DNA of 64,000 nt, taken from contig NZ_QBUD01000001.1 in NCBI RefSeq assembly GCF_003058085.1, positions 806,001 to 870,000 on the forward strand. Direction: 5' to 3'. Position 1 is the stretch's first letter. The number at the start of each line of letters is the position of its first letter. A program made the position numbers and the translations under genes. Of this stretch, positions 1 through 64,000 are shown in pieces. Below the pieces are notes generated by a model. It was given only the letters and a program-made list of their open reading frames with translations. It was not told where the DNA came from and ran no database searches. The DNA is from Yoonia sediminilitoris. GTDB taxonomy: Bacteria > Pseudomonadota > Alphaproteobacteria > Rhodobacterales > Rhodobacteraceae.

Positions 1-1
1 C

Positions 2-289
2 GATGATTTCCGCCCTTTCGTGATGGACCGCCAGCATGTCATGACAATGGAGCAAGCGCTGGAACGGATGCGCCATCTAATCGGCTTTGCGGGCGACTGG
101 ACCGACATACAAAGCTATCTGCCCGACGGCTGGGATGCTGACCCACAACGCCGCCGCTCAACCACGGCTGCGACATTCGCCGCATCATTGGAACTTGCCA
201 AGGAAGGCAAGATCGAGATCAAGCAGGTCGATACATTTGCCGCCATCCAAATCCGCAAGAAAGCCCCCCGGAAAGATGACCTTTCATGA
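2..289 (+). CDS. scpA: Segregation and condensation protein A, C-terminal part
   Basis: This is the last 95 codons of a gene whose beginning lies left of the window; the frame is open from base 2. The tail has a winged-helix character (residues resembling 'VMTMEQALERM' and 'ATFAASLELAKEGKIEI'), as in the C-terminal kleisin domain of ScpA, which contacts the SMC head. ScpA bridges SMC and ScpB in the chromosome-condensing SMC-ScpAB complex. The stop overlaps the scpB start in an ATGA arrangement, so the two are translationally coupled. The identification rests on the tail and on the immediately following scpB. Confidence 0.85.
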   Translation, partial: DDFRPFVMDRQHVMTMEQALERMRHLIGFAGDWTDIQSYLPDGWDADPQRRRSTTAATFAASLELAKEGKIEIKQVDTFAAIQIRKKAPRKDDLS

Positions 290-930
290 GTAAGCCCCAG
301 AACGACAGTCTTTTCGAAGCACCGCCCATGGGCGAACAGGAACGCATGGTCGAGGCGATCCTTTTTGCAACGGCCGAGCCTGTGACAGTCAATGAACTGA
401 TTGGGCGCATGCCGCACGGGTGTGACCCTGCCGAAGCAATTGCATATCTGCGCAAACGCTACGAAGGCCGGGGAATCAATGTGGTCAAAATCGGTGACGC
501 ATGGGCGATCCGCACAGCTCCCGACCTTGGGTTTCTGATGCAAAAGGAAACGGTTGAGACCCGCAAACTGTCACGCGCGGCGATCGAAACGCTGGCAATC
601 GTGGCCTATCACCAGCCTGTCACCCGCGCCGAGATCGAAGAGATTCGCGGTGTCAGCGTAAGCCGGGGCACTGTCGACCAGTTGATCGAAATGGAGTGGA
701 TTCGCTTTGGCCGTCGTAAGATGACACCGGGGCGGCCCGTGACCTTTGTCGTCACGCAAGGCTTTCTGGATCACTTTGGGCTGGAAAATGCGCGAGACCT
801 GCCGGGGCTGAAAGAATTGCGCTCGGCCGGGCTGTTGGAAAATCGACCACCACCGGGGGCCGTCGGGCTTGGCGAAAAAGAACCGGACGATGAAGAAGAT
901 GATGATCAGACGGAACTGTTCGAGGACTGA
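286..930 (+). CDS. scpB: Segregation and condensation protein B
   Basis: The 214-residue product has two tandem winged-helix domains. Residues about 15-90 begin with 'MVEAILFATAEPVTVNEL', and the second domain carries the family hallmark 'ETLAIVAYHQPVTRAEIEEI' at about 100-120, followed by a typical 'GRPVTFVVT' turn. ScpB dimers bind ScpA and stabilise the SMC complex during chromosome segregation. The acidic tail (runs of D and E in the last 20 residues) is common in alphaproteobacterial versions. The ATG overlaps the scpA stop by four bases. Length and architecture match the family. Confidence 0.95.
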   Translation: MSKPQNDSLFEAPPMGEQERMVEAILFATAEPVTVNELIGRMPHGCDPAEAIAYLRKRYEGRGINVVKIGDAWAIRTAPDLGFLMQKETVETRKLSRAAIETLAIVAYHQPVTRAEIEEIRGVSVSRGTVDQLIEMEWIRFGRRKMTPGRPVTFVVTQGFLDHFGLENARDLPGLKELRSAGLLENRPPPGAVGLGEKEPDDEEDDDQTELFED

Positions 931-1886
931 TGCCGCCTGCCAGAAGGGGTGGTACGCCCCAAAAGGGGCGCACCTGGGGGCGTAGCCAATGACGATGAGG
1001 CCGCGCCCCCCGTCATCGCCCAGACCAAGAACGTAGACGTCAAGCGTGGCCGTACGCCACCCTCGATTGCGTAACTGCATGATGTCAGTTCTTCCTGCGA
1101 CACGGTCTGGTCGTCAAAATCGCCATTGGCTGAAAAGTCGACTGTCCCGTTGGCACACATGATCAACTCGCCGCCGTTGTCGCCCATCACAACCTGTGCG
1201 ACTGCGCCCGGATCATTGTTGGCTGCTGATACATCGCCTGTGTAGATGAATTCATCGGTGCCATCAAAGCTGGTATCATTGGTGATAACGGTCGACGATC
1301 CGTCAAACAGAATGTCAGTGGTTCCGTCAGTGGAGAACGTCTTGTCGGCAAAGTCCTCGAGTATGTCAGAGTTGGCAGTGTTGACCCGTTCAGGCTCTGG
1401 CGGCTGGTCCGGTATATCGGGGGCGGTGCCGCCCAGTTTCATCGAGTCTTGTCTGGCGCCATCGAGTTCCCCGACTGACGGCAGGCTGATGCCAAAATCC
1501 TGTGCCAGAATGTCATTCAGCGTCAGGGCGACAGTGTCATGACCAGGGACAAAGCTGGTGCTCGGAGGCGATGCCGGATGTCCAAACTGTACGCCGCCGT
1601 CGAATTTTCCATACTCTTTGACCACTTCGCCGTTCATGTTTGTAAAGGCGTCGATCTTGGTGACTTTGTTTGCTTCGAAATTGTCATCTGTTACATCGGC
1701 CCCAGAAACAGTCAGGCCGCTGGCCAGACTGTCGTCGGCCAGATCAAAATACCACGCATTCAGATCTGCCGCTGTGCCCGCGCTGTCGTCTACATCGAGC
1801 GCGAATAATAGAGTGCCGTTGTACTGTTCGGTGACGGTGATCGACACGCCAACCGTGTCTGTGAATGCGAAAGTCAAGCTTGCCAT
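906..1886 (-). CDS. Acidic hypothetical protein, uncertain C-terminus
   Basis: This is an acidic, Asp/Thr/Gly-rich protein of about 326 residues with no signal peptide, TM segment or motif that I recognise. Composition resembles secreted calcium-binding-type proteins of roseobacters, but no nonapeptide RTX repeats are visible. The ATG at 1886 (product begins MASLTFAFTD) is preferred to an upstream start at 2006 because the extra 40 residues look non-coding. The last 50 residues become Pro/Ser/Thr-rich and basic, and the ORF overlaps the end of scpB by 25 bases. The alternative frame over 980-1060 reads smoothly as 'TATLDVYVLGLGDDGG', so a frameshift near 1045 is possible. It is probably a real gene of unknown function. 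Confidence 0.55.
   Translation of the reverse strand: MASLTFAFTDTVGVSITVTEQYNGTLLFALDVDDSAGTAADLNAWYFDLADDSLASGLTVSGADVTDDNFEANKVTKIDAFTNMNGEVVKEYGKFDGGVQFGHPASPPSTSFVPGHDTVALTLNDILAQDFGISLPSVGELDGARQDSMKLGGTAPDIPDQPPEPERVNTANSDILEDFADKTFSTDGTTDILFDGSSTVITNDTSFDGTDEFIYTGDVSAANNDPGAVAQVVMGDNGGELIMCANGTVDFSANGDFDDQTVSQEELTSCSYAIEGGVRPRLTSTFLVWAMTGGAASSSLATPPGAPLLGRTTPSGRRHQSSNSSV
955..970. terminator. Small G+C hairpin after scpB
   Basis: A 6-bp perfect stem (CGCCCC, AAAA loop, GGGGCG) lies 25 bases after the scpB stop. No T-run follows on the plus strand, so it is only a possible transcription end or mRNA 3' stabiliser. It also lies inside the annotated tail of the minus-strand gene that follows. 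Confidence 0.3.
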
Positions 1887-2097
1887 GATCAATCCGTGGG
1901 TTGCACTTTCAGTGTGCCCACAACTCTTCTGAAGGTCGGAGCGACTACTTGTCGTAAATGTGTCGTCCTTGCGATTTTGGATAAATCCCGGGGGAATTAG
2001 GCCCAAAAATCATTGAGAGTTTTAGGCGGTTTTGATTGGCATTTTTTCGCGTGTTCCCTAGTTACCATTTAGGGGTTGGCAAACGAAGGATGCGCAG

Positions 2098-2298
2098 ATG
2101 AACGCGAACCAATTGATGAATATGGCGATCCGCAGGCTGATGCGCAAAGGCATCAACACAGGGATCGACATTGCAGAAAACCGGGGAAAACGCCCGGCGG
2201 ATATGACAGAGGCTGAGCGGCAGACAGCAGGCAATGCCCGCCAAACCGGCCGGAAAGCACAACAAGGCATCAAGCTGTTGCGCCGCTTTATGCGCTAG
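2098..2298 (+). CDS. Small basic conserved protein
   Basis: A 66-codon gene begins with ATG shortly after a GAAGGA ribosome site. The product is basic and helical with no membrane segment ('MNMAIRRLMRKGINTGI' at the start, 'KLLRRFMR' at the end). Small proteins of this appearance occur in Rhodobacterales, but I cannot give a function. It ends two bases before the convergent dcd gene. Spacing, ribosome site and codon use support a real gene. Confidence 0.65.
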   Translation: MNANQLMNMAIRRLMRKGINTGIDIAENRGKRPADMTEAERQTAGNARQTGRKAQQGIKLLRRFMR

Positions 2299-2300
2299 GG

Positions 2301-3392
2301 TCAGCTCCGGAAGTGCTTGGACAGTTTCAGTCCCTGCCCTTGATAGTTTGATTTGATTTCACGCCCATAAAGGGCGTCAGGCATGGCAGCCATATGTTCA
2401 TAGACCAAGCGGCCTACAACCTGCTCATGTTCCAAAACAAACGGGGCTTCGTGGCAGCGGACCTCTAGCACGCCTTTCGAACCTGCACCGCCAGCATCGG
2501 CATAGCCGAAGCCCGGGTCGAAGAAGCCTGCGTAATGCACCCTGAATTCGCCGACCATCGCCAGATAGGGGGCCATTTCAGCGGCCTGCATGGGTGGGAT
2601 CACAATCGCTTCGCGGCTGACCAGAATATAAAAGGCACCCGGATCAAGGATGATCCAACCGGCATCGGTGTGGACAGGTTCCCAGAATTCGGCAGGATCA
2701 TAGTAATCAAGCTTTGCCAGATCAACGACGCCGGTGTGTGGCTTGGCGCGATAGCCGACCAGATTGCCCTGCGCGGGCCGCAGATCTACCGAAAACCCCA
2801 AGCCATCGGAAATTACTGGCTCGCCCGAGACAATCGGCGTTTCCGCATGAAGCGCACGCAACGCGTCGTCTGACATCAGCGTTTTGCCTTGCCGGAAAAT
2901 TACCTGATTGAGCATCTGCCCCGGCTGCACCACGACCGAAAATGACCGCGGACAAATTTCAACATAGAGCGGCCCGTTGTATCCTTCGGGCACGCGGTCA
3001 AATTCGACGCCGTGATCGGTGATGATTCGCGTCAGCAGGTCGAGCCGTCCGATGGATGACTTTGCACTGGCCGCGGCTGTCATCCCCTGGGGGAGGGACA
3101 GACGTTCGATCAGGGGGACGACATAGACGCAGCCTTTTTCCAATACCGCACCACCGGCCAGATCGACCTCGTGCATCTGGAAGTCGGCCAAACGGTCGGC
3201 GACGGTGCGCTGCCTGCCTGCAAGGAAGGATGCGCGCACGCGGTAGGCTTTGTGGCCCAGACGCAGGTCAAGTGATGCGGGCTGGATTTGGCCGGGTGCA
3301 ATCGCGACCGACGCAGTGATCCCGCCGGTTTCAATCATGGCTTTGATTTGATGATCGGCCAGAACGCCCGCGGTAGTCATTGTCTTGTTCAT
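2301..3392 (-). CDS. dcd: 2'-deoxycytidine 5'-triphosphate deaminase, two-domain type
   Basis: This enzyme should convert dCTP to dUTP, feeding dTMP synthesis. At 363 residues it is about twice the size of classical Dcd and fits the alphaproteobacterial fused form with two trimeric-dUTPase-like halves. 'IQPASLDLRLGHKAYRVRA' near residue 36 is the usual N-terminal strand, and 'SSIGRLDLLTRIITDHG' carries the Ser/Arg nucleotide-binding segment. The second half contains 'FFDPGFGY' and 'LEVRCHEAPFVLEHEQ'. An in-frame ATG lies four codons downstream (MTTAGVL), so the exact start is uncertain. The gene runs leftward, converging with the small basic gene. Confidence 0.85.
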   Translation of the reverse strand: MNKTMTTAGVLADHQIKAMIETGGITASVAIAPGQIQPASLDLRLGHKAYRVRASFLAGRQRTVADRLADFQMHEVDLAGGAVLEKGCVYVVPLIERLSLPQGMTAAASAKSSIGRLDLLTRIITDHGVEFDRVPEGYNGPLYVEICPRSFSVVVQPGQMLNQVIFRQGKTLMSDDALRALHAETPIVSGEPVISDGLGFSVDLRPAQGNLVGYRAKPHTGVVDLAKLDYYDPAEFWEPVHTDAGWIILDPGAFYILVSREAIVIPPMQAAEMAPYLAMVGEFRVHYAGFFDPGFGYADAGGAGSKGVLEVRCHEAPFVLEHEQVVGRLVYEHMAAMPDALYGREIKSNYQGQGLKLSKHFRS

Positions 3393-3400
3393 CCAGATAC

Positions 3401-3434
3401 AAAAACGCCCGCTGCGCGAAAACGCAAGCGGGCG
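3401..3434 (-). terminator. Rho-independent terminator of tRNA-Pro
   Basis: On the minus strand, directly after the encoded CCA end of tRNA-Pro, comes a long G+C stem (CGCCCGCT pairing with AGCGGGCG plus a 3-bp extension) followed by five T residues. The plus strand also shows a T-run after the hairpin, so it may act in both directions. Confidence 0.7.
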
Positions 3435-3441
3435 ATGTTTT

Positions 3442-3518
3442 TGGTCGGGCTAGCAGGACTCGAACCTGCGACCTTCCGTCCCCCAGACGGACGCGCTACC
3501 AGGCTGCGCCATAGCCCG
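3442..3518 (-). tRNA. tRNA-Pro (GGG)
   Basis: The full cloverleaf can be folded on the minus strand. The acceptor stem is CGGGCTA/TAGCCCG, the D arm contains the GGTAGCGC segment, and the anticodon stem TCCGT/ACGGA encloses loop CTGGGGG with anticodon GGG. The T loop is TTCGAAT and the CCA end is encoded. It is followed by a hairpin and T-run. Confidence 0.95.
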
Positions 3519-3581
3519 ACTTGCGGCTTTCATACCGGATTTGCCGGGTGGGGCAAGACCGAAAAGCCCTTGGACGCTCTG

Positions 3582-4295
3582 TTATTCTGCCCGAAGCCTG
3601 TCGCGCAGGGTTTCCAGACGCGCAACCAATGGCGCAATCGCCTTGGCGTTCTGTTGCACAGTGTCGGCATTCGCAAAAATCAGCCCGAAACTGCGCGCGG
3701 GCATGGCAGGCACCTCTGACGATGGTTCGGGGAAGGCGGCAAGGAACTCTGCGATCAGTTGCGCGTGGTCCTGCGCTTCAGCGGGGGCTTCTGCCGCGGT
3801 GGGCGCGACCTCTGGTTCTACCGGGGCAGGTGGGACCTCTGGCTCTGCCGGCGGCGGTGGATCATCAAAGGGCAGGGCGGCTTGCGGCGGAATAACTTCA
3901 GGCAAGGGGTCTGCTGCGACCGGCTCTGTCGTCAGCTCCGGTTCGGGTGGTGCTGCGGCCTCTGACGCAGGTTCAGCCGGTTCCTTCGCCGATGGCGCGG
4001 TTGCTGTATCGGGGGCGACCGCAAGGGTAAGGCCAAGGGTTGCTACATGCTTGACGCCCTTTTCGCGCAACAGCTTTTGCGTGCCTTTGATCGTCATGCC
4101 TTCTTCGTGCAGCAGATGCTTGATGCCGCCCAGCAGTTCCATATCCGCGGGGCGATAGTACCGGCGACCACCGGCCCCTTTGACGGGTCTGATCTGACTG
4201 AATTTGCTTTCCCAGAACCGCAAGACATGGGTCGGGGTCTCTAACCATTCGGCGACTTCGCTGATGGTGCGGAATGCATCCTTGGCCTTAGCCAT
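3582..4295 (-). CDS. MerR-family transcriptional regulator
   Basis: The first 75 residues form a MerR winged-helix DNA-binding domain ('[21 protein letters not shown]', then '[14 protein letters not shown]'). A long Pro/Ala/Glu-rich linker at about 100-175 and a short helical tail follow. There is no Cys-based metal site, so the inducer is unknown. It lies four bases after ihfA on the same strand and is probably the last gene of the rpmF-plsX-fabH-ihfA transcript, an order common in roseobacters. Confidence 0.85.
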
Positions 4296-4298
4296 CGC

Positions 4299-4601
4299 TT
4301 AGGATTTGTTGCCTGCGGCAACCCTGTCTTTCATGAGATGAGAGGGGCGAAAGGTCAGAACGCGGCGCGGGTGAATGGGGACTTCCTCGCCGGTTTTGGG
4401 GTTGCGCCCGACACGCGCGGCTTTTTCGCGAATTGAAAAGGTCCCGAACGAGGAAATCTTGACCGTCTCGCCCGCGACAAGTGCGTCCGAAATATGCGTC
4501 AAAACACTTTCAACAAGATCGGCACTGTCATTGCGCGACAATCCCACCTCATTATGTACCGAATCTGCCAAATCCATCCGAGTCAAAGTCTTGTCGGTCA
4601 T
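4299..4601 (-). CDS. ihfA: Integration host factor subunit alpha
   Basis: This 100-residue HU/IHF-fold protein carries the classical beta-arm segment '[20 protein letters not shown]'. '[16 protein letters not shown]' is the typical strand before the arm. The N-terminus '[20 protein letters not shown]' resembles IhfA rather than HU. With IhfB it would bend DNA in recombination, transcription and replication. It is placed between fabH and the MerR gene, as in related genomes. Confidence 0.93.
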
Positions 4602-4697
4602 AAACGTTCCCCCTCAATACTTTGCGACAATACGCGCGGGGCAAATTCAGAGTCAATAACAAGGGCTTGGCAAATGGCGTGAACAGTCGGTTTCAGC

Positions 4698-5669
4698 TTA
4701 CCAACGAATGACCACAGCACCCCAGGCAAGCCCGCCGCCGATGGCTTCGGTGACGACGATGTCGCCTTGCTTGATTTTGCCCTGTTCAACGGCAACTGAC
4801 AAAGCCAGTGGAATCGATGCAGCCGACGTGTTGCCGTGGTCCTGCACGGTGACGATCACGCGGTCCATTTCGACGCCAAGCCGCTTTGCGGTTGACTGGA
4901 TAATGCGAATATTGGCCTGATGGGGCACAACCCACGTCACGTCATCCGCATCAAGCCCCACCTTTTCCAGTGCAGTATGGGCTGTCTTGGCGAGCTTTTC
5001 GACGGCGTGCCGAAACACTTCTTTGCCTTCCATGCGCAACATGCCGGTGTTCTGGGTCGAAACGCCGCCATCCACATAAAGCAGGTCACGGTAGCGACCG
5101 TCAGAATTCAGGTCGGTAGACAGGATGCCACGATCGGCGGCGGTGCCGTCACCCTCTTGCCCCTCGAGAATCAGCGCCCCGGCGCCATCGCCGAACAGCA
5201 CGCAGGTCGAACGATCGGTCCAGTCCATGATCCGGCTGAAGGTTTCAGCCCCGATCACCAAGACACGGTTGGCCTGACCCGAACTGATCATCGCGTTCGC
5301 CGTAGACAGGGCAAAGACAAAACCCGCGCAGACAGCCTGCACATCAAAGGCAAATCCACGGGTATTGCCGATGGCGTGCTGCACCATTGTTGCAGCCGAA
5401 GGAAAAGTCAGATCAGCGGTCGATGTTGCGAGCACGATGGCGTCGATGTCATCGGCCTCCATCCCGGCCATTTTCAGCGCGTTTTGGGCTGCTCTTGTGG
5501 CCAAATCTGACGTGGTCTGGCCGGGGGCCGCAAAATGGCGCCGTTCTATCCCCGAGCGGGACTTGATCCAGGCGTCTGATGTATCGACAGTTTTTTCGAA
5601 TTCGGAATTCGGCACGACCCGTTCGGGTAAATAGTGACCGACCCCTTTAACCACTGCGCGACGTGTCAT
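4698..5669 (-). CDS. fabH: Beta-ketoacyl-ACP synthase III
   Basis: FabH condenses acetyl-CoA (or another short acyl-CoA) with malonyl-ACP to start fatty acid synthesis. The catalytic triad is visible: Cys in 'VQAVCAGF' (about residue 112), His in 'WVVPHQANIRI' (about 249) and Asn in 'DHGNTSAAS' (about 279). The C-terminal 'GGGLAWGAVVIRW' is diagnostic, and the 323-residue length is normal. It sits 14 bases downstream of plsX, so the two are most likely co-transcribed. Confidence 0.97.
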   Translation of the reverse strand: MTRRAVVKGVGHYLPERVVPNSEFEKTVDTSDAWIKSRSGIERRHFAAPGQTTSDLATRAAQNALKMAGMEADDIDAIVLATSTADLTFPSAATMVQHAIGNTRGFAFDVQAVCAGFVFALSTANAMISSGQANRVLVIGAETFSRIMDWTDRSTCVLFGDGAGALILEGQEGDGTAADRGILSTDLNSDGRYRDLLYVDGGVSTQNTGMLRMEGKEVFRHAVEKLAKTAHTALEKVGLDADDVTWVVPHQANIRIIQSTAKRLGVEMDRVIVTVQDHGNTSAASIPLALSVAVEQGKIKQGDIVVTEAIGGGLAWGAVVIRW

Positions 5670-5683
5670 CTTTGTCTGTTGCC

Positions 5684-6796
5684 TTAGCCTGTGATGGTGC
5701 TGGTTGAATTTTCTGCCGCACCTTCTTGCGCCGCATCTTGGGCAAGAGATGCTGCAGATGCAACCCGCGCCGCCAGTTTATCGGAGAAACCGTTTTGCGC
5801 CAGTCGGTAAGCCAGATGCAAGGCAGCCGCCACACCTGTTGCGTCCGCTGATCCGTGGCTTTTGATAACTGTGTGGTTGAGTCCCAGAAACACCCCGCCA
5901 TTGACGCGGCGTGGGTCGATCCTCTTGCGCAAACGCCGCAGCGATCCACGCGCCAGAAGGGCTGCGATCATGGAAAGGGGCGAATGTTTGAAACTGCTGC
6001 GCAGCAACTCTCCGATCAGGCTTGCTGTGCCTTCGCCCGTTTTCAGCGCCACATTGCCGGTGAAGCCGTCAGTAACGATCACGTCAACCTTGGCCGAGGG
6101 CAGATCGCCCCCCTCGACAAAGCCCACATAGGTGAATTCGCCAATATCGGCCGCATTGGAAATCAGTTCGTGGGCAACCTTGAGTTCGGCGCGGCCCTTG
6201 TGTTCTTCGGTGCCGACGTTGAGCAGGCCGACGCGCGGCGTTTCAATGTCCAGGCCGTTACGCGCATAAGATGCCCCCATCAGTGCATAGGTCAGCAAGT
6301 CATCCTGATCGGCGCGAATGTCTGCACCGGCGTCCAGCATCACGTTGAAGCCGCTGGGATTGCGCGATGGCCACAGGCAGGCAATCGCAGGCCGGTTTAC
6401 GCCTTCGGCCTTGCGCAGCCGCAGCATGGACATGGCCATCAATCCGCCGGTGTTGCCGCAGCTGATGCAAACGGCCGCGTCGCCATTGCGTACCGCGTCA
6501 ATCGCGGACCACATCGACGTTTTCTTGCCCTGCCGCAGGACGTGACTGGGCTTGTCGGTCATTTTGACCACATCCGGCGCGTCTGCCACGGTCACGCGCC
6601 CGGCAATGCCGTGTTTGTTGATGAGCGGGGTCAGTTCGCCGACAGGCCCGTGCAGGATGGCGCGGGCATCCTTGGCCTGGTTCAGAAACGTAGCAAGGCC
6701 CGCGACAACCGTCGCAGGCCCCTTATCGCCGCCCATTGCGTCAACAGAAAGAACATTTGCCGCTGTCGGAACGTCGTCCGTCTGGCCTTTTGTCAT
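5684..6796 (-). CDS. plsX: Phosphate acyltransferase PlsX
   Basis: PlsX makes acyl-phosphate from acyl-ACP for phosphatidic acid synthesis. Family features are 'LSVDAMGGDKGPATVVAGLA' near the N-terminus, 'ISCGNTGGLMAMSMLRL' in the middle, 'GLLNVGTEEHKG' and 'VIVTDGFTGNVALKTGEG'. The 370 residues are slightly longer than average because of an acidic/Ala-rich tail. It lies between rpmF and fabH in the conserved order that couples ribosome-protein and lipid genes in many bacteria. It is soluble or peripheral at the membrane. Confidence 0.96.
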   Translation of the reverse strand: MTKGQTDDVPTAANVLSVDAMGGDKGPATVVAGLATFLNQAKDARAILHGPVGELTPLINKHGIAGRVTVADAPDVVKMTDKPSHVLRQGKKTSMWSAIDAVRNGDAAVCISCGNTGGLMAMSMLRLRKAEGVNRPAIACLWPSRNPSGFNVMLDAGADIRADQDDLLTYALMGASYARNGLDIETPRVGLLNVGTEEHKGRAELKVAHELISNAADIGEFTYVGFVEGGDLPSAKVDVIVTDGFTGNVALKTGEGTASLIGELLRSSFKHSPLSMIAALLARGSLRRLRKRIDPRRVNGGVFLGLNHTVIKSHGSADATGVAAALHLAYRLAQNGFSDKLAARVASAASLAQDAAQEGAAENSTSTITG

Positions 6797-6823
6797 CTGT
6801 TAACCGCGCCCCTGACCGCTGCG

Positions 6824-7030
6824 TTACGCCGCGTCGTCGTCGAGGTCGATGTCGGTTGTGTCGGCAACAACTTCGCGTGTCGCGTAGTGCCCGCAAGAGG
6901 GGCAAACGTGATGCGGACGCTTGAGTTCGCCGCAGTTGTCACATTCGTTGGGGTTCGCTGCGACAAGTGCGTCGTGCGCGCGCCGGTTGTTGCGGCGTGA
7001 TTTCGATACTTTATTCTGCTGGACAGCCAT
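6824..7030 (-). CDS. rpmF: 50S ribosomal protein L32
   Basis: This 68-residue basic protein begins '[20 protein letters not shown]' and contains the zinc-binding CxxC pair, 'CDNCGE' and 'CPSCGHY'. The acidic tail (DIDLDDDAA) is usual in Rhodobacteraceae. It heads the plsX-fabH-ihfA group; yceD lies 163 bases upstream on the same strand. Confidence 0.97.
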
Positions 7031-7193
7031 GTCTCAACCCTATGCTATGCGGGCCGAAAGCCCTGTTTTACTGGTGCGTCGCCGGGGTCCTACGCCATTG
7101 TGGCAGCCCTGTCGAGTGCGATGTCAAAGAGGCCGCGAACATACTGCGATTCTGATGTTGTGCAAGTCTTTTTCCAAAGCCCGGCGCTAGCTG

Positions 7194-7751
7194 TTATTTG
7201 TCTTTCTTTTCAAGGCTGTCGCGCAGTGCGCCCAACCCGGCAAAAGGCTTTGCGTCATCGTCCGTCATGGGACTCACATCGGGATCGGCAAAAACCGTCT
7301 GCTCCAACATGGCCCCGTCTGCCCTTGGGTAAGGTGGCAGGGCCAGCGATAATGCCTCTATCATGACAGCTGCCAGATCAAGCGTCTCGGGGAGTTGCTC
7401 GACCGTGTCATCCTCGGGCATCTCGACTTCGGTCCCTTCAACCTGCGGCATTTCGGCCAGATAGGTGCGGCTGACATCTTCGTCGATGCGGGTCGTCACC
7501 GGCCCAAGAGTGACAACGCAGGCCTGTACGACCGTGGCACCCAATGTTGCCTGCAAGCCCCAGTCCTTCTGCCCAAGCGGACTGAGTTCGCCTTCAAACC
7601 GCAGCTTCTTGATCCCTTCGATCCCCAATGCGTCTGCAATGGCGCGCCGCTCCTCGGCGGTGGGCGTCAGCGAGAACGGCGAAGGACGTCTGTTGGGCAG
7701 GTCAGCCAAACGCAGATGTGATTGCGGCAGTTTCACCAAGGGTGCTTCCAT
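7194..7751 (-). CDS. yceD: YceD/DUF177 family protein
   Basis: This is a 185-residue member of the YceD family, whose gene typically precedes rpmF and which is implicated in accumulation of 23S rRNA or the large ribosomal subunit. Seen features are 'RLADLPNRRPSPF' at the start, a beta-rich middle with 'VVQACVVTLGPV' (the conserved Cys-containing strand), an acidic loop, and 'LDLAAVMIEALSLALPPYPR' followed by the tail. The ATG at 7751 is chosen because homologues begin just before 'PLVKL'; an ATG at 7796 is possible. It is divergent from bamE across about 70 bases. Confidence 0.85.
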   Translation of the reverse strand: MEAPLVKLPQSHLRLADLPNRRPSPFSLTPTAEERRAIADALGIEGIKKLRFEGELSPLGQKDWGLQATLGATVVQACVVTLGPVTTRIDEDVSRTYLAEMPQVEGTEVEMPEDDTVEQLPETLDLAAVMIEALSLALPPYPRADGAMLEQTVFADPDVSPMTDDDAKPFAGLGALRDSLEKKDK

Positions 7752-7821
7752 TCTTGAACAGGTGACGGGTTGTGCTGTAGTGGAGATAAGAGGCATAAGA
7801 GCCCAAGGCAAGAGGATGTGG

Positions 7822-8310
7822 ATGACCCCCGGTATGCGCAAAACGACATTGCAACTGCGCGTGTGTGCCTGGGTCGCGGCGGCCCTTTTCGCTAGCGGAT
7901 GCACACCAATCAACCGCTATCACGGCTTTACACCGTCTCAGGCAGAGCTTGCCGAAGTGCAGGTTGGCCAGACGACTCGCGACACCATCGTGTCCAATTT
8001 CGGACCGCCGACGTCGCAGGGCGTGCCCGGTGGCGATTCGTATTATTACGTTTCCAGCCAGTTCCGTCACTTTGGCGCATTTGCCCCGCAAGAGGTCAGC
8101 CGTGAGGTGCTTGCGATCCGTTTCACCCCGCAGGGTGTGGTGCGCAATGTGGAAAGGTTCACGCTGGAAGATGGGCAGGTCGTCGCACTTGACCGCCGCG
8201 TAACCGATGATGGCATCAATGATGTCACCGTACTTGGTCAATTGCTAAACAGTCTTGGCCGCATTGATGCGGGACAGCTCTTTGGCGGCGATAGCGAGCC
8301 AGAGTTTTAG
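7822..8310 (+). CDS. bamE: Outer-membrane assembly lipoprotein BamE (SmpA/OmlA)
   Basis: BamE is an accessory lipoprotein of the BAM complex, which inserts beta-barrel proteins into the outer membrane. The N-terminus is a lipoprotein signal ending in lipobox 'FASGC'. The mature part has the SmpA/OmlA signature 'LAEVQVGQTTRDTIVSNFGPP', followed by a 'YYYVSSQ' strand. The start at 7822 is favoured by an AGAGG ribosome site six bases upstream; ATGs at 7816 and 7834 are alternatives. At about 162 residues it has a C-terminal extension ('LGQLLNSLGRID...') usual in alphaproteobacteria. Confidence 0.9.
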   Translation: MTPGMRKTTLQLRVCAWVAAALFASGCTPINRYHGFTPSQAELAEVQVGQTTRDTIVSNFGPPTSQGVPGGDSYYYVSSQFRHFGAFAPQEVSREVLAIRFTPQGVVRNVERFTLEDGQVVALDRRVTDDGINDVTVLGQLLNSLGRIDAGQLFGGDSEPEF

Positions 8311-8500
8311 AGGCTGGTCTAACGACCCTGCGGAGATCACCAGAAAATATGGCCCGCCCGGCATCTGGCCCGGGGACGGCCGTTGATTTGACCCCAAGCG
8401 GTATGCTTCACAGCCCCGACAAAGGTGGTGATGAACGCAGCCAGACATGTCATATTGATACACTATTGATTTAGTCTGTTCACCGGCGTAGCATCTTCAG

Positions 8501-8641
8501 GTTCTCAGGGCGGGGCGGAATTCCCCACCGGCGGTATGCCCTTCGGGGTGAGCCCGCGAGCGCCTTTGGCCGTTGGCCAAAGGGTCAAGCAGATCAGGTG
8601 AGAGGCCTGAGCCGACGGTCATAGTCCGGATGAAAGAGAGC
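8501..8641 (+). promoter_or_regulatory. FMN riboswitch (RFN element)
   Basis: All conserved blocks of the RFN aptamer are present in order: 'CAGGGCGGGGCGGAATTCCC' at about 8505, 'ACCGGCGGTA', 'AGCCCGCGAGCGC', a variable hairpin (CCTTTGGCC/GGCCAAAGG), 'GGTGAGAGGCCTGAGCCGAC' and 'AGTCCGGATGAAAGAG'. It lies about 80 bases before ribN and should reduce riboflavin-transporter expression when FMN is abundant. A short stem (CAGGC/GCCTG, 8654-8667) followed by a weak T-run near 8680 could be part of the expression platform, but that is uncertain. Confidence 0.93.
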
Positions 8642-8719
8642 GGGTGCATATTGCAGGCCTTGGCCTGTGGTCTGTCCTGTTTTGCCTTGGGTCAACGCAA
8701 GCAGGAAAGGACAGATGCG

Positions 8720-9607
8720 ATGATCCAGACACAAATGAAAACCGAGGCCCTGATGGGGCCTGTCTATTTCGTGACAGCGGGCGCGCTGTTTGCAGGGGCA
8801 AACACGGCGGTGCAGGGGGCTGCAATGCGGTACGGTGTGCCCAGTCCCACCGTTGCTTTTTGGCAATATGCGATTGCCTTATTGGCTGTTCTGCCAATTG
8901 TCCGGGGGGTGTCGTGGCGGACCAACCGATTGCCTATGCATCTGCTGCGGGTTGGGCTTGCGGCAATCGGCGTGCAGCTTTGGGTGGCTGGCTTGGCGGT
9001 CGTTCCGATCTGGCAGGCGATTGCGCTGATCCTCTTGTCGCCTTTGTTTGTCACGCTTGGGGCGGGATTGTTTCTGCGCGAAACGCTTACCCCGACCCGC
9101 GTGCTGGCGGTGACCTTAGGGGGCATTGGCGGTGTGCTTATTCTGGCCCCGTGGGAAGATGCCTTTACATGGGCTGCGTTGCTGCCGGTCGGCGCCGCGG
9201 CCTTTTGGGGTGCGTCATCGCTGGTGGCAAAGCGCCTGACACTGACCGAAAGTGCCGAAAGCCTGACGCTCTATCTCTTGGTCCTGCTGGTGCCGGTCAA
9301 CGGCTTGGGCCTTGTGGGGGCAGGGGCGTTCATACCGGGCGAAGCCCTTTGGCTTGTCGCACTGTCTGGGCTTCTGGTAGCGGGAGCGCAATATCTGCTG
9401 GTGCGTGCCTATGTGGTTGCAGATGCGGCCTATCTGCAACCGTTTGACCATCTGAAACTGCCGCTGAATGTGGGGCTGGGGCTGGTATTTTTCGGCTTTG
9501 CACCCCCCGGCCTGATGTGGGTCGGGGCCGGGGTGATTATTCTGGCCAGCGCATGGGTACTGCGGGACGAATCGCGCGAACGGTTTATTCCTCGGGTTCA
9601 AACGTGA
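8720..9607 (+). CDS. ribN: Riboflavin transporter RibN (EamA/DMT family)
   Basis: This 295-residue integral membrane protein has about ten TM segments forming two EamA repeats ('TAGALFAGANTAVQGA' opens the first, 'LLPVGAAAFWGASSLVAKRL' the second). Several DMT families exist, but the FMN riboswitch directly upstream points to RibN/ImpX, the riboflavin importer first assigned in Rhizobium on the same basis. The ATG at 8720 follows an AGGAAAGG ribosome site nine bases upstream; the longer ORF from 8573 runs through the riboswitch and is not the true start. The stop overlaps convergent msrB by 23 bases. Confidence 0.85.
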   Translation: MIQTQMKTEALMGPVYFVTAGALFAGANTAVQGAAMRYGVPSPTVAFWQYAIALLAVLPIVRGVSWRTNRLPMHLLRVGLAAIGVQLWVAGLAVVPIWQAIALILLSPLFVTLGAGLFLRETLTPTRVLAVTLGGIGGVLILAPWEDAFTWAALLPVGAAAFWGASSLVAKRLTLTESAESLTLYLLVLLVPVNGLGLVGAGAFIPGEALWLVALSGLLVAGAQYLLVRAYVVADAAYLQPFDHLKLPLNVGLGLVFFGFAPPGLMWVGAGVIILASAWVLRDESRERFIPRVQT

Positions 9608-9977
9608 GCGCAACACCATTGATGCAGTACCGCAGCCCGGTGGGTTGCGGGCCATCGGGAAAGACGTGGCCAAGGTGCGCCTCGCAGCGGTTGCAGTGAA
9701 CTTCTGTGCGCTTCATGAAAAAGCTGCGATCCACCTTTTCCCCGACCATTTCGCTGTCGATGGGCTGATAAAAAGACGGCCAGCCGGTGCCGCTTTCGAA
9801 TTTCGCATCCTGCTCGAACAGTGGCGCGCCGCAGCACACGCACATGTAAGTGCCGGGTTCCTTTGGGAAATTCTCATGGGTGCCCGCCCGTTCGGTGCCG
9901 TGCTTGCGGGTGACCTTGTAGGCCATGTCAGACAGTTGGGCGCGCCATTCGGCGTCGGATTTGACGATCTTGTCCAT
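9585..9977 (-). CDS. msrB: Peptide-methionine (R)-S-oxide reductase
   Basis: MsrB reduces the R epimer of methionine sulfoxide in oxidised proteins. The zinc site is formed by 'CVCCG' and 'CNRCEAHLGH'. 'ESGTGWPSF' is the family signature, and the catalytic Cys is in 'LRYCINGVAL' near the C-terminus. The ATG at 9977 (MDKIVKSDAEW) gives the normal length of 130 residues; the longer ORF to 10292 is an artefact overlapping olsB. It is probably cytosolic, because no signal sequence is seen. Confidence 0.96.
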   Translation of the reverse strand: MDKIVKSDAEWRAQLSDMAYKVTRKHGTERAGTHENFPKEPGTYMCVCCGAPLFEQDAKFESGTGWPSFYQPIDSEMVGEKVDRSFFMKRTEVHCNRCEAHLGHVFPDGPQPTGLRYCINGVALTFEPEE

Positions 9978-10049
9978 TGGTTTGGTTGTTCCTTTTCTAC
10001 TTGCCCCGTAAGTTAGGGCGCAAAGCGGGTTTCGCCAAGGCAGCAACTC

Positions 10050-10778
10050 ATGACATTTGCGTATCAGATGGGACGGTATCTTGCCCGGTTTGCCCACACG
10101 GCGGCAGAGGTGAAGGCCTGTCAGGCGCTGCGGCAGCGGTGCTTTTTCGGCAGTGACGGGTTCGATTGCGATCAGTTTGACGCGGCTGCCCGCCATCTGA
10201 TCGTACAGGATGCGCACGGGCGCTGTGTTGCGACGGCGCGCTTGTTTGACTGGGCTGACGGGCCATCCGCGCAAGCCGGCTATGCGGCCCAATTCTATGA
10301 TCTGTCAGCGTTGAGCGGTTGCCAGTCCCCCATGGTGGAACTTGGGCGAGTTTGCGTGGCCCCGGAGGTGATGGATGCGGATGTCTTGCGCACAGTCTGG
10401 GGCGCGCTGACGGGGCATGTGGACCGGACAAGGGCGACCATGTTGTTTGGCTGCACCAGTTTTGCGGGGGTTGATCCAGTACCCTATGGACAGGCCTTGG
10501 CCCGTCTTCAGCGCCGGCACCTTGGGCCCGCGCACTTGCGCCCGGCCAGGCTGCTGCCAAATTGTATCCGCTTCGCGGATGTTCCATCTTTGGGTCGCCA
10601 GCCCATGCCGCCGCTGTTGCGCACCTATCTGGCCATGGGCGGATGGGTCAGTGACCATGCAGTGATTGATGAACAGATGCAGACCTTGCATGTCTTTACC
10701 TGTCTTGAGGTCGCAAAAGTGCCCCACGCGCGCGCTCGTGCGCTGCGCGCCCTTGCGCCTGCAACCGCCCTGCCTTAG
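10050..10778 (+). CDS. olsB: L-ornithine N(alpha)-acyltransferase
   Basis: OlsB transfers a 3-hydroxyacyl chain from ACP to ornithine, the first step to phosphorus-free ornithine lipids. The 242-residue GNAT-fold protein shows 'QALRQRCFFG' and 'DQFDAAARHLIV' at the N-terminal half, 'VELGRVCVAPE' (the hemolysin-like acyltransferase block) at about 95, and 'LFGCTSFAGVDP' at about 135. The olsA partner is not next to it. It ends ten bases before the ABC-F gene, so the two may share a transcript. Confidence 0.85.
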   Translation: MTFAYQMGRYLARFAHTAAEVKACQALRQRCFFGSDGFDCDQFDAAARHLIVQDAHGRCVATARLFDWADGPSAQAGYAAQFYDLSALSGCQSPMVELGRVCVAPEVMDADVLRTVWGALTGHVDRTRATMLFGCTSFAGVDPVPYGQALARLQRRHLGPAHLRPARLLPNCIRFADVPSLGRQPMPPLLRTYLAMGGWVSDHAVIDEQMQTLHVFTCLEVAKVPHARARALRALAPATALP

Positions 10779-10787
10779 CAGGCGGGC

Positions 10788-12596
10788 ATGGCACGTGCAC
10801 CCTTACTCCAGATCTCTGACATCGCCCTGACTTTTGGCGGTGATCCCGTATTCAAAGACCTGTCTCTGGTTGTCCAACCCGGCGACCGTGTGGCGCTTGT
10901 CGGCCGCAATGGGTCAGGCAAATCCACCTTGATGAAAGTCATGGCCGGACTGGTGGAGCCGGACAGCGGCACCCGTGTTGTGTCGCCGGGTGTGACCGTC
11001 GGCTATATGGAGCAGGACCCCACCATGGAAGGCTTTGCGACCCTTGGTGACTATGCCGCCAGCGGTCTGGATGTTGATGAGGCCTATAAGGTTGATATGG
11101 TTGCCGAGGGCCTGAAATTTGACCCCGCTGGCGCTGTGGCGACTGCATCTGGCGGCGAGCGTCGCCGTGCGGCCCTTGCGAAACTCATGGCCGAGGCCCC
11201 CGAACTGATGTTGCTGGACGAACCTACCAACCATCTGGATATCGAGGCGATTGCGTGGCTTGAAAACGAACTCAAACAGACCCGCGCCGCCTTTGTCCTG
11301 ATTTCCCACGACCGCGCATTTCTGCGTGCGCTGACGCGTGCGACACTGTGGATCGACCGGGGCGCTGTGCGCCGCGCCGAACAGGGCTTTGACCGGTTTG
11401 AGGAATGGCGCGACAAGGTCTGGGAAGAAGAGGACCAGCAGCGTCACAAGCTGAACCGCAAGATCAAGGCAGAGGCGCGTTGGGCGGTCGAGGGAATTTC
11501 CGCCCGCCGGACCCGCAATCAGGGCCGGTTGCGCGCATTGCAGGATTTGCGTGCAGAAAAGGCCAGTCAGATCAAACGTCAGGGTACGGCTGCGATGGCG
11601 TTTGACGGTGGCGCCACTTCCGGCAAAAAGGTGATCGAGGCTTTCGGCCTGACGAAATCCTTTGACGGCAAGAGCATTGTCAAGAACTTCGACCTGACTG
11701 TGCAGCGAGGCGACCGGATTGCCTTTGTCGGCCCAAACGGCGTTGGGAAAACCACACTTATCAAGATGTTACTGGGTCAAGTTGAACCGGATGCAGGGTC
11801 GGTGAAACTGGGCACCAATCTGGATATCGCCGTGTTCGATCAGACCCGTGCAGCCCTGAATCCTGATATGTCCTTATGGGAAAATCTGGCGAACGATCCA
11901 GAACTTGGCGTGTCCGGCAAGTCCGATCAGATCATGGTACGCGGCGCCCCGAAACATGTGGTGGGCTACCTCAAGGAATTTCTGTTTGACGAGGCGCAGG
12001 CGCGTGCGCCAGTCCGGTCGCTGTCAGGAGGGGAAAAGGCCCGCCTGTTGTTGGCCCGGCTGATGGCGCGGGAAAGCAATCTGCTGGTGTTGGATGAGCC
12101 GACCAACGATCTGGATATCGAAACCCTTGATCTTTTGCAGGATATTCTGGGCGATTATGATGGGACGGTACTGCTGGTCAGCCACGATCGCGACTTTCTG
12201 GACCGCGTGGCCACGACGACAATCGCGATGGAGGGCAACGGACAGGCCGTTGTCTACGCCGGCGGCTGGACCGATTACCGTGCGCAACGCGGCGGTGACT
12301 TCACCGAGGCATCTGTGGCCAGCAAGCCACTGGCAAAAAAGGAAAAACAGGTCGAAAAGAAAGCCGCCAGCGGCCTGTCGTTTACTGAAAAACACCGGTT
12401 GGAGGCCTTGCCTGGCATCATCGACACGCTGACCTCAGAAATCGCCAAACTTGAAGAGTTGATGTCAGACCCCGAACTATTCACCAAGCAACCTGTGAAG
12501 TTCCAGAAGGCCATGGATGCATTGGTCGCACGGCAGTCCGCGCTATCCGATGCCGAAGAAGAATGGCTGATGCTGGAAGAAAAAGCCGCCGAATAG
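10788..12596 (+). CDS. ABC-F family ATPase (Uup-like)
   Basis: This is a 602-residue soluble protein with two ABC ATPase domains and no TM segment. Walker A motifs are 'GRNGSGKST' and 'GPNGVGKTT', signatures are 'ASGGERRR' and 'LSGGEKAR', and Walker B motifs are 'LLDEPTNHLD' and 'VLDEPTNDLD'. A basic linker of about 80 residues separates the domains, and a coiled-coil tail (about 525-600) resembles the DNA/ribosome-binding tail of Uup. ABC-F proteins act on ribosomes, or in Uup's case also affect transposon excision. No resistance role is indicated. Confidence 0.88.
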   Translation: MARAPLLQISDIALTFGGDPVFKDLSLVVQPGDRVALVGRNGSGKSTLMKVMAGLVEPDSGTRVVSPGVTVGYMEQDPTMEGFATLGDYAASGLDVDEAYKVDMVAEGLKFDPAGAVATASGGERRRAALAKLMAEAPELMLLDEPTNHLDIEAIAWLENELKQTRAAFVLISHDRAFLRALTRATLWIDRGAVRRAEQGFDRFEEWRDKVWEEEDQQRHKLNRKIKAEARWAVEGISARRTRNQGRLRALQDLRAEKASQIKRQGTAAMAFDGGATSGKKVIEAFGLTKSFDGKSIVKNFDLTVQRGDRIAFVGPNGVGKTTLIKMLLGQVEPDAGSVKLGTNLDIAVFDQTRAALNPDMSLWENLANDPELGVSGKSDQIMVRGAPKHVVGYLKEFLFDEAQARAPVRSLSGGEKARLLLARLMARESNLLVLDEPTNDLDIETLDLLQDILGDYDGTVLLVSHDRDFLDRVATTTIAMEGNGQAVVYAGGWTDYRAQRGGDFTEASVASKPLAKKEKQVEKKAASGLSFTEKHRLEALPGIIDTLTSEIAKLEELMSDPELFTKQPVKFQKAMDALVARQSALSDAEEEWLMLEEKAAE

Positions 12597-12618
12597 TTCA
12601 AAAGCGGGCAGGGTTCCA

Positions 12619-13179
12619 TCAAACCCGTCGGAACGTTTCGGGGTAGTCCAGAACGAGGCCGAACGCGTCGATCTGCAATTCTGCTGTGAAGCCGCGGAAC
12701 AGGCCTTCGTAACGATATGTCTGGCCCATTTCGATGCAGGTATAGCGTTGTCGGGCTGCTGTTGGCGTGAATGTCCCCGTGACCTGACTGGGTAAAGGCA
12801 CATAGGCGGCAACAATATCGCAACTCTCGCCGGGTTTCAGCCCCAGCCGCTTGATCGGTAGCGTGTTCGTTGCTGGTGTCACGCCAATGTCAACATCGAT
12901 GCATCCCTTCAAATCCGGAAGCGGTGCATCAGCCAGAAGATCATACCACTCTCCTTCGCCATTGGCTTCAATGTGTAGGACAGGACCACCGATATATTGA
13001 ACGCGCACCTCTGAGGTGTGGAACATCGTGTCGGTGCGCACGACATAATAGGCTCCGTATTCGGTCTCTCTTGCGCCCGCGACGACACCGCTCAGGGTCA
13101 AGCCCTCATCATCCAGCGTGGCGTTGCAATGCTCTAACCCATTGCCCATCCATGGTTTCCACCGCACGTCTGTTTTCAT
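12619..13179 (-). CDS. Putative glycolipid-binding family protein (DUF1089-like)
   Basis: This 186-residue beta-rich protein matches the pattern of the putative glycolipid-binding family: 'VRWKPWMGNGLEHC' at the start, 'YYVVRTDTMFHTSEV', 'ADAPLPDLKGCIDVDIGVTP' and a late 'YTCIEMGQTYRYEG'. No signal peptide is seen. The physiological role is not established. The ATG at 13179 gives the typical 'MKTDVRWKPW' start; the longer ORF adds an unlikely ten residues. It is divergent from the H-NOX gene. Confidence 0.75.
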   Translation of the reverse strand: MKTDVRWKPWMGNGLEHCNATLDDEGLTLSGVVAGARETEYGAYYVVRTDTMFHTSEVRVQYIGGPVLHIEANGEGEWYDLLADAPLPDLKGCIDVDIGVTPATNTLPIKRLGLKPGESCDIVAAYVPLPSQVTGTFTPTAARQRYTCIEMGQTYRYEGLFRGFTAELQIDAFGLVLDYPETFRRV

Positions 13180-13356
13180 TGTGGTGCCCCGAATTGCAGG
13201 TTTGAGCAATCCTGCGCTGAAAGAACCCCCGCACGCAATGGGCCGGAATTAAAGACCTGCATTTTCCAAGAGACCGATTTGCAGGGCTCAAACAGGAGAG
13301 TGATTCACCGTTTGTAAGTGACATTCGCCTATGAGCCTAAGAAGAACAGGGCCAAT

Positions 13357-13938
13357 ATGAGGTACACGCAAATGTATGGTATGGTAAATCATGGGATCCA
13401 AAGTCTTATCGAAGAGAACTTTGGCACCGATGACTGGGTGCAAATTTGCGAAAAGGCCGGTATCGAAACAGATCATTTCGAAGGTTTGCTGTCATATCCT
13501 GACGAAATTACCTATACTTTGGTTGATATTATCTCAAAACGTTACGAGATGGGCACCGATGAGGTGCTTCGGGTTTTCGGCGAATATTGGATTCAATTTT
13601 CGTCCGATAGCAGCATTGCCCGGCTGCTCAAGATTTCCAAAAAGAACTCGTTGCAGGAAAACCTTGAAGCTTTGAACGACATGCATGACCGCATCAAACT
13701 GTCTTTGCCGCATCTCAGACCCCCCTATTTCGACTATGAAAAAGGTGAGGATGGCGTCGATAAGCTGCACTATGGCAGTGAGCGCGAGGGGATGGAACCG
13801 ATGGTGATCGGCCTGATCTACGGTTTGGCAAAAGAAACCGGGGAAAGGGTAGAAGTTTCAATCGACCCGAGACCTGCGTATGACGACATAAGAACGACTT
13901 TTTCACTGCGCTATGTCAGTGGGATATGGCAAAAATGA
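13357..13938 (+). CDS. H-NOX heme gas-sensor protein
   Basis: H-NOX proteins bind NO (some also O2) through heme and control a partner protein. The start 'MYGMVNHGIQSLIEENFG' is typical, the axial His lies in 'LNDMHDRIKLSLP' (about residue 109 from this start), and the heme-propionate motif YxSxR is 'YGSER' at about 150. An alternative ATG five codons downstream would give the shorter canonical N-terminus. The stop overlaps the next gene by 13 bases, so sensor and GGDEF/EAL protein are co-expressed. Lack of an obvious distal-pocket Tyr would favour NO, but this cannot be settled by eye. Confidence 0.92.
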   Translation: MRYTQMYGMVNHGIQSLIEENFGTDDWVQICEKAGIETDHFEGLLSYPDEITYTLVDIISKRYEMGTDEVLRVFGEYWIQFSSDSSIARLLKISKKNSLQENLEALNDMHDRIKLSLPHLRPPYFDYEKGEDGVDKLHYGSEREGMEPMVIGLIYGLAKETGERVEVSIDPRPAYDDIRTTFSLRYVSGIWQK

Positions 13939-15740
13939 GGGACCCGCTGCCAAGGGCAATCCTGGAGAGTCTTTGTCCTTGTGCCGCAGTCTTTGATGCT
14001 GATGGTACTATTCTGCATAGCGGTCCAACGCTTGAAAAGGCATATGGTGAACCACTGGCGGGCAAAAACCTGCTGGATATATTCAAGGTCACGGCTCCGC
14101 GGGCACTGAGCAAGACCAAGGACTTCAAGAGATTCCTGACCCGCAAGATTTCAGTGACCCTCATGCGGCCTGATGGCGATCATAGAATTGCCTTTCGGTC
14201 GCAATTTATCTCGATCAGCGATGACGACCGGACTTTTATCGTAAACTGCTCGTTCGGGCAAAGCTTGCTGAGCTCGGTCGAAATTCTTGATCTGGAGGAG
14301 GGGAATTTTTCCTTTGCCGATCCATCCATGGATCTGTTCAATTCGCTGTCGGTTCAGCAGGAACTGATCACTGAGCATCAGCATCTCACAGAAAAGCTGA
14401 AGTCCGCCAAACAATCGGCGGAACGCCGTGCGAATACCGACCCGCTCACTGATTTGCCAAACAGGCGGGCGTTTTCCGACCATGCCGAAAGAATGCTCAG
14501 ATCGCAAAAGCAAGACGGGAAGGCCCTGGCATTCCTGCTCATCGATCTTGATAAGTTCAAACAGGTCAACGACATGTTCGGCCATGCTGCGGGCGACTTT
14601 GTTCTGAAGGCAGCAACCAACGTTCTGCGCAGCGCGTTTGGTGACAATGGCTTCGTCGCCCGGCTCAGCAGTGATGAGTTCATAGCGCTCATAACTGGCA
14701 AAGATGTGCTGGCAGAGGCCGAGAAATTATCGTTTTCCATTATCTCACAGATATCGGAGCCCATCAAATACGAGAGTAGCAGGGTCCAGATCGGTGCAAG
14801 CATCGGGATAACCACGGCCTGTCCAGGACAGACGAAATCGCTTGATCAGCTTCTGTTGGAGGCTGATCTCGCCCTTTTTGAAGCAAAGGAAGGCGGGCGA
14901 CTGCGAAGTCAGGTTTATGATGCACGACTTGGAAGAAAATATGCCCTGATGGGCAGGCTGACCCGTGAAATGGAACCTGCGCTCGCAGCCGGAGAGTTTG
15001 TACCTTTCTTTCAGCCCCAGATTGAACCCGCGACCGGCCGGTTGACAGGTGCTGAGGTTCTGGTGCGCTGGCTGCATCCCCAGTTGGGCCTGCTGAACCC
15101 TGTGGAGTTCATATTCGTGGCCGAAAGAAACCGGATGATGGGGCGCATTGATCATGAGGTGCGGAAGTTGGCGCTTGATACGTTCAAGAAATGGCAGCGC
15201 TATGGTCTGCAACTGGACCAGATGTCCTTTAATTTGACGGCTGAAAAACTTGGCGACAAGACGTTCGTGGACGAGATCATGCGCGATATTGAACAAAGAA
15301 AGATCAAGCCATCCCAAATCTGTTTTGAGCTTCTTGAGTCGATTCTCATTGACGGCGCTAACGCGCCTGTTCTTGAGGGTGCCGCCGATCTTTCCTTTGC
15401 AGGGTTCAAACTGGCGCTTGATGATTTCGGGACTGGCCATGCCTCTATCGCGTCTTTGATTTCAGTTCCGGTGGATACCGTCAAAATCGATCGTTCCTTT
15501 ATCAACGGTCTGCACTCAAGCAAGCGCATCCGCAGTATGACCAAAGCGATCATTGGCCTTTGCCAGCAACTGAGGCTCAAGATCGTTGCCGAAGGTGTCG
15601 AAGATGTCAGGGACTTGCAGCTTGTTCAGGAAATGGGCTGTGACTATGTGCAGGGGTATTATTTCGCAAAACCGATGAGTTCCAATGATTTCTGGGATTG
15701 GGCACAGTCACGACAGATCGAAGCATGCAATGTTAGGTGA
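13926..15740 (+). CDS. H-NOX-associated GGDEF/EAL protein
   Basis: This 604-residue soluble protein has an N-terminal PAS/HNOBA-like sensory region (about 10-130), a short coiled coil, a GGDEF domain (about 165-325) and an EAL domain (about 345-595). The GGDEF core reads SSDEF ('RLSSDEFIAL'), so cyclase activity may be lost. The EAL motif is EVL ('GAEVLVRW') with its metal-binding Glu kept, and 'LDDFGTGHASIASL', 'VKIDRSF' and 'AEGVED' are intact, so c-di-GMP hydrolysis is plausible. Overlap with the H-NOX gene implies NO-dependent control. Net activity is inferred, not shown. Confidence 0.9.
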   Translation: MAKMRDPLPRAILESLCPCAAVFDADGTILHSGPTLEKAYGEPLAGKNLLDIFKVTAPRALSKTKDFKRFLTRKISVTLMRPDGDHRIAFRSQFISISDDDRTFIVNCSFGQSLLSSVEILDLEEGNFSFADPSMDLFNSLSVQQELITEHQHLTEKLKSAKQSAERRANTDPLTDLPNRRAFSDHAERMLRSQKQDGKALAFLLIDLDKFKQVNDMFGHAAGDFVLKAATNVLRSAFGDNGFVARLSSDEFIALITGKDVLAEAEKLSFSIISQISEPIKYESSRVQIGASIGITTACPGQTKSLDQLLLEADLALFEAKEGGRLRSQVYDARLGRKYALMGRLTREMEPALAAGEFVPFFQPQIEPATGRLTGAEVLVRWLHPQLGLLNPVEFIFVAERNRMMGRIDHEVRKLALDTFKKWQRYGLQLDQMSFNLTAEKLGDKTFVDEIMRDIEQRKIKPSQICFELLESILIDGANAPVLEGAADLSFAGFKLALDDFGTGHASIASLISVPVDTVKIDRSFINGLHSSKRIRSMTKAIIGLCQQLRLKIVAEGVEDVRDLQLVQEMGCDYVQGYYFAKPMSSNDFWDWAQSRQIEACNVR

Positions 15741-16029
15741 CAACGATCGCGCAGGATCGGAGAGTTTCGCTTCAACATCTCTCAAGTGATCTGACTGAAC
15801 AGATATGGCGAGACATCCACGCAACGAATCCTGCAGGCTTTGAAGCAAACGCGTTAACCTTTCGGGCCAAATGACGATCATCAGCGCCCGTGCCCGCTTT
15901 GATAAAAATACCACCAATGGCAATAAAGGGCGTATTTGCTCCACATTGACGACTAGAGAGCGTCACAAATGCAGGTTAACACGTTGGCCCAAGTCCGATA
16001 GGATCAAATGGTTAACGGGGAGTATCAAT

Positions 16030-17691
16030 ATGAGGCCATCGCTTATTGCTGTTGTCTTGCTTTTGACAGCGCTGGCGTTTTTCGCGGCCTTCCGGTTTTT
16101 GCCTGCTGGCATTGACCGCCAGATTGCGGCAACCTCGACAGAGCTTCGCGCAGAATTTGACGCGTCACGCGCAGAGTTGGTCGCGCAAACACGCGCCCTT
16201 GAAGACAAGATTGCTGATCTTGAAAGTCGTAACAGCACGTTGACTGACGCGAATGCGCAAAACAGCGATACGGAACTTGCAGCACTTCAAGCCGCGTTTG
16301 ATGCCGAAAAGCTGGCGCTAGAGGCGGAAAATGCCGCGCTTGAAGCGTCCAATGCGGAACTGGCTTCGTTCGACAAGGCTGCTTATCTGGAAGCCGCGAC
16401 GGCAGCCTTTGCCGATCAGAAGTTGGGTCTCGAAACCAAAATCGCAGAACTGGAAGCCCGTAATCAGGAATTGGCCGCAGCAAACACCGCACGGGTTGTT
16501 GGAGATGAGGCCGCTTTGCAGGCGGCGTTTGCCGACGAGAAGGCGGTTCTTGAAGAGCGTATCACGGACCTGCTTGCTGCGAACGACGCCTTGTCAGCGC
16601 AAAGCGCCGCCGATCTTGCGGCAGCCAAAGCTGCTTTGATGGAACAGAAAACGGCGCTTGAGGCCGAGATTGCAGCGCTAAAGACGCAAAACGAAGAGTT
16701 GTTGGCGGCGGGCACGACGGCGCAGGCTGCACGGAACGCGCTAGAGAGCGAACTTGCACAGGTGCGCGCGCAACTTGACGCAGCGAATGCAGAACGCGCG
16801 TCGCTGGTCGAGACAACCGCAAAATTGTCCGCGCAGGTATCAGATCTTGAATCGCAGTTGGCCAGCCAGCAAAGCGAAACGGTCGAAACCGCCAACTCGG
16901 CGGTCGAGGGCGAATTGGCAGAGGCTCGCAGCGCGCTGGCAGAGTCCAATGCAACCATCGAAACGCTGAATGGTATTATCCTTGGCATCGATGTCGAACA
17001 AAAAGAAGCGCAAGCGGAAATAGCAGCGCTTCAGTCGCGCATCTCCGAGTTGGAGGGCGGCGCTGTGGCAGCATCAACCGACGCCGACAGCGCACTGGCA
17101 GAGTTGCAGGCCACCCTGTCTGAAAGAACGCAAGCGCTCGCAGCGGCTGAGGAACGTGTTGCAGCATTGACAGAAGAGGCAGAAATTCAGGACCTGACGG
17201 TGACGGTCCTGATGGGCCGCATCAATGATGTTGAAAGCGAAATCGCGACCCTGCAATCGGCGACTGTTGTTACGGGCGCAAACACGCCTGCGCAAGACGT
17301 CGCAGCCGCACAGACGCTGGAGAGCTGCATAGCAGGCACTGCCGCCATTTTTGGCGAAGAGAAAACGGGCTTTGAAATGGGCACATCTACAATTCTTGCG
17401 AATTCTGAACCCGCGCTTGTGGCCTTGTCTGAGCTTGCCGTTCAATGCATTGATGCGGGTCTGGATCTTGCCATCGGTGGCCACACCGATAGCCAGGGCG
17501 GCGAGGCAATAAATCAAACACTCAGTGAAGCACGCGCGCGGTCAGTTCAGGAATTTCTTGTTGCGCGTGGTGTGCCCGCTGAGGCTTTGAGCACGACTGG
17601 CTACGGCGAAACTGTGCCAATTGCTGACAATGCCACCAGTGAAGGCCGCGCCCAAAACCGCCGGATAACATTCGAATGGCTTCGGCGTTAG
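16030..17691 (+). CDS. Coiled-coil protein with C-terminal OmpA domain
   Basis: The 553-residue product starts with an uncleaved-looking TM anchor ('LIAVVLLLTALAFFAAFRFL'). About 380 residues of Ala/Glu-rich heptad coiled coil follow, with repeated patterns of the type 'LEAxIAxLxxxNxELxAA', and then an OmpA-like peptidoglycan-binding domain (about 430-553). Its core is 'LAIGGHTDSQGGEAINQTLS', 'VQEFLVARGVP' and 'AQNRRITFEW'. It would link the inner membrane to peptidoglycan across the periplasm. The ATG at 16030 follows GGGGAG at eight bases; the longer ORF from 15871 is not supported. The exact role is unknown. Confidence 0.85.
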   Translation: MRPSLIAVVLLLTALAFFAAFRFLPAGIDRQIAATSTELRAEFDASRAELVAQTRALEDKIADLESRNSTLTDANAQNSDTELAALQAAFDAEKLALEAENAALEASNAELASFDKAAYLEAATAAFADQKLGLETKIAELEARNQELAAANTARVVGDEAALQAAFADEKAVLEERITDLLAANDALSAQSAADLAAAKAALMEQKTALEAEIAALKTQNEELLAAGTTAQAARNALESELAQVRAQLDAANAERASLVETTAKLSAQVSDLESQLASQQSETVETANSAVEGELAEARSALAESNATIETLNGIILGIDVEQKEAQAEIAALQSRISELEGGAVAASTDADSALAELQATLSERTQALAAAEERVAALTEEAEIQDLTVTVLMGRINDVESEIATLQSATVVTGANTPAQDVAAAQTLESCIAGTAAIFGEEKTGFEMGTSTILANSEPALVALSELAVQCIDAGLDLAIGGHTDSQGGEAINQTLSEARARSVQEFLVARGVPAEALSTTGYGETVPIADNATSEGRAQNRRITFEWLRR

Positions 17692-17725
17692 AAAGAAACA
17701 AACCCCAACTTGATATCGTTTGGAA

Positions 17726-17980
17726 ATGACTATGTCCGTTCTTCTAATCCAGATACTATTTTTCATGACCTGCACGTTCGTGTTGGGGCTTATGCTTGGT
17801 TATCTCTTGTGGCGCTTCGGAACGGCTCAGAAAATCGCATCAATGTCTTCTGACCTGAAGTTCTGGAGAGATAATCTGGAACAATCACGGATCGAACGCG
17901 AAGTTGAAATCAGAAGGATTGAGGAACTCACCAGAGAGAGGGCTATTCTTAAGAAACGGCTCGCGTCCCAGTCTTCGTGA
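17726..17980 (+). CDS. Small single-pass membrane protein with coiled coil
   Basis: The 84-residue product has one N-terminal TM helix ('ILFFMTCTFVLGLMLGYLLW') and a charged helical tail ('LEQSRIEREVEIRRIEELTR'). It starts 34 bases after the OmpA-domain gene on the same strand, so it may act with it. A start three residues downstream (MSVLL) is equally possible, and no strong ribosome site is visible. The family is not recognised. Confidence 0.6.
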   Translation: MTMSVLLIQILFFMTCTFVLGLMLGYLLWRFGTAQKIASMSSDLKFWRDNLEQSRIEREVEIRRIEELTRERAILKKRLASQSS

Positions 17981-18426
17981 CATGAAACAGATGTGGTGAA
18001 GCCTGCGCATATTGATCGAGCCGGATAATTCAGGAGCGGTCCACATCCGGAGGCCGCTCTGACAGCTGCATAATTTCAAAGGTTGGCGGGCATCTGCCTT
18101 AACTTGGGGCGCAGCACGGACGGCTTGCCAGCAGCACCCTGAAGAGGCCGTACAAGAAACCCTGCGGCGATCACATCCGGAAATCCCTGGCCCGCTTGCC
18201 CGACAGTTATGATCGTTTGTCGGTGCTTGTGAGGTCCTTTCAGGCGCGTCGCAAGAGCGCAAATGCGCTGATGACCGACGGCGGGTCGGTGTAGACCAGT
18301 GATGTTCATTTGGGCTTCTCCTGCCGCTTCGATCTTAGGTTGAAAGTGCACCTTGTCTGAAATTGACAGCTCACCGGGCACGGCAATGCTGAACCGATCA
18401 GGCAGACTTGTGACCACGCAGCGGTT
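17981..18426. other. No convincing gene
   Basis: Minus-strand ORFs here (up to 113 codons, 18076-18417) have no recognisable motif, ribosome site or family resemblance. The segment borders the decayed region and may be degraded coding sequence. No repeats or terminator are seen. Confidence 0.5.
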
Positions 18427-18765
18427 TCATTGTGAAAATTTGCTTTGATTGTTTGCGGTTAGATGGGTTTCCGCGTGCTGTTTGATCACACGTGTGACGC
18501 ATCTTGCAGTGTCGCTCCAAGTTGGCAGGCTTTGCGACAGGTTGCGCGCCTTTGCGCGTAACACTTGCCGGTCCTGTGCATTGGTCAGAAGCTGCCTGAG
18601 GCCTGCGGCGAATGCGTTTGCGTCGTCTGGCGCGACAAGCAGCCCGGCATCCTGCACCGTATCGGCCACCGCGCCCGCGCCACAACTGATGATCGGCAGG
18701 CCGTTCAGCATCGCTTCGCTCAGGACCATGCCATACCCTTCGTAGCGGGTCGCCAGCGCAAATAT
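18427..18765 (-). pseudogene. Glycosyltransferase (GT4 type), C-terminal fragment
   Basis: Only the last 112 codons of a GT-B glycosyltransferase remain. The donor-binding EX7E motif region is present ('RYEGYGMVLSEAMLNGLP'), followed by 'GAVADTVQDAGLLVAPDD'. The frame is open up to 18765, where an IS3-type sequence begins; no N-terminal acceptor domain exists. The fragment was probably separated from its 5' part by an insertion followed by deletion. The ATG at 18729 is internal to the motif and not a real start. Confidence 0.85.
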
Positions 18766-18878
18766 TGATCCTCCCCCACTGAATTGGTCCGCCCGTATAG
18801 TTAGGAAACGGAGGATCGAATATGGGAATCAAGTGACACAAACCTGAAGAGATTGTCACGAAGTTACAGCACGTCTGT
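18766..18878 (+). mobile_element. IS3-family remnant (left end and start of orfA)
   Basis: The segment starts with an IS-end-like sequence (TGATCCTCCCCCACTG), has a GGAGGA ribosome site and then an orfA start at 18822. It reads MGIK, a TGA stop, then 'HKPEEIVTKLQH', the usual beginning of an IS3-type OrfA with one Arg codon turned into a stop. The rest of the element is gone. It lies exactly where a glycosyltransferase fragment meets a truncated binding protein, so it marks a deletion junction. Confidence 0.7.
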
Positions 18879-19551
18879 TTGCGATGCTGTCCTCGGTTGC
18901 AATGTAAGTCAGGGAATGGATGGCATAGCCGTGATCCGCCATCAGCATCGTTATATTCTCGATCCCCTTGATGGTCATCGCAACCGGCAAATCGGTTGCC
19001 CAGCAGAGCAGGCAATCGACTTGACCAGTGACAAGCGGGGCAGGGTCGTCCTGTGTCGAAACGATCTCGATCTGGTTGATATCGATGTGATTGAGCGTGC
19101 AAAGCGCCCGTAGAATCGGGGTTTTGAAAACTGCCATGCCGATCCTTTTGCCAATAAGGTCTGCAGGCGTGTTGACCGGGTTTGCAGCCAGTGACGCAAT
19201 TTCAAAGGGGTTCTTTTGCATCGCGCCCGCGATGATCTTGAAGGGCGCAGCCTGTGCGACCGCCGCGGCAATATAGTCGGCAGCGGAAATGCCCATTAGA
19301 GCCGTGCCCGACACCACAGGGGGATCAACCGGGGCGTTTGGGCCGTCTTGTATCAGTGAAACATCCAGCGCTTCTGCATCCCGGTATCCTTTGCGTGCGG
19401 CAATATATCTGCCACCGAACTGCACCGAATTCAGCCACGACAGTTGGGAATTCACTGTGCTGTGCGCGTCTGCAAGCAGCGGGGTTGCCCCAACCGCTGC
19501 GGCGCCCGTTGCCAGGAATTGACGTCGGTTTGGGAAGAGTGATGCATTCAT
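18856..19551 (-). pseudogene. ABC transporter substrate-binding protein, truncated (NMT1/SsuA-like)
   Basis: The 231-codon ORF starts with a Tat signal ('NRRQFLATGAAAVGATPLLADA') and a periplasmic type-2 binding fold ('SVQFGGRYIAARKGY', 'MGISAADYIAAAV', 'LIGKRIGMAVF'). Homologues of this type are usually 310-340 residues. Here the protein stops right after 'TYIATEDSIANRR', where IS3-derived sequence takes over (about 18878), so the C-terminal lobe is missing. It is probably non-functional. The substrate cannot be told; no permease or ATPase partners remain nearby. Confidence 0.75.
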
Positions 19552-19600
19552 TTTGAATTCCGTTCCATGGTTGTGTCACTTTGAAAAATTGGAAATCTGA

Positions 19601-20450
19601 TCATGAAGAACGGGCGGGCAGGGCGGCGATTGTCATGATCGCCCCGTAAGCGATACCCATTGCGATCCCAACTGACGGCGTCGCACCTGTCGGCGGGAAT
19701 AAAACGGCGGCCGCCCCTTCGCGCCAGCCCCAGCCCGCCACAGAAAGCGGAACCAGCATGGCACTCAGCACCAGCAGCAGCAGCGTCAGCCATGTGTCGG
19801 GGGGGGCAGGACCGTTCCGGTCGCTCGCGCACAGGCGTAAAGGCTGAAAACCAACAGCCCGGCAATAGCACCTGACAAAAGCAGCAGACGTCGCTGCCGG
19901 GTCAGGCCCAGAACAAGCTGCAAGAACCGACCCATCGGCGTGTCGCGCCATGAAATGATAACGCACACGGACAGGCCAGCGGCCAGCCCGGCAATTGCGG
20001 CCCACGTCCATACAGGCCACGCGATCCCGCCGGGCAGGATCATCGCCACCCCCAAGGCGCTGGCCATCATCACAAAGATTGTTCTCTGCCCAAGCAGACG
20101 TTCGGCGGCAACAGATTGTGCTGTCCGGACATATCGCCTTTCTGCCGCAGACGCACCGCCCGCCCGACGTCACGAACGACGCCACCCGGCAAGATCAGAT
20201 TGACCAGTTGCGGGATGTAATATTCGGCCACAGCATGACGGTAGCCCAGCTCAATCGAGAGCGCATGTGCCGTCAGTTGCCAGCGCCGCGCCATCAAGAA
20301 GGTGAGCAGCGTCAGCGTAGCAAAGGCGTCAGCCAGCCAGCCGATTTCGGCACCTTGCAGATGCGTCATGACGTGTTGGGCACCAGCCAGCCACAGAACA
20401 ATCGCCAACAGGCCAGCCGAAACAGCGAATTTAAGCGCATGAAGCGTCAT
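19601..20450 (-). pseudogene. LPG-synthase-type membrane protein (UPF0104-like), frameshifted
   Basis: Three consecutive minus-strand frames rebuild one polytopic protein of about 280 residues. Frame one is 'MTLHALKFAVSAGLLAIVLW' to 'GGVVRDVGRAVRLRQKGDMSG'. Frame two is 'SVAAERLLGQRTIFVMMASA' to 'ARATGTVLPPP'. Frame three is 'DTWLTLLLLVLSAMLVPLSV' to the stop. The breaks lie near 20125 and in an 8-G tract at 19799-19806. 'LILPGGVVRDVGRA' is typical of the lysylphosphatidylglycerol-synthase TM family. The start overlaps the upstream sulfatase remnant by ATGA, so the genes once formed an operon. Confidence 0.8.
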
Positions 20451-21135
20451 TGCTCCGACACCTCGGCCAGAACTTTGCGGGAGCTGAAGGTTTCCAGAAA
20501 CCGATTTCGGAATTTGTCCATCCGCAGGGCAGGCAAATCAGCGGCCGGGATCAGCCCGGCGGTCCACTCCCAATTGTTGATCCGCTCTATGACCGCCTGC
20601 GGTCCGATCATATGGACAGGCACGTCGCGGTTGTCGCTGCCTGCAACGAAATCTGCGGCTTGATGATCCCCGATGATCAGCACCAGTGGCGCGTTATCGC
20701 CCGGCCGCGCGACATGTGTCAGTGTGGCCTGCAGGGTATAATCAATCGCCAGCCGGTCTTGGTCGCGCACGTTGTTATAGTCTTTCCAAAGCTCGCGCGG
20801 GGTCGGACCTGCCGCCGCCATCGGACTAAAGATCGTGCCGTCACCGACTTGGTCCCATGGCGCCATGTCAGGGATCGGGACCCAAGGGGCATGGGATGAG
20901 ATCAGGGCGATCTGGATGAAATCCGGGAGCGGATCAGGGGGCAGCAGGTCGGCGTAGGCTGCAAGGGTGAATTGATCGGGCATTGTCACCCAGTTTAACC
21001 GCGCGCCGCAAAAGGGGATATCGGCAGCCGGAAAAACCAGATCAAAACCCATTTTGCTGCTTTCGGGCCACCCCAATGTTATCGCTGGCATAATCGCGGC
21101 GGTCTGAAACCCGGCATCACGGGCAAAATGAAACA
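20447..21135 (-). pseudogene. Sulfatase-like membrane enzyme, C-terminal fragment
   Basis: The frame reads 'LLFHFARDAGFQTAAIMPAI' through 'FIQIALISSHAPWVPIP' and 'DNAPLVLIIGDHQAADFVAG', patterns of the alkaline-phosphatase/sulfatase superfamily (GDHQ block). An in-frame TAA lies just upstream at about 21144-21146, and the N-terminal half with the nucleophile is absent. The upstream sequence switches abruptly to a CDP-alcohol phosphatidyltransferase. The ATG at 21091 is internal. It looks like the 3' remnant of a longer gene joined by deletion. Confidence 0.7.
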
Positions 21136-21148
21136 GCAGGGCCGATAT

Positions 21149-21403
21149 TTACACCACGCAAATGGTTTTGCGCCGCGTACTTGGTGGCAATACGCCCCTC
21201 AGTTTGGGGATGAACAACCCTGTGATCACAAATGCATAACGCATAAATCCCAGTATCAGGACCTCTGGGCCTGTTTGTCCGGACCGCATGATAATGAGCG
21301 ACAGGACGTCACCGAACAGCGCAGCGGCTTCCATATCAAACCGCGCTCCGAAGTCCGAGGTATGGCCCGTGCGGCGCGCCAGCCAGCCATCCAGCCTGTC
21401 CAT
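21149..21403 (-). pseudogene. CDP-alcohol phosphatidyltransferase fragment
   Basis: About 84 codons remain. 'MDRLDGWLARRTGHTSDFGA' followed by 'RFDMEA' matches the CDP-alcohol phosphotransferase motif DG(x)2AR(x)8G(x)3D(x)3D, with the first D-G step altered to D-R-L-D-G. The fragment ends at 'RRKTICVV' with a stop, at the start of the sulfatase remnant. The N-terminal TM part is missing; upstream the frame continues into an endonuclease/exonuclease/phosphatase-family tail. Two deletion joints therefore flank it. Confidence 0.75.
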
Positions 21404-21957
21404 TGCAAAGGCGAAACCGCGCCACGGCCGCCCTTCGTTCAAGTCCCCCAGCAGTATTGTCTGCGTAAATACTGCCTGACAATCCGCATCTGGATAATGC
21501 GCAAAGGTTGCGACAATGAAAGTTGCGACAATGAAAGATGTGTCGAAATGACCCGGAAACGGCGGGCCTGGTCGGCCAGTTCAAGCGCGATCGCCCTCCT
21601 GTGGCAATGCCCGGGCAGGTCGATCACATCTGCGTGCGTCGTGGTGAAACGGGGATACGTGAACAGGTTTGTGCCTAAAAACCCATCACTTACGGAGCCC
21701 CGTCGCAGCTTTGGGTCGGCATGAGCGGAGGTCAGTCCGGTCATGCCGACAATCTTTTCCATGTCAAAGATGCGTCCGTGTGGTCTTCATTCGCCGTCGG
21801 CCTCTTGCAGGGATAATATATCGGGACCATGCGGCATGATCGCGCTGTCGATGGCCGCGACAATGCGTTCTGGATCAATCCGTCCATCGGCCCCCCGCGC
21901 GCGGTGTACGTTTCATGTCGCACATGTCATCTGTTGGCTGGTCACGTCTCGTTCCAT
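21404..21957 (-). pseudogene. Endonuclease/exonuclease/phosphatase family protein, inactivated
   Basis: The minus strand can be read from ATG 21957: 'MERDVTSQQMTCAT', a TGA where Trp is expected, 'NVHRARGADGRIDPERIVAA', 'DILSLQEADGE', a second TGA, 'RPHGRIFDMEKIVGMTGLTS', then 'VIDLPGHCHRRA' and 'RVISTHLSLSQ'. 'QEAD' (metal Glu), 'THLSLS' and, after a frameshift near 21460, 'ILLGDLNE' are EEP-family landmarks. A 15-bp tandem duplication adds LSLSQ. The 3' end is fused to the CDP-alcohol transferase. At least four lesions make this a clear pseudogene. Confidence 0.8.
21507..21536. repeat. 15-bp tandem duplication in the EEP pseudogene
   Basis: GTTGCGACAATGAAA occurs twice head to tail. It inserts five codons next to the conserved THLSLSQ motif. 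Confidence 0.95.
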
Positions 21958-22111
21958 CTTTGCGCCGTTTCGAAACTGGTCGCACTGGCGCCATATGAAA
22001 GCTGTGCTAGGTTGAACTATCATCCAAAAGAGATTTACCAACCCTCTTCAGGAGACTGACACGCTTCGAGCGCTGTCCCATTGCTTTGGTGCTTTTTGGC
22101 GCAAATGGCGC

Positions 22112-22666
22112 TTGCGCCGACCCGGCCCGCTAGCCGACCCGGCCCGCGATGAGTTGGATCCAGACCACATAACCGTCATGTTCACTGTGGCGCACCTCGG
22201 ATATGCAGATACGCTTGGCATCTTTCGTGACGTCACCAGCAGTTTCACCTACGATATGGACACGCAGGAATTGAGTGATGTGCAGGTGTCGATTCAGTCC
22301 GACATTATGAACAGTTTTCACGCCGGCCGCGACAGACTTGTCAAAAGCAAAGACTTCCTGAATGTCTCGGCGCATCCGCAAATCACCTTTGTCGCCGATG
22401 GCGGCACACCGACGAGCGATACATCAGGGCAGGTGACAGGTTTTCTGACCATATTGGGCCAAACCATGACCTTCACGCTGGATGTGCAGTTGAACAAAGC
22501 GGCAGTTTATCCCTTCGGCCACAAACGGTTTGTTCTGGGTCTTTCGATTGATGCCACGCTGGACCGCAGTACCTACGGGATGACCTACGGCGTCAATAAT
22601 GGTCTGGTCGGTGATACGGTTGCGGTGCGGATCGAAACCGAAACCGAAACCATGCAGAGGGACTGA
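22112..22666 (+). pseudogene. YceI-family protein with damaged signal region
   Basis: Residues from 'ELDPDHITVMFTVAHLGYAD' to 'YGVNNGLVGDTVAVRIETE' are a complete YceI lipocalin-like domain (periplasmic polyisoprenoid-binding type; 'VKSKDFLNVSAHPQITFVA' is typical). YceI proteins need a signal peptide, but this frame has none and only a TTG to start. A hydrophobic 'CPIALVLFGANGACADPAR' can be read just upstream in another frame. The break coincides with a 17-bp tandem duplication (22116-22147). It is probably a recent pseudogene; a cytoplasmic product cannot be excluded. Confidence 0.65.
22116..22147. repeat. 17-bp tandem duplication at the YceI 5' end
   Basis: GCCGACCCGGCCCGC is repeated with TA between the copies (unit 17 bp). 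Removing one unit restores one frame across the signal-like stretch and the YceI domain. Confidence 0.9.
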
Positions 22667-22764
22667 CGCGCTGAATTGGTTGGGCCGCATCGCCTCTCAA
22701 AAGCGGCCATCCTGACCGTTTTGATATCGCCTGATTAATCATGGCTCTGTAAAGGAAGCTCGAC

Positions 22765-22793
22765 GTGCACTCTCCAGTGTGCGCCTAATTTTT
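22765..22793 (+). terminator. Possible terminator after yceI
   Basis: GTGCAC and GTGTGC can pair (two G-T pairs) around a 6-base loop, and a T-rich tract follows at 22789. It is weak. Confidence 0.3.
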
Positions 22794-22807
22794 CTTTTCG
22801 AGGTGAT

Positions 22808-24016
22808 GTGTCGTCTGAAATGTTGAATGTCTGGATTGTTCTGGTGACGCTTTGCGCGGGCGCGCTGCTGATGTATCCCAGATTGGCCAACGCCCGGCTG
22901 TGGCGTGCAGCCATTACACCGCTGGCGTCGATCATTGGCAGTGGTTTTCTGGTTTTGGGGCCTGTCCTGAATGCATCGTTCGGGCAGTATGCGCCTGCGA
23001 TCATGGTGATCCTGTGCCTGCTGGCTTACAGCTTTGGCAGCGTGATCCGTTTCAATATCATCCGGCTTGCGGTGCATGGCACGGCACGCCGCAAGATTGA
23101 GGACCGGCTTGAAACGCTTGCGTCCTGGGCGCTCGCCTTTGCCTATGTCGTGTCTGTTGCCTATTACCTGAACCTTTTGGGGGCGTTTGCCGTCAGCCAG
23201 ACCGAAGCGGACACCGCCCGGAATGCAAAGCTTATTACCAGCATGGTCCTGATCCTGATCCTGTTGATCGGCTGGTCCAAGGGGTTTCGGGCGCTTGAGC
23301 GGATGGAGCAATTATCGGTCGGTCTGAAACTTTCCATTATCGCGGGCCTGTTGTTCGCGCTGGGGTGGTACTTTCTTGAAAAAGCGGCGGGCCACGCATT
23401 GCGCGCCAACCCCGCCGTCGTCAGCGGATGGCCAGCGCTGACCATGGTCGCGGGCCTGCTGGTGACGGTTCAGGGGTTCGAGACATCGCGCTATCTGGGC
23501 AATGAATATGACCCGATGACGCGGGTCCGTTCCATGCAGGTGGCGCAGTGGCTTTCAACGGCTATTTGCGTGGTCTACCTGCTTTTGCTCAGCTATGTGT
23601 TTGCGCCGGGCACGCTGGTGTTGGACGAAACGGCGATCATCGACATGATGGCCATCGTCGCCCCGATTTTACCGCTGCTTTTGATTACCGCTGCCATTAG
23701 CGCCCAGTTCAGTGCAGCCGTGGCTGATACCGGAGGTTCTGGCGGTCTGATCATGGAGCTGACTGGCGGGCGGGTCTCCGAACGGGCCGGTTATGCCGCG
23801 TTGGTGGCTGTTGGTCTTGGGCTGACGTGGGCTTTCAGCGTTTTCGAGATCATCAGCTATGCCTCGCGCGCCTTTGCTGTCTATTATGCGCTGCAAGCGC
23901 TCATCGCCACCATTGGCGCATGGGCGCAGCGGTCCAGCCCCGGCAAAGCCGTGCTCTTTGCCAGTTTGGCCCTGATTGGATTTGTGATCGCCATTTTCGG
24001 GGTGCCGGTCGAATAG
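22808..24016 (+). CDS. Polytopic membrane protein (APC-like), function unknown
   Basis: The 402-residue protein is almost entirely hydrophobic with about 11 TM helices. 'SIIGSGFLVLGPVLNASFGQ' near the N-terminus and 'VTVQGFETSRYLGNEYDP' in the middle recall amino-acid/nucleobase permease folds (the latter like the helix-6 'GFET' of APC transporters). The start is GTG 22808 or ATG 22820; a GAGGTGAT ribosome site lies just before. No transport partner or operon mate is close. Substrate unknown. Confidence 0.75.
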   Translation: MSSEMLNVWIVLVTLCAGALLMYPRLANARLWRAAITPLASIIGSGFLVLGPVLNASFGQYAPAIMVILCLLAYSFGSVIRFNIIRLAVHGTARRKIEDRLETLASWALAFAYVVSVAYYLNLLGAFAVSQTEADTARNAKLITSMVLILILLIGWSKGFRALERMEQLSVGLKLSIIAGLLFALGWYFLEKAAGHALRANPAVVSGWPALTMVAGLLVTVQGFETSRYLGNEYDPMTRVRSMQVAQWLSTAICVVYLLLLSYVFAPGTLVLDETAIIDMMAIVAPILPLLLITAAISAQFSAAVADTGGSGGLIMELTGGRVSERAGYAALVAVGLGLTWAFSVFEIISYASRAFAVYYALQALIATIGAWAQRSSPGKAVLFASLALIGFVIAIFGVPVE

Positions 24017-24032
24017 CGCTAGGGCCCTGACC

Positions 24033-26072
24033 CTAGCCTGTCCTCGCCCGCCGTGACCTGCGACCTTGCCGGTCGCCGCCGCTGTTGAATTTGGCGTTGG
24101 GCAAATGAACGATGCTGTTCAAAATCGGAAACGGCTCTACCGCGTTGGGGATGGCAGAGGCATTGACGAAATGTTCCTGAAAACGCGGTTCGATGGCGGT
24201 TTCGACCTTGTGGATCTTATGGACGAGCGTTTCGATTTCCCGCCGCGCGTCAGTGTTTAGCAATGCGATCCGCGCACCGGTCCCCGCAGCATTGCCCGCA
24301 CTTGTCACCTTGTCCAGTGGCACGTCGGGGATCATGCCCAGTACCATTGCGTGTTTGGGACTGATATGAGCACCAAAGGCACCGGCCAGCACCACGCGGT
24401 CCACCTTATCGACCCCGAATTTATCCATCAGCAAGCGCGCACCTGAATAGAGGGCGGCCTTGGCCATCTGGATTTGTCGCACGTCGGTATTTGTGACCGC
24501 GATTTTCGGGCCGCCATGTGCGGTGCCGTCGAACAGCAGGTAGGAATGGGTCCGCCCATCGGGAAAGCAGTTGGGGCTGCCGGTTTGTTCGGCTGATCCG
24601 ATCAGGCCGGGTCCATCCAGAATGCCAGCCATGCGCATTTCGGCGATGACCTCGATAATGCCGGACCCACAAATGCCGCTTATCCCGGTCTGTGCGATTG
24701 CCGCGTCAAAACCATCTTCGTCAGACCACAGGTCGGACCCGATCACCTGAAAACGCGGTAGCTTGGTCACAGGGTCGATCTGCACATGCTCGATTGCGCC
24801 CGGTGCAGCCCGCTGCCCGTTGGTGATTTGCGCCCCTTCAAAGGCGGGGCCGGTGGGTGATGAACAGGCCAGCACCTTTTCGCGGTTGCCCAGCAGAATC
24901 TCGGCATTGGTGCCGACATCCACAATCAAAACAAGGTCTTCGGATTTGTCGGGCGCCTCTGACAGGGCGACCGCTGCCGCATCAGCCCCCACGTGGCCCG
25001 CAATGCAAGGAAGCAGATAGATGCGGGCCGCCGGATGCAGGTTCAGGTCCAACTCGCTCGCTCTTAGTGAAATGGCATCGGAGGTGGCCAGCGCAAACGG
25101 GGCCTGACCGAGTTCGTATGCGTCAATCCCGAGGAACAGATGGTGCATGACCGGATTACACACGAAAACCGCATCCACAATCAGTTGACGGTCAATCTCT
25201 GCTTCGCCTGTGATTTGATCGAACAGCGCGTTCATACCGTCACGTACCGCCGTCGTCATTTCGGCGGCACCCGTTGGATTCATCATGCCATAGCTGACCC
25301 GGCTCATGAGGTCTTCGCCAAAGCGGATTTGCGGGTTCATCATCCCGCAAGAGGCAATGACTTCGCCGGTTTGCAGGTCACACAGGTGGCCCGCAATGGT
25401 GGTGGATCCCAGATCAATAGCCAGCCCATAGATCGTGCCTTCGTAAAAGCCCGGCCAGATGGAAATGATCCGGGGGCTAAAGACCGCATCGCCCAGATGG
25501 ATTGCTACGGTGACTTTCCATTCGCCCTTGCGCAGGGCCGCCTGCAAGGTCGTCAACACGCCAAGATCAGCCTCAAGATGGGGCAGGTCCCAGTCGCGCC
25601 GCAGGGCGGCTGTCAGCCGCTCAAGATCGCCAGAAGGGTCGTGCATATCCGGTTCGGCCACCTCGACATAATAAAGCCGGGTGGACGGGTTCATGATGAT
25701 GTCGCGGACTTCGGCGCGCTTGCGCACCACTTGTTTATGGACCTGACTTTCGGCGGGCACATCAATAACAACATCGCCCTGCACGGTGGCCTGACACCCC
25801 AGACGGCGCCCCTTTTTCAACCCGCGTTTGTCATCATAGCGGGCTTCGACGGCGTTCCACGGCGTCAGCGCATCAGGTGCAACTGTAACCCCATGTTTGG
25901 AAAATTCACCGTATGACGGGGTGATCTGGCATTTCGAACAAATACCGCGCCCGCCGCAAACACTGTCCAGATCGACGCCAAGCTGGCGCGCAGCTGTCAG
26001 AACCGGTGTCCCTGTTGGAAAATGCCCGCGCTTTCCTGACGGTGTGAAAATGACAAGATGGTCTTTGCTCAT
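24033..26072 (-). CDS. RACo-type corrinoid-activation protein ([2Fe-2S] plus ASKHA domain)
   Basis: This type of protein uses ATP and a [2Fe-2S] centre to reactivate oxidised corrinoid proteins or methyltransferases. The N-terminal ferredoxin domain has 'CGGRGICSKCQ' and a later 'GCQATV' Cys. The middle region follows, then the actin-like ATPase part with 'LAIDLGSTTIAGHL', 'LIVDVGTNAEILLG' and 'VVLAGAFGAHI'. At 679 residues it matches the family. The ATG at 26072 is preferred, because the ORF's further nine residues are not conserved-looking. No corrinoid protein or methyltransferase is adjacent, so the client is elsewhere. Confidence 0.85.
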   Translation of the reverse strand: MSKDHLVIFTPSGKRGHFPTGTPVLTAARQLGVDLDSVCGGRGICSKCQITPSYGEFSKHGVTVAPDALTPWNAVEARYDDKRGLKKGRRLGCQATVQGDVVIDVPAESQVHKQVVRKRAEVRDIIMNPSTRLYYVEVAEPDMHDPSGDLERLTAALRRDWDLPHLEADLGVLTTLQAALRKGEWKVTVAIHLGDAVFSPRIISIWPGFYEGTIYGLAIDLGSTTIAGHLCDLQTGEVIASCGMMNPQIRFGEDLMSRVSYGMMNPTGAAEMTTAVRDGMNALFDQITGEAEIDRQLIVDAVFVCNPVMHHLFLGIDAYELGQAPFALATSDAISLRASELDLNLHPAARIYLLPCIAGHVGADAAAVALSEAPDKSEDLVLIVDVGTNAEILLGNREKVLACSSPTGPAFEGAQITNGQRAAPGAIEHVQIDPVTKLPRFQVIGSDLWSDEDGFDAAIAQTGISGICGSGIIEVIAEMRMAGILDGPGLIGSAEQTGSPNCFPDGRTHSYLLFDGTAHGGPKIAVTNTDVRQIQMAKAALYSGARLLMDKFGVDKVDRVVLAGAFGAHISPKHAMVLGMIPDVPLDKVTSAGNAAGTGARIALLNTDARREIETLVHKIHKVETAIEPRFQEHFVNASAIPNAVEPFPILNSIVHLPNAKFNSGGDRQGRRSRRARTG

Positions 26073-26166
26073 GGATAAGGCCCGTATGTTTCGCAGCATA
26101 CATAGACTGTCAGCGGGGGATTGGAACGGTCGTATCCGTCATAATGAATATGCAGAACGGCATGGG

Positions 26167-26859
26167 TCAGCCCAAAATCCCCCGCCCAAACAGCCAGACG
26201 GCCAAAGGCACGGGCATGGTGGCAAGCGCGATGGTCAGGATCATGGCCAATGTCTGGAACAACCGGGTGATGCCAGCCACAAGCATGATCCCGCCACCGC
26301 CGCCAATGACACTGTTGCCGGGCATGTTCAGAAGCAGTCCAATAGCGATATAGCGGTAGTCAATTAACGGCTTGGACAGCCAGACGGGCAGTCGCCCGGT
26401 CAGGTCGGCCAGACGTTCTTCGCGCGATTGCTGCTTAATCCGCTCAAGCATCCGGCAGGCGCGCATCAGGCGGAAATCGGCAAACATGCGGTGCAGCCAG
26501 TCAAGCGACAGTGATTGCCCCAGCAGAAAGGCCGTCGAAAGCCCAATAACGGTTGCGAGATAGACAAAGGGCGCAACGTCGGCCCCCAGCACCACCAACA
26601 GACCCACCCCCAGTTCGATTCCGGGCACAAAGGGGATGGCGACCAGAACCGCATAGGCGATCAGCGCAGTCAGGATCAGCCCGACCATCGCTCTTGCGGC
26701 GGCCTCTTCCTCTAAAAGGTGAATCCGCGCCATGATCCAGTCCACCCCGAGCTTGACCATATAGGCGGCAGCCAGGATCAAAATGACGCGGACCGCGATC
26801 CGGGGCAGGGCGATGTGCCATGGCGACGGTGTCAGTTTGCGTGGGCTGTGGGTGGTCAT
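26167..26859 (-). CDS. Integral membrane protein, function unknown
   Basis: The 230-residue protein has about five TM segments ('AVRVILILAAAYMVKLGVDW', 'ALIAYAVLVAIPFVPGIELG', 'IGLLLNMPGNSVIGGGGGIM'). 'IPFVPGIELG' and the Gly-rich segment suggest a SNARE-associated/DedA-like or small transporter fold, but this is not firm. The ATG at 26859 (MTTHSPRKL) lies 122 bases from guaB, which is divergent. The longer ORF to 27000 overlaps guaB and is rejected. Confidence 0.7.
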   Translation of the reverse strand: MTTHSPRKLTPSPWHIALPRIAVRVILILAAAYMVKLGVDWIMARIHLLEEEAAARAMVGLILTALIAYAVLVAIPFVPGIELGVGLLVVLGADVAPFVYLATVIGLSTAFLLGQSLSLDWLHRMFADFRLMRACRMLERIKQQSREERLADLTGRLPVWLSKPLIDYRYIAIGLLLNMPGNSVIGGGGGIMLVAGITRLFQTLAMILTIALATMPVPLAVWLFGRGILG

Positions 26860-26864
26860 GGTGA

Positions 26865-28430
<1,566 letters not shown>

Positions 28431-28433
28431 CCG

Positions 28434-29594
28434 ATGACCCCCGGTGCGCGCGTCGCGGCGGCGATCACGATCCTGGACCAGATATTGACGGGTGTGCCCG
28501 CCGAGCAGGCATTGACCGGCTGGGCGCGGTCCAGCCGCTTTGCCGGGTCCAAGGACCGCGCGGCGATCCGTGACCACGTTTTTGACGTCCTGCGCGCGAA
28601 ACGATCTTTGGGGGAGGGTGACGGGCGCAGCCTGATGATTGCCCTGATGCGGCGCGATGGTCATGATCTTGCAGCGCTGTTCAATGGTGTGGGTCATGCG
28701 CCACCGGCGCTTGCCGATGATGAGTGCGACGCGCCCGTGCCGTTGGATACGCCTGCTGCGTGCGACGTGCCCGACTGGCTGTGGCCTGCGTGGCAAGCCA
28801 GCCTTGGAGACAAGGCAAAGGCAGTCGCTCTTGTGCAGCAAACGCGCGCATCCGTCTTTTTGCGGGTCAATCTGAACCGTGCATCGCGTGCTGATGCGGC
28901 CAGACTATTGGCCGCCGATGACATTGATGCGGCCCCGGTTGCGGGCGTGGATACGGCGCTGCGCGTGCGCAGCAATCCAAGGCGGATCAAGCTTTCGCAA
29001 GCATATGTTGACGGGTTTGTAGAACTTCAGGATGCATCGTCGCAATGGGCGATCGGCCGGGTGCCGGTCAAGCCCGGTGCGCGGGTTCTGGACTATTGTG
29101 CCGGTGGTGGCGGCAAGGCGCTTGCTTTCGCAGATGCCTATGACGCGCAGATCTTTGCCCATGACATCAACGCCCGACGCATGGCCGACATTCCCGCCCG
29201 TGCCGCACGCGCTGGTGCCAAGGTTGAGATTTTGACAACAGACGCCTTGCAGGATGCCGACCATTTTGACGTCGTGTTCTGCGATGCCCCCTGTTCGGGA
29301 AGTGGAACATGGCGACGCACCCCGGATGCAAAATGGCGCCTGACAGAAGACGATCTGGACCACCTTGGACAGATGCAAAAAGAGGCATTGGCCGCTGCTG
29401 CTGCTTTGACTTGCACCTCGGGATTACTTGCCTATGCGACCTGTTCAGTTCTGTGCAAGGAAAACGAAGATATCGTTAACGCCTTCATCGACAATGACGG
29501 CAGTTGGAAGATTGTCTCGCAGGAGAAACGATTGCCGGACGCCGACGGAGACGGTTTCTTCATTTGCGTGCTGCAAACCAAAAAAACAACTTAA
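28434..29594 (+). CDS. RsmB/NOP-family RNA cytosine-C5 methyltransferase
   Basis: The 386-residue protein has an N-terminal helical NusB/RsmB-like part and a SAM-dependent methyltransferase part. The SAM loop is 'VLDYCAGGGGKALAFADAY' at about 215. The two catalytic Cys are in 'CDAPCSGSGTWRRTP' (about 285) and 'YATCSVLCKEN' (about 338), the hallmark of m5C enzymes. Target (probably 16S rRNA C967 by analogy with RsmB) is inferred. Its position after guaB is usual in this group. Confidence 0.9.
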   Translation: MTPGARVAAAITILDQILTGVPAEQALTGWARSSRFAGSKDRAAIRDHVFDVLRAKRSLGEGDGRSLMIALMRRDGHDLAALFNGVGHAPPALADDECDAPVPLDTPAACDVPDWLWPAWQASLGDKAKAVALVQQTRASVFLRVNLNRASRADAARLLAADDIDAAPVAGVDTALRVRSNPRRIKLSQAYVDGFVELQDASSQWAIGRVPVKPGARVLDYCAGGGGKALAFADAYDAQIFAHDINARRMADIPARAARAGAKVEILTTDALQDADHFDVVFCDAPCSGSGTWRRTPDAKWRLTEDDLDHLGQMQKEALAAAAALTCTSGLLAYATCSVLCKENEDIVNAFIDNDGSWKIVSQEKRLPDADGDGFFICVLQTKKTT

Positions 29595-29684
29595 GATTGC
29601 ATAATCATTTGACATTTAAACTTAATGATTGGTTAATCGTTCCTGCGTAAATCTTCGACAAGTCAGTGTAATGAGGGAACGGAC

Positions 29685-32009
29685 GTGCCGACAGATCAAT
29701 CGTTTGAATTACCTTCATCCTCGCGACAGTCAACAATGCCAGTTACGGGTATTTTCTTAGCAATTGCTATGGTCTGCTTTTGCATGGGCGTTTTTGTACC
29801 GCAACTTGCATTGAAAATTGGCCTTGCCACAGCGGGTGGGATTTTCTGCGCCATGGCGGGTTGGCGCTTGAAGTCTTGGGTAAAACCCAACATCGGCTTG
29901 GGAAAAAAGCAGAGCGGATACCAGTCCTTGGTGGAGTCCGACGTCGATTGTACCTTTGTTACCGACCCGCAAGGCATGGTGATAGCCCATAGCAATGTTG
30001 CGTCAGATCAGTATGGCAGCCAGACAGGACAGTCCGCACGCGGCGTGTTTGGCCGTATTCTGGCCGATCCTGACAAAGTTCTGGATACACTCCTTGAAAA
30101 GGTCGCTTCTGGCGAGGCTGGCAAGGAAAATGTTATCACCCAAAGGGGCCAATTCAGGCTGAGCGTTTCTCCGCTACCTGATGCAAAGCTTTTGTGGCGG
30201 ATCATTGACTCAGGAGCGGCAGGGTTCCCTTTGGCCAATGGTTTTACCAGTGGACACCTGCCCACAATAATCGTCGATGCCGACAACCGGATTGTGCAGA
30301 TCAACGATGCATGCCAGGCGCTCCTCCGCGCGCGACCGGAAAAATTGAGTGAGATCGTCGATAGTCTGCCCCTGCGTTCCGGGCAACAACACAGGATCAA
30401 GACGGCCAATGGCAAAATTACCGCCGTGATTGCCGAATTGGCGCTCGATAACGGCGGAACAGCCGTATATCTGATCCCGGATACTGCCGCACAGACCCCT
30501 CGCTTCTTCAATGCCGGTTGGGACGCGATCGAAGATTTGCCCGTCCCTTTGATGAAGATCACCCCCGACGGAGAAGTACTCGCATCGAACCGCGAGGCGC
30601 GCTTGTTGCTCAAGATCGACGACCGTGACGGGCAGCGCATCGGCGAGATGCTGGACGGGCTCGGGCGTCCTATCAGTGACTGGCTGCGCGAAGCCGCTGA
30701 AGGGCGGGGCGGCAATATCTCGCAATTCCTGCGTGGCCGCAGCGGCAATCAGGATACCTTCGTGCAGGTCACACTGAACATCTCGGGAGAGGGGGCTGAC
30801 AAACATTTGATTGCGGTTCTCAACGACGTGACCGAGTTGAAGACACTCGAGGCGCAGTTTGTCCAAAGCCAGAAGATGCAGGCAATCGGGCAGTTGGCCG
30901 GCGGGGTTGCGCATGATTTCAACAACTTGCTGACGGCAATATCGGGTCACTGCGACCTGCTTCTTCTGCGCCATGACGAGGGCGATCAGAACTACGGCGA
31001 TCTGATCCAGATTCATCAAAATGCCAATCGGGCGGCAAGCCTTGTCGGGCAGTTGCTGGCCTTTTCGCGCAAGCAGAACCTGCAACCCGAAATCATTGAC
31101 CTGCGCGACACGCTGTCTGACTTGACGCACCTGCTGAACAGGCTCGTGGGCGAGAAAGTAACCCTATCCCTCAACCATGACCCCGCTTTGTCACAGATAA
31201 AGGCCGACAAACGTCAACTTGAGCAGGTGCTGATGAACCTGGTGGTCAATGCACGGGATGCAATGCCGTCGGGGGGCGAAATTCAGGTCGTCACCTCCAA
31301 CCTTTTAATGAAAACGCAGATGGTCAAGGACCGCGCAGTCGTGCCACCGGGCGAGTATGTCATGGTCAAAGTGATTGATGAGGGCTTCGGGATTGCGCCT
31401 GAGAAACTGCCTAAGATATTTGAGCCTTTCTATACGACCAAGCGCACAGGCGAAGGCACGGGCCTGGGACTGTCCACTGCCTACGGCATCGTCAAACAGA
31501 CCGGCGGCTATATCTTTGCCGAAAGCGAAGTCGGCAAGGGCACGCAATTTTCGTTGCTGTTCCCCAGCTATGATCTTCCGGTGGCAGAGCCCCTGGACAT
31601 GCGGGCCCCTGGCCCCGAGCCAATGAGCAGCGAGGCGGACGGCGTGGTGCTTCTGGTTGAGGATGAGGCGCCTGTGCGGGCATTTGCATCGCGGGCCCTG
31701 CGCCTGCGTGGCTATACTGTCCTTGAAGCGGATTGCGCCGAAGCCGCGCTGGAACTTTTGTCGAATAATGACCTGACCGTCGATATCTTTGTAACCGATG
31801 TCATCATGCCCGGATTGGACGGGCCGACATGGGTGCGCAAGGCGTTGACCGACCGACCGGACACAAAGGTGGTCTTTGTGTCCGGTTACGCCGAAGACGC
31901 CTTCGGGGATGATCAATCGCGCATCCCGAACTCGGTCTTTTTGCCAAAACCCTTTTCTTTGAACGCCTTGACGCAAACCGTTCAGGCGCAACTTCAAGAG
32001 CACGCATAG
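29685..32009 (+). CDS. cckA: Hybrid histidine kinase CckA
   Basis: CckA feeds phosphate through ChpT to CtrA, controlling cell cycle in Caulobacter and motility/GTA functions in Rhodobacterales. The 774-residue product has two N-terminal TM helices (about 20-65) and PAS-like regions. The HisKA H-box is 'GGVAHDFNNLLTAISGH' (His about 410), followed by the ATPase N-box 'NLVVNARDAM' and 'GTGLGLSTAYGIV'. The C-terminal receiver carries phospho-Asp in 'IFVTDVIMPGLDG' (about 705). The start is GTG after GAGGGA. The domain order and H-box are diagnostic. Confidence 0.9.
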   Translation: MPTDQSFELPSSSRQSTMPVTGIFLAIAMVCFCMGVFVPQLALKIGLATAGGIFCAMAGWRLKSWVKPNIGLGKKQSGYQSLVESDVDCTFVTDPQGMVIAHSNVASDQYGSQTGQSARGVFGRILADPDKVLDTLLEKVASGEAGKENVITQRGQFRLSVSPLPDAKLLWRIIDSGAAGFPLANGFTSGHLPTIIVDADNRIVQINDACQALLRARPEKLSEIVDSLPLRSGQQHRIKTANGKITAVIAELALDNGGTAVYLIPDTAAQTPRFFNAGWDAIEDLPVPLMKITPDGEVLASNREARLLLKIDDRDGQRIGEMLDGLGRPISDWLREAAEGRGGNISQFLRGRSGNQDTFVQVTLNISGEGADKHLIAVLNDVTELKTLEAQFVQSQKMQAIGQLAGGVAHDFNNLLTAISGHCDLLLLRHDEGDQNYGDLIQIHQNANRAASLVGQLLAFSRKQNLQPEIIDLRDTLSDLTHLLNRLVGEKVTLSLNHDPALSQIKADKRQLEQVLMNLVVNARDAMPSGGEIQVVTSNLLMKTQMVKDRAVVPPGEYVMVKVIDEGFGIAPEKLPKIFEPFYTTKRTGEGTGLGLSTAYGIVKQTGGYIFAESEVGKGTQFSLLFPSYDLPVAEPLDMRAPGPEPMSSEADGVVLLVEDEAPVRAFASRALRLRGYTVLEADCAEAALELLSNNDLTVDIFVTDVIMPGLDGPTWVRKALTDRPDTKVVFVSGYAEDAFGDDQSRIPNSVFLPKPFSLNALTQTVQAQLQEHA

Positions 32010-32083
32010 CGGCACATGCCGTGAATTGCCGTGGCACATTCAGCGAGCAACAGCACCCAGACCGTAAGATGGATCTTGATCCA

Positions 32084-33064
32084 TCACCCGCCCTGAGCGT
32101 GCAGGCCTTGTAGATGGGCGGCTGACCCGGTCAGTGCGGCATAGTCATCTTCTATCACATGGACGGCAAAGTTGTTCATGAAGCCAGCAAATCGGCCTTT
32201 GTCCTTGAACGCATCCACAAAGCCAAAATTTACAAGATGCGGGGCAAATGCGCGTGCAACACCGCCCACCAGATAGACCCCGCCAAAGGGAAGCTGTATC
32301 AGCGAAAGGTTGCCGCACACTGTACCCAGAATCCGCGTGAAAAGCCGGGCCGCTTCGACCGCGCGTTCATCATCACCGGATGCACAGGCGGTCATGATGT
32401 CTTGCGCGGCACATTCACGCGGATCACCGGCTTCCTGCCCCAAGAACGCATAGACACGCTCGAGCCCGCGCCCCGACAGTACATCTTCTACAGCAGGGAA
32501 CCCATGCGCGGTGGAAACAAACTCGCACAGTTGCAGTTCGCGCGCGTTGCGAATGGGCAGGTTAGCGTGTCCGCTTTCGGACGGTGTGACAACACGGCCG
32601 GATTTGAGGTCAAAGACGGGGGCCGCATTGAAACCGGTACCGACGCCGATGACCAGTTTCGCAGCATTGGGTTGCGGCTCTGGTCCGCTGATGATGCTGC
32701 GCACATTCGCAGGATCAATATGCCCCAACGCGTGCCCTTGTGCCTGTAGGTCATTGAGGATTGCCACATGCTCGGCGCGCGTCGCACGGGTCAGCGTGTC
32801 CTTGTCGATGGTCCAGTCAAGATTGGTCATCGTCGCGCGTTCATCGCGCACGGGGCCCGCCACCGCCACACAGGCCCCGATCGGGTCCACGTTATTCTCA
32901 TCGGCGATGTAGCGTTTGATCACCGCTTCCAGCCCCGGAAATTCACGATTGCGATAACGCCGGATGGTCCCGTCGACCAGTGTCAGCCCGTCGGCGAGCG
33001 CGACACGGGTGTTGGTGCCGCCGATATCCGCGACAATTGCATAGGCATTTTTTGGATGGGCCAT
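32084..33064 (-). CDS. glk: Glucokinase
   Basis: This ATP-dependent glucokinase of 326 residues has the phosphate-binding 'VADIGGTNTRVALADG' at the N-terminus, 'GACVAVAGPV', 'IGVGTGFNAAPVF' (the GxGxG adenosine region) and 'VYLVGGVAR' near the C-terminus. It would phosphorylate glucose released by the two glucosidases encoded nearby. It is the last gene of the leftward lacI-bgl-glk group, 11 bases after the glucosidase gene. Confidence 0.92.
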   Translation of the reverse strand: MAHPKNAYAIVADIGGTNTRVALADGLTLVDGTIRRYRNREFPGLEAVIKRYIADENNVDPIGACVAVAGPVRDERATMTNLDWTIDKDTLTRATRAEHVAILNDLQAQGHALGHIDPANVRSIISGPEPQPNAAKLVIGVGTGFNAAPVFDLKSGRVVTPSESGHANLPIRNARELQLCEFVSTAHGFPAVEDVLSGRGLERVYAFLGQEAGDPRECAAQDIMTACASGDDERAVEAARLFTRILGTVCGNLSLIQLPFGGVYLVGGVARAFAPHLVNFGFVDAFKDKGRFAGFMNNFAVHVIEDDYAALTGSAAHLQGLHAQGG

Positions 33065-33075
33065 TGTTGCCGTCC

Positions 33076-34398
33076 TTATCGGGCGATTGCCGCCTTGAGT
33101 GCGTGGTAGGACGCCTTGGGTGTCCGTTTCTGCGTTTCGAAGTCCACATGTATCATGCCGAACCGCTTTTCATAGCCAAAGGCCCATTCGTAGTTGTCCA
33201 GCAACGACCAGTAAAAGAAACCCTGCACATTTGCACCATCTGCGATGGCACGCTTTGTCGCCAGCATATGATCGGATACGAACGCCGTCCGCTCGGGATC
33301 ATAAACAGCACCGTTTTCGACCGTGTCCTCCCAGGCCATGCCGTTTTCGGTTACAAAGATCGGCAGATCCCCGACGTAATCCTGCGCTAGGCGAGTCAGG
33401 AAATGGTGCAGCCCATCAGGATAGATTTCCCAGCCCATCTGGGTTTTGGGCAGGACACCGTCGATGGCCTTCAGATGCGGCCACGCAGTTTTGGGGTCAT
33501 GCAGCATCTTGTGGCGGGTATAGTAATTGACGCCGAGCCAATCCATGGGCTGGCTGATCTGCGCCATATCATCCTGCCAGCCTTCCGGCATATGGCTGCC
33601 GAACCCGGCCAGCACTTCGGCAGGGTAGGTGCCCTTGGTGGCCGCTTCGATGAACCAGCGATTATTGATAGCGTCCTGCAAATTGGCGGCCGCAGCGGCT
33701 TGGGGCGTGTCTTCGGCGGGCGAAGTGTGGTCGAAGTTCAAAACGATGCCGCAGTTGTCCATACCTTTGGCGCGCATCCGGCTCATCGCTTCGCCGTGCG
33801 CCAGCATAATGTGGTGCATTGCGCGGGCGGTTGCCCGCAAGTCGCGCAGACCGGGCGCGTGATGCCCCAGAAAATGCGACAGAAACGCCACGCACCAAGG
33901 TTCATTGACAGTGGCAATCGCATGCATGCGATCTCCGATCCTGTCGGTAATGACGTCGGTAAAATCGCCGAAATATTTGACCGTGTCACGATTTGCCCAA
34001 CCGCCAATATCCGCCAGAGCCGAGGGTAACTCCCAGTGGTACAGTGTTTGAAACGGCTTCAACCCGCGTTCAAGTATGGCATCGGTCAGCCGGTCGTAGA
34101 AATCCAGCCCATCAGGATTGATGGAGCGCCCGTCAGGCATCACCCGTGCCCACGATGTCGAAAACCTGTAGGCATCCATGTTGCCATCTTTGAGCAGATC
34201 AAGATCTTCGGCGTAGCGATGATAGTGATCGCAGGCGATGGCCCCGTCTTCGTTGCGGATCACATTGCCCTGCACGGCGGCAAAGGTATCCCAATGGCAA
34301 GGTCCGGCGCCGCCGAACTGGTGGCCTTCGATCTGGTAGGCGGCGGTCGCAGCTCCAAAGGTAAAACCTTCTGGAAAATCAGCACGTTTGAAATCCAT
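33076..34398 (-). CDS. Beta-glucosidase, glycoside hydrolase family 1
   Basis: The 440-residue TIM-barrel enzyme has no signal peptide, so it acts in the cytoplasm. The acid/base Glu is in 'ATVNEPWCVAF' (about residue 165) and the nucleophile Glu in 'IFVTENGMAWED' (about 350). 'FTFGAATAAYQIEG' is the N-terminal GH1 signature. It starts directly after the regulator stop (overlap region TTAATATG) and precedes glk. Sitting with an alpha-glucoside operon, it broadens the glucosides the locus can use. Confidence 0.94.
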   Translation of the reverse strand: MDFKRADFPEGFTFGAATAAYQIEGHQFGGAGPCHWDTFAAVQGNVIRNEDGAIACDHYHRYAEDLDLLKDGNMDAYRFSTSWARVMPDGRSINPDGLDFYDRLTDAILERGLKPFQTLYHWELPSALADIGGWANRDTVKYFGDFTDVITDRIGDRMHAIATVNEPWCVAFLSHFLGHHAPGLRDLRATARAMHHIMLAHGEAMSRMRAKGMDNCGIVLNFDHTSPAEDTPQAAAAANLQDAINNRWFIEAATKGTYPAEVLAGFGSHMPEGWQDDMAQISQPMDWLGVNYYTRHKMLHDPKTAWPHLKAIDGVLPKTQMGWEIYPDGLHHFLTRLAQDYVGDLPIFVTENGMAWEDTVENGAVYDPERTAFVSDHMLATKRAIADGANVQGFFYWSLLDNYEWAFGYEKRFGMIHVDFETQKRTPKASYHALKAAIAR

Positions 34399-34399
34399 A

Positions 34400-35431
34400 T
34401 TAATCCTTTCGGGGGGCAGGCCCGGTTGAGCCGCCTATCACAAGTTCAGCGTCGAGCAAGACAGTCCGGGGCGGCGCTGTGGGGTTACGTATGACGTTCA
34501 GCAGCATTTCGGCCAATTGCCGCCCCGCATCACGGACCGATGACCGCGTGGCAGTGAAAATTGGCGTGGCATTGCCATTCTGAAGATAGGAAAAGACATC
34601 GTCATGGGACACGATTGACACGTCCTTTCCCATCGTCAGCCCATGTTCCTCGACTGCACGTCGGGCACCCAGCGCGCAGATCAGGGATGACACGATAATG
34701 GCCGTTGGCGGATTTGCCTGCCGCAGCATATCGCGGCTTGATTCATAGCCAAAAGCTTCGGTCATTTCGTCAGACCGCATCAGCTGTGGATCAGTCGCGA
34801 TGCCATACGACCTGTGAGCAGCAATGTAGCCGTTGCGACGACGGTAAGCGAAGTCCATTTCTTCCAGCCCGTTGATCAGGCCGATCCGCCGATGCCCTAG
34901 CTCCAGCAGATAGCGCGTCGCCCGTTCAAACGCCTGTCGATTGTTCATGTCGAGCCAAGTATAGGGGATATCACAGCCCGACGCGCGTCCGTGGACGGCA
35001 AAAGGCAGCCCCAGATCGCTCAGAAGCCCGATCCGCAGATCATTCATCTTTGGGCCATGCACGATAACGCCATCGACCGATTGTCTTGATTTCATCCCGC
35101 GGTAGATTTGTTCCTCTTGCGCATCATCGACGATGGACAAGAGCATTTCATAGCCATTGCGGGCGTAGGTTTCGCTGGCGCCAGCGATGAAATCACCAAA
35201 AACGGGGTTCACTATCTCGTGCTTGCTGGACACGGGGATGACATGACCGATGGTCAGCGCTTTGCCGGTCGCGAGCCCTTTGGCCCGTGTGCTAGGGCGA
35301 TAGTTGGAAGCTTTCGCGGCTTCCTGAACCCGCTTGCGGGTGGCAGCACTTACTTCGGGATAGCCGTTCAGCGCCCGGCTGACCGTGGTTTGGCTGAGCC
35401 CCAGTTTTTGCGATAGTTCCTTAAGGTTCAT
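34400..35431 (-). CDS. aglR: LacI-family regulator of the glucoside locus (AglR-like)
   Basis: The 343-residue protein starts with a LacI helix-turn-helix ('MNLKELSQKLGLSQTTVSRA', hinge 'SNYRPSTRAKGLATG') and continues with a periplasmic-binding-type sensor domain ('IGHVIPVSSKHEIVNPVFGD'). The ATG at 35431 is the family start; the ORF extends 33 codons further without support. It is divergent from aglE across 260 bases that contain a perfect palindrome. It most likely represses both arms and is released by a glucoside. The symbol is assigned by analogy with the Sinorhizobium agl locus. Confidence 0.85.
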   Translation of the reverse strand: MNLKELSQKLGLSQTTVSRALNGYPEVSAATRKRVQEAAKASNYRPSTRAKGLATGKALTIGHVIPVSSKHEIVNPVFGDFIAGASETYARNGYEMLLSIVDDAQEEQIYRGMKSRQSVDGVIVHGPKMNDLRIGLLSDLGLPFAVHGRASGCDIPYTWLDMNNRQAFERATRYLLELGHRRIGLINGLEEMDFAYRRRNGYIAAHRSYGIATDPQLMRSDEMTEAFGYESSRDMLRQANPPTAIIVSSLICALGARRAVEEHGLTMGKDVSIVSHDDVFSYLQNGNATPIFTATRSSVRDAGRQLAEMLLNVIRNPTAPPRTVLLDAELVIGGSTGPAPRKD

Positions 35432-35588
35432 CTGACCTGTCTTGATATTTGCAGGGTGCCGAAGGTGCGGCAAAGTGCGCTGTTTTATCTTCGTAATCGT
35501 TTCAGTAGCGTCAAAAACGGGGATCGCCAAGCGTTTTTTGGATTATTGATCCTGTTGACAGCTACCCTTAGTTCGACGACTGTAAGGC

Positions 35589-35606
35589 AGCCAAAGCGCT
35601 TTGGCT
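35589..35606. promoter_or_regulatory. Palindromic operator for the LacI-type regulator
   Basis: AGCCAAAGCGCTTTGGCT is a perfect 18-bp palindrome with a central CG, the canonical form of LacI-family operators. It lies 85 bases before aglE. A degenerate second copy (CCAAGCGTTTTTTGG, 35527-35541) and a TTGACA -35-like hexamer (35555-35560) lie just upstream. Confidence 0.75.
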
Positions 35607-35690
35607 ATGATTCCATTGATGGTGAATCTGCGCGAAGCCTTGGTGAAAATGTAATGCACGCGAAAAAAATCGCGCTTGGGAGGTAACTTA

Positions 35691-36977
35691 ATGAAAACGA
35701 AACTCTATGCGGGTGTTGCGGCGCTTGCCCTGTCCGCTGGTGCGGCGGCTGCTGAAGGACATCTGTCCGGCGTGCAGATCACTGTGTCAGGCACATGGCT
35801 GAGCCCCGAAGCCGAGATCGTCAACGAGATCTTCGATATCTTCGAAGCACAGACAGGCGCAGAAGTCAGCTATGTGGGTTCGGACAGCTTTGAGCAGCAG
35901 GTCGTTATCGACGCTGAGTCTGGCTCTGCCGCCAATATTTCTGTCTTCCCACAGCCGGGTCTGGCTGCCGACCTTGCATCGCGCGGGTTCTTGACACCAT
36001 TGGAAGAGGGCTCTGCCGAATGGATCGCTGAAAATTATGCAGCAGGTCCGTCTTGGGTTGATCTGGGCACATATCCTGATGAAAACGGCGATCCGCAGCT
36101 TTACGGCATGTTCTTCCGTGTCGATCTGAAATCTCTGGTCTGGTACAGCCCCGAGAACTTTGAAGATGCGGGCTACGAGATTCCGCAGTCCATGGAAGAG
36201 CTCAAGGCGCTTTCTGATCAGATCGTTGCCGATGGTGGCACACCTTGGTGTATCGGTCTGGGTTCAGGCGCTGCAACGGGCTGGCCGGCGACCGACTGGG
36301 TCGAGGATATGCTGCTGCGCACGCAGCCACCGGAAATCTATGACGCCTGGGTTACAAACGAACTGGCATTTGATTCACCTGAAATCATTGCCGCGATTGA
36401 AGAGTTCGGCGCATTTGCACGCAATGATGATTATGTTGCCGGTGGTGCCGGTGCTGTTGCGACGACAGACTTCCGCGATAGCCCCAAGGGCATGTTTTCA
36501 AGCCCGCCACAGTGCTACATGCACCGTCAGGCATCGTTCATTCCGGCCTTCTTCCCCGAAGGCACTGAAATTGGCGAAGACGTCGATTTCTTCTACTTCC
36601 CGTCCTATGAGAGCAAAGACCTTGGCTCCCCGGTTCTGGGTGCTGGCACATTGTTTGCGATCACCAACCCCGGCGAAGGTGTACAGGAACTGATCACCTT
36701 CCTGCGTCAGCCCGAAGCCCACGAAGTCTGGATGTCCTATGGTGGCTTCCTCACACCACACAAGGGCGTTGATACCTCCAAGTTCATCGACGATACCTCA
36801 CGCGGTCTGAATGACATTCTGCTGGGTGCGACGACTTTCCGCTTTGACGGGTCGGACCTGATGCCTGGCGGGGTCGGCGCCGGCGCGTTCTGGACAGGTA
36901 TGGTTGATTATGTCGGTGGCAAGGATGCTGCCGAGGTCGCAACCGGCGTACAAAACGCCTGGGACGCACTTAAGTAA
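35691..36977 (+). CDS. aglE: Alpha-glucoside ABC transporter, substrate-binding protein
   Basis: This 428-residue periplasmic protein has a Sec signal peptide ending in 'AGAAAAEG'. It belongs to the extracellular solute-binding family 1 ('FDIFEAQTGAEVSYVGSDSF', 'ASFIPAFFPEG'). In order with two permeases, a GH13 glucosidase and an ATPase it matches the aglE-aglF-aglG-aglA-aglK layout of rhizobia, which import maltose, sucrose or trehalose-type sugars. GGGAGG lies nine bases before the ATG at 35691. A strong hairpin follows the stop. Confidence 0.9.
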   Translation: MKTKLYAGVAALALSAGAAAAEGHLSGVQITVSGTWLSPEAEIVNEIFDIFEAQTGAEVSYVGSDSFEQQVVIDAESGSAANISVFPQPGLAADLASRGFLTPLEEGSAEWIAENYAAGPSWVDLGTYPDENGDPQLYGMFFRVDLKSLVWYSPENFEDAGYEIPQSMEELKALSDQIVADGGTPWCIGLGSGAATGWPATDWVEDMLLRTQPPEIYDAWVTNELAFDSPEIIAAIEEFGAFARNDDYVAGGAGAVATTDFRDSPKGMFSSPPQCYMHRQASFIPAFFPEGTEIGEDVDFFYFPSYESKDLGSPVLGAGTLFAITNPGEGVQELITFLRQPEAHEVWMSYGGFLTPHKGVDTSKFIDDTSRGLNDILLGATTFRFDGSDLMPGGVGAGAFWTGMVDYVGGKDAAEVATGVQNAWDALK

Positions 36978-36993
36978 TCACGACGCGTTTTAT

Positions 36994-37019
36994 GTGCCTC
37001 CGGTTTTTGCCGGGGGCAC
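36994..37019 (+). terminator. Intercistronic hairpin after aglE
   Basis: GTGCCTCCGG and CCGGGGGCAC form a 10-bp stem (one G-T) around a 6-base loop. There is no T-run, and the transporter genes continue, so it probably protects or partly terminates the binding-protein mRNA. This would give excess AglE over the permeases. Confidence 0.65.
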
Positions 37020-37086
37020 AATTGGTGATGGACACGGTGGATGTTCATCGTCTTAACTACCATAAAATAACGGGGAGGAGCGCGCT

Positions 37087-38301
37087 ATGGATGCCGCATT
37101 ACTGGGTCTTGTGACCATTGTCATTGGCGTGGGCGGATGCATCGCCTATTTCTACCTCTCCAACCAGTTTCTTGATCATGTGCTGTTCCCCGCCAAAGGC
37201 GAGAACGCCGGGCGCAATATCAACCGTGCCAACATGGTCCGGCCCTGGCTGTTTCTGGCCCCAGCCATGATCGCATTGGGCCTGTATCTTGCTTATCCGG
37301 TATTTGCGACGCTTTGGTTTTCGCTGACGGACCGCAATCAGGACGGTGCCTTTGTCGGCTTTGCCAACTATCGCCAGATGGCGGATGACCCCAAGTTCTG
37401 GGAAGCGATGCGCAACAACATGCTTTGGTTGCTGATCGTGCCTGCAGCGTCAACTGCCTTTGGCTTGTTGGCGGCACAACTGACTGACCGGATCAAATGG
37501 GGTAGCTTTGCCAAATCCCTGATCTTTATGCCGATGGCGATTTCCTTTGTCGGTGCTGCAGTTATCTTTAAGCTGATCTATGATACGCGCCCCGTTGATC
37601 AGGCCCAGATCGGCGTGATGAATGCCGTCTGGCTGCAATTCGAAGGCGGTGTCGGGTCGTTCCTGATTTTGCGGCTTTTGCCGGGGCTTTTGTTGATTTC
37701 GGGGGCCGCGCTGGCGCTTTTCATTGCCTACGGCCAAGGCGTTGCGATCAAGGAAAAGGGTGGGGCGTTCTTGCGATCAATCGGCATTTTGCTGATGGTC
37801 TATTTCGCCTACGCTTTCTTGCGCCTTGCATATGGCGCGTTCACAAATGAATTTGACTACGGCGTACCGCAAAACTGGCTGACGATGCCGGGATGGAACT
37901 CTTTCTTGTTGATGATGGTTCTGATCTGGATCCAGACCGGATTTGCCATGGTGATCCTGTCGGCCGCGCTGCGCGGCATCCCCGAAGAAACGGTTGAGGC
38001 CGCGATTGTCGATGGGGCCAATCCCTTTCAGGTATTCTTCAAAATCAAGATGCCGCAGATCTCGGGGACCATTGTGGTGGTCTGGACCACGATTACGCTT
38101 GTTGTCCTTAAGGTCTTTGACATCGTTTTCGCGATGACCAACGGGCAGTGGGGTACACAGGTTCTGGCAAACTACATGTATAACCAGCTGTTTGTCGCGC
38201 TCGATTGGGGTGTGGGTTCGGCCAGTGCAATGATGATCATGCTGCTGGTGTCCCCGATCCTGATCTGGAACGTCTATAACGCCCGCAAGGAGATGCGCTA
38301 A
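37087..38301 (+). CDS. aglF: Alpha-glucoside ABC transporter permease
   Basis: This MalF-type permease of 404 residues has about eight TM segments. The cytoplasmic EAA loop that contacts the ATPase is 'EAAIVDGANPFQVFFKIKMP' (about 300-320). An N-terminal TM hairpin precedes the usual core, as in AglF of rhizobia. A GGGGAGGAGC ribosome site precedes the ATG. One base separates its stop from aglG. Confidence 0.92.
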   Translation: MDAALLGLVTIVIGVGGCIAYFYLSNQFLDHVLFPAKGENAGRNINRANMVRPWLFLAPAMIALGLYLAYPVFATLWFSLTDRNQDGAFVGFANYRQMADDPKFWEAMRNNMLWLLIVPAASTAFGLLAAQLTDRIKWGSFAKSLIFMPMAISFVGAAVIFKLIYDTRPVDQAQIGVMNAVWLQFEGGVGSFLILRLLPGLLLISGAALALFIAYGQGVAIKEKGGAFLRSIGILLMVYFAYAFLRLAYGAFTNEFDYGVPQNWLTMPGWNSFLLMMVLIWIQTGFAMVILSAALRGIPEETVEAAIVDGANPFQVFFKIKMPQISGTIVVVWTTITLVVLKVFDIVFAMTNGQWGTQVLANYMYNQLFVALDWGVGSASAMMIMLLVSPILIWNVYNARKEMR

Positions 38302-38302
38302 A

Positions 38303-39481
38303 ATGGAAAACATTGCTGGAAGCAAGTCCGCCCTGAGCTGGATTGTACAACTTTCGGCGCTGGCGCTGGTGTTGTTGTGGCTTTTCCCGACCGTTGGCCT
38401 GTTGGTGTCGTCCTTTCGCACGTCAGACCAAATCGCCAGCTCTGGCTGGTGGCAATCGCTGTTTCCGACGGAACAGAACCTGACGCTGCGTACGGCCGAC
38501 CCAGATGACGAGGGCGTACAACAGCTGATTGATGGGGTTTATACCGTCAGCGGCAACCTGTTTGTCGTCGAAGGAGACGCAGATTCCGCCGCCGAGAGCG
38601 AAGCGACAATCAGTATCTGGGGCACGTCCAGCCGCGATATTGCCGCCTATCAACCAGGTGAAACCGCCGATCTGGGCGACGGAGAGCAGATCACAGTTGA
38701 GGTCAATGGCGACTACGTCTGGACCAGTCCAACAGAATTGTCTGGTCGTGGGCAACGTGCCTTTGTGACTGCGACAACGCCGCCAGAATTCACGACCGAA
38801 AACTATGAGACCGTTCTGATCAGTGGCAACACAACCGACAGTATGGCCAAGGCGTTTTTCAACACGCTGACCGTGACGATTCCTGCCACCATAATTCCAA
38901 TTGTGATCGCGGCCTTTGCCGCCTATGCGCTGGCATGGATGGACTTTCCGGGCCGTGCGTTGCTGATTGCCTGTGTCGTCGGCTTGCTGGTTGTACCGCT
39001 GCAACTGGCCTTGATCCCGCTGCTGCGTCTGCACCTCGAAATCGGCATTGGCAAAGGCTATCTGGGCACCTGGATGGCGCACACCGGCTTTGGGCTACCG
39101 CTCGCGATTTATCTTTTGCGCAACTATATGGTCGGGTTGCCCCGTGACATCATCGAAAACGCCAAGGTAGACGGCGCCACCGACTTTCAGATATTCACCA
39201 AGATCATTCTGCCGCTGTCATTCCCGGCACTTGCGTCTTTTGCGATTTTCCAGTTCCTGTGGACATGGAACGATCTGCTTGTGGCCAAGGTGTTCTTGAT
39301 TGATGCGACGGGCCAGACCACCGTTATGACCAACCAGATTGTCGAACTGCTGGGAACGCGTGGCGGCAACTGGGAAATCCTTGCGACGGCGGCCTTTGTA
39401 TCCATTTCGGTGCCGCTGGTGGTGTTCTTCGCCATGCAGAAATATCTGGTGCGCGGCTTGTTGGCCGGCTCCGTCAAATAA
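38303..39481 (+). CDS. aglG: Alpha-glucoside ABC transporter permease with periplasmic insert
   Basis: This MalG-type permease has 392 residues. After the first TM helix comes an insert of about 130 residues with beta-rich, acidic character (about 40-170), expected on the periplasmic side. The normal permease core follows with EAA loop 'ENAKVDGATDFQIFTKIILP' (about 275-295). MalG-type proteins without the insert are near 280 residues. The insert may touch the binding protein. It ends 11 bases before aglA. Confidence 0.9.
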   Translation: MENIAGSKSALSWIVQLSALALVLLWLFPTVGLLVSSFRTSDQIASSGWWQSLFPTEQNLTLRTADPDDEGVQQLIDGVYTVSGNLFVVEGDADSAAESEATISIWGTSSRDIAAYQPGETADLGDGEQITVEVNGDYVWTSPTELSGRGQRAFVTATTPPEFTTENYETVLISGNTTDSMAKAFFNTLTVTIPATIIPIVIAAFAAYALAWMDFPGRALLIACVVGLLVVPLQLALIPLLRLHLEIGIGKGYLGTWMAHTGFGLPLAIYLLRNYMVGLPRDIIENAKVDGATDFQIFTKIILPLSFPALASFAIFQFLWTWNDLLVAKVFLIDATGQTTVMTNQIVELLGTRGGNWEILATAAFVSISVPLVVFFAMQKYLVRGLLAGSVK

Positions 39482-39492
39482 GGAAAAGACCA

Positions 39493-41139
39493 ATGACATT
39501 GTCAGCAATTCCGGCGCAAACTTTAGCTCCGAACGGTGATTGGTGGCGTGGGGCGGTGATCTATCAGATATACCCGCGCAGCTTTCAGGACAGCAATAGC
39601 GACGGGATCGGGGATTTGCGCGGTATTGTGCAGCGCTTGCCCTATATCGCATCGCTGGGGGTTGATGCGATCTGGATATCGCCATTCTTCATGTCGCCGA
39701 TGAAGGACTTTGGCTATGACGTCAGCGACTATTGTGATGTGGACCCGATGTTTGGCAATCTGGCCGATTTTGACGCCGTGGTCGAAACCGCCCACAGGCT
39801 TGATGTGCGCGTCATGATTGATCTGGTGTTAAGCCATACCAGCGATCAACACCCGTGGTTTGAAACGAGTCGCGAGTCGCGCGACAATGAAAAGGCCAAC
39901 TGGTACGTCTGGTCGGACCCAAAACCGGATGGGACGCCCCCCAACAACTGGTTGTCAATCTTTGGCGGCTCTGCCTGGCATTGGGATGCACGGCGCGAGC
40001 AATATTATCTGCACAATTTTCTCGTGGCGCAGCCTGACCTGAACTTTCACGAACCTGCCGTGCAAGAGGCATTGCTGGATGTGGCGCGGTTCTGGCTGAA
40101 CCGTGGTTGTGACGGGTTCCGGCTTGATACGATCAACTTTTACATCCACGATGCGCAACTCCGTGACAACCCCCCGTTGCCCCCCGAAAAGCGCAACGCA
40201 ACTATCGCTCCTTCGGTGAATCCCTATAACCATCAGGAACATCTTTATTCCAAGAACCAGCCGGAAAACCTTGTATTTCTGCGCAAGCTGCGCGCCGTGA
40301 TGGAGCCCTTTGGCGCCGCTGCTGTTGGTGAAGTCGGCGATGCCCAACGCGGGCTTGAGATTATGGGCCAGTACACGGCTGGCGATGATCTGATGCAGAT
40401 GTGCTACGCCTTTGAATTTCTGGCGAAAGACCAACCAACGGCGGACCGTTTTGTGTCTGTTCTTAAACAGGTTGATGAGGTCGCTGCCGATGGCTGGGCC
40501 TGCTGGGCCTTTTCCAACCACGATGTGATGCGACACGCGACACGCTGGGACCTGCCGCCCGGCGCACAGCGGATGTATGCGACCTTAATCTTGTGCTTGC
40601 GCGGGTCGGTCTGCCTTTACCAAGGCGAAGAACTGGGCCTGCCAGAGGCTGACGTCGCCTTCGAGGACTTGCAGGACCCCTACGGCATTGAATTCTGGCC
40701 TGAATTCAAGGGCCGCGACGGTTGCCGCACCCCGATGGTCTGGGAGCCCAGCAACCAGAACGGCGGATTTTCAATGTCCCGGCCATGGCTGCCTGTTGCG
40801 ACCGAGCATCTGAATTTGTCAGTCGCGCTGCAAGAGGATGATCCGGGCGCGTTACTACACCATTACCGCAAGGCGATTGCCTTTCGCCATGCGCACAGTG
40901 CTTTGTCGCGCGGCGATCATGCAGATTTGGCGGCAACTGGCGATGTGCTCCACTTCAAGCGCATAGACAGGGCGGAAACGATTTTTTGTGCGTTTAATCT
41001 AAGCGACACGCCGTCGGATTTTGATCTGCCGGAAGGGGACTGGGAGCCAATAGGGTCCGAGCTTGGCAGCGCAATTGCATCTGCTGATGGCAGGTTGCAT
41101 TTGGGGCCTTGGCAGATTTGCCTTGCCCAAAAGATATAA
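39493..41139 (+). CDS. aglA: Alpha-glucosidase, glycoside hydrolase family 13
   Basis: The 548-residue cytoplasmic enzyme has the GH13 conserved regions: 'DLVLSHTSDQHPWF' (region I), nucleophile Asp in 'GFRLDTINFY' (region II), acid/base Glu in 'AAVGEVGDAQ' (region III) and 'FSNHDVMRHATRW' (region IV). 'WWRGAVIYQIYPRSFQDSNS' is the usual start of oligo-1,6-glucosidase/sucrose-hydrolase types. It would split imported alpha-glucosides; the released glucose goes to Glk. It belongs to the agl transcript. Confidence 0.94.
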   Translation: MTLSAIPAQTLAPNGDWWRGAVIYQIYPRSFQDSNSDGIGDLRGIVQRLPYIASLGVDAIWISPFFMSPMKDFGYDVSDYCDVDPMFGNLADFDAVVETAHRLDVRVMIDLVLSHTSDQHPWFETSRESRDNEKANWYVWSDPKPDGTPPNNWLSIFGGSAWHWDARREQYYLHNFLVAQPDLNFHEPAVQEALLDVARFWLNRGCDGFRLDTINFYIHDAQLRDNPPLPPEKRNATIAPSVNPYNHQEHLYSKNQPENLVFLRKLRAVMEPFGAAAVGEVGDAQRGLEIMGQYTAGDDLMQMCYAFEFLAKDQPTADRFVSVLKQVDEVAADGWACWAFSNHDVMRHATRWDLPPGAQRMYATLILCLRGSVCLYQGEELGLPEADVAFEDLQDPYGIEFWPEFKGRDGCRTPMVWEPSNQNGGFSMSRPWLPVATEHLNLSVALQEDDPGALLHHYRKAIAFRHAHSALSRGDHADLAATGDVLHFKRIDRAETIFCAFNLSDTPSDFDLPEGDWEPIGSELGSAIASADGRLHLGPWQICLAQKI

Positions 41140-41152
41140 AGGGGAGTGAGAC

Positions 41153-42241
41153 ATGGCTGATCTGAAACTGACGGATGTCGCAAAGACATATGGGGGCACT
41201 GTGGATGTCCTCAAACATATCAATCTGGACATCAAGAAGGGCGAATTGATTGTGTTCGTTGGCCCGTCCGGTTGCGGCAAGTCCACGCTGCTGCGCATGA
41301 TCGCCGGCCTTGAAAAGATCACGGGCGGCGAGTTGCAGATCGACGGGCAGGTTGTGAATGATGTCCCACCCGCGCAACGTGGTATCGCGATGGTGTTCCA
41401 GTCCTACGCCCTTTATCCGCACATGACCGTGCGTGAAAACATGTCATTTGCCCTCAAACTGGCCAAGAAATCCCCTGCCGAGATTGAAGAGGCCGTAAAC
41501 CGGGCTGCCAAGATTTTGCAACTGGATGAATATCTGGACCGTTTGCCCAAAGCCCTGTCAGGCGGGCAGCGCCAGCGTGTGGCCATCGGTCGGTCGATCG
41601 TGCGCGATCCCAAGGTCTATTTGTTTGATGAACCCCTGTCCAACCTTGATGCCGCCTTACGGGTGGCCACGCGGATCGAAATTGCTCAACTCAAGGAATC
41701 GATGCCCGACAGCACAATGATCTATGTGACACACGATCAGGTCGAAGCCATGACGCTGGCCACCCGGATTGTTGTTTTGGCGAACAAAGGCATTGCACAG
41801 GTCGGCACGCCGCTTGAACTTTACGAGCGCCCGGAAAACGAGTTTGTGGCCCAGTTCATCGGATCGCCCGCGATGAACCTGCTTTCCGGTGAGATCGTCG
41901 AAACCGGCGACATGACCACAGTCAAGCTGGATGGCGGCGGTACGGCTGTGTCATCTGTTCCAACGCAAGTGGCCGACAAGGGGCTCAAGGTCAACGTCGG
42001 CGTGCGCCCCGAAGATCTGGTCACTGCCGATGGCGCGTATCTGTACGAGGGGACTGTCAATATCACCGAGGCCCTTGGCGAAGTAACCTTGCTGTATTTT
42101 GACCGGGTTGGCGACAATGACGCAGTCATCGGCAAACTGCCCGGCATCCACAACGATCTGCGCAGGCAGAAGGTGCGGTTGAACGCCGCGCCCGAAAAGG
42201 TGCAGATTTTCCACAATGGGCAGTCGCTATATTACCGCTAA
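41153..42241 (+). CDS. aglK: Alpha-glucoside ABC transporter ATP-binding protein
   Basis: This is a MalK/UgpC-type ATPase of 362 residues: Walker A 'GPSGCGKST', signature 'LSGGQRQRVAIGRS', Walker B 'VYLFDEPLSNLDA', H-loop 'YVTHDQVEAMTLATR', and a C-terminal TOBE regulatory domain ('VGVRPEDLV'). It energises AglFG. AAGGGGAGTG precedes the ATG. It is the last gene of the operon, convergent with the CorC-type gene 36 bases away. Confidence 0.94.
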   Translation: MADLKLTDVAKTYGGTVDVLKHINLDIKKGELIVFVGPSGCGKSTLLRMIAGLEKITGGELQIDGQVVNDVPPAQRGIAMVFQSYALYPHMTVRENMSFALKLAKKSPAEIEEAVNRAAKILQLDEYLDRLPKALSGGQRQRVAIGRSIVRDPKVYLFDEPLSNLDAALRVATRIEIAQLKESMPDSTMIYVTHDQVEAMTLATRIVVLANKGIAQVGTPLELYERPENEFVAQFIGSPAMNLLSGEIVETGDMTTVKLDGGGTAVSSVPTQVADKGLKVNVGVRPEDLVTADGAYLYEGTVNITEALGEVTLLYFDRVGDNDAVIGKLPGIHNDLRRQKVRLNAAPEKVQIFHNGQSLYYR

Positions 42242-42277
42242 TGCGCTTCCTGAAGTCAGGTCGCCGCGCTGAACGCG

Positions 42278-43573
42278 TCAGAGTTTTCTGATTTTCAGAG
42301 TGGCGATCCGGTTTTCTTCCTTGCTGACGACTTCGAAACGGAAGCCGTGGAATGAAAACACCTGCCCCACAACGGGGATCATCTGTGCTTCGTGAATGAC
42401 GAGTCCGGCGATTGTGTTGGCTTCATCGTCGGGCAGGTTCCAGTCGTGGGCGCGGTTCAGATCGCGGATCGTCATGCCGCCATCGACCATATAGGCACCG
42501 TCGTCGGTCGGTGCGATCTGGTCGCTTTCATCCTCGTCGAATTCGTCTGCAATTTCGCCGACGATCTCCTCAAGGATATCTTCCAGCGTAATCAGCCCTT
42601 CAAGCCCGCCATATTCGTCAACCACCAAGGCAAAATGGGTCTTGCGCTTGAGAAAGTTGCGCATCTGGTCGTCAAGTGTCGTGGTTTCGGGCACAAAGTA
42701 CGGCTCCATCGCGACTTTCATCACGTCAAATTCGGCGAGCCCCTGTGCGTTGCCGCTGGTAAGCAGGTTATGCATCGCGCGCAGCAGGTCTTTGGAATGG
42801 ACGACCCCGACGATATTTTCAGGATCGTCGCGGAACAGGGGAAGGCGGGTGAACTGGCTGGTCAGGATTTGGGCCAGAATATCATCGGCCGGAGAGTTCG
42901 CGTCGACCATTTCAATGCCAGAGCGGTGCAGCATGACCTCTTCCACGGTGCGGTCATTGAGGTCGAGCGCGCCCAGAATACGGTCGCGATCCTCTTTTTC
43001 CACGATCCCCTCAGAGTGGCCAAGCGACAGGGCGCCTGCAATTTCTTCGCGCACGGCAAGGATGTGGCTGTCGGGGTCGGTGCGCACGCCGAACACAAAC
43101 AGAACGCCGCGCACCAGATAGCGCACGGCTGTTACCATTGGCGAAAACACCAGCACGACAAGGCTAATGATACCAGCGACCCGTGCCGCGACGGACTCCG
43201 GATAGGTGATGGCAAATGTTTTCGGCAGCACTTCGGCAAAGATCAGCACAAGCAACGTCATGATCAGCGTCGCGGCGGCCACCCCGTTTTGCCCGAAGGC
43301 CTGCGTTAGAACAGCGGTCGCCAGCGATGTGGCCAGAATATTGACAACGTTGTTGCCCAGCAGCACCGAGCCGATCAGCCGCTCGTTGTCTTCGGTGATC
43401 TTGAGCGCCTTTTCGGCCCCTTTTGATCCTTTGTCAGCAGCGGCCCGCAGTTTGCCACGCGATGCGGCTGTCAGGGCGGTTTCAGACCCCGAAAAGAAGC
43501 CCGACAGGACTAATAGGACAAGTATCGCCCCGGCGGTGATCCAGAAGGCAGCGTCAAAAACTGTGGTTTCCAT
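42278..43573 (-). CDS. Hemolysin-family/CNNM membrane protein with CBS and CorC domains
   Basis: The 431-residue protein has an N-terminal DUF21 membrane domain with four TM helices ('GFFSGSETALTAASRGKLRA' is characteristic). A CBS pair (about 205-330, 'VVHSKDLLRAMHNLL', 'FALVVDEYGGLEGLITLEDI') and a C-terminal CorC_HlyC domain ('DYMVDGG...' type region and 'FRFEVVSKEENRIATLKI') follow. Members are linked to Mg2+/Co2+ export or resistance rather than true hemolysis. xerD lies 51 bases upstream on the same strand. Confidence 0.9.
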   Translation of the reverse strand: METTVFDAAFWITAGAILVLLVLSGFFSGSETALTAASRGKLRAAADKGSKGAEKALKITEDNERLIGSVLLGNNVVNILATSLATAVLTQAFGQNGVAAATLIMTLLVLIFAEVLPKTFAITYPESVAARVAGIISLVVLVFSPMVTAVRYLVRGVLFVFGVRTDPDSHILAVREEIAGALSLGHSEGIVEKEDRDRILGALDLNDRTVEEVMLHRSGIEMVDANSPADDILAQILTSQFTRLPLFRDDPENIVGVVHSKDLLRAMHNLLTSGNAQGLAEFDVMKVAMEPYFVPETTTLDDQMRNFLKRKTHFALVVDEYGGLEGLITLEDILEEIVGEIADEFDEDESDQIAPTDDGAYMVDGGMTIRDLNRAHDWNLPDDEANTIAGLVIHEAQMIPVVGQVFSFHGFRFEVVSKEENRIATLKIRKL

Positions 43574-43624
43574 TTCAGGCTTTCAAATCATACGCTGCTG
43601 TTATGGGGATTGCGCGGGGTTGCT

Positions 43625-44557
43625 TCAAGGTTTTGCAAGCGGATGGTGTTCAAGTACCAATTCTTTGAGCCGTTCATCAAGCACATGCGTGTAGATTTCC
43701 GTGGTCGCCACATCTGCGTGTCCCAGCATCATCTGGATCGCGCGTAAATCGGCACCACCCGCCAAAAGATGCGTGGCGAAGGCGTGGCGCAACGTGTGGG
43801 GCGTCACTTTGGCGGGTGAGACGCCGCCGCGCACCGCAAATTCCTTGATCAACAGAAAGAACCGCTGCCGCGTCATATGGCCCGCAGCACCGCGGGACGG
43901 ATACAGGAATTTCGAAACCGGCTTGCCCTGTTGTGCCACCAGTTCCTGGGTCGCGTCCCATTCGGTCAAATAGGCGGCCATGGCTTCGCGGGCAGGGGGC
44001 GACAGCGGAACAAGCCGTTCCTTACCGCCCTTGCCATTGACCAGCAACATGCGCGGGTCACCCCGCGCAGCAGTGACGGGCAGGCTGACCAATTCAGACA
44101 CTCGCATGCCTGTCGCATAAAGAAGTTCCATCAAACATGTGTTTCGCAAGCTGTCGCGCGGGCTGCTGCGTGCCGCTGCAAGCAATTGATCGACCTCTGC
44201 GATCTCAAGCGTTTTGGGAAGCTGTTTGGATTTGCCGGGGCCGCTGATCTGGATAGCGGGATTTTCATTGCGCCAGCCTTCGTCAAAGGCAAAGCGATAC
44301 AGTTGCTTGATCGCGGAAAGGCGGCGGGCACGGGTGGATTTTGCCAGCCCCGCGCTTTCGCAGTCGATCATGTAGCCTTCGATATTGTCCCGCGTGGCCG
44401 TTGAAAAATGCAGCGATTTTTCAGCCAGCCATTCAGCGAAGCCCTGCAAATCCCGGGCATAGGCCAATTGCGTATTGGTGGCAGCGTCAAGTTCGGCAGC
44501 CTGCGCTTCCAGAAACACCTGCACCCACCGCGCCATGGGCAACCCCGGATCGCTCAC
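43625..44557 (-). CDS. xerD: Tyrosine recombinase XerD
   Basis: XerD with XerC resolves chromosome dimers at dif. The 310-residue protein has the SAM-like core-binding domain ('NTQLAYARDLQGFAEWL') and catalytic residues Arg in 'YATGMRVSELVSL', Lys in the following hairpin, His-Arg in 'TPHTLRHAFATHLL', His in 'MLGHADVATTEIYTHV' and Tyr at the end of that motif. The start is GTG at 44557, overlapping the upstream stop by four bases. The length is typical for chromosomal XerC/D; XerD is favoured by sequence feel. Confidence 0.88.
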   Translation of the reverse strand: MSDPGLPMARWVQVFLEAQAAELDAATNTQLAYARDLQGFAEWLAEKSLHFSTATRDNIEGYMIDCESAGLAKSTRARRLSAIKQLYRFAFDEGWRNENPAIQISGPGKSKQLPKTLEIAEVDQLLAAARSSPRDSLRNTCLMELLYATGMRVSELVSLPVTAARGDPRMLLVNGKGGKERLVPLSPPAREAMAAYLTEWDATQELVAQQGKPVSKFLYPSRGAAGHMTRQRFFLLIKEFAVRGGVSPAKVTPHTLRHAFATHLLAGGADLRAIQMMLGHADVATTEIYTHVLDERLKELVLEHHPLAKP

Positions 44558-46119
44558 GCGGAACGCTCCAGAATAAGCAATTGCAGGGCGGTGCGCCGTG
44601 CAAGGTCTTCGAGCCCGACCGAACGGAAGAGGGCCAGTGCATCGGTGACAGAGCGCACATCGCCAGCAAGACCTTCATGAAAAATAGCCATGCCACGCAG
44701 CAGCGCCTCACCCAGTTTACCTTGGGCAACAAGGTTCAAGAGCACCTGCGGCGGCGGCGCACCGTTGAATGCCGCCTGAATGCCGATGCGCAAGGGGTCT
44801 GTTGTGCGGACCTCTTGTGGCGCGCCACGCGCAAGCGCGATCATAAAGGGATCTTTGCCGGTCTTGGCGCCGCTTCGGGCGACCAGCTCATAGTTTTGCG
44901 ACAACAGGCCTATTTCAAATGCGATATCGTCAGTTTGACCCTGTAGCGGAAGCTCTTGCAGGTCTGCCGCATAGAGCTTTGCAAAAAGCACTTCTGCCTG
45001 CGCCGATTTGACGGCTTCCCATGCGGCGGGCAACGTGGATGCGATTTGATCTATTTCGTTTGATTTCAGGGCGGTATCAAATTTTTGCATCGCTTCTGCC
45101 CGGTCCCAGACGCCACCCGATGCGGCGGGCGTGCGTGCGGTATAGACATCTTGCATGACATTTTCCGACACAGCGCCGTGTCTGGCCAGCCGCTCAACCG
45201 CGCCAAGCTGGCTTTTCCACGCAGTTGTCGTGCGCAGATCAGCATGCGCAAAAGCCAGCGGCAGGTTTGCGGTGATGAGCGGTTCGCCAATGGCTTCGTG
45301 CATCCGAAAAACCAGCGGGCTGACTCGTTCCGGCCGGGGCAGCGGTGGTTCCCCTTCATAAAGTTCCGTGTCCAGAAAGCGCGACAGCAGCGCCTCTTCC
45401 GCGGGACTGATATCGCCCAGCACCCGGTTGGTGTTCAGGGTCAAGGCGGCTGCGTTCCAATCGCCGTTGCGGGCAAGGCAGAAAATGCGTGCAGACGCCG
45501 TGGGGGCCACAGACGGGGCACTGCGCAGCGCATTGCAGGCCTGATCTTCGGTGCCGTTCAACAAGGCCACATCAAACCAGCGGCGAAACAGGGCGGGCGT
45601 ATCAGGGTTTGCTTCCTCGATCAGGGATTTTGCCGGTTCCAGCGCGCCCAGATCCAGCAGCTTGTCGATGCGGGCCAGAAACAATGCGCCTTCCGGTCCG
45701 GCGCCACGCGGCGGGTCTGCCTCGGCCAACATCATCACGCGCAGAAAGTCCTGAAGCGCGGGCAGTGTTTCAACCCGCTCGGCCCTCACCAGCGCCACCA
45801 GCGTGTCTTCATCGCTATTGGACCAGATTGTCGGGGGCAGACCGGTGACATGACTTGGCAGCAGACCAATTCTATCTTTGGACGGGCGATCAAGCGGCGT
45901 CACGGTCACTTCTGGTATTGTGATGCGATCGGCCACTGGCGGCTCTGCAATGGCGGCGGGTTCGATACTGCGTGACAGCCACTCGATTGCGGACAAGGGG
46001 CTGCCGTCCTCTTGCCCGATCGTTGCATTGGCGAGAACGCAAAACAGGCCGGTCAGCGACCAGACGTTAGTTCGTTTCCAATGTAACAGGGCTTGTAACC
46101 TCTTGAGTTGGGGCAGCAA
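44554..46119 (-). CDS. Hypothetical helical-repeat protein upstream of xerD
   Basis: The 521-residue protein is mostly alpha-helical with Ala/Leu-rich pairs resembling degenerate TPR/SEL1-type repeats ('ALFRRWFDVALLNGTEDQAC', 'LRSVGLEDLARRTALQLLIL'). A hydrophobic segment near residues 19-33 ('VWSLTGLFCVLANATIG') looks like a signal. The TTG at 46119 lacks a good ribosome site and overlaps the small membrane gene by 53 bases; an initiation codon near 46089 behind AAGAGG is possible. It is coupled to xerD. Function unknown. Confidence 0.7.
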   Translation of the reverse strand: MLPQLKRLQALLHWKRTNVWSLTGLFCVLANATIGQEDGSPLSAIEWLSRSIEPAAIAEPPVADRITIPEVTVTPLDRPSKDRIGLLPSHVTGLPPTIWSNSDEDTLVALVRAERVETLPALQDFLRVMMLAEADPPRGAGPEGALFLARIDKLLDLGALEPAKSLIEEANPDTPALFRRWFDVALLNGTEDQACNALRSAPSVAPTASARIFCLARNGDWNAAALTLNTNRVLGDISPAEEALLSRFLDTELYEGEPPLPRPERVSPLVFRMHEAIGEPLITANLPLAFAHADLRTTTAWKSQLGAVERLARHGAVSENVMQDVYTARTPAASGGVWDRAEAMQKFDTALKSNEIDQIASTLPAAWEAVKSAQAEVLFAKLYAADLQELPLQGQTDDIAFEIGLLSQNYELVARSGAKTGKDPFMIALARGAPQEVRTTDPLRIGIQAAFNGAPPPQVLLNLVAQGKLGEALLRGMAIFHEGLAGDVRSVTDALALFRSVGLEDLARRTALQLLILERSA

Positions 46120-46219
46120 AATCAGCAGGAAAAAAGACGGGACCGATATACGCGTAGGCTATAAAGCCGAGCGTGGCGATTAGCAGTAAATAGATCAAAA
46201 CCTTTGTCAGTCGCCACAT
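46067..46219 (-). CDS. Small single-pass membrane protein (50 residues)
   Basis: Read directly on the minus strand, the ATG at 46219 opens a frame 'MWRLTKVLIYLLLIATLGFI' followed by 'AYAYIGPVFFPADFAAP' to a TAA at 46067. It has one clear TM helix followed by a short periplasmic-looking acidic tail. GAGGT lies ten bases upstream. The end overlaps the hypothetical xerD-upstream gene by 53 bases, so the two would be translationally linked. It lies opposite aroK. Small proteins of this kind are easily missed by length cut-offs. Confidence 0.65.
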   Translation of the reverse strand: MWRLTKVLIYLLLIATLGFIAYAYIGPVFFPADFAAPTQEVTSPVTLETN

Positions 46220-46372
46220 ATCGCGTACCTCACCTTAGTTATTTCTGCCTCGGGTGGTGGTCTCAATGCCACCTTTATCGACGTTTATATATGGTCTTTC
46301 GTGCAAGATCACGGCATTCATTCATTAAATTTCATCAACGGCCGGTGCGGCGGACAAAGGGACAGCTTCCAG

Positions 46373-46930
46373 ATGTCAGAACAACCTGAATATCAGCTCA
46401 AGCGGACGGTTGTGCTTGTGGGGATGATGGGGTCGGGAAAAACCGCGATTGGCCGCGCAGTTGCGTCACGGCTTGGGGTGCAGTTTGTCGATAGTGATGG
46501 CGCCATCGAAGAGGCTGCAGCACTGAGCATCGCGGAGATTTTTGAACGCGATGGCGAGGCATTCTTTCGCAAACGCGAGACGGAGGTGCTGCGCCGATTG
46601 CTGTCTGGCAAGCCGGGGATTGTATCCACTGGTGGCGGGGCATTCATGTCGGCTGAAAACCGCGAGGCGATTGCGCAAATGGGAATAGCGCTGTGGCTCG
46701 ACGCCGACCTTTCGACCCTATGGGACAGGGTGCGGCACAAGGACACCCGCCCGCTTTTGCGCACCGAAAACCCGCGGCAAACGCTGGCCGGGATATTCGG
46801 GGAACGTCGCCCGGTCTACGCAATGGCCGGGTTGCGATTGCCGATCCGGCGCGATGCATCCATTGAAGAAACGACTCAAGGGGTGATCGACCTGCTCGCG
46901 TCCGCCCCCGACCTATTGGAGACGACCTGA
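46373..46930 (+). CDS. aroK: Shikimate kinase
   Basis: The enzyme phosphorylates shikimate in aromatic amino acid synthesis. The 185-residue P-loop kinase has Walker A 'GMMGSGKTAIG', the shikimate-binding 'FVDSDGAIEEAA' and 'FFRKRETEVL', 'VSTGGGAFM', and the lid Arg in 'RHKDTRPLLR'. The ATG at 46373 is the family start; the ORF's earlier codons have no support. aroB starts at the base after its stop, so both are co-translated. Confidence 0.95.
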   Translation: MSEQPEYQLKRTVVLVGMMGSGKTAIGRAVASRLGVQFVDSDGAIEEAAALSIAEIFERDGEAFFRKRETEVLRRLLSGKPGIVSTGGGAFMSAENREAIAQMGIALWLDADLSTLWDRVRHKDTRPLLRTENPRQTLAGIFGERRPVYAMAGLRLPIRRDASIEETTQGVIDLLASAPDLLETT

Positions 46931-48058
46931 ATGACCGCGACAAAAGTGCGCGTCGATCTGAGTGATCGGGCCTATGATATTCACATTGGCACTGGCCTGC
47001 TGGGGCAGGCGGGGGCGTTTTGCAGGGGACTTGGACGCCGCAAGCATATTTGCATTGTGACTGATCAAACCGTGGCTGGGCTGCATCTGGCGACCTTGCA
47101 GGCGGGATTGGCCGATGCCGGTCTGACGTCGGAGGCGCTCGCTTTGCCTGCTGGCGAGGCCACGAAATGCTGGGCGCAGCTCGAACGTACCGTTGAATGG
47201 CTTTTGGCGCAGAAAGTCGAACGTGACGATGTCATCATTGCCTTTGGCGGGGGTGTCATTGGTGATCTGGCGGGCTTTGCGGCGGCGATCATGCGCCGTG
47301 GGGTCAGTTTCGTACAGATTCCAACGACATTGCTGGCACAGGTTGACAGTTCGGTCGGCGGCAAGACAGGGATCAACTCGCCACACGGCAAGAACCTGAT
47401 CGGGGCGTTCCACCAACCGCGTCTGGTGCTTGCCGATACTGACCTGCTTGGCACATTGCCCGCCCGTGATTTTCTGGCGGGCTATGGTGAGGTCGTCAAA
47501 TACGGCTTGCTCGGGGATGCAGGGTTTTTCGCATGGCTCGAAGAACAGGGGCCCGCAATGGCACGCGGCGATATGGCGGCGCGCATTCAGGCTGTCAAAC
47601 GATCCTGTGAGATGAAAGCAGACATCGTCGAGCGGGACGAGACCGAAAAGGGCGACAGGGCACTTTTGAACCTTGGGCATACGTTCGGTCATGCGCTTGA
47701 GGCCGCGACCGGCTATTCCGACAGACTGCTGCATGGCGAAGGGGTTGCGATTGGATGTGCGCTGGCGTTTGAACTTTCTGCGCGACTGGGGCTTTGCAGC
47801 CAAGAGGATCCAAGCCGTGTCCGCGCGCATCTTAAGAGCATGGGCTTGAAGGTTGATATCGCGGACATTCCCGGAGATTTGCCTGACGCGCAGGGGATTT
47901 TGGCGCTGATGGGGCAGGACAAGAAGGTGCTGGATGGGCAGTTGCGCTTTGTTCTGGCGCGTGGAATAGGCGCCACCTTTGTGTCATCTGACGTACCACA
48001 AGAAACTGTTTTGCAGGTTCTGTCGGATGCGTTGGAGGTACAGAAAATACTGACTTAA
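46931..48058 (+). CDS. aroB: 3-dehydroquinate synthase
   Basis: AroB converts DAHP to 3-dehydroquinate with NAD+ and a divalent metal. The 375-residue protein shows 'FGGGVIGDLAGFAAAI', 'QIPTTLLAQVDSSVGGKTGI', the metal site 'NLGHTFGHALEA' and 'LLHGEGVAIGCALAF'. Length and motifs are typical. It directly abuts aroK, the standard pairing in proteobacteria. Confidence 0.97.
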   Translation: MTATKVRVDLSDRAYDIHIGTGLLGQAGAFCRGLGRRKHICIVTDQTVAGLHLATLQAGLADAGLTSEALALPAGEATKCWAQLERTVEWLLAQKVERDDVIIAFGGGVIGDLAGFAAAIMRRGVSFVQIPTTLLAQVDSSVGGKTGINSPHGKNLIGAFHQPRLVLADTDLLGTLPARDFLAGYGEVVKYGLLGDAGFFAWLEEQGPAMARGDMAARIQAVKRSCEMKADIVERDETEKGDRALLNLGHTFGHALEAATGYSDRLLHGEGVAIGCALAFELSARLGLCSQEDPSRVRAHLKSMGLKVDIADIPGDLPDAQGILALMGQDKKVLDGQLRFVLARGIGATFVSSDVPQETVLQVLSDALEVQKILT

Positions 48059-48184
48059 CACTGTCCCACGAGGGCGGCGTGGCGTTTTCTTGGCAGAACA
48101 GTTTGTTTGTTCCTACTTAAGTCGATTTTAATTTCCGGACCCTATGAGACTTCTAGTTGTCATGCGACCTAGAGGCAAAGTGTC

Positions 48185-50566
48185 ATGTTCAGTTCGATCA
48201 AGATTTCAAAGAAACTACCGATTGTCATTGCACTGCTTTGCGTCGTTGTTTCGGCCACCGTGGGCTTTCTGAGCTACCAGAAGTTTCAGCAAAGCATTCT
48301 GGATGTGCAACAAAACACCCTCAGCATTCTAACGGACGAACGGCGCCGCGCGCTGGAAACATGGTCAGGGTCGGTAATGGAAGATATCAGACAGTTTGGC
48401 ATAGACCCCACGGTCGTCGCTGCTTCAAAGGCTTTCAATATTTCATTCGCTCTCTTGGCGGATGATCCCAAGGCAGAACGTCAGCGCGCCTACATCACGG
48501 ATAATCCGTTCCCAGAGGGCGAAAAGGATATGTTGGACCGCGCCGAAGAAAGCGTGCCTTACAACTTTCAGCACGCGACCTATCATCCGCATTTTAGGCA
48601 CATCAAGGACTATGCCGGGTACCATGATATCTTCATTTTCAACAATGAAGGTGATCTTATCTATTCGGTCTATAAAGAGGCTGATTTTGCGACAAATTTG
48701 ATCGATGGTGAATTTGCTGGTTCAGGACTTGGGGAAGCGTTTCGGGCCGCAAATGGCGCAGACCGTCAATCCCTTCATTTCGTCGATTTCTTGCCCTACG
48801 GTCCCAGTGCAGATGCACCCGCAGCTTTTATTGCAACACCGATTATCGACGAAAGTGATGCGCAAATCGGTGTTTTCGCCATCCAGGTGCCATCGGAACT
48901 GATTTCTCAGGTCCTCAACAACCCGACTGGAATGGGGGAACTGGGTGAAATGTATGCCGTTGGTCCGGATTTTTCCAAAAGAAGCGACGCACGCTACGAC
49001 AACACATTCTCGATTCTCGATCCTACGAAAAAAACGGAGCATGTCATTGCGGCATTGTCCGGCGAAACGCTGTTTTTCTCACGTGCTGATGGGGTACATG
49101 GGGTGCCTGTGATCGCCGAAACCGCACCACTAAATGTGTTTGGGCAGGATTGGGGTCTGATCGCGGAACTGGATCTTGCCGAAGTCATGACGCCAGTGGT
49201 GGGTGTCCGCAATATCGTACTGCTGGTGACAAGTCTTGGGGCCCTACTCGCAGTAGGGCTTGGGGTGATGACCGCTAGAACCGTAACGGTGCCTTTGGTC
49301 CGCTTGGGGGACGGCATGGAGGCGGTTTCCAATCAACGTTTTGATCATGAAATCGCGGATACTGGTCGGCAGGACGAAATTGGCAGTCTTGCTCGGATAT
49401 TGGTTGCGTTTCGTGATGGCTTGCGCGACGCCCAACATGCTGAAGAAGAGCGCAAATCACTCCAGGCTGAACAGCAGACTGTTGTGGAGCGGTTGAGCGT
49501 TGCCCTCGGAAAACTGGCGGATGGTGATTTGACAACCAAGATCAACACCGAATTCAAAGGTGACTATGACCAACTTCGCCGCGACTACAATCGAACAATT
49601 GAAAACCTGAACAAGACAATGGGTGGCGTCGTCGACCGAACAGGCCAAATACGCGAGTCGTTGCAAGGCATGACCCAGTCCTCTGATGACCTGTTGCGGC
49701 GCACTGAAACGCAAGCCGCAACTCTGGAACAGACGGCTGCCGCATTGGACGAAATGACGGCAAGTGTGCGTTCCGCGGCCGCTGGAGCCAAAGAAGTCGA
49801 GCAGATCGTGTCGGACGCCCGACACGACGCTGATGAAAGCGGCATTGTCGTGGGGAACGCTGTAAAAGCCATGACGGAAATTGAAAAATCTTCCGATGAG
49901 ATTACAAAGATTATCGGAGTGATTGACGATATCTCCTTCCAAACCAACCTGTTGGCGCTTAATGCTGGTGTTGAGGCTGCGCGCGCGGGCGAAGCCGGTC
50001 GAGGTTTTGCTGTCGTCGCGTCTGAAGTGCGCGCCTTGGCACAGCGGTCGTCAGACGCGGCGCGACAGATCAAGGATTTGATCGGCGGCAGCTCCGCGCA
50101 GGTGCAAAAAGGCGTCACGCTTGTCGGTCAGACTGGGGATTCGCTGAACAAGATCGTGGAACGGGTTGCGCACATTTCTGAACTCATGAGTGAGATTTCG
50201 ACCAGCGCGCAAGAACAATCAACCGGGCTAGGCGAAATCAACATTGGCGTGACTCAACTGGATCAGGTCACACAACAGAATGCAGTGATGGTTGATGAGG
50301 CAACTGCACGCAGCCACTCACTGAATGAAGAAGCGCAGACACTTGCTGATCTGGTTGCCCAATTCCGCCTTATGAGTGCGGGGGCTCGCATGTCACGAGC
50401 TGCGCCCATTGCGAAAACGAAGGAAAAGCCGATACAACTCACGCGGCCTTCAAGGCCAAACAAAGAAACTGATCGCCAGTCAGTGCCGCCCTCGCCAGCT
50501 TCAACTGGCCCCATGCCTCTACAAAGCACCGGTACCGATAATGACGTCGGTTGGGAAGAGTTCTGA
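48185..50566 (+). CDS. Methyl-accepting chemotaxis protein
   Basis: The 793-residue receptor has TM1 at about 12-32 and a periplasmic Cache-like ligand domain (about 35-335, 'FHGYHDIFIFNNEGDLIYSV'-type core). TM2 is at about 340-365 ('VLLVTSLGALLAVGLGVMTA'), followed by HAMP ('TVPLVRLGDGMEAVSNQRFD') and the signalling hairpin. The CheA/CheW tip reads 'NLLALNAGVEAARAGEAGRG'. The last residues 'VGWEEF' resemble the xWxxF pentapeptide that tethers CheR/CheB. The ligand is unknown. Transcribed alone. Confidence 0.93.
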   Translation: MFSSIKISKKLPIVIALLCVVVSATVGFLSYQKFQQSILDVQQNTLSILTDERRRALETWSGSVMEDIRQFGIDPTVVAASKAFNISFALLADDPKAERQRAYITDNPFPEGEKDMLDRAEESVPYNFQHATYHPHFRHIKDYAGYHDIFIFNNEGDLIYSVYKEADFATNLIDGEFAGSGLGEAFRAANGADRQSLHFVDFLPYGPSADAPAAFIATPIIDESDAQIGVFAIQVPSELISQVLNNPTGMGELGEMYAVGPDFSKRSDARYDNTFSILDPTKKTEHVIAALSGETLFFSRADGVHGVPVIAETAPLNVFGQDWGLIAELDLAEVMTPVVGVRNIVLLVTSLGALLAVGLGVMTARTVTVPLVRLGDGMEAVSNQRFDHEIADTGRQDEIGSLARILVAFRDGLRDAQHAEEERKSLQAEQQTVVERLSVALGKLADGDLTTKINTEFKGDYDQLRRDYNRTIENLNKTMGGVVDRTGQIRESLQGMTQSSDDLLRRTETQAATLEQTAAALDEMTASVRSAAAGAKEVEQIVSDARHDADESGIVVGNAVKAMTEIEKSSDEITKIIGVIDDISFQTNLLALNAGVEAARAGEAGRGFAVVASEVRALAQRSSDAARQIKDLIGGSSAQVQKGVTLVGQTGDSLNKIVERVAHISELMSEISTSAQEQSTGLGEINIGVTQLDQVTQQNAVMVDEATARSHSLNEEAQTLADLVAQFRLMSAGARMSRAAPIAKTKEKPIQLTRPSRPNKETDRQSVPPSPASTGPMPLQSTGTDNDVGWEEF

Positions 50567-50667
50567 AGAAGAGTGTAGAGACTTCAAAACGTTCGCCAAG
50601 AATTGGTCTAAGATTAGTTCAAGGAAGCGCAATGGAAAGGACATCCATAACGTTCGGTTTCACGCTT

Positions 50668-51110
50668 TGAACGTGACCCAGCCCCCTGAAATCAGGCCAC
50701 TGAGTCGCTAGTAATCCGTCTAAGCAAAGGATTTACTATGAAACTCAGATTTACAGATGAACAGATCATTGGGATTATCAGGGAATGTGAGGCTGAAGTG
50801 AAAGCGCATGAGATGTGTCGAAAGTACGGGATCGGCGATGCGACGTTTTCTAAATATAAGGCCAAGTTTGCCGGCATGAACGTGTCAGATGCAAAGAAGC
50901 TGCGCGCTCACGAGGATGAGAACAACCGGCTGAAGCGTATGCTGGCGGATGCGATCTTGGACAACGCCGCGCTTATGAATCTCGCCACAAGAAATTATAA
51001 ACGCCTGATGTAAGGCGCAAGGCAGTGTCGGACATGATGGATCGGTACGGCTTGTCTGAGTGTCGGGCGTGTGAATTTGCGGACCTGCACAGGTCAGTCT
51101 TTCAGTATCA
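50668..51110 (+). mobile_element. IS3-family element, truncated
   Basis: An IS-end-like sequence (TGAACGTGACCCAGCCCCC) starts at 50668. orfA is complete, and the beginning of orfB follows in another frame ('VSDMMDRYGLSE', 'ADLHRSVFQYQ'), then a frameshift and loss of similarity at about 51110. The catalytic DDE part and right end are absent, so it cannot move by itself. It lies outside the tRNA-Asn island, about 270 bases from its left edge. Confidence 0.75.
50738..51013 (+). CDS. IS3-family transposase OrfA
   Basis: The 91-residue helix-turn-helix protein is of the IS3 OrfA type: 'MKLRFTDEQIIGIIRECEAE', 'HEMCRKYGIGDATFSKYKAK' and a C-terminal leucine-zipper-like part 'ENNRLKRMLADAILDNAAL'. 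It is intact but without a working OrfB it is only a remnant. AAAGGA lies eight bases before the ATG. Confidence 0.85.
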   Translation: MKLRFTDEQIIGIIRECEAEVKAHEMCRKYGIGDATFSKYKAKFAGMNVSDAKKLRAHEDENNRLKRMLADAILDNAALMNLATRNYKRLM

Positions 51111-51377
51111 AAAGTGAGATCAGGGTGGTGAATGGTTCTTTCGTTTCTTCATTCTGGATCACTTCTTTCGACATGCGATCCACCTTAACGACTGTTCCGA
51201 ATTTCCGAGACCACCTCTGGGCAAGGCGACTGATCAAAGTGCTAACTGAAAATTGGTGTTAAAACAGAGCTTTAACCGCCGGATAAACTACTTTGGCCCT
51301 AGATGGCCCCCGAAGCTCTACCCATGACTTGGGCATGGTGCCATCAAATCTTCTATCTTGTTGATGTAGGGTGGATT
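51111..51377. other. No gene seen between IS remnant and island
   Basis: The longest frames have no motif, and the ribosome-site signals are poor. The segment is probably debris between the truncated IS and the attachment site. Confidence 0.5.
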
Positions 51378-51396
51378 TAATGGCTCCGACGGTAGG
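51378..51396. repeat. Left attachment repeat of the island
   Basis: TAATGGCTCCGACGGTAGG is identical to 60929-60947. It reproduces the last bases of tRNA-Asn (acceptor strand, CCA end and part of the T arm) without the rest of the gene. Confidence 0.92.
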
Positions 51397-51456
51397 ACTG
51401 TAGGAATTTCAGTATTGTAATTATAACAGATACTTAATTGAATTTTGGCTTAGTTC

Positions 51457-51488
51457 TGTGTACCATATAAGGTGTATTTTGTGTACCT
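51457..51488. promoter_or_regulatory. Possible integrase arm-type sites, left end
   Basis: TGTGTACC occurs twice (51458-51465 and 51481-51488). The first is part of CTGTGTACCA, which recurs at the other end of the element inside the integrase start region. Confidence 0.5.
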
Positions 51489-51609
51489 TATTTAATGCGT
51501 CGTTTGCTGTATTTGGTGCTGAGACCGCAGTTAGAGACAGCACATGTCCAAGAGAACGTCACGGCGCGACTGCTAGGGCAAATGCCCTTTCTGGACCGTT
51601 GGTTGTCGT

Positions 51610-51762
51610 TCACTGATCAAGGTTGTTCCCGAAGGCTACTCTGGCAATCGTCAGGCGACTGATTACCCGCTTTGCTTGTTCAGTCGGTCCATACTTTTCA
51701 ACATATTCGAGCAAGGCAGTCTCCAAGTCGATTATGCACTGCTGCGTCATTTTCTCTCTCAT
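51610..51762 (-). CDS. Small hypothetical protein (50 residues)
   Basis: The minus-strand ATG at 51762 has an AAGGAGA ribosome site six bases upstream and opens 50 codons: 'MREKMTQQCIIDLETALLEY', 'VEKYGPTEQAKRVISRLTIA' and a tail to TGA at 51610. The helical, charged composition looks protein-like, unlike the competing plus-strand frame. The function is unknown; it is the first gene inside the left end of the island. Confidence 0.6.
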   Translation of the reverse strand: MREKMTQQCIIDLETALLEYVEKYGPTEQAKRVISRLTIARVAFGNNLDQ

Positions 51763-51841
51763 TTCATTTCTCCTTCGGCTTGAAGCCAGCTTAGCTTCGA
51801 GAAAGTTAACAAATCGCTAACGCTGCGACACCCGGATTGAG

Positions 51842-52000
51842 ATGCGAGACAAGGCTCTTCTTTGGATCGCAACCGAAAGTTGGTGCCGGGCTTCCGAAAT
51901 TTGTGGGTTCCGCGTGAAAGACTTGCAGAGGCAGGATGATGGTAGCAGCCTGCTTTTTGTATCTCGCTCCAAGACAAATCAAAATGGTCAGGCTGCTTAA
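51842..52000 (+). pseudogene. Tyrosine recombinase fragment
   Basis: The plus strand reads 'MRDKALLWIATESWCRASEI', 'CGFRVKDLQ' and 'LLFVSRSKTNQNGQ' before a stop. This pattern (RDxALL, RxSEI with the catalytic Arg, then the beta hairpin with RSKT) matches box I of phage-type integrases. The core-binding domain and the His-Arg-Tyr part are missing. It is likely a fossil of another integrase from an earlier insertion. Confidence 0.55.
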
Positions 52001-52085
52001 GCGGGCTGCTAGCGTAACAAGAGAAGGCAATGCGCCACGGCAGCAATGGGCCGAAAGTGAGCGCTTCCGACCCATGCTGGTGCGT

Positions 52086-52407
52086 CTAGCAGGTCACCAA
52101 TCGGTTCTCGAGCGCCAGAATCTTACCCTTTGAGGCTGCAATATTGCCTTCGTTATCGCCGCCGGTCACGCTTCCCATCGGAACACCAATCAAAAACACG
52201 CCGAATGCATCGTTGTTTGCTGCTGTGGTTTGCGCAGCTGACAGAGTGGCAAGCGTCGACCTTTCGGTGTTCAACATTGTGCGAGCCTGATTGCAGGACA
52301 AGCTGCTGAACGCATCTCCCATTGCTACTGGAGCAATTGCATCAGGGTCGTTTGGCGCAAGCTGATACAGCAACAGCGACAGACAGCAGTAATACGGTTT
52401 TCTTCAT
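52086..52407 (-). pseudogene. Small lipoprotein, frameshifted after the lipobox
   Basis: The ATG at 52407 behind AGGTGGA gives 'MKKTVLLLSVAVAVSAC', a perfect lipoprotein signal, but the frame closes four codons later. The next frame continues as 'APNDPDAIAPVAMGDAFSSL', 'CNQARTMLNTERSTLATLSA' and 'GVFLIGVPMGSVTGGDNEGN', the usual mature part of a small roseobacter lipoprotein with a short hydrophobic stretch. One base lost or gained near 52365 explains both. It may be a true lesion or a sequencing error. Confidence 0.6.
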
Positions 52408-52857
52408 GAAATCCACCTAAGTTAGAATCGCCCCCACGATGAGACTGTTAAAACGTGTGCTGGCGGTCTTAGTCAACGGGAAAGAAGAAGGCCATGAAAT
52501 CAACAACATATAGTCAGAATTCAACCGCGAAATCTGATCCGATCAGAGTCCTTTGGGTAAAGAATTTGTCTACTCTATTCCACAACCATCAGCGTAACGG
52601 ACGCTTTCAAATAGTTGGAAAAGATTCAAGCTCCCAGAAAGCACCGATGATCCTTGTTTCCGTTGGCCCTGTAATGAGAGAAGGCGAGGCTCAATTTCAG
52701 CTTAGGGGAAGCTGCACCTCGGCAAAAAGCGAACTTGGGCCAAGGTCCGGTATGGGCCGTTCGCTACGGTTTTGGTTTTTTACTTAATGACCGCAAAAGT
52801 CCGCATAGTAGTCAATGGTGATTGTTGCGGCGAATATCCGCTTTGAAGGTTCATAAC
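52408..52857. other. No convincing gene
   Basis: One 97-codon plus-strand frame (52494-52787) has a weak AAGG site but no recognisable motif, and its tail is Arg/Phe-rich as in random frames. No repeats or RNA fold are evident. Confidence 0.4.
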
Positions 52858-53121
52858 CTATGCCGATCTAGGAAACTCAGGGCCTGTTGCTCTTTCTATA
52901 CGCCAAGACATATCCCGCTTGTTACCACACCTCTTGCAGACAAACTCTTTCGCTATGACTTCTATCGGTTGGTACTCATGGAAACGCTCGTAGAGGATGT
53001 GTGTAGCCACCCAATAGCCTTTGTGACACGCAGGACAGGTGACAACCAAAACATCACGTGCAGTCAGGTGGTGGACCCTAACGGCGAACTTCAAACCTAA
53101 GGTGACAGGTGCATAGGGCAT
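52858..53121 (-). CDS. Small zinc-ribbon protein
   Basis: The 87-residue protein has two CxxC knuckles, 'VTCPACHKGYW' and 'FVCKRCGNKRDMSW', about 35 residues apart, typical of a zinc ribbon. The region between them is beta-rich and basic. The end 'WRIERATGPEF' looks conserved. The ATG at 53121 (MPYAPVTLGL) is chosen; earlier codons lack support. It lies 63 bases after the HNH-HIT gene on the same strand. It may bind nucleic acid; no family name can be given. Confidence 0.65.
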   Translation of the reverse strand: MPYAPVTLGLKFAVRVHHLTARDVLVVTCPACHKGYWVATHILYERFHEYQPIEVIAKEFVCKRCGNKRDMSWRIERATGPEFPRSA

Positions 53122-53184
53122 CCCGCATTCATACAGCAATGTTCTTGTATTGTTCCAGTGCAACCTGACCAGATAAGCTCAGAG

Positions 53185-54189
53185 CTAATACTTTTGCTTG
53201 CCAGGGATCACGCCCCGAACGCCTCCCTTTGGGTCAGCCGCATCACCATCTCGCCGTGGAATTAAGTGGACGTGAACGTGGAAGACTGTCTGACCTGCTG
53301 AGACTCCTGCGTTGATCCCCACATTGAAGCCCGTCACTTTTGGGTCTTGGTCCAGTATCCTTTGGCGTTGGACGTGTAGCATAGTTTCAATGGCATTTCG
53401 CTCGGGCTGATAGAGGTCGAAGTAGTCAGCAACGTGCCGCTTGGGGATGATTAGCGTATGGTGTTGGGTGACTGGAAAGCCATCCTCAATAGCAATGCAC
53501 AACTCATTCTCAGCTATGATGCGCCCAGCGCCTAACTCACAGAAAATACAGTCTACCTCTCGGTCACTGTAGGTCTCAGCTACGCCTCGGAAGTCAGTAT
53601 CGTCTGTGTCCCGCTTGTTAGCGTTACAGGTTGAACAGAGAGCCTGGAAGTTAAACAGATCATCAGCCCCACCTCTTGCCTTCGGGAGGATATGATCGAC
53701 CTGTAGAGCAGCTTGCCCCTCCAGTCCGCCACACAGCTCACAGCGGTATTTGGCACGCTTTAGAACTTGATAGCGAATAGACCCCGGAAGGTATTCACGC
53801 CCAGCGCCCCTGTGGCTCCATATGGCGTCCCCTCTACTGTTGGTGAAGTCGTCCAGTCGTGAATCGCAGATAGTACTCAGAGATGCTCTCTCGGCCTCTG
53901 TGAGGCCCTCCTGATTGAGCCTGTATCCAGTGATTTTGGTGCCATCTTTAGTGGGGGTAACTACACCATTCTTGGTCAGGACTTGGCCCACCATCGTCTT
54001 TGTTCTGATGGAGTAATATTCCACTTGAGACTGGTCGTAACTGAGAAGCGCCTTGGCAATTTGCTCCACTGTTGCGTGACCACCATTCTCCAGCAAAACT
54101 TTGAGCATCACAGGCTGGTAGATATGCGACATTCGCATCCTGTTAATTATGAAGTCTTCAAGATCGAACTTGTTTTTAGGTTGTTCCAT
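53185..54189 (-). CDS. Winged-helix / HNH nuclease / HIT-domain fusion protein
   Basis: The 334-residue protein joins three modules. Residues about 20-100 look like a winged helix ('VMLKVLLENGGHATVEQIAK', 'VLTKNGVVTPTKDG'). Residues about 135-195 are an HNH endonuclease ('YRCELCGG', 'LQVDHILPKARGG', 'FQALCSTCNANKRD'), with both zinc Cys pairs and the DH catalytic pair kept. Residues about 210-330 are a HIT domain ('CIFCELGAGRIIAENELCIA', 'HHTLIIPKRHVADYF') ending in the histidine triad 'FHVHVHLIPRR'. HIT proteins cleave or transfer nucleotides. Combining DNA cleavage and nucleotide chemistry suggests a defence or regulatory role (inference). The upstream thermonuclease gene is 12 bases away. 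Confidence 0.9.
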   Translation of the reverse strand: MEQPKNKFDLEDFIINRMRMSHIYQPVMLKVLLENGGHATVEQIAKALLSYDQSQVEYYSIRTKTMVGQVLTKNGVVTPTKDGTKITGYRLNQEGLTEAERASLSTICDSRLDDFTNSRGDAIWSHRGAGREYLPGSIRYQVLKRAKYRCELCGGLEGQAALQVDHILPKARGGADDLFNFQALCSTCNANKRDTDDTDFRGVAETYSDREVDCIFCELGAGRIIAENELCIAIEDGFPVTQHHTLIIPKRHVADYFDLYQPERNAIETMLHVQRQRILDQDPKVTGFNVGINAGVSAGQTVFHVHVHLIPRRDGDAADPKGGVRGVIPGKQKY

Positions 54190-54201
54190 GTTGGGGCTAG
54201 C

Positions 54202-54630
54202 CTAACAGTAGTTGGCTTGAGGTAGACGTGACCTTGCACCAGCAGGCTCTAGAGACCGATAGCGTCCACCCGAGTACCGCCTACAATCCAAGGCATGACC
54301 ATTCGAGATGACAACTGCGCCGATGTCATATTGCTGCCCATCCTCACTGATAAAGCACGTACCTACCCAGCGGTCATAAGTTCTGTCGCCATTCAGATCA
54401 CATGTTACAGTCCGTCCACGCAGAAGCCGCTCCATGAAAGTCTTGGCCTCACGTCCGTAGCGATTGGAGGTCTCAGGCGCGTCTACACCATTCAGGCGAA
54501 CGGGGGTTCCCGCAACGACAACCGTATCAGCATCACGGACGTAGGCAGTTCCACGGACTTCTTTAGCCTCAGCGGCAGATGTTGTTAGACATGTGGCTAC
54601 AAGAGCGGTCGATAGAATTTGCTTCAACAT
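54202..54630 (-). CDS. Secreted thermonuclease (SNase-like)
   Basis: This 142-residue staphylococcal-nuclease-fold protein has a Sec signal peptide ('ILSTALVATCLTTSAAEA'). Catalytic features are Asp/Thr in 'VRDADTVVV', Arg-Glu in 'VRLNGVDAPETSNRYGREA', and the second Arg in 'NGDRTYDRWVGTC'. It has Cys residues that could form a disulfide in the periplasm. It would degrade DNA or RNA outside the cytoplasm. It probably heads a transcript with the HNH-HIT and zinc-ribbon genes. Confidence 0.9.
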   Translation of the reverse strand: MLKQILSTALVATCLTTSAAEAKEVRGTAYVRDADTVVVAGTPVRLNGVDAPETSNRYGREAKTFMERLLRGRTVTCDLNGDRTYDRWVGTCFISEDGQQYDIGAVVISNGHALDCRRYSGGRYRSLEPAGARSRLPQANYC

Positions 54631-55044
54631 TTTTAGTCTTTCATTCGTTGGTGGCCCCCCGTTTCGGGGATAGGTGCCGTCATGACTTAAAAGGCAAATT
54701 TCACTCTACGGTAATTTCAGTTGTCGCTAAGGTGCAGTCCCTTGAGGGTGATGTGGATACGATTTCAACTTGTTGTGTGTGGTTTAGCGTATGCTTACAT
54801 GATGTAGCGCAGTGGTTAAACGGTTGTAGCTACGCCTAAAATCAGAAGGCGGCTGTATCTCTGGGTCAATCACTCAAGTCATAAATAAATAACTACAAAA
54901 TAATAATCAGTACTCCTACAGACAGATACTTAAGTGGGTAGCTCATAAAATGTACAGATTCTCAAGGAAGGTTCTATTGGAAAAGTGTACATTATTGTAG
55001 TTAATCAAGATGAGTAAAATTCTTATGATAGGGCCGCAACCAGA
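54631..55044. other. A+T-rich gap between helicase and thermonuclease genes
   Basis: No ORF with protein character is present. A stretch at 54799-54882 loosely resembles a tRNA (GCAGTGGTTA D-loop-like and GGGTCAATC T-loop-like) but does not fold cleanly. The promoter of the thermonuclease operon is expected at the left part. Confidence 0.4.
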
Positions 55045-56841
55045 TTATTGTTCACCCAGCCATTTAAAGTACCCAGCTTTGCCTCTTCCTTTCTCGCCAG
55101 CTTGGAACTGATAACCCAACATGGCAAGGTCCCAATCGCCCTCAAGCTGACTTCGATAACGCCTTAGATCAAAGCCCAAAGCTTGTTCAATTTCTTTAAC
55201 CGGGATGTCAGCTTTTGTGGTGCTATTTCTAATGTAGCTGAGAATACGAGCAATCCGGCCTGTAGGTTCATTAACCACTATTTCCTCATACTGTAACTGG
55301 TCTGTAGTACATCCTCGATATTGCGCTGCAAGGCTTTCAAATAGGTTAGGTTCAGTTAAGACATAAGCCGTCATTGGTGCTGCAACAGCATATTCGTCAA
55401 TAGAGCGTACCTGCCCACGTCCGACTTGTTGCATCATGTTATCGATGAACTGAGCCTTTCTTATGCGACTGTAGTCACCAACAAGTGTTCCTGAATTGGC
55501 ATCCTCTAAAGCTTCTTCGGTGATCTCTTTATCGGCAAGGGTATGGAACTTTTGCACATGGACACTCTGCGGTAGGTGGTTGTCCCAAAGATATACTACT
55601 GCTTCGCAATCCTTGAAGGCATTTGAGCCTACGGACCTTGCATGATGGGATATGTGTAATTGCTTTCCATGCTTTGTAGTTTTGATAGGATATTCAATCA
55701 CACCAGTCTTCTGTTGGTCGAGATAACCTCTTAGACAGCCCTCAAGTATCTTTTTCGGCATCGTCATATAGATGGTCGGTTCTGATATCGTGGTTAACAA
55801 CCAATCCACATAAGCTGTGACTTGATCCTTCTTAGAAGCACTAGACCATGTGTTATAGGAGCCTGCGATGTCTGGCCCGGCAAGTTGTACCAATCGCAAA
55901 CGCTCATAACTCGGTGGCGTCCAATACTCTCTTGATCCTAGGTCTTGCTTAAAGGGACCAGCGATGTCGTAAACCATGCCGCCTGTCGCACTCAGTATGA
56001 CAGTCTTTTCGATCCGTGGAATGCCCAGCACTGCTGCCGAGAATACAGGATCGTAACGTGTTTTGTCGCTGCTGCCTTTCGACAAAAATACCAGCCCCTG
56101 CAATAATGCTTCACAGAACCGCTGAACTGCAACAAGAACATCCATCGATGTAATGGTCTGGCTATGTTCTTGAAGATTGATCTTATTGATTGTCGCCGCC
56201 CACGGAAATTCCCTGTCGAGCAGAGGAGCGACGTACTTCTTACCACTTTCACGTAGCTGAACATCAAGTTCATTCGCAAAGTCTGACAGTTCAACAAATG
56301 CTTCAGGGTAGATATTGTTGCTGGTTGCCCAAGAGCGTGCCTCATCAAAGTGTTGCAGCTTTAGTGATGCCTCGCCAGTCGCGTAGATGGCTTCATCGAC
56401 TACGAACAAATCCCTATCGTCCAGCCTGCCTTGATTATATTCGATAAATGAATGCGTGAGGACGATAATCCTTTTTGACAATTCAGCGCTCTTATCAGCG
56501 AAAGCGTCACTGTGGTAATAACCCACAATATCATCGCCAAGATGCTTAGCTAAGTTGGCATAGACAGTCTCAACAGCTTCTTTGTAGGGCGTGAGGAAGC
56601 AGAGGCGTTTATCCGGATACTGTTCTGCGAAATCCACGATCCCCCAGACAGCACCCGTGGTTTTCCCTGAGCCTGTGGGCATGGGAACATAGATAGGGCC
56701 AGTCTCAAGCCCGCAAGCCAAAGACGAGATAGCCCCAGCGGTGATGTGTGCAGAATGAACCTGCCAATCAGACAGGTACGATAAACCACCGTTCTCAGAA
56801 CGCCTTTGCGCAACAGCTTTGGGGAATAGTCTGACTGCCAC
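55045..56841 (-). CDS. Superfamily-2 helicase-like ATPase
   Basis: The 598-residue protein has Walker A 'VPMPTGSGKTTGAVWG' at about 52-60, motif Ia-like 'LCFLTPYKEAVE', a Walker B 'LFVVDEAIYATGE' (DEAI rather than DEAH), motif III 'VILSATGGM', and a motif VI-like 'QQVGRGQVRS'. The N-terminus 'LSDWQVHSAHITAGAISSLA' would be the Q-motif region. It ends in an uncharacterised 100-residue C-terminal part. No nuclease or methylase domain is fused. Such helicases occur in phages, islands and defence loci; the partner here is not evident. Confidence 0.8.
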   Translation of the reverse strand: MAVRLFPKAVAQRRSENGGLSYLSDWQVHSAHITAGAISSLACGLETGPIYVPMPTGSGKTTGAVWGIVDFAEQYPDKRLCFLTPYKEAVETVYANLAKHLGDDIVGYYHSDAFADKSAELSKRIIVLTHSFIEYNQGRLDDRDLFVVDEAIYATGEASLKLQHFDEARSWATSNNIYPEAFVELSDFANELDVQLRESGKKYVAPLLDREFPWAATINKINLQEHSQTITSMDVLVAVQRFCEALLQGLVFLSKGSSDKTRYDPVFSAAVLGIPRIEKTVILSATGGMVYDIAGPFKQDLGSREYWTPPSYERLRLVQLAGPDIAGSYNTWSSASKKDQVTAYVDWLLTTISEPTIYMTMPKKILEGCLRGYLDQQKTGVIEYPIKTTKHGKQLHISHHARSVGSNAFKDCEAVVYLWDNHLPQSVHVQKFHTLADKEITEEALEDANSGTLVGDYSRIRKAQFIDNMMQQVGRGQVRSIDEYAVAAPMTAYVLTEPNLFESLAAQYRGCTTDQLQYEEIVVNEPTGRIARILSYIRNSTTKADIPVKEIEQALGFDLRRYRSQLEGDWDLAMLGYQFQAGEKGRGKAGYFKWLGEQ

Positions 56842-57216
56842 TCATTGTTCCAATCTTTCAGAGTTTGTCACAGCCAAGCACTGCCGGTGGAAAGCCTCAA
56901 GCCCTGTTTTCTATTTAGGCTGCCATTCACACCGAAGATTGTCGAGTGCGGCATTCCATCACCCATAAACACCTTGGGCTATTTCCGCTGTGGGTCAATT
57001 TTCGCTCTGAGGTGATGGCCATAGGAGTTGACCGAGATCAAAGAACATCACATCGACTTTGTTCTATTACTCACTCAGGGCAGCGGACGTTATCTCTCCG
57101 TCCTGCACCTAAGAAGGCGATCCGCAGTCCTCATCATTTGTAGGGCGGGTCGTCTTTATACCTACAGCCCTCCAGTCACAGCCTCTAAAACAAATCGGGC
57201 AAAAGTCCGCCCTTTA
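56842..57216. other. No gene; spacer before the serine recombinase region
   Basis: Short frames only. It separates two divergently transcribed genes (helicase leftward, recombinase rightward), so promoters for both are expected here, but no clear -35/-10 pair stands out. Confidence 0.45.
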
Positions 57217-57323
57217 GTAACATTAATGTCTACCTTTGAGGTGCTACCAGAATGTTACTAATATGCGGTAACAAAATACTTGCTATGTTACCATTTTATG
57301 GTACATCTAGACTCATATGTTAC
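57217..57323. promoter_or_regulatory. TGTTAC/GTAACA repeat array before the serine recombinase
   Basis: Five copies of the hexamer TGTTAC, in either orientation, lie at 57217, 57253, 57268, 57286 and 57318. They include the near-palindrome GTAACATTAATGT and the perfect inverted repeat TACCAT-TTT-ATGGTA (57289-57303). This looks like a resolvase recombination site or an autoregulatory operator set. Confidence 0.5.
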
Positions 57324-57343
57324 TACCGAGGCGGAATTGGAAT

Positions 57344-57892
57344 ATGGCAGTTATTGGATACAAACGGGTCTCGACTGTAGATCAGAACCTTGCACGTCAG
57401 GACTTAGGTGAATGCGACAGGGTATTTGAGGAAAAGAAGTCAGGTAAGAACATTACCGAAAGGCCAGCACTGCAAGAGATGCTCAGTTATGCCCGCAAGG
57501 GTGACACTGTAGTAGTACACTCCATTGACCGCATGGCGCGTGACCTGCGTGACCTACAGGACATTGTTCAGCAGCTTAATGATAAGGGTGTAGCTATTAC
57601 CTTTAACGCAGAGCGTCTGACGTTTGACCCTGAGGGTAGTGACGCCATGGCCAAGCTACAGTTGCAGATGATGGGTGCTTTCGCTGAGTTCGAGCGCAAC
57701 ATTATTAAGAAGCGTCAGCTTGAGGGCATCGCCAAGGCCAAGGCAGAAGGTCGTTACGTTAACCACGGTCGTAGGGCCACCATCGACAGAGCACAGGTCC
57801 ACAAGCTACGTGATGAAGGTTTCTCCACCTACAAGATTGCTGATAAGATGGGGATCAGTCGCATGAGTGTGCATCGCATCCTTAACCAATAG
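57344..57892 (+). CDS. Serine recombinase (resolvase/invertase type)
   Basis: The 182-residue protein has the N-terminal catalytic domain with nucleophile Ser in 'IGYKRVSTVDQN' (about residue 10), 'VVVHSIDRMARDLRDLQDIV' with the conserved Arg pair, and 'MGAFAEFERNIIKKRQLEGI' leading into helix E. The C-terminal helix-turn-helix is 'YKIADKMGISRMSVHRIL'. The size fits small resolvases and invertases. The ATG at 57344 is chosen because earlier codons (from 57317) lie inside the repeat array. It may resolve or invert part of the island. Confidence 0.92.
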   Translation: MAVIGYKRVSTVDQNLARQDLGECDRVFEEKKSGKNITERPALQEMLSYARKGDTVVVHSIDRMARDLRDLQDIVQQLNDKGVAITFNAERLTFDPEGSDAMAKLQLQMMGAFAEFERNIIKKRQLEGIAKAKAEGRYVNHGRRATIDRAQVHKLRDEGFSTYKIADKMGISRMSVHRILNQ

Positions 57893-58098
57893 CTGGCTGT
57901 AGTAATACTAGAGGGTAGCCCATGTCATAACGTGGGACCCTGAGCCGTATGCCCAAAAGGAATGATCGCGCCGCTTACTCAGATAGAAATTCTCGATAAA
58001 ATCTCAGGTTGAGTAACTAATTTCTAGCATAAAGCTTTACAGCGTAACCTATCAAAATTAGCGTCTAATAATATTATCAATTTGAGGAATTAGTTAAC

Positions 58099-58878
58099 AT
58101 GAAAAAATCTATAGCACTTCTATTGTCTGTGGCTGCCGTTTCTGCATGCGGTGGCAGTGATAGCTCAGGAGAGCAGTCCGTAAGTGTCGATGCCACTCCT
58201 ATTCGACTTTTTTCTGATGCCTCAGGTGTCGCGAGGCTGGTCGCAGTGTCAAATGGAGAAGTCACCACCGGGTATGTTATTACTCCAGAGCTCACAGCGG
58301 TACTCGCAGAAATTGAATCAACAAGTGAGGTGACCCCATTCGACATTGAGTCCCTTAGCATCGTTGATACAGGGCCAAATACTAATATTAGATCGGGTGC
58401 AATTTCCGTAGAAGGCAGCGTGCTCAATGTGCTTGCAGCCACCACTACAGATGAGGACGCCGCACTAGTTCTATTTGAAGAGCCGTCGTCCGGTCTCACC
58501 TTCTTGGTTACAGAAGGGTATCAGGCGACTAACATTCCTTCAGGAACGGCGTCTTATTCCGGTGTGTTGGGATTGCAGAACATTCTGTTTGATGCGGAGC
58601 CGGAGTTAGGTACCTTTACAGCAACAGCAGGCTTTGATGCATCACCTTCCATCACCCTCACTGGCTCCACCACAAGCTATACTGTCAATGGAACAGCATC
58701 AATTTCAGGGAGCAGCTTTTCATCAAACTCAATGACGATAAATGATGGTAGCGGACCTACTGGAGCCAGCATGAATGGAGATTTTCATGGCAGTGGGGCC
58801 AACAGCGTAGCAGGAGTGATCTACTCGAATGATGCATCTGGAGAGTTCCGAGGTGGTTTTGTTGGGTCTCAGGATTAG
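58099..58878 (+). CDS. Surface-type lipoprotein with TbpB-like domain
   Basis: The 259-residue protein has a lipoprotein signal with lipobox 'AAVSACGGS'. The mature part is Ser/Thr/Gly-rich beta structure. The C-terminal 90 residues ('TASISGSSFSSNSMTINDG', 'MNGDFHGSGANSVAGVIYSN', 'GEFRGGFVGSQ') follow the transferrin-binding-protein-B-like beta-barrel pattern. Related proteins occur at the cell surface and in heme or metal capture. AGGAA lies nine bases before the ATG. It is isolated cargo in the island. Confidence 0.75.
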   Translation: MKKSIALLLSVAAVSACGGSDSSGEQSVSVDATPIRLFSDASGVARLVAVSNGEVTTGYVITPELTAVLAEIESTSEVTPFDIESLSIVDTGPNTNIRSGAISVEGSVLNVLAATTTDEDAALVLFEEPSSGLTFLVTEGYQATNIPSGTASYSGVLGLQNILFDAEPELGTFTATAGFDASPSITLTGSTTSYTVNGTASISGSSFSSNSMTINDGSGPTGASMNGDFHGSGANSVAGVIYSNDASGEFRGGFVGSQD

Positions 58879-59040
58879 TCCTAGCCTTACTACTGTTACA
58901 TCCAGAGGTGATCGAAGTGCTTTAGGGGGCTGGCTTAATCGCTAGTCCCCATTTTGCTTTGCTAATGTTCATTGGTAGATGAGCGGTCACTCCGAGAATG
59001 CTTCTGCGGAGAAGACAACGGGACCAGAGTGACCGCAGGT

Positions 59041-59101
59041 GTTACCTCGGGCCTACGCATACACCTACCGTTAGGGTTATCTCGGGCCTACGCATACACC
59101 T
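59041..59101. repeat. Two 26-bp direct repeats
   Basis: Positions 59041-59066 and 59076-59101 differ at one base. The shared core begins CTCGGGCCTACGCAT. The purpose is unknown; they lie between the lipoprotein gene and the tRNA-like gene. Confidence 0.9.
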
Positions 59102-59190
59102 GACACGCAGATACCAACGCGCCAAGATCGTACTTTGATTTTAGTCAATCTGAATCAGGTGCAAGAAAGGATAACACATCAACGTTTTTG

Positions 59191-59229
59191 ACCTACGGGA
59201 AATACCTACGGGAAATACCTACGGGAAAT
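59191..59229. repeat. 13-bp unit repeated three times
   Basis: ACCTACGGGAAAT is present in three perfect tandem copies. It is non-coding and could vary in copy number. Confidence 0.95.
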
Positions 59230-59280
59230 GCCTTTGCCGAAATTTAATAATTGTCTTAAAAATAAGGGGCTTAAATCCAA

Positions 59281-59360
59281 TGGCAGTCCCTAGGGGAATC
59301 GAACCCCTCTTTCCAGGTTGAAAACCTGGCGTCCTAACCGATAGCGGTCACTCTGGGGAC
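59281..59360 (-). tRNA. tRNA-Glu (TTC)-like gene, aberrant
   Basis: The anticodon arm (CCAGG, loop TTTTCAA, CCTGG; anticodon TTC), T arm (AGGGG, TTCGATT, CCCCT) and acceptor (GTCCCCA/TAGGGAC, one C-A mismatch) can be folded on the minus strand and CCA is encoded. The D arm is abnormal, with a weak GTG/GAC stem and an enlarged loop that could fold as GACCG/CGGTT. Two bases stand between acceptor and CCA instead of one. It may be a mobile-element tRNA or a decaying copy. Confidence 0.55.
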
Positions 59361-59372
59361 GCCATGAGCATC

Positions 59373-60887
59373 TTAATCCAAACCCCATTCGGTAACTGCA
59401 AAAAGCCTGTCTAGGTCGTCTTTATAAACATTCGGGGGAGCGCCTGTGCCGTACCTCATAGCCACCGCAGACGATTGTGTCGTCTTATGCCCCTGAAGGT
59501 AATCGAGAACCTCTGATGATACTCTGGCGGCCCTCCCACGGGCCTTGAAGGTGTGTCTCGTAGAATAGGAAACAAGTTCAGGGTCACTGACCTGCATTTC
59601 AACTCGGATCAATTTGTTTAGCTGAATGCTGACGTTGTCCAAGGCTGATCTAGGGGCATAGGCACCGAATGCACCATCCTCAGGGTTGTCAGGCATCTGA
59701 TAGCTGCGCAGGGCGTCGAGCATGGGGGATACTAACGGTACTGACCTTTCTAGGCCACCTTTCTCTAGCTTCCGGAACTTGTTGTTTCTGATCTTGATGT
59801 GTGGAGTGTTGCTGGTGAGCGATATGTCTTTGACTTGAAGTCCAGCGGCCTCACTAGTCCGGCACCCTGTGTATATCATCAAAAGACCGATCAAACGTAT
59901 TTCAGGTATAATTTTTGCCCTGACAACGACTTCAAACCGGATCAACTCGCTTGGCGTAAATGACCTTCTGTCCGTAGCATCATCCCTTTCAGCCGACATA
60001 TTCCGTAAGCCCTCAAACGGGTTCAAGATTGTCCCGTCCTGATACTCCTTACGCGCAAAATTAAAGACTGCACCTATCTGAGAGGCATAGCGCCCAATAC
60101 TACCTTCTTTGGCGGGCTTTGGGCCTTGTCTGTAGGTTTCAAGGAAAGCTCTAGCGTCCTGCCGATTGATTGCTTTCAGCTTGGTATCTGAACCACCAAC
60201 AAAATGCCTGAACTTGTCATATAGATTGCGTGTCTTGGTCTCGAACTTCTTTTGGTCGTGAGGATCACGTCGCTTCTCACGTGCGTTGATAGCCAAGTAC
60301 GCGTCAACAACCTCACCCCAAGTCAACTCAAGGGATGTGCTCTCCTTGCCAAATACAATCCGGCTTGCTGCCTGCATTATGTCCGTCGGATCATCCCTCT
60401 TGTATTGAGCATCCCAAGTTTGCGGATCGACCCCAATTTCTTGACTGCTGAGGTATGCTCCAGTAAACATTTCATCCAGTGCTTCCCAACGCTGCTTGTC
60501 TTTGTAGAACTGTTCTTTCTGCTCTTTGGTGTAGTCGGCGGGCAGGGTGGGCTTTTGGTCAGGGTGGAATCCCTCACGCATTAGCATTTGCCTCGCCGCA
60601 CTCATAACCTCATGGCGGGTCAGTTTCTGTTCGCTTGAAGATAGCTGGCTGTCAGCAATCCTAAGCTCAGCATCTGCAAGTTGGTTAGCTCTCGCTAGTC
60701 TAATCAATGCTGTCGTTTCATCTTTGGTTTCAAGTCGCTGCTTGAACTCCAGTTTTCCAATAACCTTTTGAAGCCGTGCAGGGATTCTACGCCTGTAGCT
60801 GTACCAACCCGTCTTTGATCTTTTTAGGTATTTGCTGCCCACCTGTGTACCATCTGTGTACTGAATTTGTGTACCAGATTTGGTCAA
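59373..60887 (-). CDS. Site-specific tyrosine integrase
   Basis: The 504-residue recombinase has a long N-terminal arm-binding and core-binding region ('TGWYSYRRRIPARLQKVIGK', 'YRQGPKPAKEGSIGRYASQI'). The C-terminal catalytic domain carries Arg in 'YTGCRTSEAAGLQ' (about 350), His-Arg in 'YSTRHTFKARGRAA', the second His in 'LQGHKTTQSSAV' and Tyr in 'AMRYGTGAP' near the end. Its start is 45 bases from the tRNA-Asn 3' end, the usual placement for an element inserted there. Repeats of TGTGTACC fall within its first codons. Transcribed away from the tRNA. Confidence 0.93.
   Translation of the reverse strand: MTKSGTQIQYTDGTQVGSKYLKRSKTGWYSYRRRIPARLQKVIGKLEFKQRLETKDETTALIRLARANQLADAELRIADSQLSSSEQKLTRHEVMSAARQMLMREGFHPDQKPTLPADYTKEQKEQFYKDKQRWEALDEMFTGAYLSSQEIGVDPQTWDAQYKRDDPTDIMQAASRIVFGKESTSLELTWGEVVDAYLAINAREKRRDPHDQKKFETKTRNLYDKFRHFVGGSDTKLKAINRQDARAFLETYRQGPKPAKEGSIGRYASQIGAVFNFARKEYQDGTILNPFEGLRNMSAERDDATDRRSFTPSELIRFEVVVRAKIIPEIRLIGLLMIYTGCRTSEAAGLQVKDISLTSNTPHIKIRNNKFRKLEKGGLERSVPLVSPMLDALRSYQMPDNPEDGAFGAYAPRSALDNVSIQLNKLIRVEMQVSDPELVSYSTRHTFKARGRAARVSSEVLDYLQGHKTTQSSAVAMRYGTGAPPNVYKDDLDRLFAVTEWGLD
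60843..60876. promoter_or_regulatory. Possible integrase arm-type sites, right end
   Basis: TGTGTAC(C/T) occurs three times (60844, 60855, 60868) within the first codons of the integrase. The repeat encodes the repeated GTQ/YTD/GTQ residues. Confidence 0.5.
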
Positions 60888-60928
60888 AACTCATTTATAG
60901 TCAATGAATAAAGGCCATCTCTAGGGGG

Positions 60929-60947
60929 TAATGGCTCCGACGGTAGG
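60929..60947. repeat. Right attachment repeat, overlapping tRNA-Asn
   Basis: TAATGGCTCCGACGGTAGG is identical to 51378-51396 and includes the CCA end and 3' acceptor strand of tRNA-Asn. Confidence 0.92.
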
Positions 60948-61006
60948 GATCGAACCTACGACCAATTGATTAACAGTCAACTGCTCTACCGCTGAGCTAC
61001 GTCGGA
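60932..61006 (-). tRNA. tRNA-Asn (GTT)
   Basis: The complete cloverleaf has acceptor TCCGACG/CGTCGGA, D arm GCTC...GAGC and anticodon arm GTTGA, loop CTGTTAA, TCAAT (anticodon GTT). The T arm is GTAGG, TTCGATC, CCTAC, and CCA is encoded. Its 3' end is the integration target of the neighbouring island and stays intact. Confidence 0.97.
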
Positions 61007-61089
61007 ACGGTGAGCCGCGTATAGCAATGCGGAATGGGGGCGTCCAGAGGGTTTCAGCGAGTTTTTTGCGAACGACGAAGTTTCTTGTT

Positions 61090-62001
61090 TCACTGCGACC
61101 GGAATGAGAAGCGGGCTTGCCGCGACAGTTGGGGGTGGGCAGTGGCAAGTCCACGTGAAACCAGGTCTATAAGGTGCGCCAGTACGTTGCGTTCTGCCGC
61201 CGAACGCAAGCCCGGTGCGATGTCTGTATAAATCGCCCGGGTCAACGTCGCGACTTCATTCTCGCCCGCTTCGAGCTTCGAAAGAATTTGCTGTTCGCGC
61301 ATTTTGCGATGCGCGACAAGGTCTTGCAGTCGCTTCTGCGGATTGACCACCGGAGCGCCATGCCCGGGAAAGTAGGTCTGCGCGGGAATGTCAGCGAGCC
61401 GGGCGCAAGATTGCATGAATTGGGTCAAGTCACCATCGGGTGGAGAGACAAGCGAAGTGGACCACCCCATGATATGATCGCCCGTAAAAATATTGTCGCC
61501 CCAGACAAAGCATAGATGGTTGCCGATGTGGCCGGGTGTGTGACGAGCTGTCAGTTCAAATTCGGGACCGGTTATCTTTTCGCCATCCATCAATAACACA
61601 TCCGGCGAAAATGCGAGATCGATTCCTTCACCCCCTGCGATCAGATCATCCTGTGCAAGTGATTTCATGATGTTGCTACGCCCCGCGTGACTCGGACCAA
61701 ATGCAAGGACCGGCGCGCCCGTTTCATCGGCGAGCGGGCGGGCAAGGGGGGAGTGGTCCAGATGGCTGTGCGTCACGAGTATATGTGAGACTGGCCGATT
61801 ATCGATCGCCGCCATCAATGCGGCAAGATGCTGCGGGTCATTGGGCCCGGGGTCAATGATCGCGAGGCGACTTGTCCCCAGAATGTAGCTGTTTGTTCCC
61901 AGATAGGTCATCGGTGACGGGTTGGGGGCCAGAATGAGTTGCAGGCCGGGTGCCAGTTCCAAAGGTATACCTGCTTCTGGCGCAAAGCTGTGTGCGTCCA
62001 C
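61090..62001 (-). CDS. MBL-fold metallo-hydrolase (LACTB2-like)
   Basis: The 303-residue protein has the metallo-beta-lactamase core: 'SYILGTSRLAIIDPGPNDPQ', the metal motif HxHxDH in 'VTHSHLDHSPLA' (about 75), 'ARHTPGHIGNHLCFV' and 'FTGDHIMGW'. A C-terminal helical tail of about 80 residues is typical of LACTB2/RNase Z-like hydrolases. The substrate is not known; RNA or a thioester is likely. It is divergent from the kinase gene. Confidence 0.85.
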   Translation of the reverse strand: MDAHSFAPEAGIPLELAPGLQLILAPNPSPMTYLGTNSYILGTSRLAIIDPGPNDPQHLAALMAAIDNRPVSHILVTHSHLDHSPLARPLADETGAPVLAFGPSHAGRSNIMKSLAQDDLIAGGEGIDLAFSPDVLLMDGEKITGPEFELTARHTPGHIGNHLCFVWGDNIFTGDHIMGWSTSLVSPPDGDLTQFMQSCARLADIPAQTYFPGHGAPVVNPQKRLQDLVAHRKMREQQILSKLEAGENEVATLTRAIYTDIAPGLRSAAERNVLAHLIDLVSRGLATAHPQLSRQARFSFRSQ

Positions 62002-62048
62002 GATGATCTTTCCTTTCCGATCTGACGGCTTGTCGCTACGGTCAGCCC

Positions 62049-63365
62049 ATGAACTTCAGTTGGATGAAAAACTATCTGCCTCGTGGCATATATGGCCGGG
62101 CGGCGCTTATTTTGATCTTGCCGGTCCTGCTGTTGCAGTTGCTGGTGTCGGTTGTCTTTATCCAGCGCCATTTTGATGGTGTGACACGCCTGATGACAAG
62201 GGCGGTGAGTATTGATTTGCAGTTTTTAATTGATTCGGTGAACGAGGCAGAAAGTCTTGAAGCGGCTTTGGCCGCATTGGACGCACTGGATGGACCGCTT
62301 CGGATTCGGACTCAGTTGCCAGCGGTGCCGGGTACCGAAGACGTGATGCAGAGTCTGGATCTGACCGCGCAAATGGTGATCAATTGGCTGCGTGAAGAGG
62401 TCGAGAATATTCGGGCTGTGTCGCTTGCAGATCGCGGACGGGTCGTGATCTGGGTCGATACAGCGTATGGTGTGTTGGAAATGAACTTTGGCCGTCGGCG
62501 TGTTTCGGCCCCCAATCCGCACCAGCTTATCGTCATCATGGCGGTCATGGGCGCGATTATGACGGCCATTGCCTATATCTTCCTGCGCAATCAGTTGCGT
62601 CCCATCAAGCGGATGGCCGCCGCTGCGGCAGACTATGGCAAGGGGCGTGTTGTTCCTTTTCACCCGACGGGCGCACTTGAAGTACGCGCTGCGGGTATGG
62701 CATTTCTTGATATGCGCAACCGGCTTGAACGTCAGACGCAAAGCCGCACCATGATGTTATCCGGTGTCAGTCATGACTTGCGCACGCCGTTGACGCGATT
62801 GCGTCTGGGGCTGACCATGCTGGATGAGGACGACGTCGCCCCGCTGCAACGTGATGTCGCGGATATGCAACGCCTGTTGGATGCTTTTCTTGATTTCGCG
62901 CGCAGCGATGCGGGCGACAACCTTGAACCGATCAACCCGCGAGCTTTTCTGCAAGAGATATTGGAAGACGCCGCGCGGTTGGGGCAATCAGTCCATTTAG
63001 GCCAGATTGATGGTGAAGACGGTCTGGTCAGGTTGCGTCCTTTGGCCATCAGGCGTGCTTTGGAAAATCTTCTTGGCAACGCGCTGCGCTATGGCACGCA
63101 GGCCGTCGTCGGTCTGACACTGACCGAGCGCACAGTTCGTTTCACGGTCGAAGATGACGGCCCCGGCATTCCAGCCGATCGACGCGAGGAAGCGGTGAAC
63201 CCGTTTGTGCGTCTTGATCCGGCGCGCAATCAAGATCAGGGCAGCGGTGTTGGTTTGGGGCTGGCAATCGTGTCCGATATCGCCCGAACGCATGGCGGCG
63301 TACTGCGCTTGGGAGAGAGCGAAACACTCGGCGGGCTCAAGGCAGAACTGGTGCTAGCACGCTAG
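62049..63365 (+). CDS. EnvZ-type sensor histidine kinase
   Basis: The 438-residue kinase has TM1 at about 15-37 ('ALILILPVLLLQLLVSVVF'), a periplasmic domain of about 115 residues and TM2 at about 158-178. HAMP follows ('RPIKRMAAAAADYGKGR'), then the H-box 'GVSHDLRTPLTRLRLGL' (His about 240), the N-box 'ALENLLGNALRYG' and 'VEDDGPGIP' with 'GVGLGLAIVSDIAR'. The layout is that of EnvZ, which with OmpR governs outer-membrane porins. The response regulator gene is not adjacent downstream. Confidence 0.88.
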   Translation: MNFSWMKNYLPRGIYGRAALILILPVLLLQLLVSVVFIQRHFDGVTRLMTRAVSIDLQFLIDSVNEAESLEAALAALDALDGPLRIRTQLPAVPGTEDVMQSLDLTAQMVINWLREEVENIRAVSLADRGRVVIWVDTAYGVLEMNFGRRRVSAPNPHQLIVIMAVMGAIMTAIAYIFLRNQLRPIKRMAAAAADYGKGRVVPFHPTGALEVRAAGMAFLDMRNRLERQTQSRTMMLSGVSHDLRTPLTRLRLGLTMLDEDDVAPLQRDVADMQRLLDAFLDFARSDAGDNLEPINPRAFLQEILEDAARLGQSVHLGQIDGEDGLVRLRPLAIRRALENLLGNALRYGTQAVVGLTLTERTVRFTVEDDGPGIPADRREEAVNPFVRLDPARNQDQGSGVGLGLAIVSDIARTHGGVLRLGESETLGGLKAELVLAR

Positions 63366-63462
63366 CGATGGTGATGTTTGCTGGCCTGTGCTGTCAGCTT
63401 GCGACCCGTTTGAAAGGGGCCGTTTGCTCATTTGACAGGCTGGCTGTCACAAAACCCCGCCG

Positions 63463-63999
63463 CTATTCGGCTGCCGCCTCGCGCATTTTGCGTCTGTGGG
63501 CAATGATTTCGTCTTGCACGAAGTCCCTGAACGCACTGATCCGCTTGGATTGCCGCAGCTCTTCGGGGTAAGCTAGAAAAACGGGGACTTCACTGGATTC
63601 CAGATCAGGCAAGATCCGCACCAGATCCGGGAAATCCTCTGTGACATAGTCAGGCAGAACACCAATTCCCAACCCGTTCAGAACACCTTGAAGCACACCA
63701 AAATAGTTATTCACAGTGAACAGCCGCGGCACGTCATGGGTCATAAGATGTTGAACCAGCGTTGCACCGGCAGCCACCTGAATGGAATTCAGGCTTTGGC
63801 AAATCAAACGGTGGTTTGTGATTTCCTCGGCGTCCTGAAGCATGCCGTTCTTGGCAATATAGTCGCCTGACGCGTAAAGCCGCATCCGCACTGACATCAA
63901 CCGTTTGCGGATCAGGTCAGCTTGTGACGGCTCTTTCATGCGGATCGCGACATCCGCTTCGCGCATGGGCAGATCAAGGACCCGCTCTTCCAGCATCAG
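63463..63999 (-). CDS. LysR-family regulator, C-terminal part
   Basis: The frame is open to the window edge; only the effector-binding domain is present. 'EERVLDLPMREADVAIRMKE' and 'VLNGLGIGVLPDYVTEDFPD' are typical for the LysR type-2 periplasmic-binding fold, and the end 'FRDFVQDEIIAHRRKMREA' is the usual C-terminus. The helix-turn-helix is expected right of the window. The regulon is unknown. Confidence 0.85.
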   Translation of the reverse strand: MMLEERVLDLPMREADVAIRMKEPSQADLIRKRLMSVRMRLYASGDYIAKNGMLQDAEEITNHRLICQSLNSIQVAAGATLVQHLMTHDVPRLFTVNNYFGVLQGVLNGLGIGVLPDYVTEDFPDLVRILPDLESSEVPVFLAYPEELRQSKRISAFRDFVQDEIIAHRRKMREAAAE

Positions 64000-64000
64000 G

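Follow-up and report, generated by a model that had tools for sequence, protein, structure and literature searches.

A predicted winged helix-HNH-HIT fusion of Yoonia sediminilitoris and the recurrent association of related HIT genes with restriction-type nucleases

Restriction of modified DNA is usually described as the work of a reader domain and a nuclease, sometimes together with an NTPase. Winged-helix fusion endonucleases, including those that join a winged helix to HNH, are reported to be modification-dependent and can be m6A-dependent, and several of them are toxic in Dam+ cells; HtuIII, a PUA-wH-HNH enzyme, nicks weakly (PMC11037411, available sections). SauUSI is an m5C-dependent type IV enzyme with a PLD-NTPase-DUF3427 architecture (PMC3874153, in part). 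As for HIT enzymes, HinT and MccH hydrolyse adenylate phosphoramidate bonds (PMC7157772, in part), and ThsC is a HIT gene that PADLOC types in some Thoeris systems (PMC8565338, in part). In the window analysed here, a stretch of 64,000 nucleotides from Yoonia sediminilitoris, a predicted winged helix, an HNH nuclease domain and a HIT domain are found in a single protein of 334 residues.

The gene encoding this fusion occupies positions 53185-54189 on the minus strand, as supported by its open reading frame and translation, by Pfam matches to HNH and HIT, and by the family alignment; the plus strand of the same interval, read in the same register, is interrupted by many stops. The HNH domain (residues 150-194; 53608-53742, minus strand) matches PF01844 above the gathering cut-off, with an E value of 1.6e-11, and contains two CxxC pairs and a DH motif (C150-x2-C153, D165-H166, N180 and C185-x2-C188-N189). 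The HIT domain (residues 214-334; 53188-53550, minus strand) is defined by a match to PF01230 at residues 223-314, again above the gathering cut-off (9.2e-19), by alignments, and by matches to nucleotide-binding or nucleotide-hydrolysing HIT proteins of the PDB; its fold is further backed by Foldseek matches to HIT proteins (best E 1.8e-8). It carries a CxFC motif, the triad H304-V-H306-V-H308, which fits H-phi-H-phi-H-phi-phi, and a C-terminal GGVRGVIPxKxxY. Both the HNH module with intact Cys pairs and DH motif and the full HIT domain with its HVHVH triad had been put forward in the original prediction, which named neither the strand nor an island, and both were borne out.

That prediction also placed a winged helix at the N-terminus, and here the fold stood, without a family to assign it to. 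The domain is predicted at residues ~10-93 (53911-54162, minus strand) from AlphaFold2 models, and in the full-length model it is followed by a linker helix at residues 98-128 (53806-53898, minus strand). The full-length model, built from the family alignment, has a mean pLDDT of 84.2 and a pTM of 0.50, which makes it a better guide to each domain by itself than to how the domains are arranged; residues 1-125 modelled alone (mean pLDDT 87.6, pTM 0.60) adopt the helix-helix-helix-wing order, with a two-strand wing. The N-terminal part gave nothing above the Pfam cut-off and no sequence match in the PDB below E 0.3. Foldseek searches with its model returned largely winged-helix proteins, as judged by eye (Fur, SAMD1, KAT6A and linker histones), none of them significant (best E 0.12, low TM-scores), and neither the PDB profile search nor Foldseek gave a significant match to any DNA reader. 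It is reasonable to treat this 'winged helix' as a fold prediction without an identified family. A scan for promoters and terminators gave results near chance.

How does this protein compare with the described systems? HhiV4I, SruGXI and HtuIII resemble it in combining a winged helix with HNH and in being mostly solitary genes, but many members of that group are PUA fusions and those tested are nearly all haloarchaeal (PMC11037411, available sections). The likeness meant here is one of domain plan. No HIT domain is mentioned for that group: neither HIT nor histidine triad nor HinT occurs as a word in the text of PMC11037411. SauUSI, as described in the available part of PMC3874153, has no HIT, and its nuclease and reader differ from those of the window protein. 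The EVE-HNH (6yex), ScoMcrA-type SBD-HNH and SRA-HNH enzymes are type IV HNH nucleases that adjoin the fusion or its HIT relatives, yet they have other reader domains, and their HIT is either absent or a separate gene. The fusion has in common with HinT and Fhit the HIT fold and the HxHxH triad, which is changed in MccH (PMC7157772, in part); these proteins stand alone, whereas the HIT group of the fusion has a conserved C-terminal GGVRGVIPxKxxY and is here fused with a nuclease. ThsC of Thoeris type II likewise places a HIT protein in a defence context, to which the fusion adds HNH; membership in Thoeris was rejected, the PADLOC ThsC profile matching over the HIT core only (1.5e-9). In aprataxin, a C-terminal zinc finger comes after the HIT domain. 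Since the window protein ends right after its HIT domain, at residue 334, it has no aprataxin-like zinc finger, and membership in that family was likewise rejected.

Among the titles and abstracts listed by searches of the open, non-subscription literature, none linked a HIT domain with HNH or type IV restriction, and those on HIT with defence or DUF3427 likewise gave nothing pertinent; HIT as a whole word is absent from the texts on restriction enzymes that were searched, and the available parts of PMC12839542 and PMC5512222 hold nothing on HIT domains. The combination of HIT and HNH may have been recorded by others, for example in domain-architecture databases.

The fusion is most likely cargo of an integrated genomic island of 9.6 kb (51378-60947), a reading that follows from a repeat at a tRNA-Asn gene, an integrase and a drop in G+C. 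The 19-bp repeat, TAATGGCTCCGACGGTAGG, occurs in exact copies at 51378-51396, the far end of the island, and at 60929-60947, a likely att site at the 3' end of tRNA-Asn(GTT) (60932-61006, minus strand; ARAGORN), which is the likely integration site. The G+C content of the island is ~0.44-0.53 per kb, against 0.55-0.61 across most of the flanks, the left flank at 48.0-51.0 kb being likewise low (0.49-0.55). Besides the fusion, the island contains a tyrosine integrase (59373-60887, minus strand; PF00589, phrog_1), a serine resolvase (57317-57892, plus strand; PF00239) and, on the same minus strand as the fusion, a DEAD/ResIII helicase (55045-56841; PF00270) and an SNase-like protein with an apparent signal peptide, as judged by eye (54202-54630; PF00565), whose gene lies 12 bp ahead of the start codon of the fusion. 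A small ORF with CxxC pairs, possibly a zinc ribbon given sub-threshold matches only, is found 21 bp past the fusion stop codon (52858-53163, minus strand). Just beyond the island, at 50738-51013 of the window, lies a transposase OrfA-like gene (Pfam HTH_Tnp_1).

The fusion is a rare accessory gene. Our GTDB scan yielded 402 pattern matches and 379 relatives, of which 80 were kept, and 56 of these 80 reach from residue 18 or earlier to residue 328 or later of the fusion. Their hosts include Rhodobacterales, sphingomonads, SAR86, Methylophaga, Synechococcus, Cyanobium, Gemmataceae, and Dehalococcoidia and Firmicutes bins. A profile of the winged helix matches only 5 of 385 genomes of the class and 5 of 398 of the phylum, its own genome being counted in each, together with 13 viral loci; followed through, these matches place the winged helix only in the fusion or its evident derivatives. 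With tblastn, the full-length fusion at 80% cover was found in 0 of 102 matching plasmid records and 0 of 167 matching phage records.

Conservation was determined on an alignment of 56 rows, that is, the window protein and 55 relatives, seven of which come from IMG/VR and may duplicate genome rows, and two of which (L038, at a contig edge, and L044, with a transposase inside; loci are given by our own numbers) miss the first 41 residues. Each of the nine HNH positions checked is present in all 56 rows, and so are H244, H304 and H308, while H306 is kept in 54 and replaced by Q in L049 and by Y in L066. The alignment excludes L056, L064, L067, L070, L071, L074-L076, L078-L086 and L091, and with them the majority of the broken or truncated relatives. 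Of the 56 full-span loci, no fewer than 10 have broken frames (L071, L074, L075, L078-L081, L085, L086 and L091), some perhaps through sequencing errors in draft bins. The original prediction would have been refuted by homologues confined to housekeeping contexts, or by loss of either catalytic motif in most of them. We found neither among the full fusions, the exception being the HNH-less proteins of L252 and L253, which have metabolic surroundings.

The survey of defence genes among the neighbours that had been proposed as a check came out in its favour. PADLOC families matched at 1e-10 number 97 for the 146 neighbours and 4 for a control of 115 genes, which were taken without matching by taxon from 13 arbitrary stretches of 12 kb in related genomes. 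A single gene may hit many families, and much of the 97 must come down to the same few genes. Of 171 candidate nearest genes, the neighbour set takes in 146, drawn from 52 of 57 loci; five loci whose genes are partial were omitted, as were nine other, mostly long genes, including the McrB-cluster genes of L046 and L049, and the set is taken without the window's own locus. Among the PADLOC matches listed are HNH (7 members), mREase_IV (3) and PDC-S12 (3), together with single-member families, among them DRT5, UzuA, methylases and another two PDC candidates; no Thoeris family is among the 25 of 97 listed. As for methyltransferases, no Pfam family of this kind has two or more members among the 146 neighbours, the PADLOC families among the matches listed account for one gene each, and one C-5 methylase is among the 25 of 89 Pfam families listed, the other 64 being single-member families.

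Several neighbours are components of type IV restriction. McrB and McrC are encoded immediately upstream of the fusion in L046, cluster relatives of both lie beside it in L049, and an McrC relative lies one ORF away in L056. Directly downstream of the fusion, an EVE-HNH-like protein of 312-326 residues is found in L055, L057, L058, L063, L073, L074 and L086, in two of which (L074 and L086) the fusion is broken. Identity to the L057 copy, taken over its length, is 74-88% for these proteins and 41% for that of L063, and the L057 protein matches PDB 6yex end to end (8.7e-71), its best solved match, which we take to be the EVE-HNH type IV enzyme VcaM4I. Pfam HNH_2 has seven members in the neighbour set, which took in six of the seven EVE-HNH-like genes.

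Genes for integrases or resolvases are found near many copies of the fusion. Seven prophage-like loci of Rhodobacterales (L013, L025, L027, L030, L036, L102 and L103) have an integrase-cluster gene two genes upstream, which in L030 encodes a serine integrase matching phrog_95 (integrase). A packaging nuclease was considered and set aside, as in these loci the gene sits by the integrase and none of the ten neighbours scanned is a terminase. In L028, another Rhodobacterales genome, relatives of the island helicase and integrase lie near the fusion. SNase-cluster genes are directly beside the fusion in the window, in L045 (1-bp overlap) and in L063 (37 bp), and farther away in L029, L054 and L084; the order varies, the SNase-like gene following the fusion in L045 (9005-9436) and preceding it in the window and in L063 (7307-7948). 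A fixed operon with the helicase or the SNase-like gene was rejected, the helicase recurring in one other clustered locus and an adjoining SNase in two. One further neighbour cluster is common to L026 (7424-7963), L028 (6943-7500) and L045 (7430-8002), and its L026 member matches the PADLOC candidate PDC-S12.

Related HIT genes outside the fusion are repeatedly coupled with independent nucleases of restriction type, and several of these nucleases are type IV. The stand-alone relatives, which have in common the C-terminal PRGGVRGVIPxKxxY in our alignment, were picked by similarity, independently of their neighbours, and make up 22 loci after exclusion of L096 (decayed), L248 (a short HIT frame in a fusion-bearing genome) and L235 (the same place as L099). 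An HNH gene overlaps the HIT gene, or lies at most 18 bp from it, in 7 of the 22 (L087, L090, L092, L093, L095, L098 and L099), whereas HNH frames are found in 0 of 30 loci of generic HIT genes with flanks of ~1.5 kb (Fisher p 0.0013, treating the loci as independent), using for both sets HNH profiles built in part from those very neighbours. Because 9 of the 30 control loci had no recognised HIT ORF, every frame of all 30 was scanned; L097 and L244 lie close to contig ends, where an HNH neighbour could be missed. Pfam HNH is matched by all seven partners, by six above the gathering cut-off and by that of L098 just under it (20.4 versus 22 bits).

These partners are diverse. That of L090 is an SRA-HNH protein, whose SRA falls under the Pfam cut-off yet matches solved SRA domains; that of L093 combines HNH with a sulfur-binding domain like SBDHga1 (7.4e-15); that of L095 resembles ScoMcrA (2.6e-8); and the other four are HNH_4-type proteins. 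Among plasmids, an HNH gene adjoins the HIT gene in 4 of the best 10 of 102 records, by its own annotation in pPNAP03, Aromatoleum plasmid 2 and a Hymenobacter plasmid and by profile in Persicobacter pPP10, and is absent in 6 of the 10, three of which have a HIT without the GGVR motif. The single phage inspected, phiSASD1, has no annotated HNH next to its HIT gene. Since 15 of the 22 stand-alone loci have no HNH neighbour, and several lie amid housekeeping genes (for example L237, L238 and L101), these HIT proteins are not solely partners of restriction. On the HIT tree the seven HNH-adjacent rows are spread out, requiring 7 changes, no fewer than random labels, of which at least 5 are forced by starred branches; this scatter suggests repeated pairing, loss or exchange.

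In three alphaproteobacterial genomes, HIT is fused to DUF3427. The protein of L242 (1189-4686) reads HIT-PLDc_2-ResIII-Helicase_C-DUF3427 by Pfam, that is, the PLD-helicase-DUF3427 architecture of SauUSI with HIT added in front; L243 (1866-5444) has the same layout as judged by sequence, and L241 (4298-5326) is HIT-DUF3427 (Pfam). In a tree of 52 HIT domains, whose support values are rough, the bootstrap not having settled, the three DUF3427-fused HITs and three viral ones are split from the rest by a well-supported branch, and thus form a related subgroup rather than the fusion's own.

On the basis of sequence, we read the fusion as a restriction-type nuclease encoded by one gene, which is most likely modification-dependent (type IV-like) and has the HIT domain as a presumably active accessory, and we assign this reading a probability of about 0.58; that the protein acts in restriction or defence against foreign DNA is, likewise, probable. 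The reading of a one-gene, mark-reading nuclease follows from the winged-helix-HNH plan with HIT, from the lack of a recurrent methylase and from the type IV neighbours of several homologues, and an intact HNH without a recurrent methylase partner would in itself fit a type IV restriction enzyme. The original prediction is partly supported: an undescribed defence enzyme fits the defence and island contexts, and no print record was found in the literature searched. Its defence role is one that we infer, and the AMP-DNA adduct that the prediction offered as a possible HIT substrate is conjectural. Mechanistically, the winged helix would read a mark or feature of foreign DNA, the zinc-stabilised HNH, judging by its intact catalytic residues, would cut nearby, and the HIT domain may act on a nucleotidyl bond tied to the cutting event. 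Our first choice for this last step, tentative at best, is that HIT removes AMP from ligase-adenylated ends or hydrolyses a related NMP-X product, such that cuts would not be resealed. A substrate independent of reader and nuclease, such as a ligase-adenylated end, could explain why these HITs are paired with such varied enzymes.

Extending this, the related HIT enzymes might be a general helper of modification-dependent restriction that strips nucleotidyl groups, a proposal that we consider speculative and rather unlikely as a whole. HIT would have been recruited repeatedly to winged-helix-HNH, SRA-HNH, SBD-HNH, other HNH and SauUSI-like nucleases, where it would strip the 5' AMP that ligase adds, or take nucleotides with thio or other modifications off digested DNA, leaving cuts in modified phage DNA unrepaired or products unable to poison the host. 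The coupling of HIT to several type IV enzymes is a stronger clue than the domains of the fusion alone, and suggests that DNA restriction in bacteria has a helper activity not recognised so far. If a conserved enzyme that processes nucleotides is coupled to such nucleases, whether fused or as a paired gene, these systems would gain one more activity, and a concrete biochemical question arises, namely, what HIT does after, or before, the cut.

The same observations bear on other explanations. HIT could bind or hydrolyse Ap4A, an alarmone or another signal and thereby switch a general DNase of HNH type, with death of the infected cell as the outcome; the nucleotide-related matches of the HIT domain, the typing of ThsC in some Thoeris systems (PMC8565338, in part) and a neighbourhood rich in defence genes all speak for such a nucleotide-gated suicide nuclease. 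The HIT partners, however, have mark readers of their own (SRA, SBD and DUF3427) and no obvious need for a nucleotide switch, and no nucleotide synthase is among the ten recurrent neighbours scanned, which leaves this explanation unlikely in our view. That the HNH nuclease serves a mobile element in homing, recombination or packaging, HIT being incidental, we regard as improbable: integrase or resolvase genes near many copies and the decayed serial copies in cyanobacterial L078 and L086 agree with it, but the fusion is also found beside McrBC and EVE-HNH genes, its HIT residues are conserved as well as those of HNH, and other restriction-type nucleases are coupled to relatives of its HIT domain.

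DNA repair of the aprataxin type, with HIT cleaning adenylated DNA ends and HNH as an end trimmer, appears very improbable given the sparse distribution, the islands and defence neighbours, and the lack of space for a C-terminal zinc finger, even though HIT chemistry suits AMP removal and the HNH-less proteins of L252 and L253, whose surroundings are metabolic, retain both winged helix and HIT. In these two genomes of one genus, which are also those of L184 and L185 (winged helix-HIT without HNH), the winged helix is joined straight to HIT (L252, 2498-3652; L253, 4272-5396), the L253 frame stops early, and HNH was not found within 8-10 kb.

Two minor observations concern decay and interruption of the gene. 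In the cyanobacterial loci L086 (1577-9053) and L078 (1370-8922), decayed gene pieces follow one another in series, as if the site had been repeatedly replaced. In L044, a Mutator-family transposase frame (6656-7957) lies immediately ahead of residue 42 of the fusion; in L018, a match of like size to the same gene, the first residues are found ~1.4 kb upstream. Residue 42 is likewise where the contig of L038 starts.
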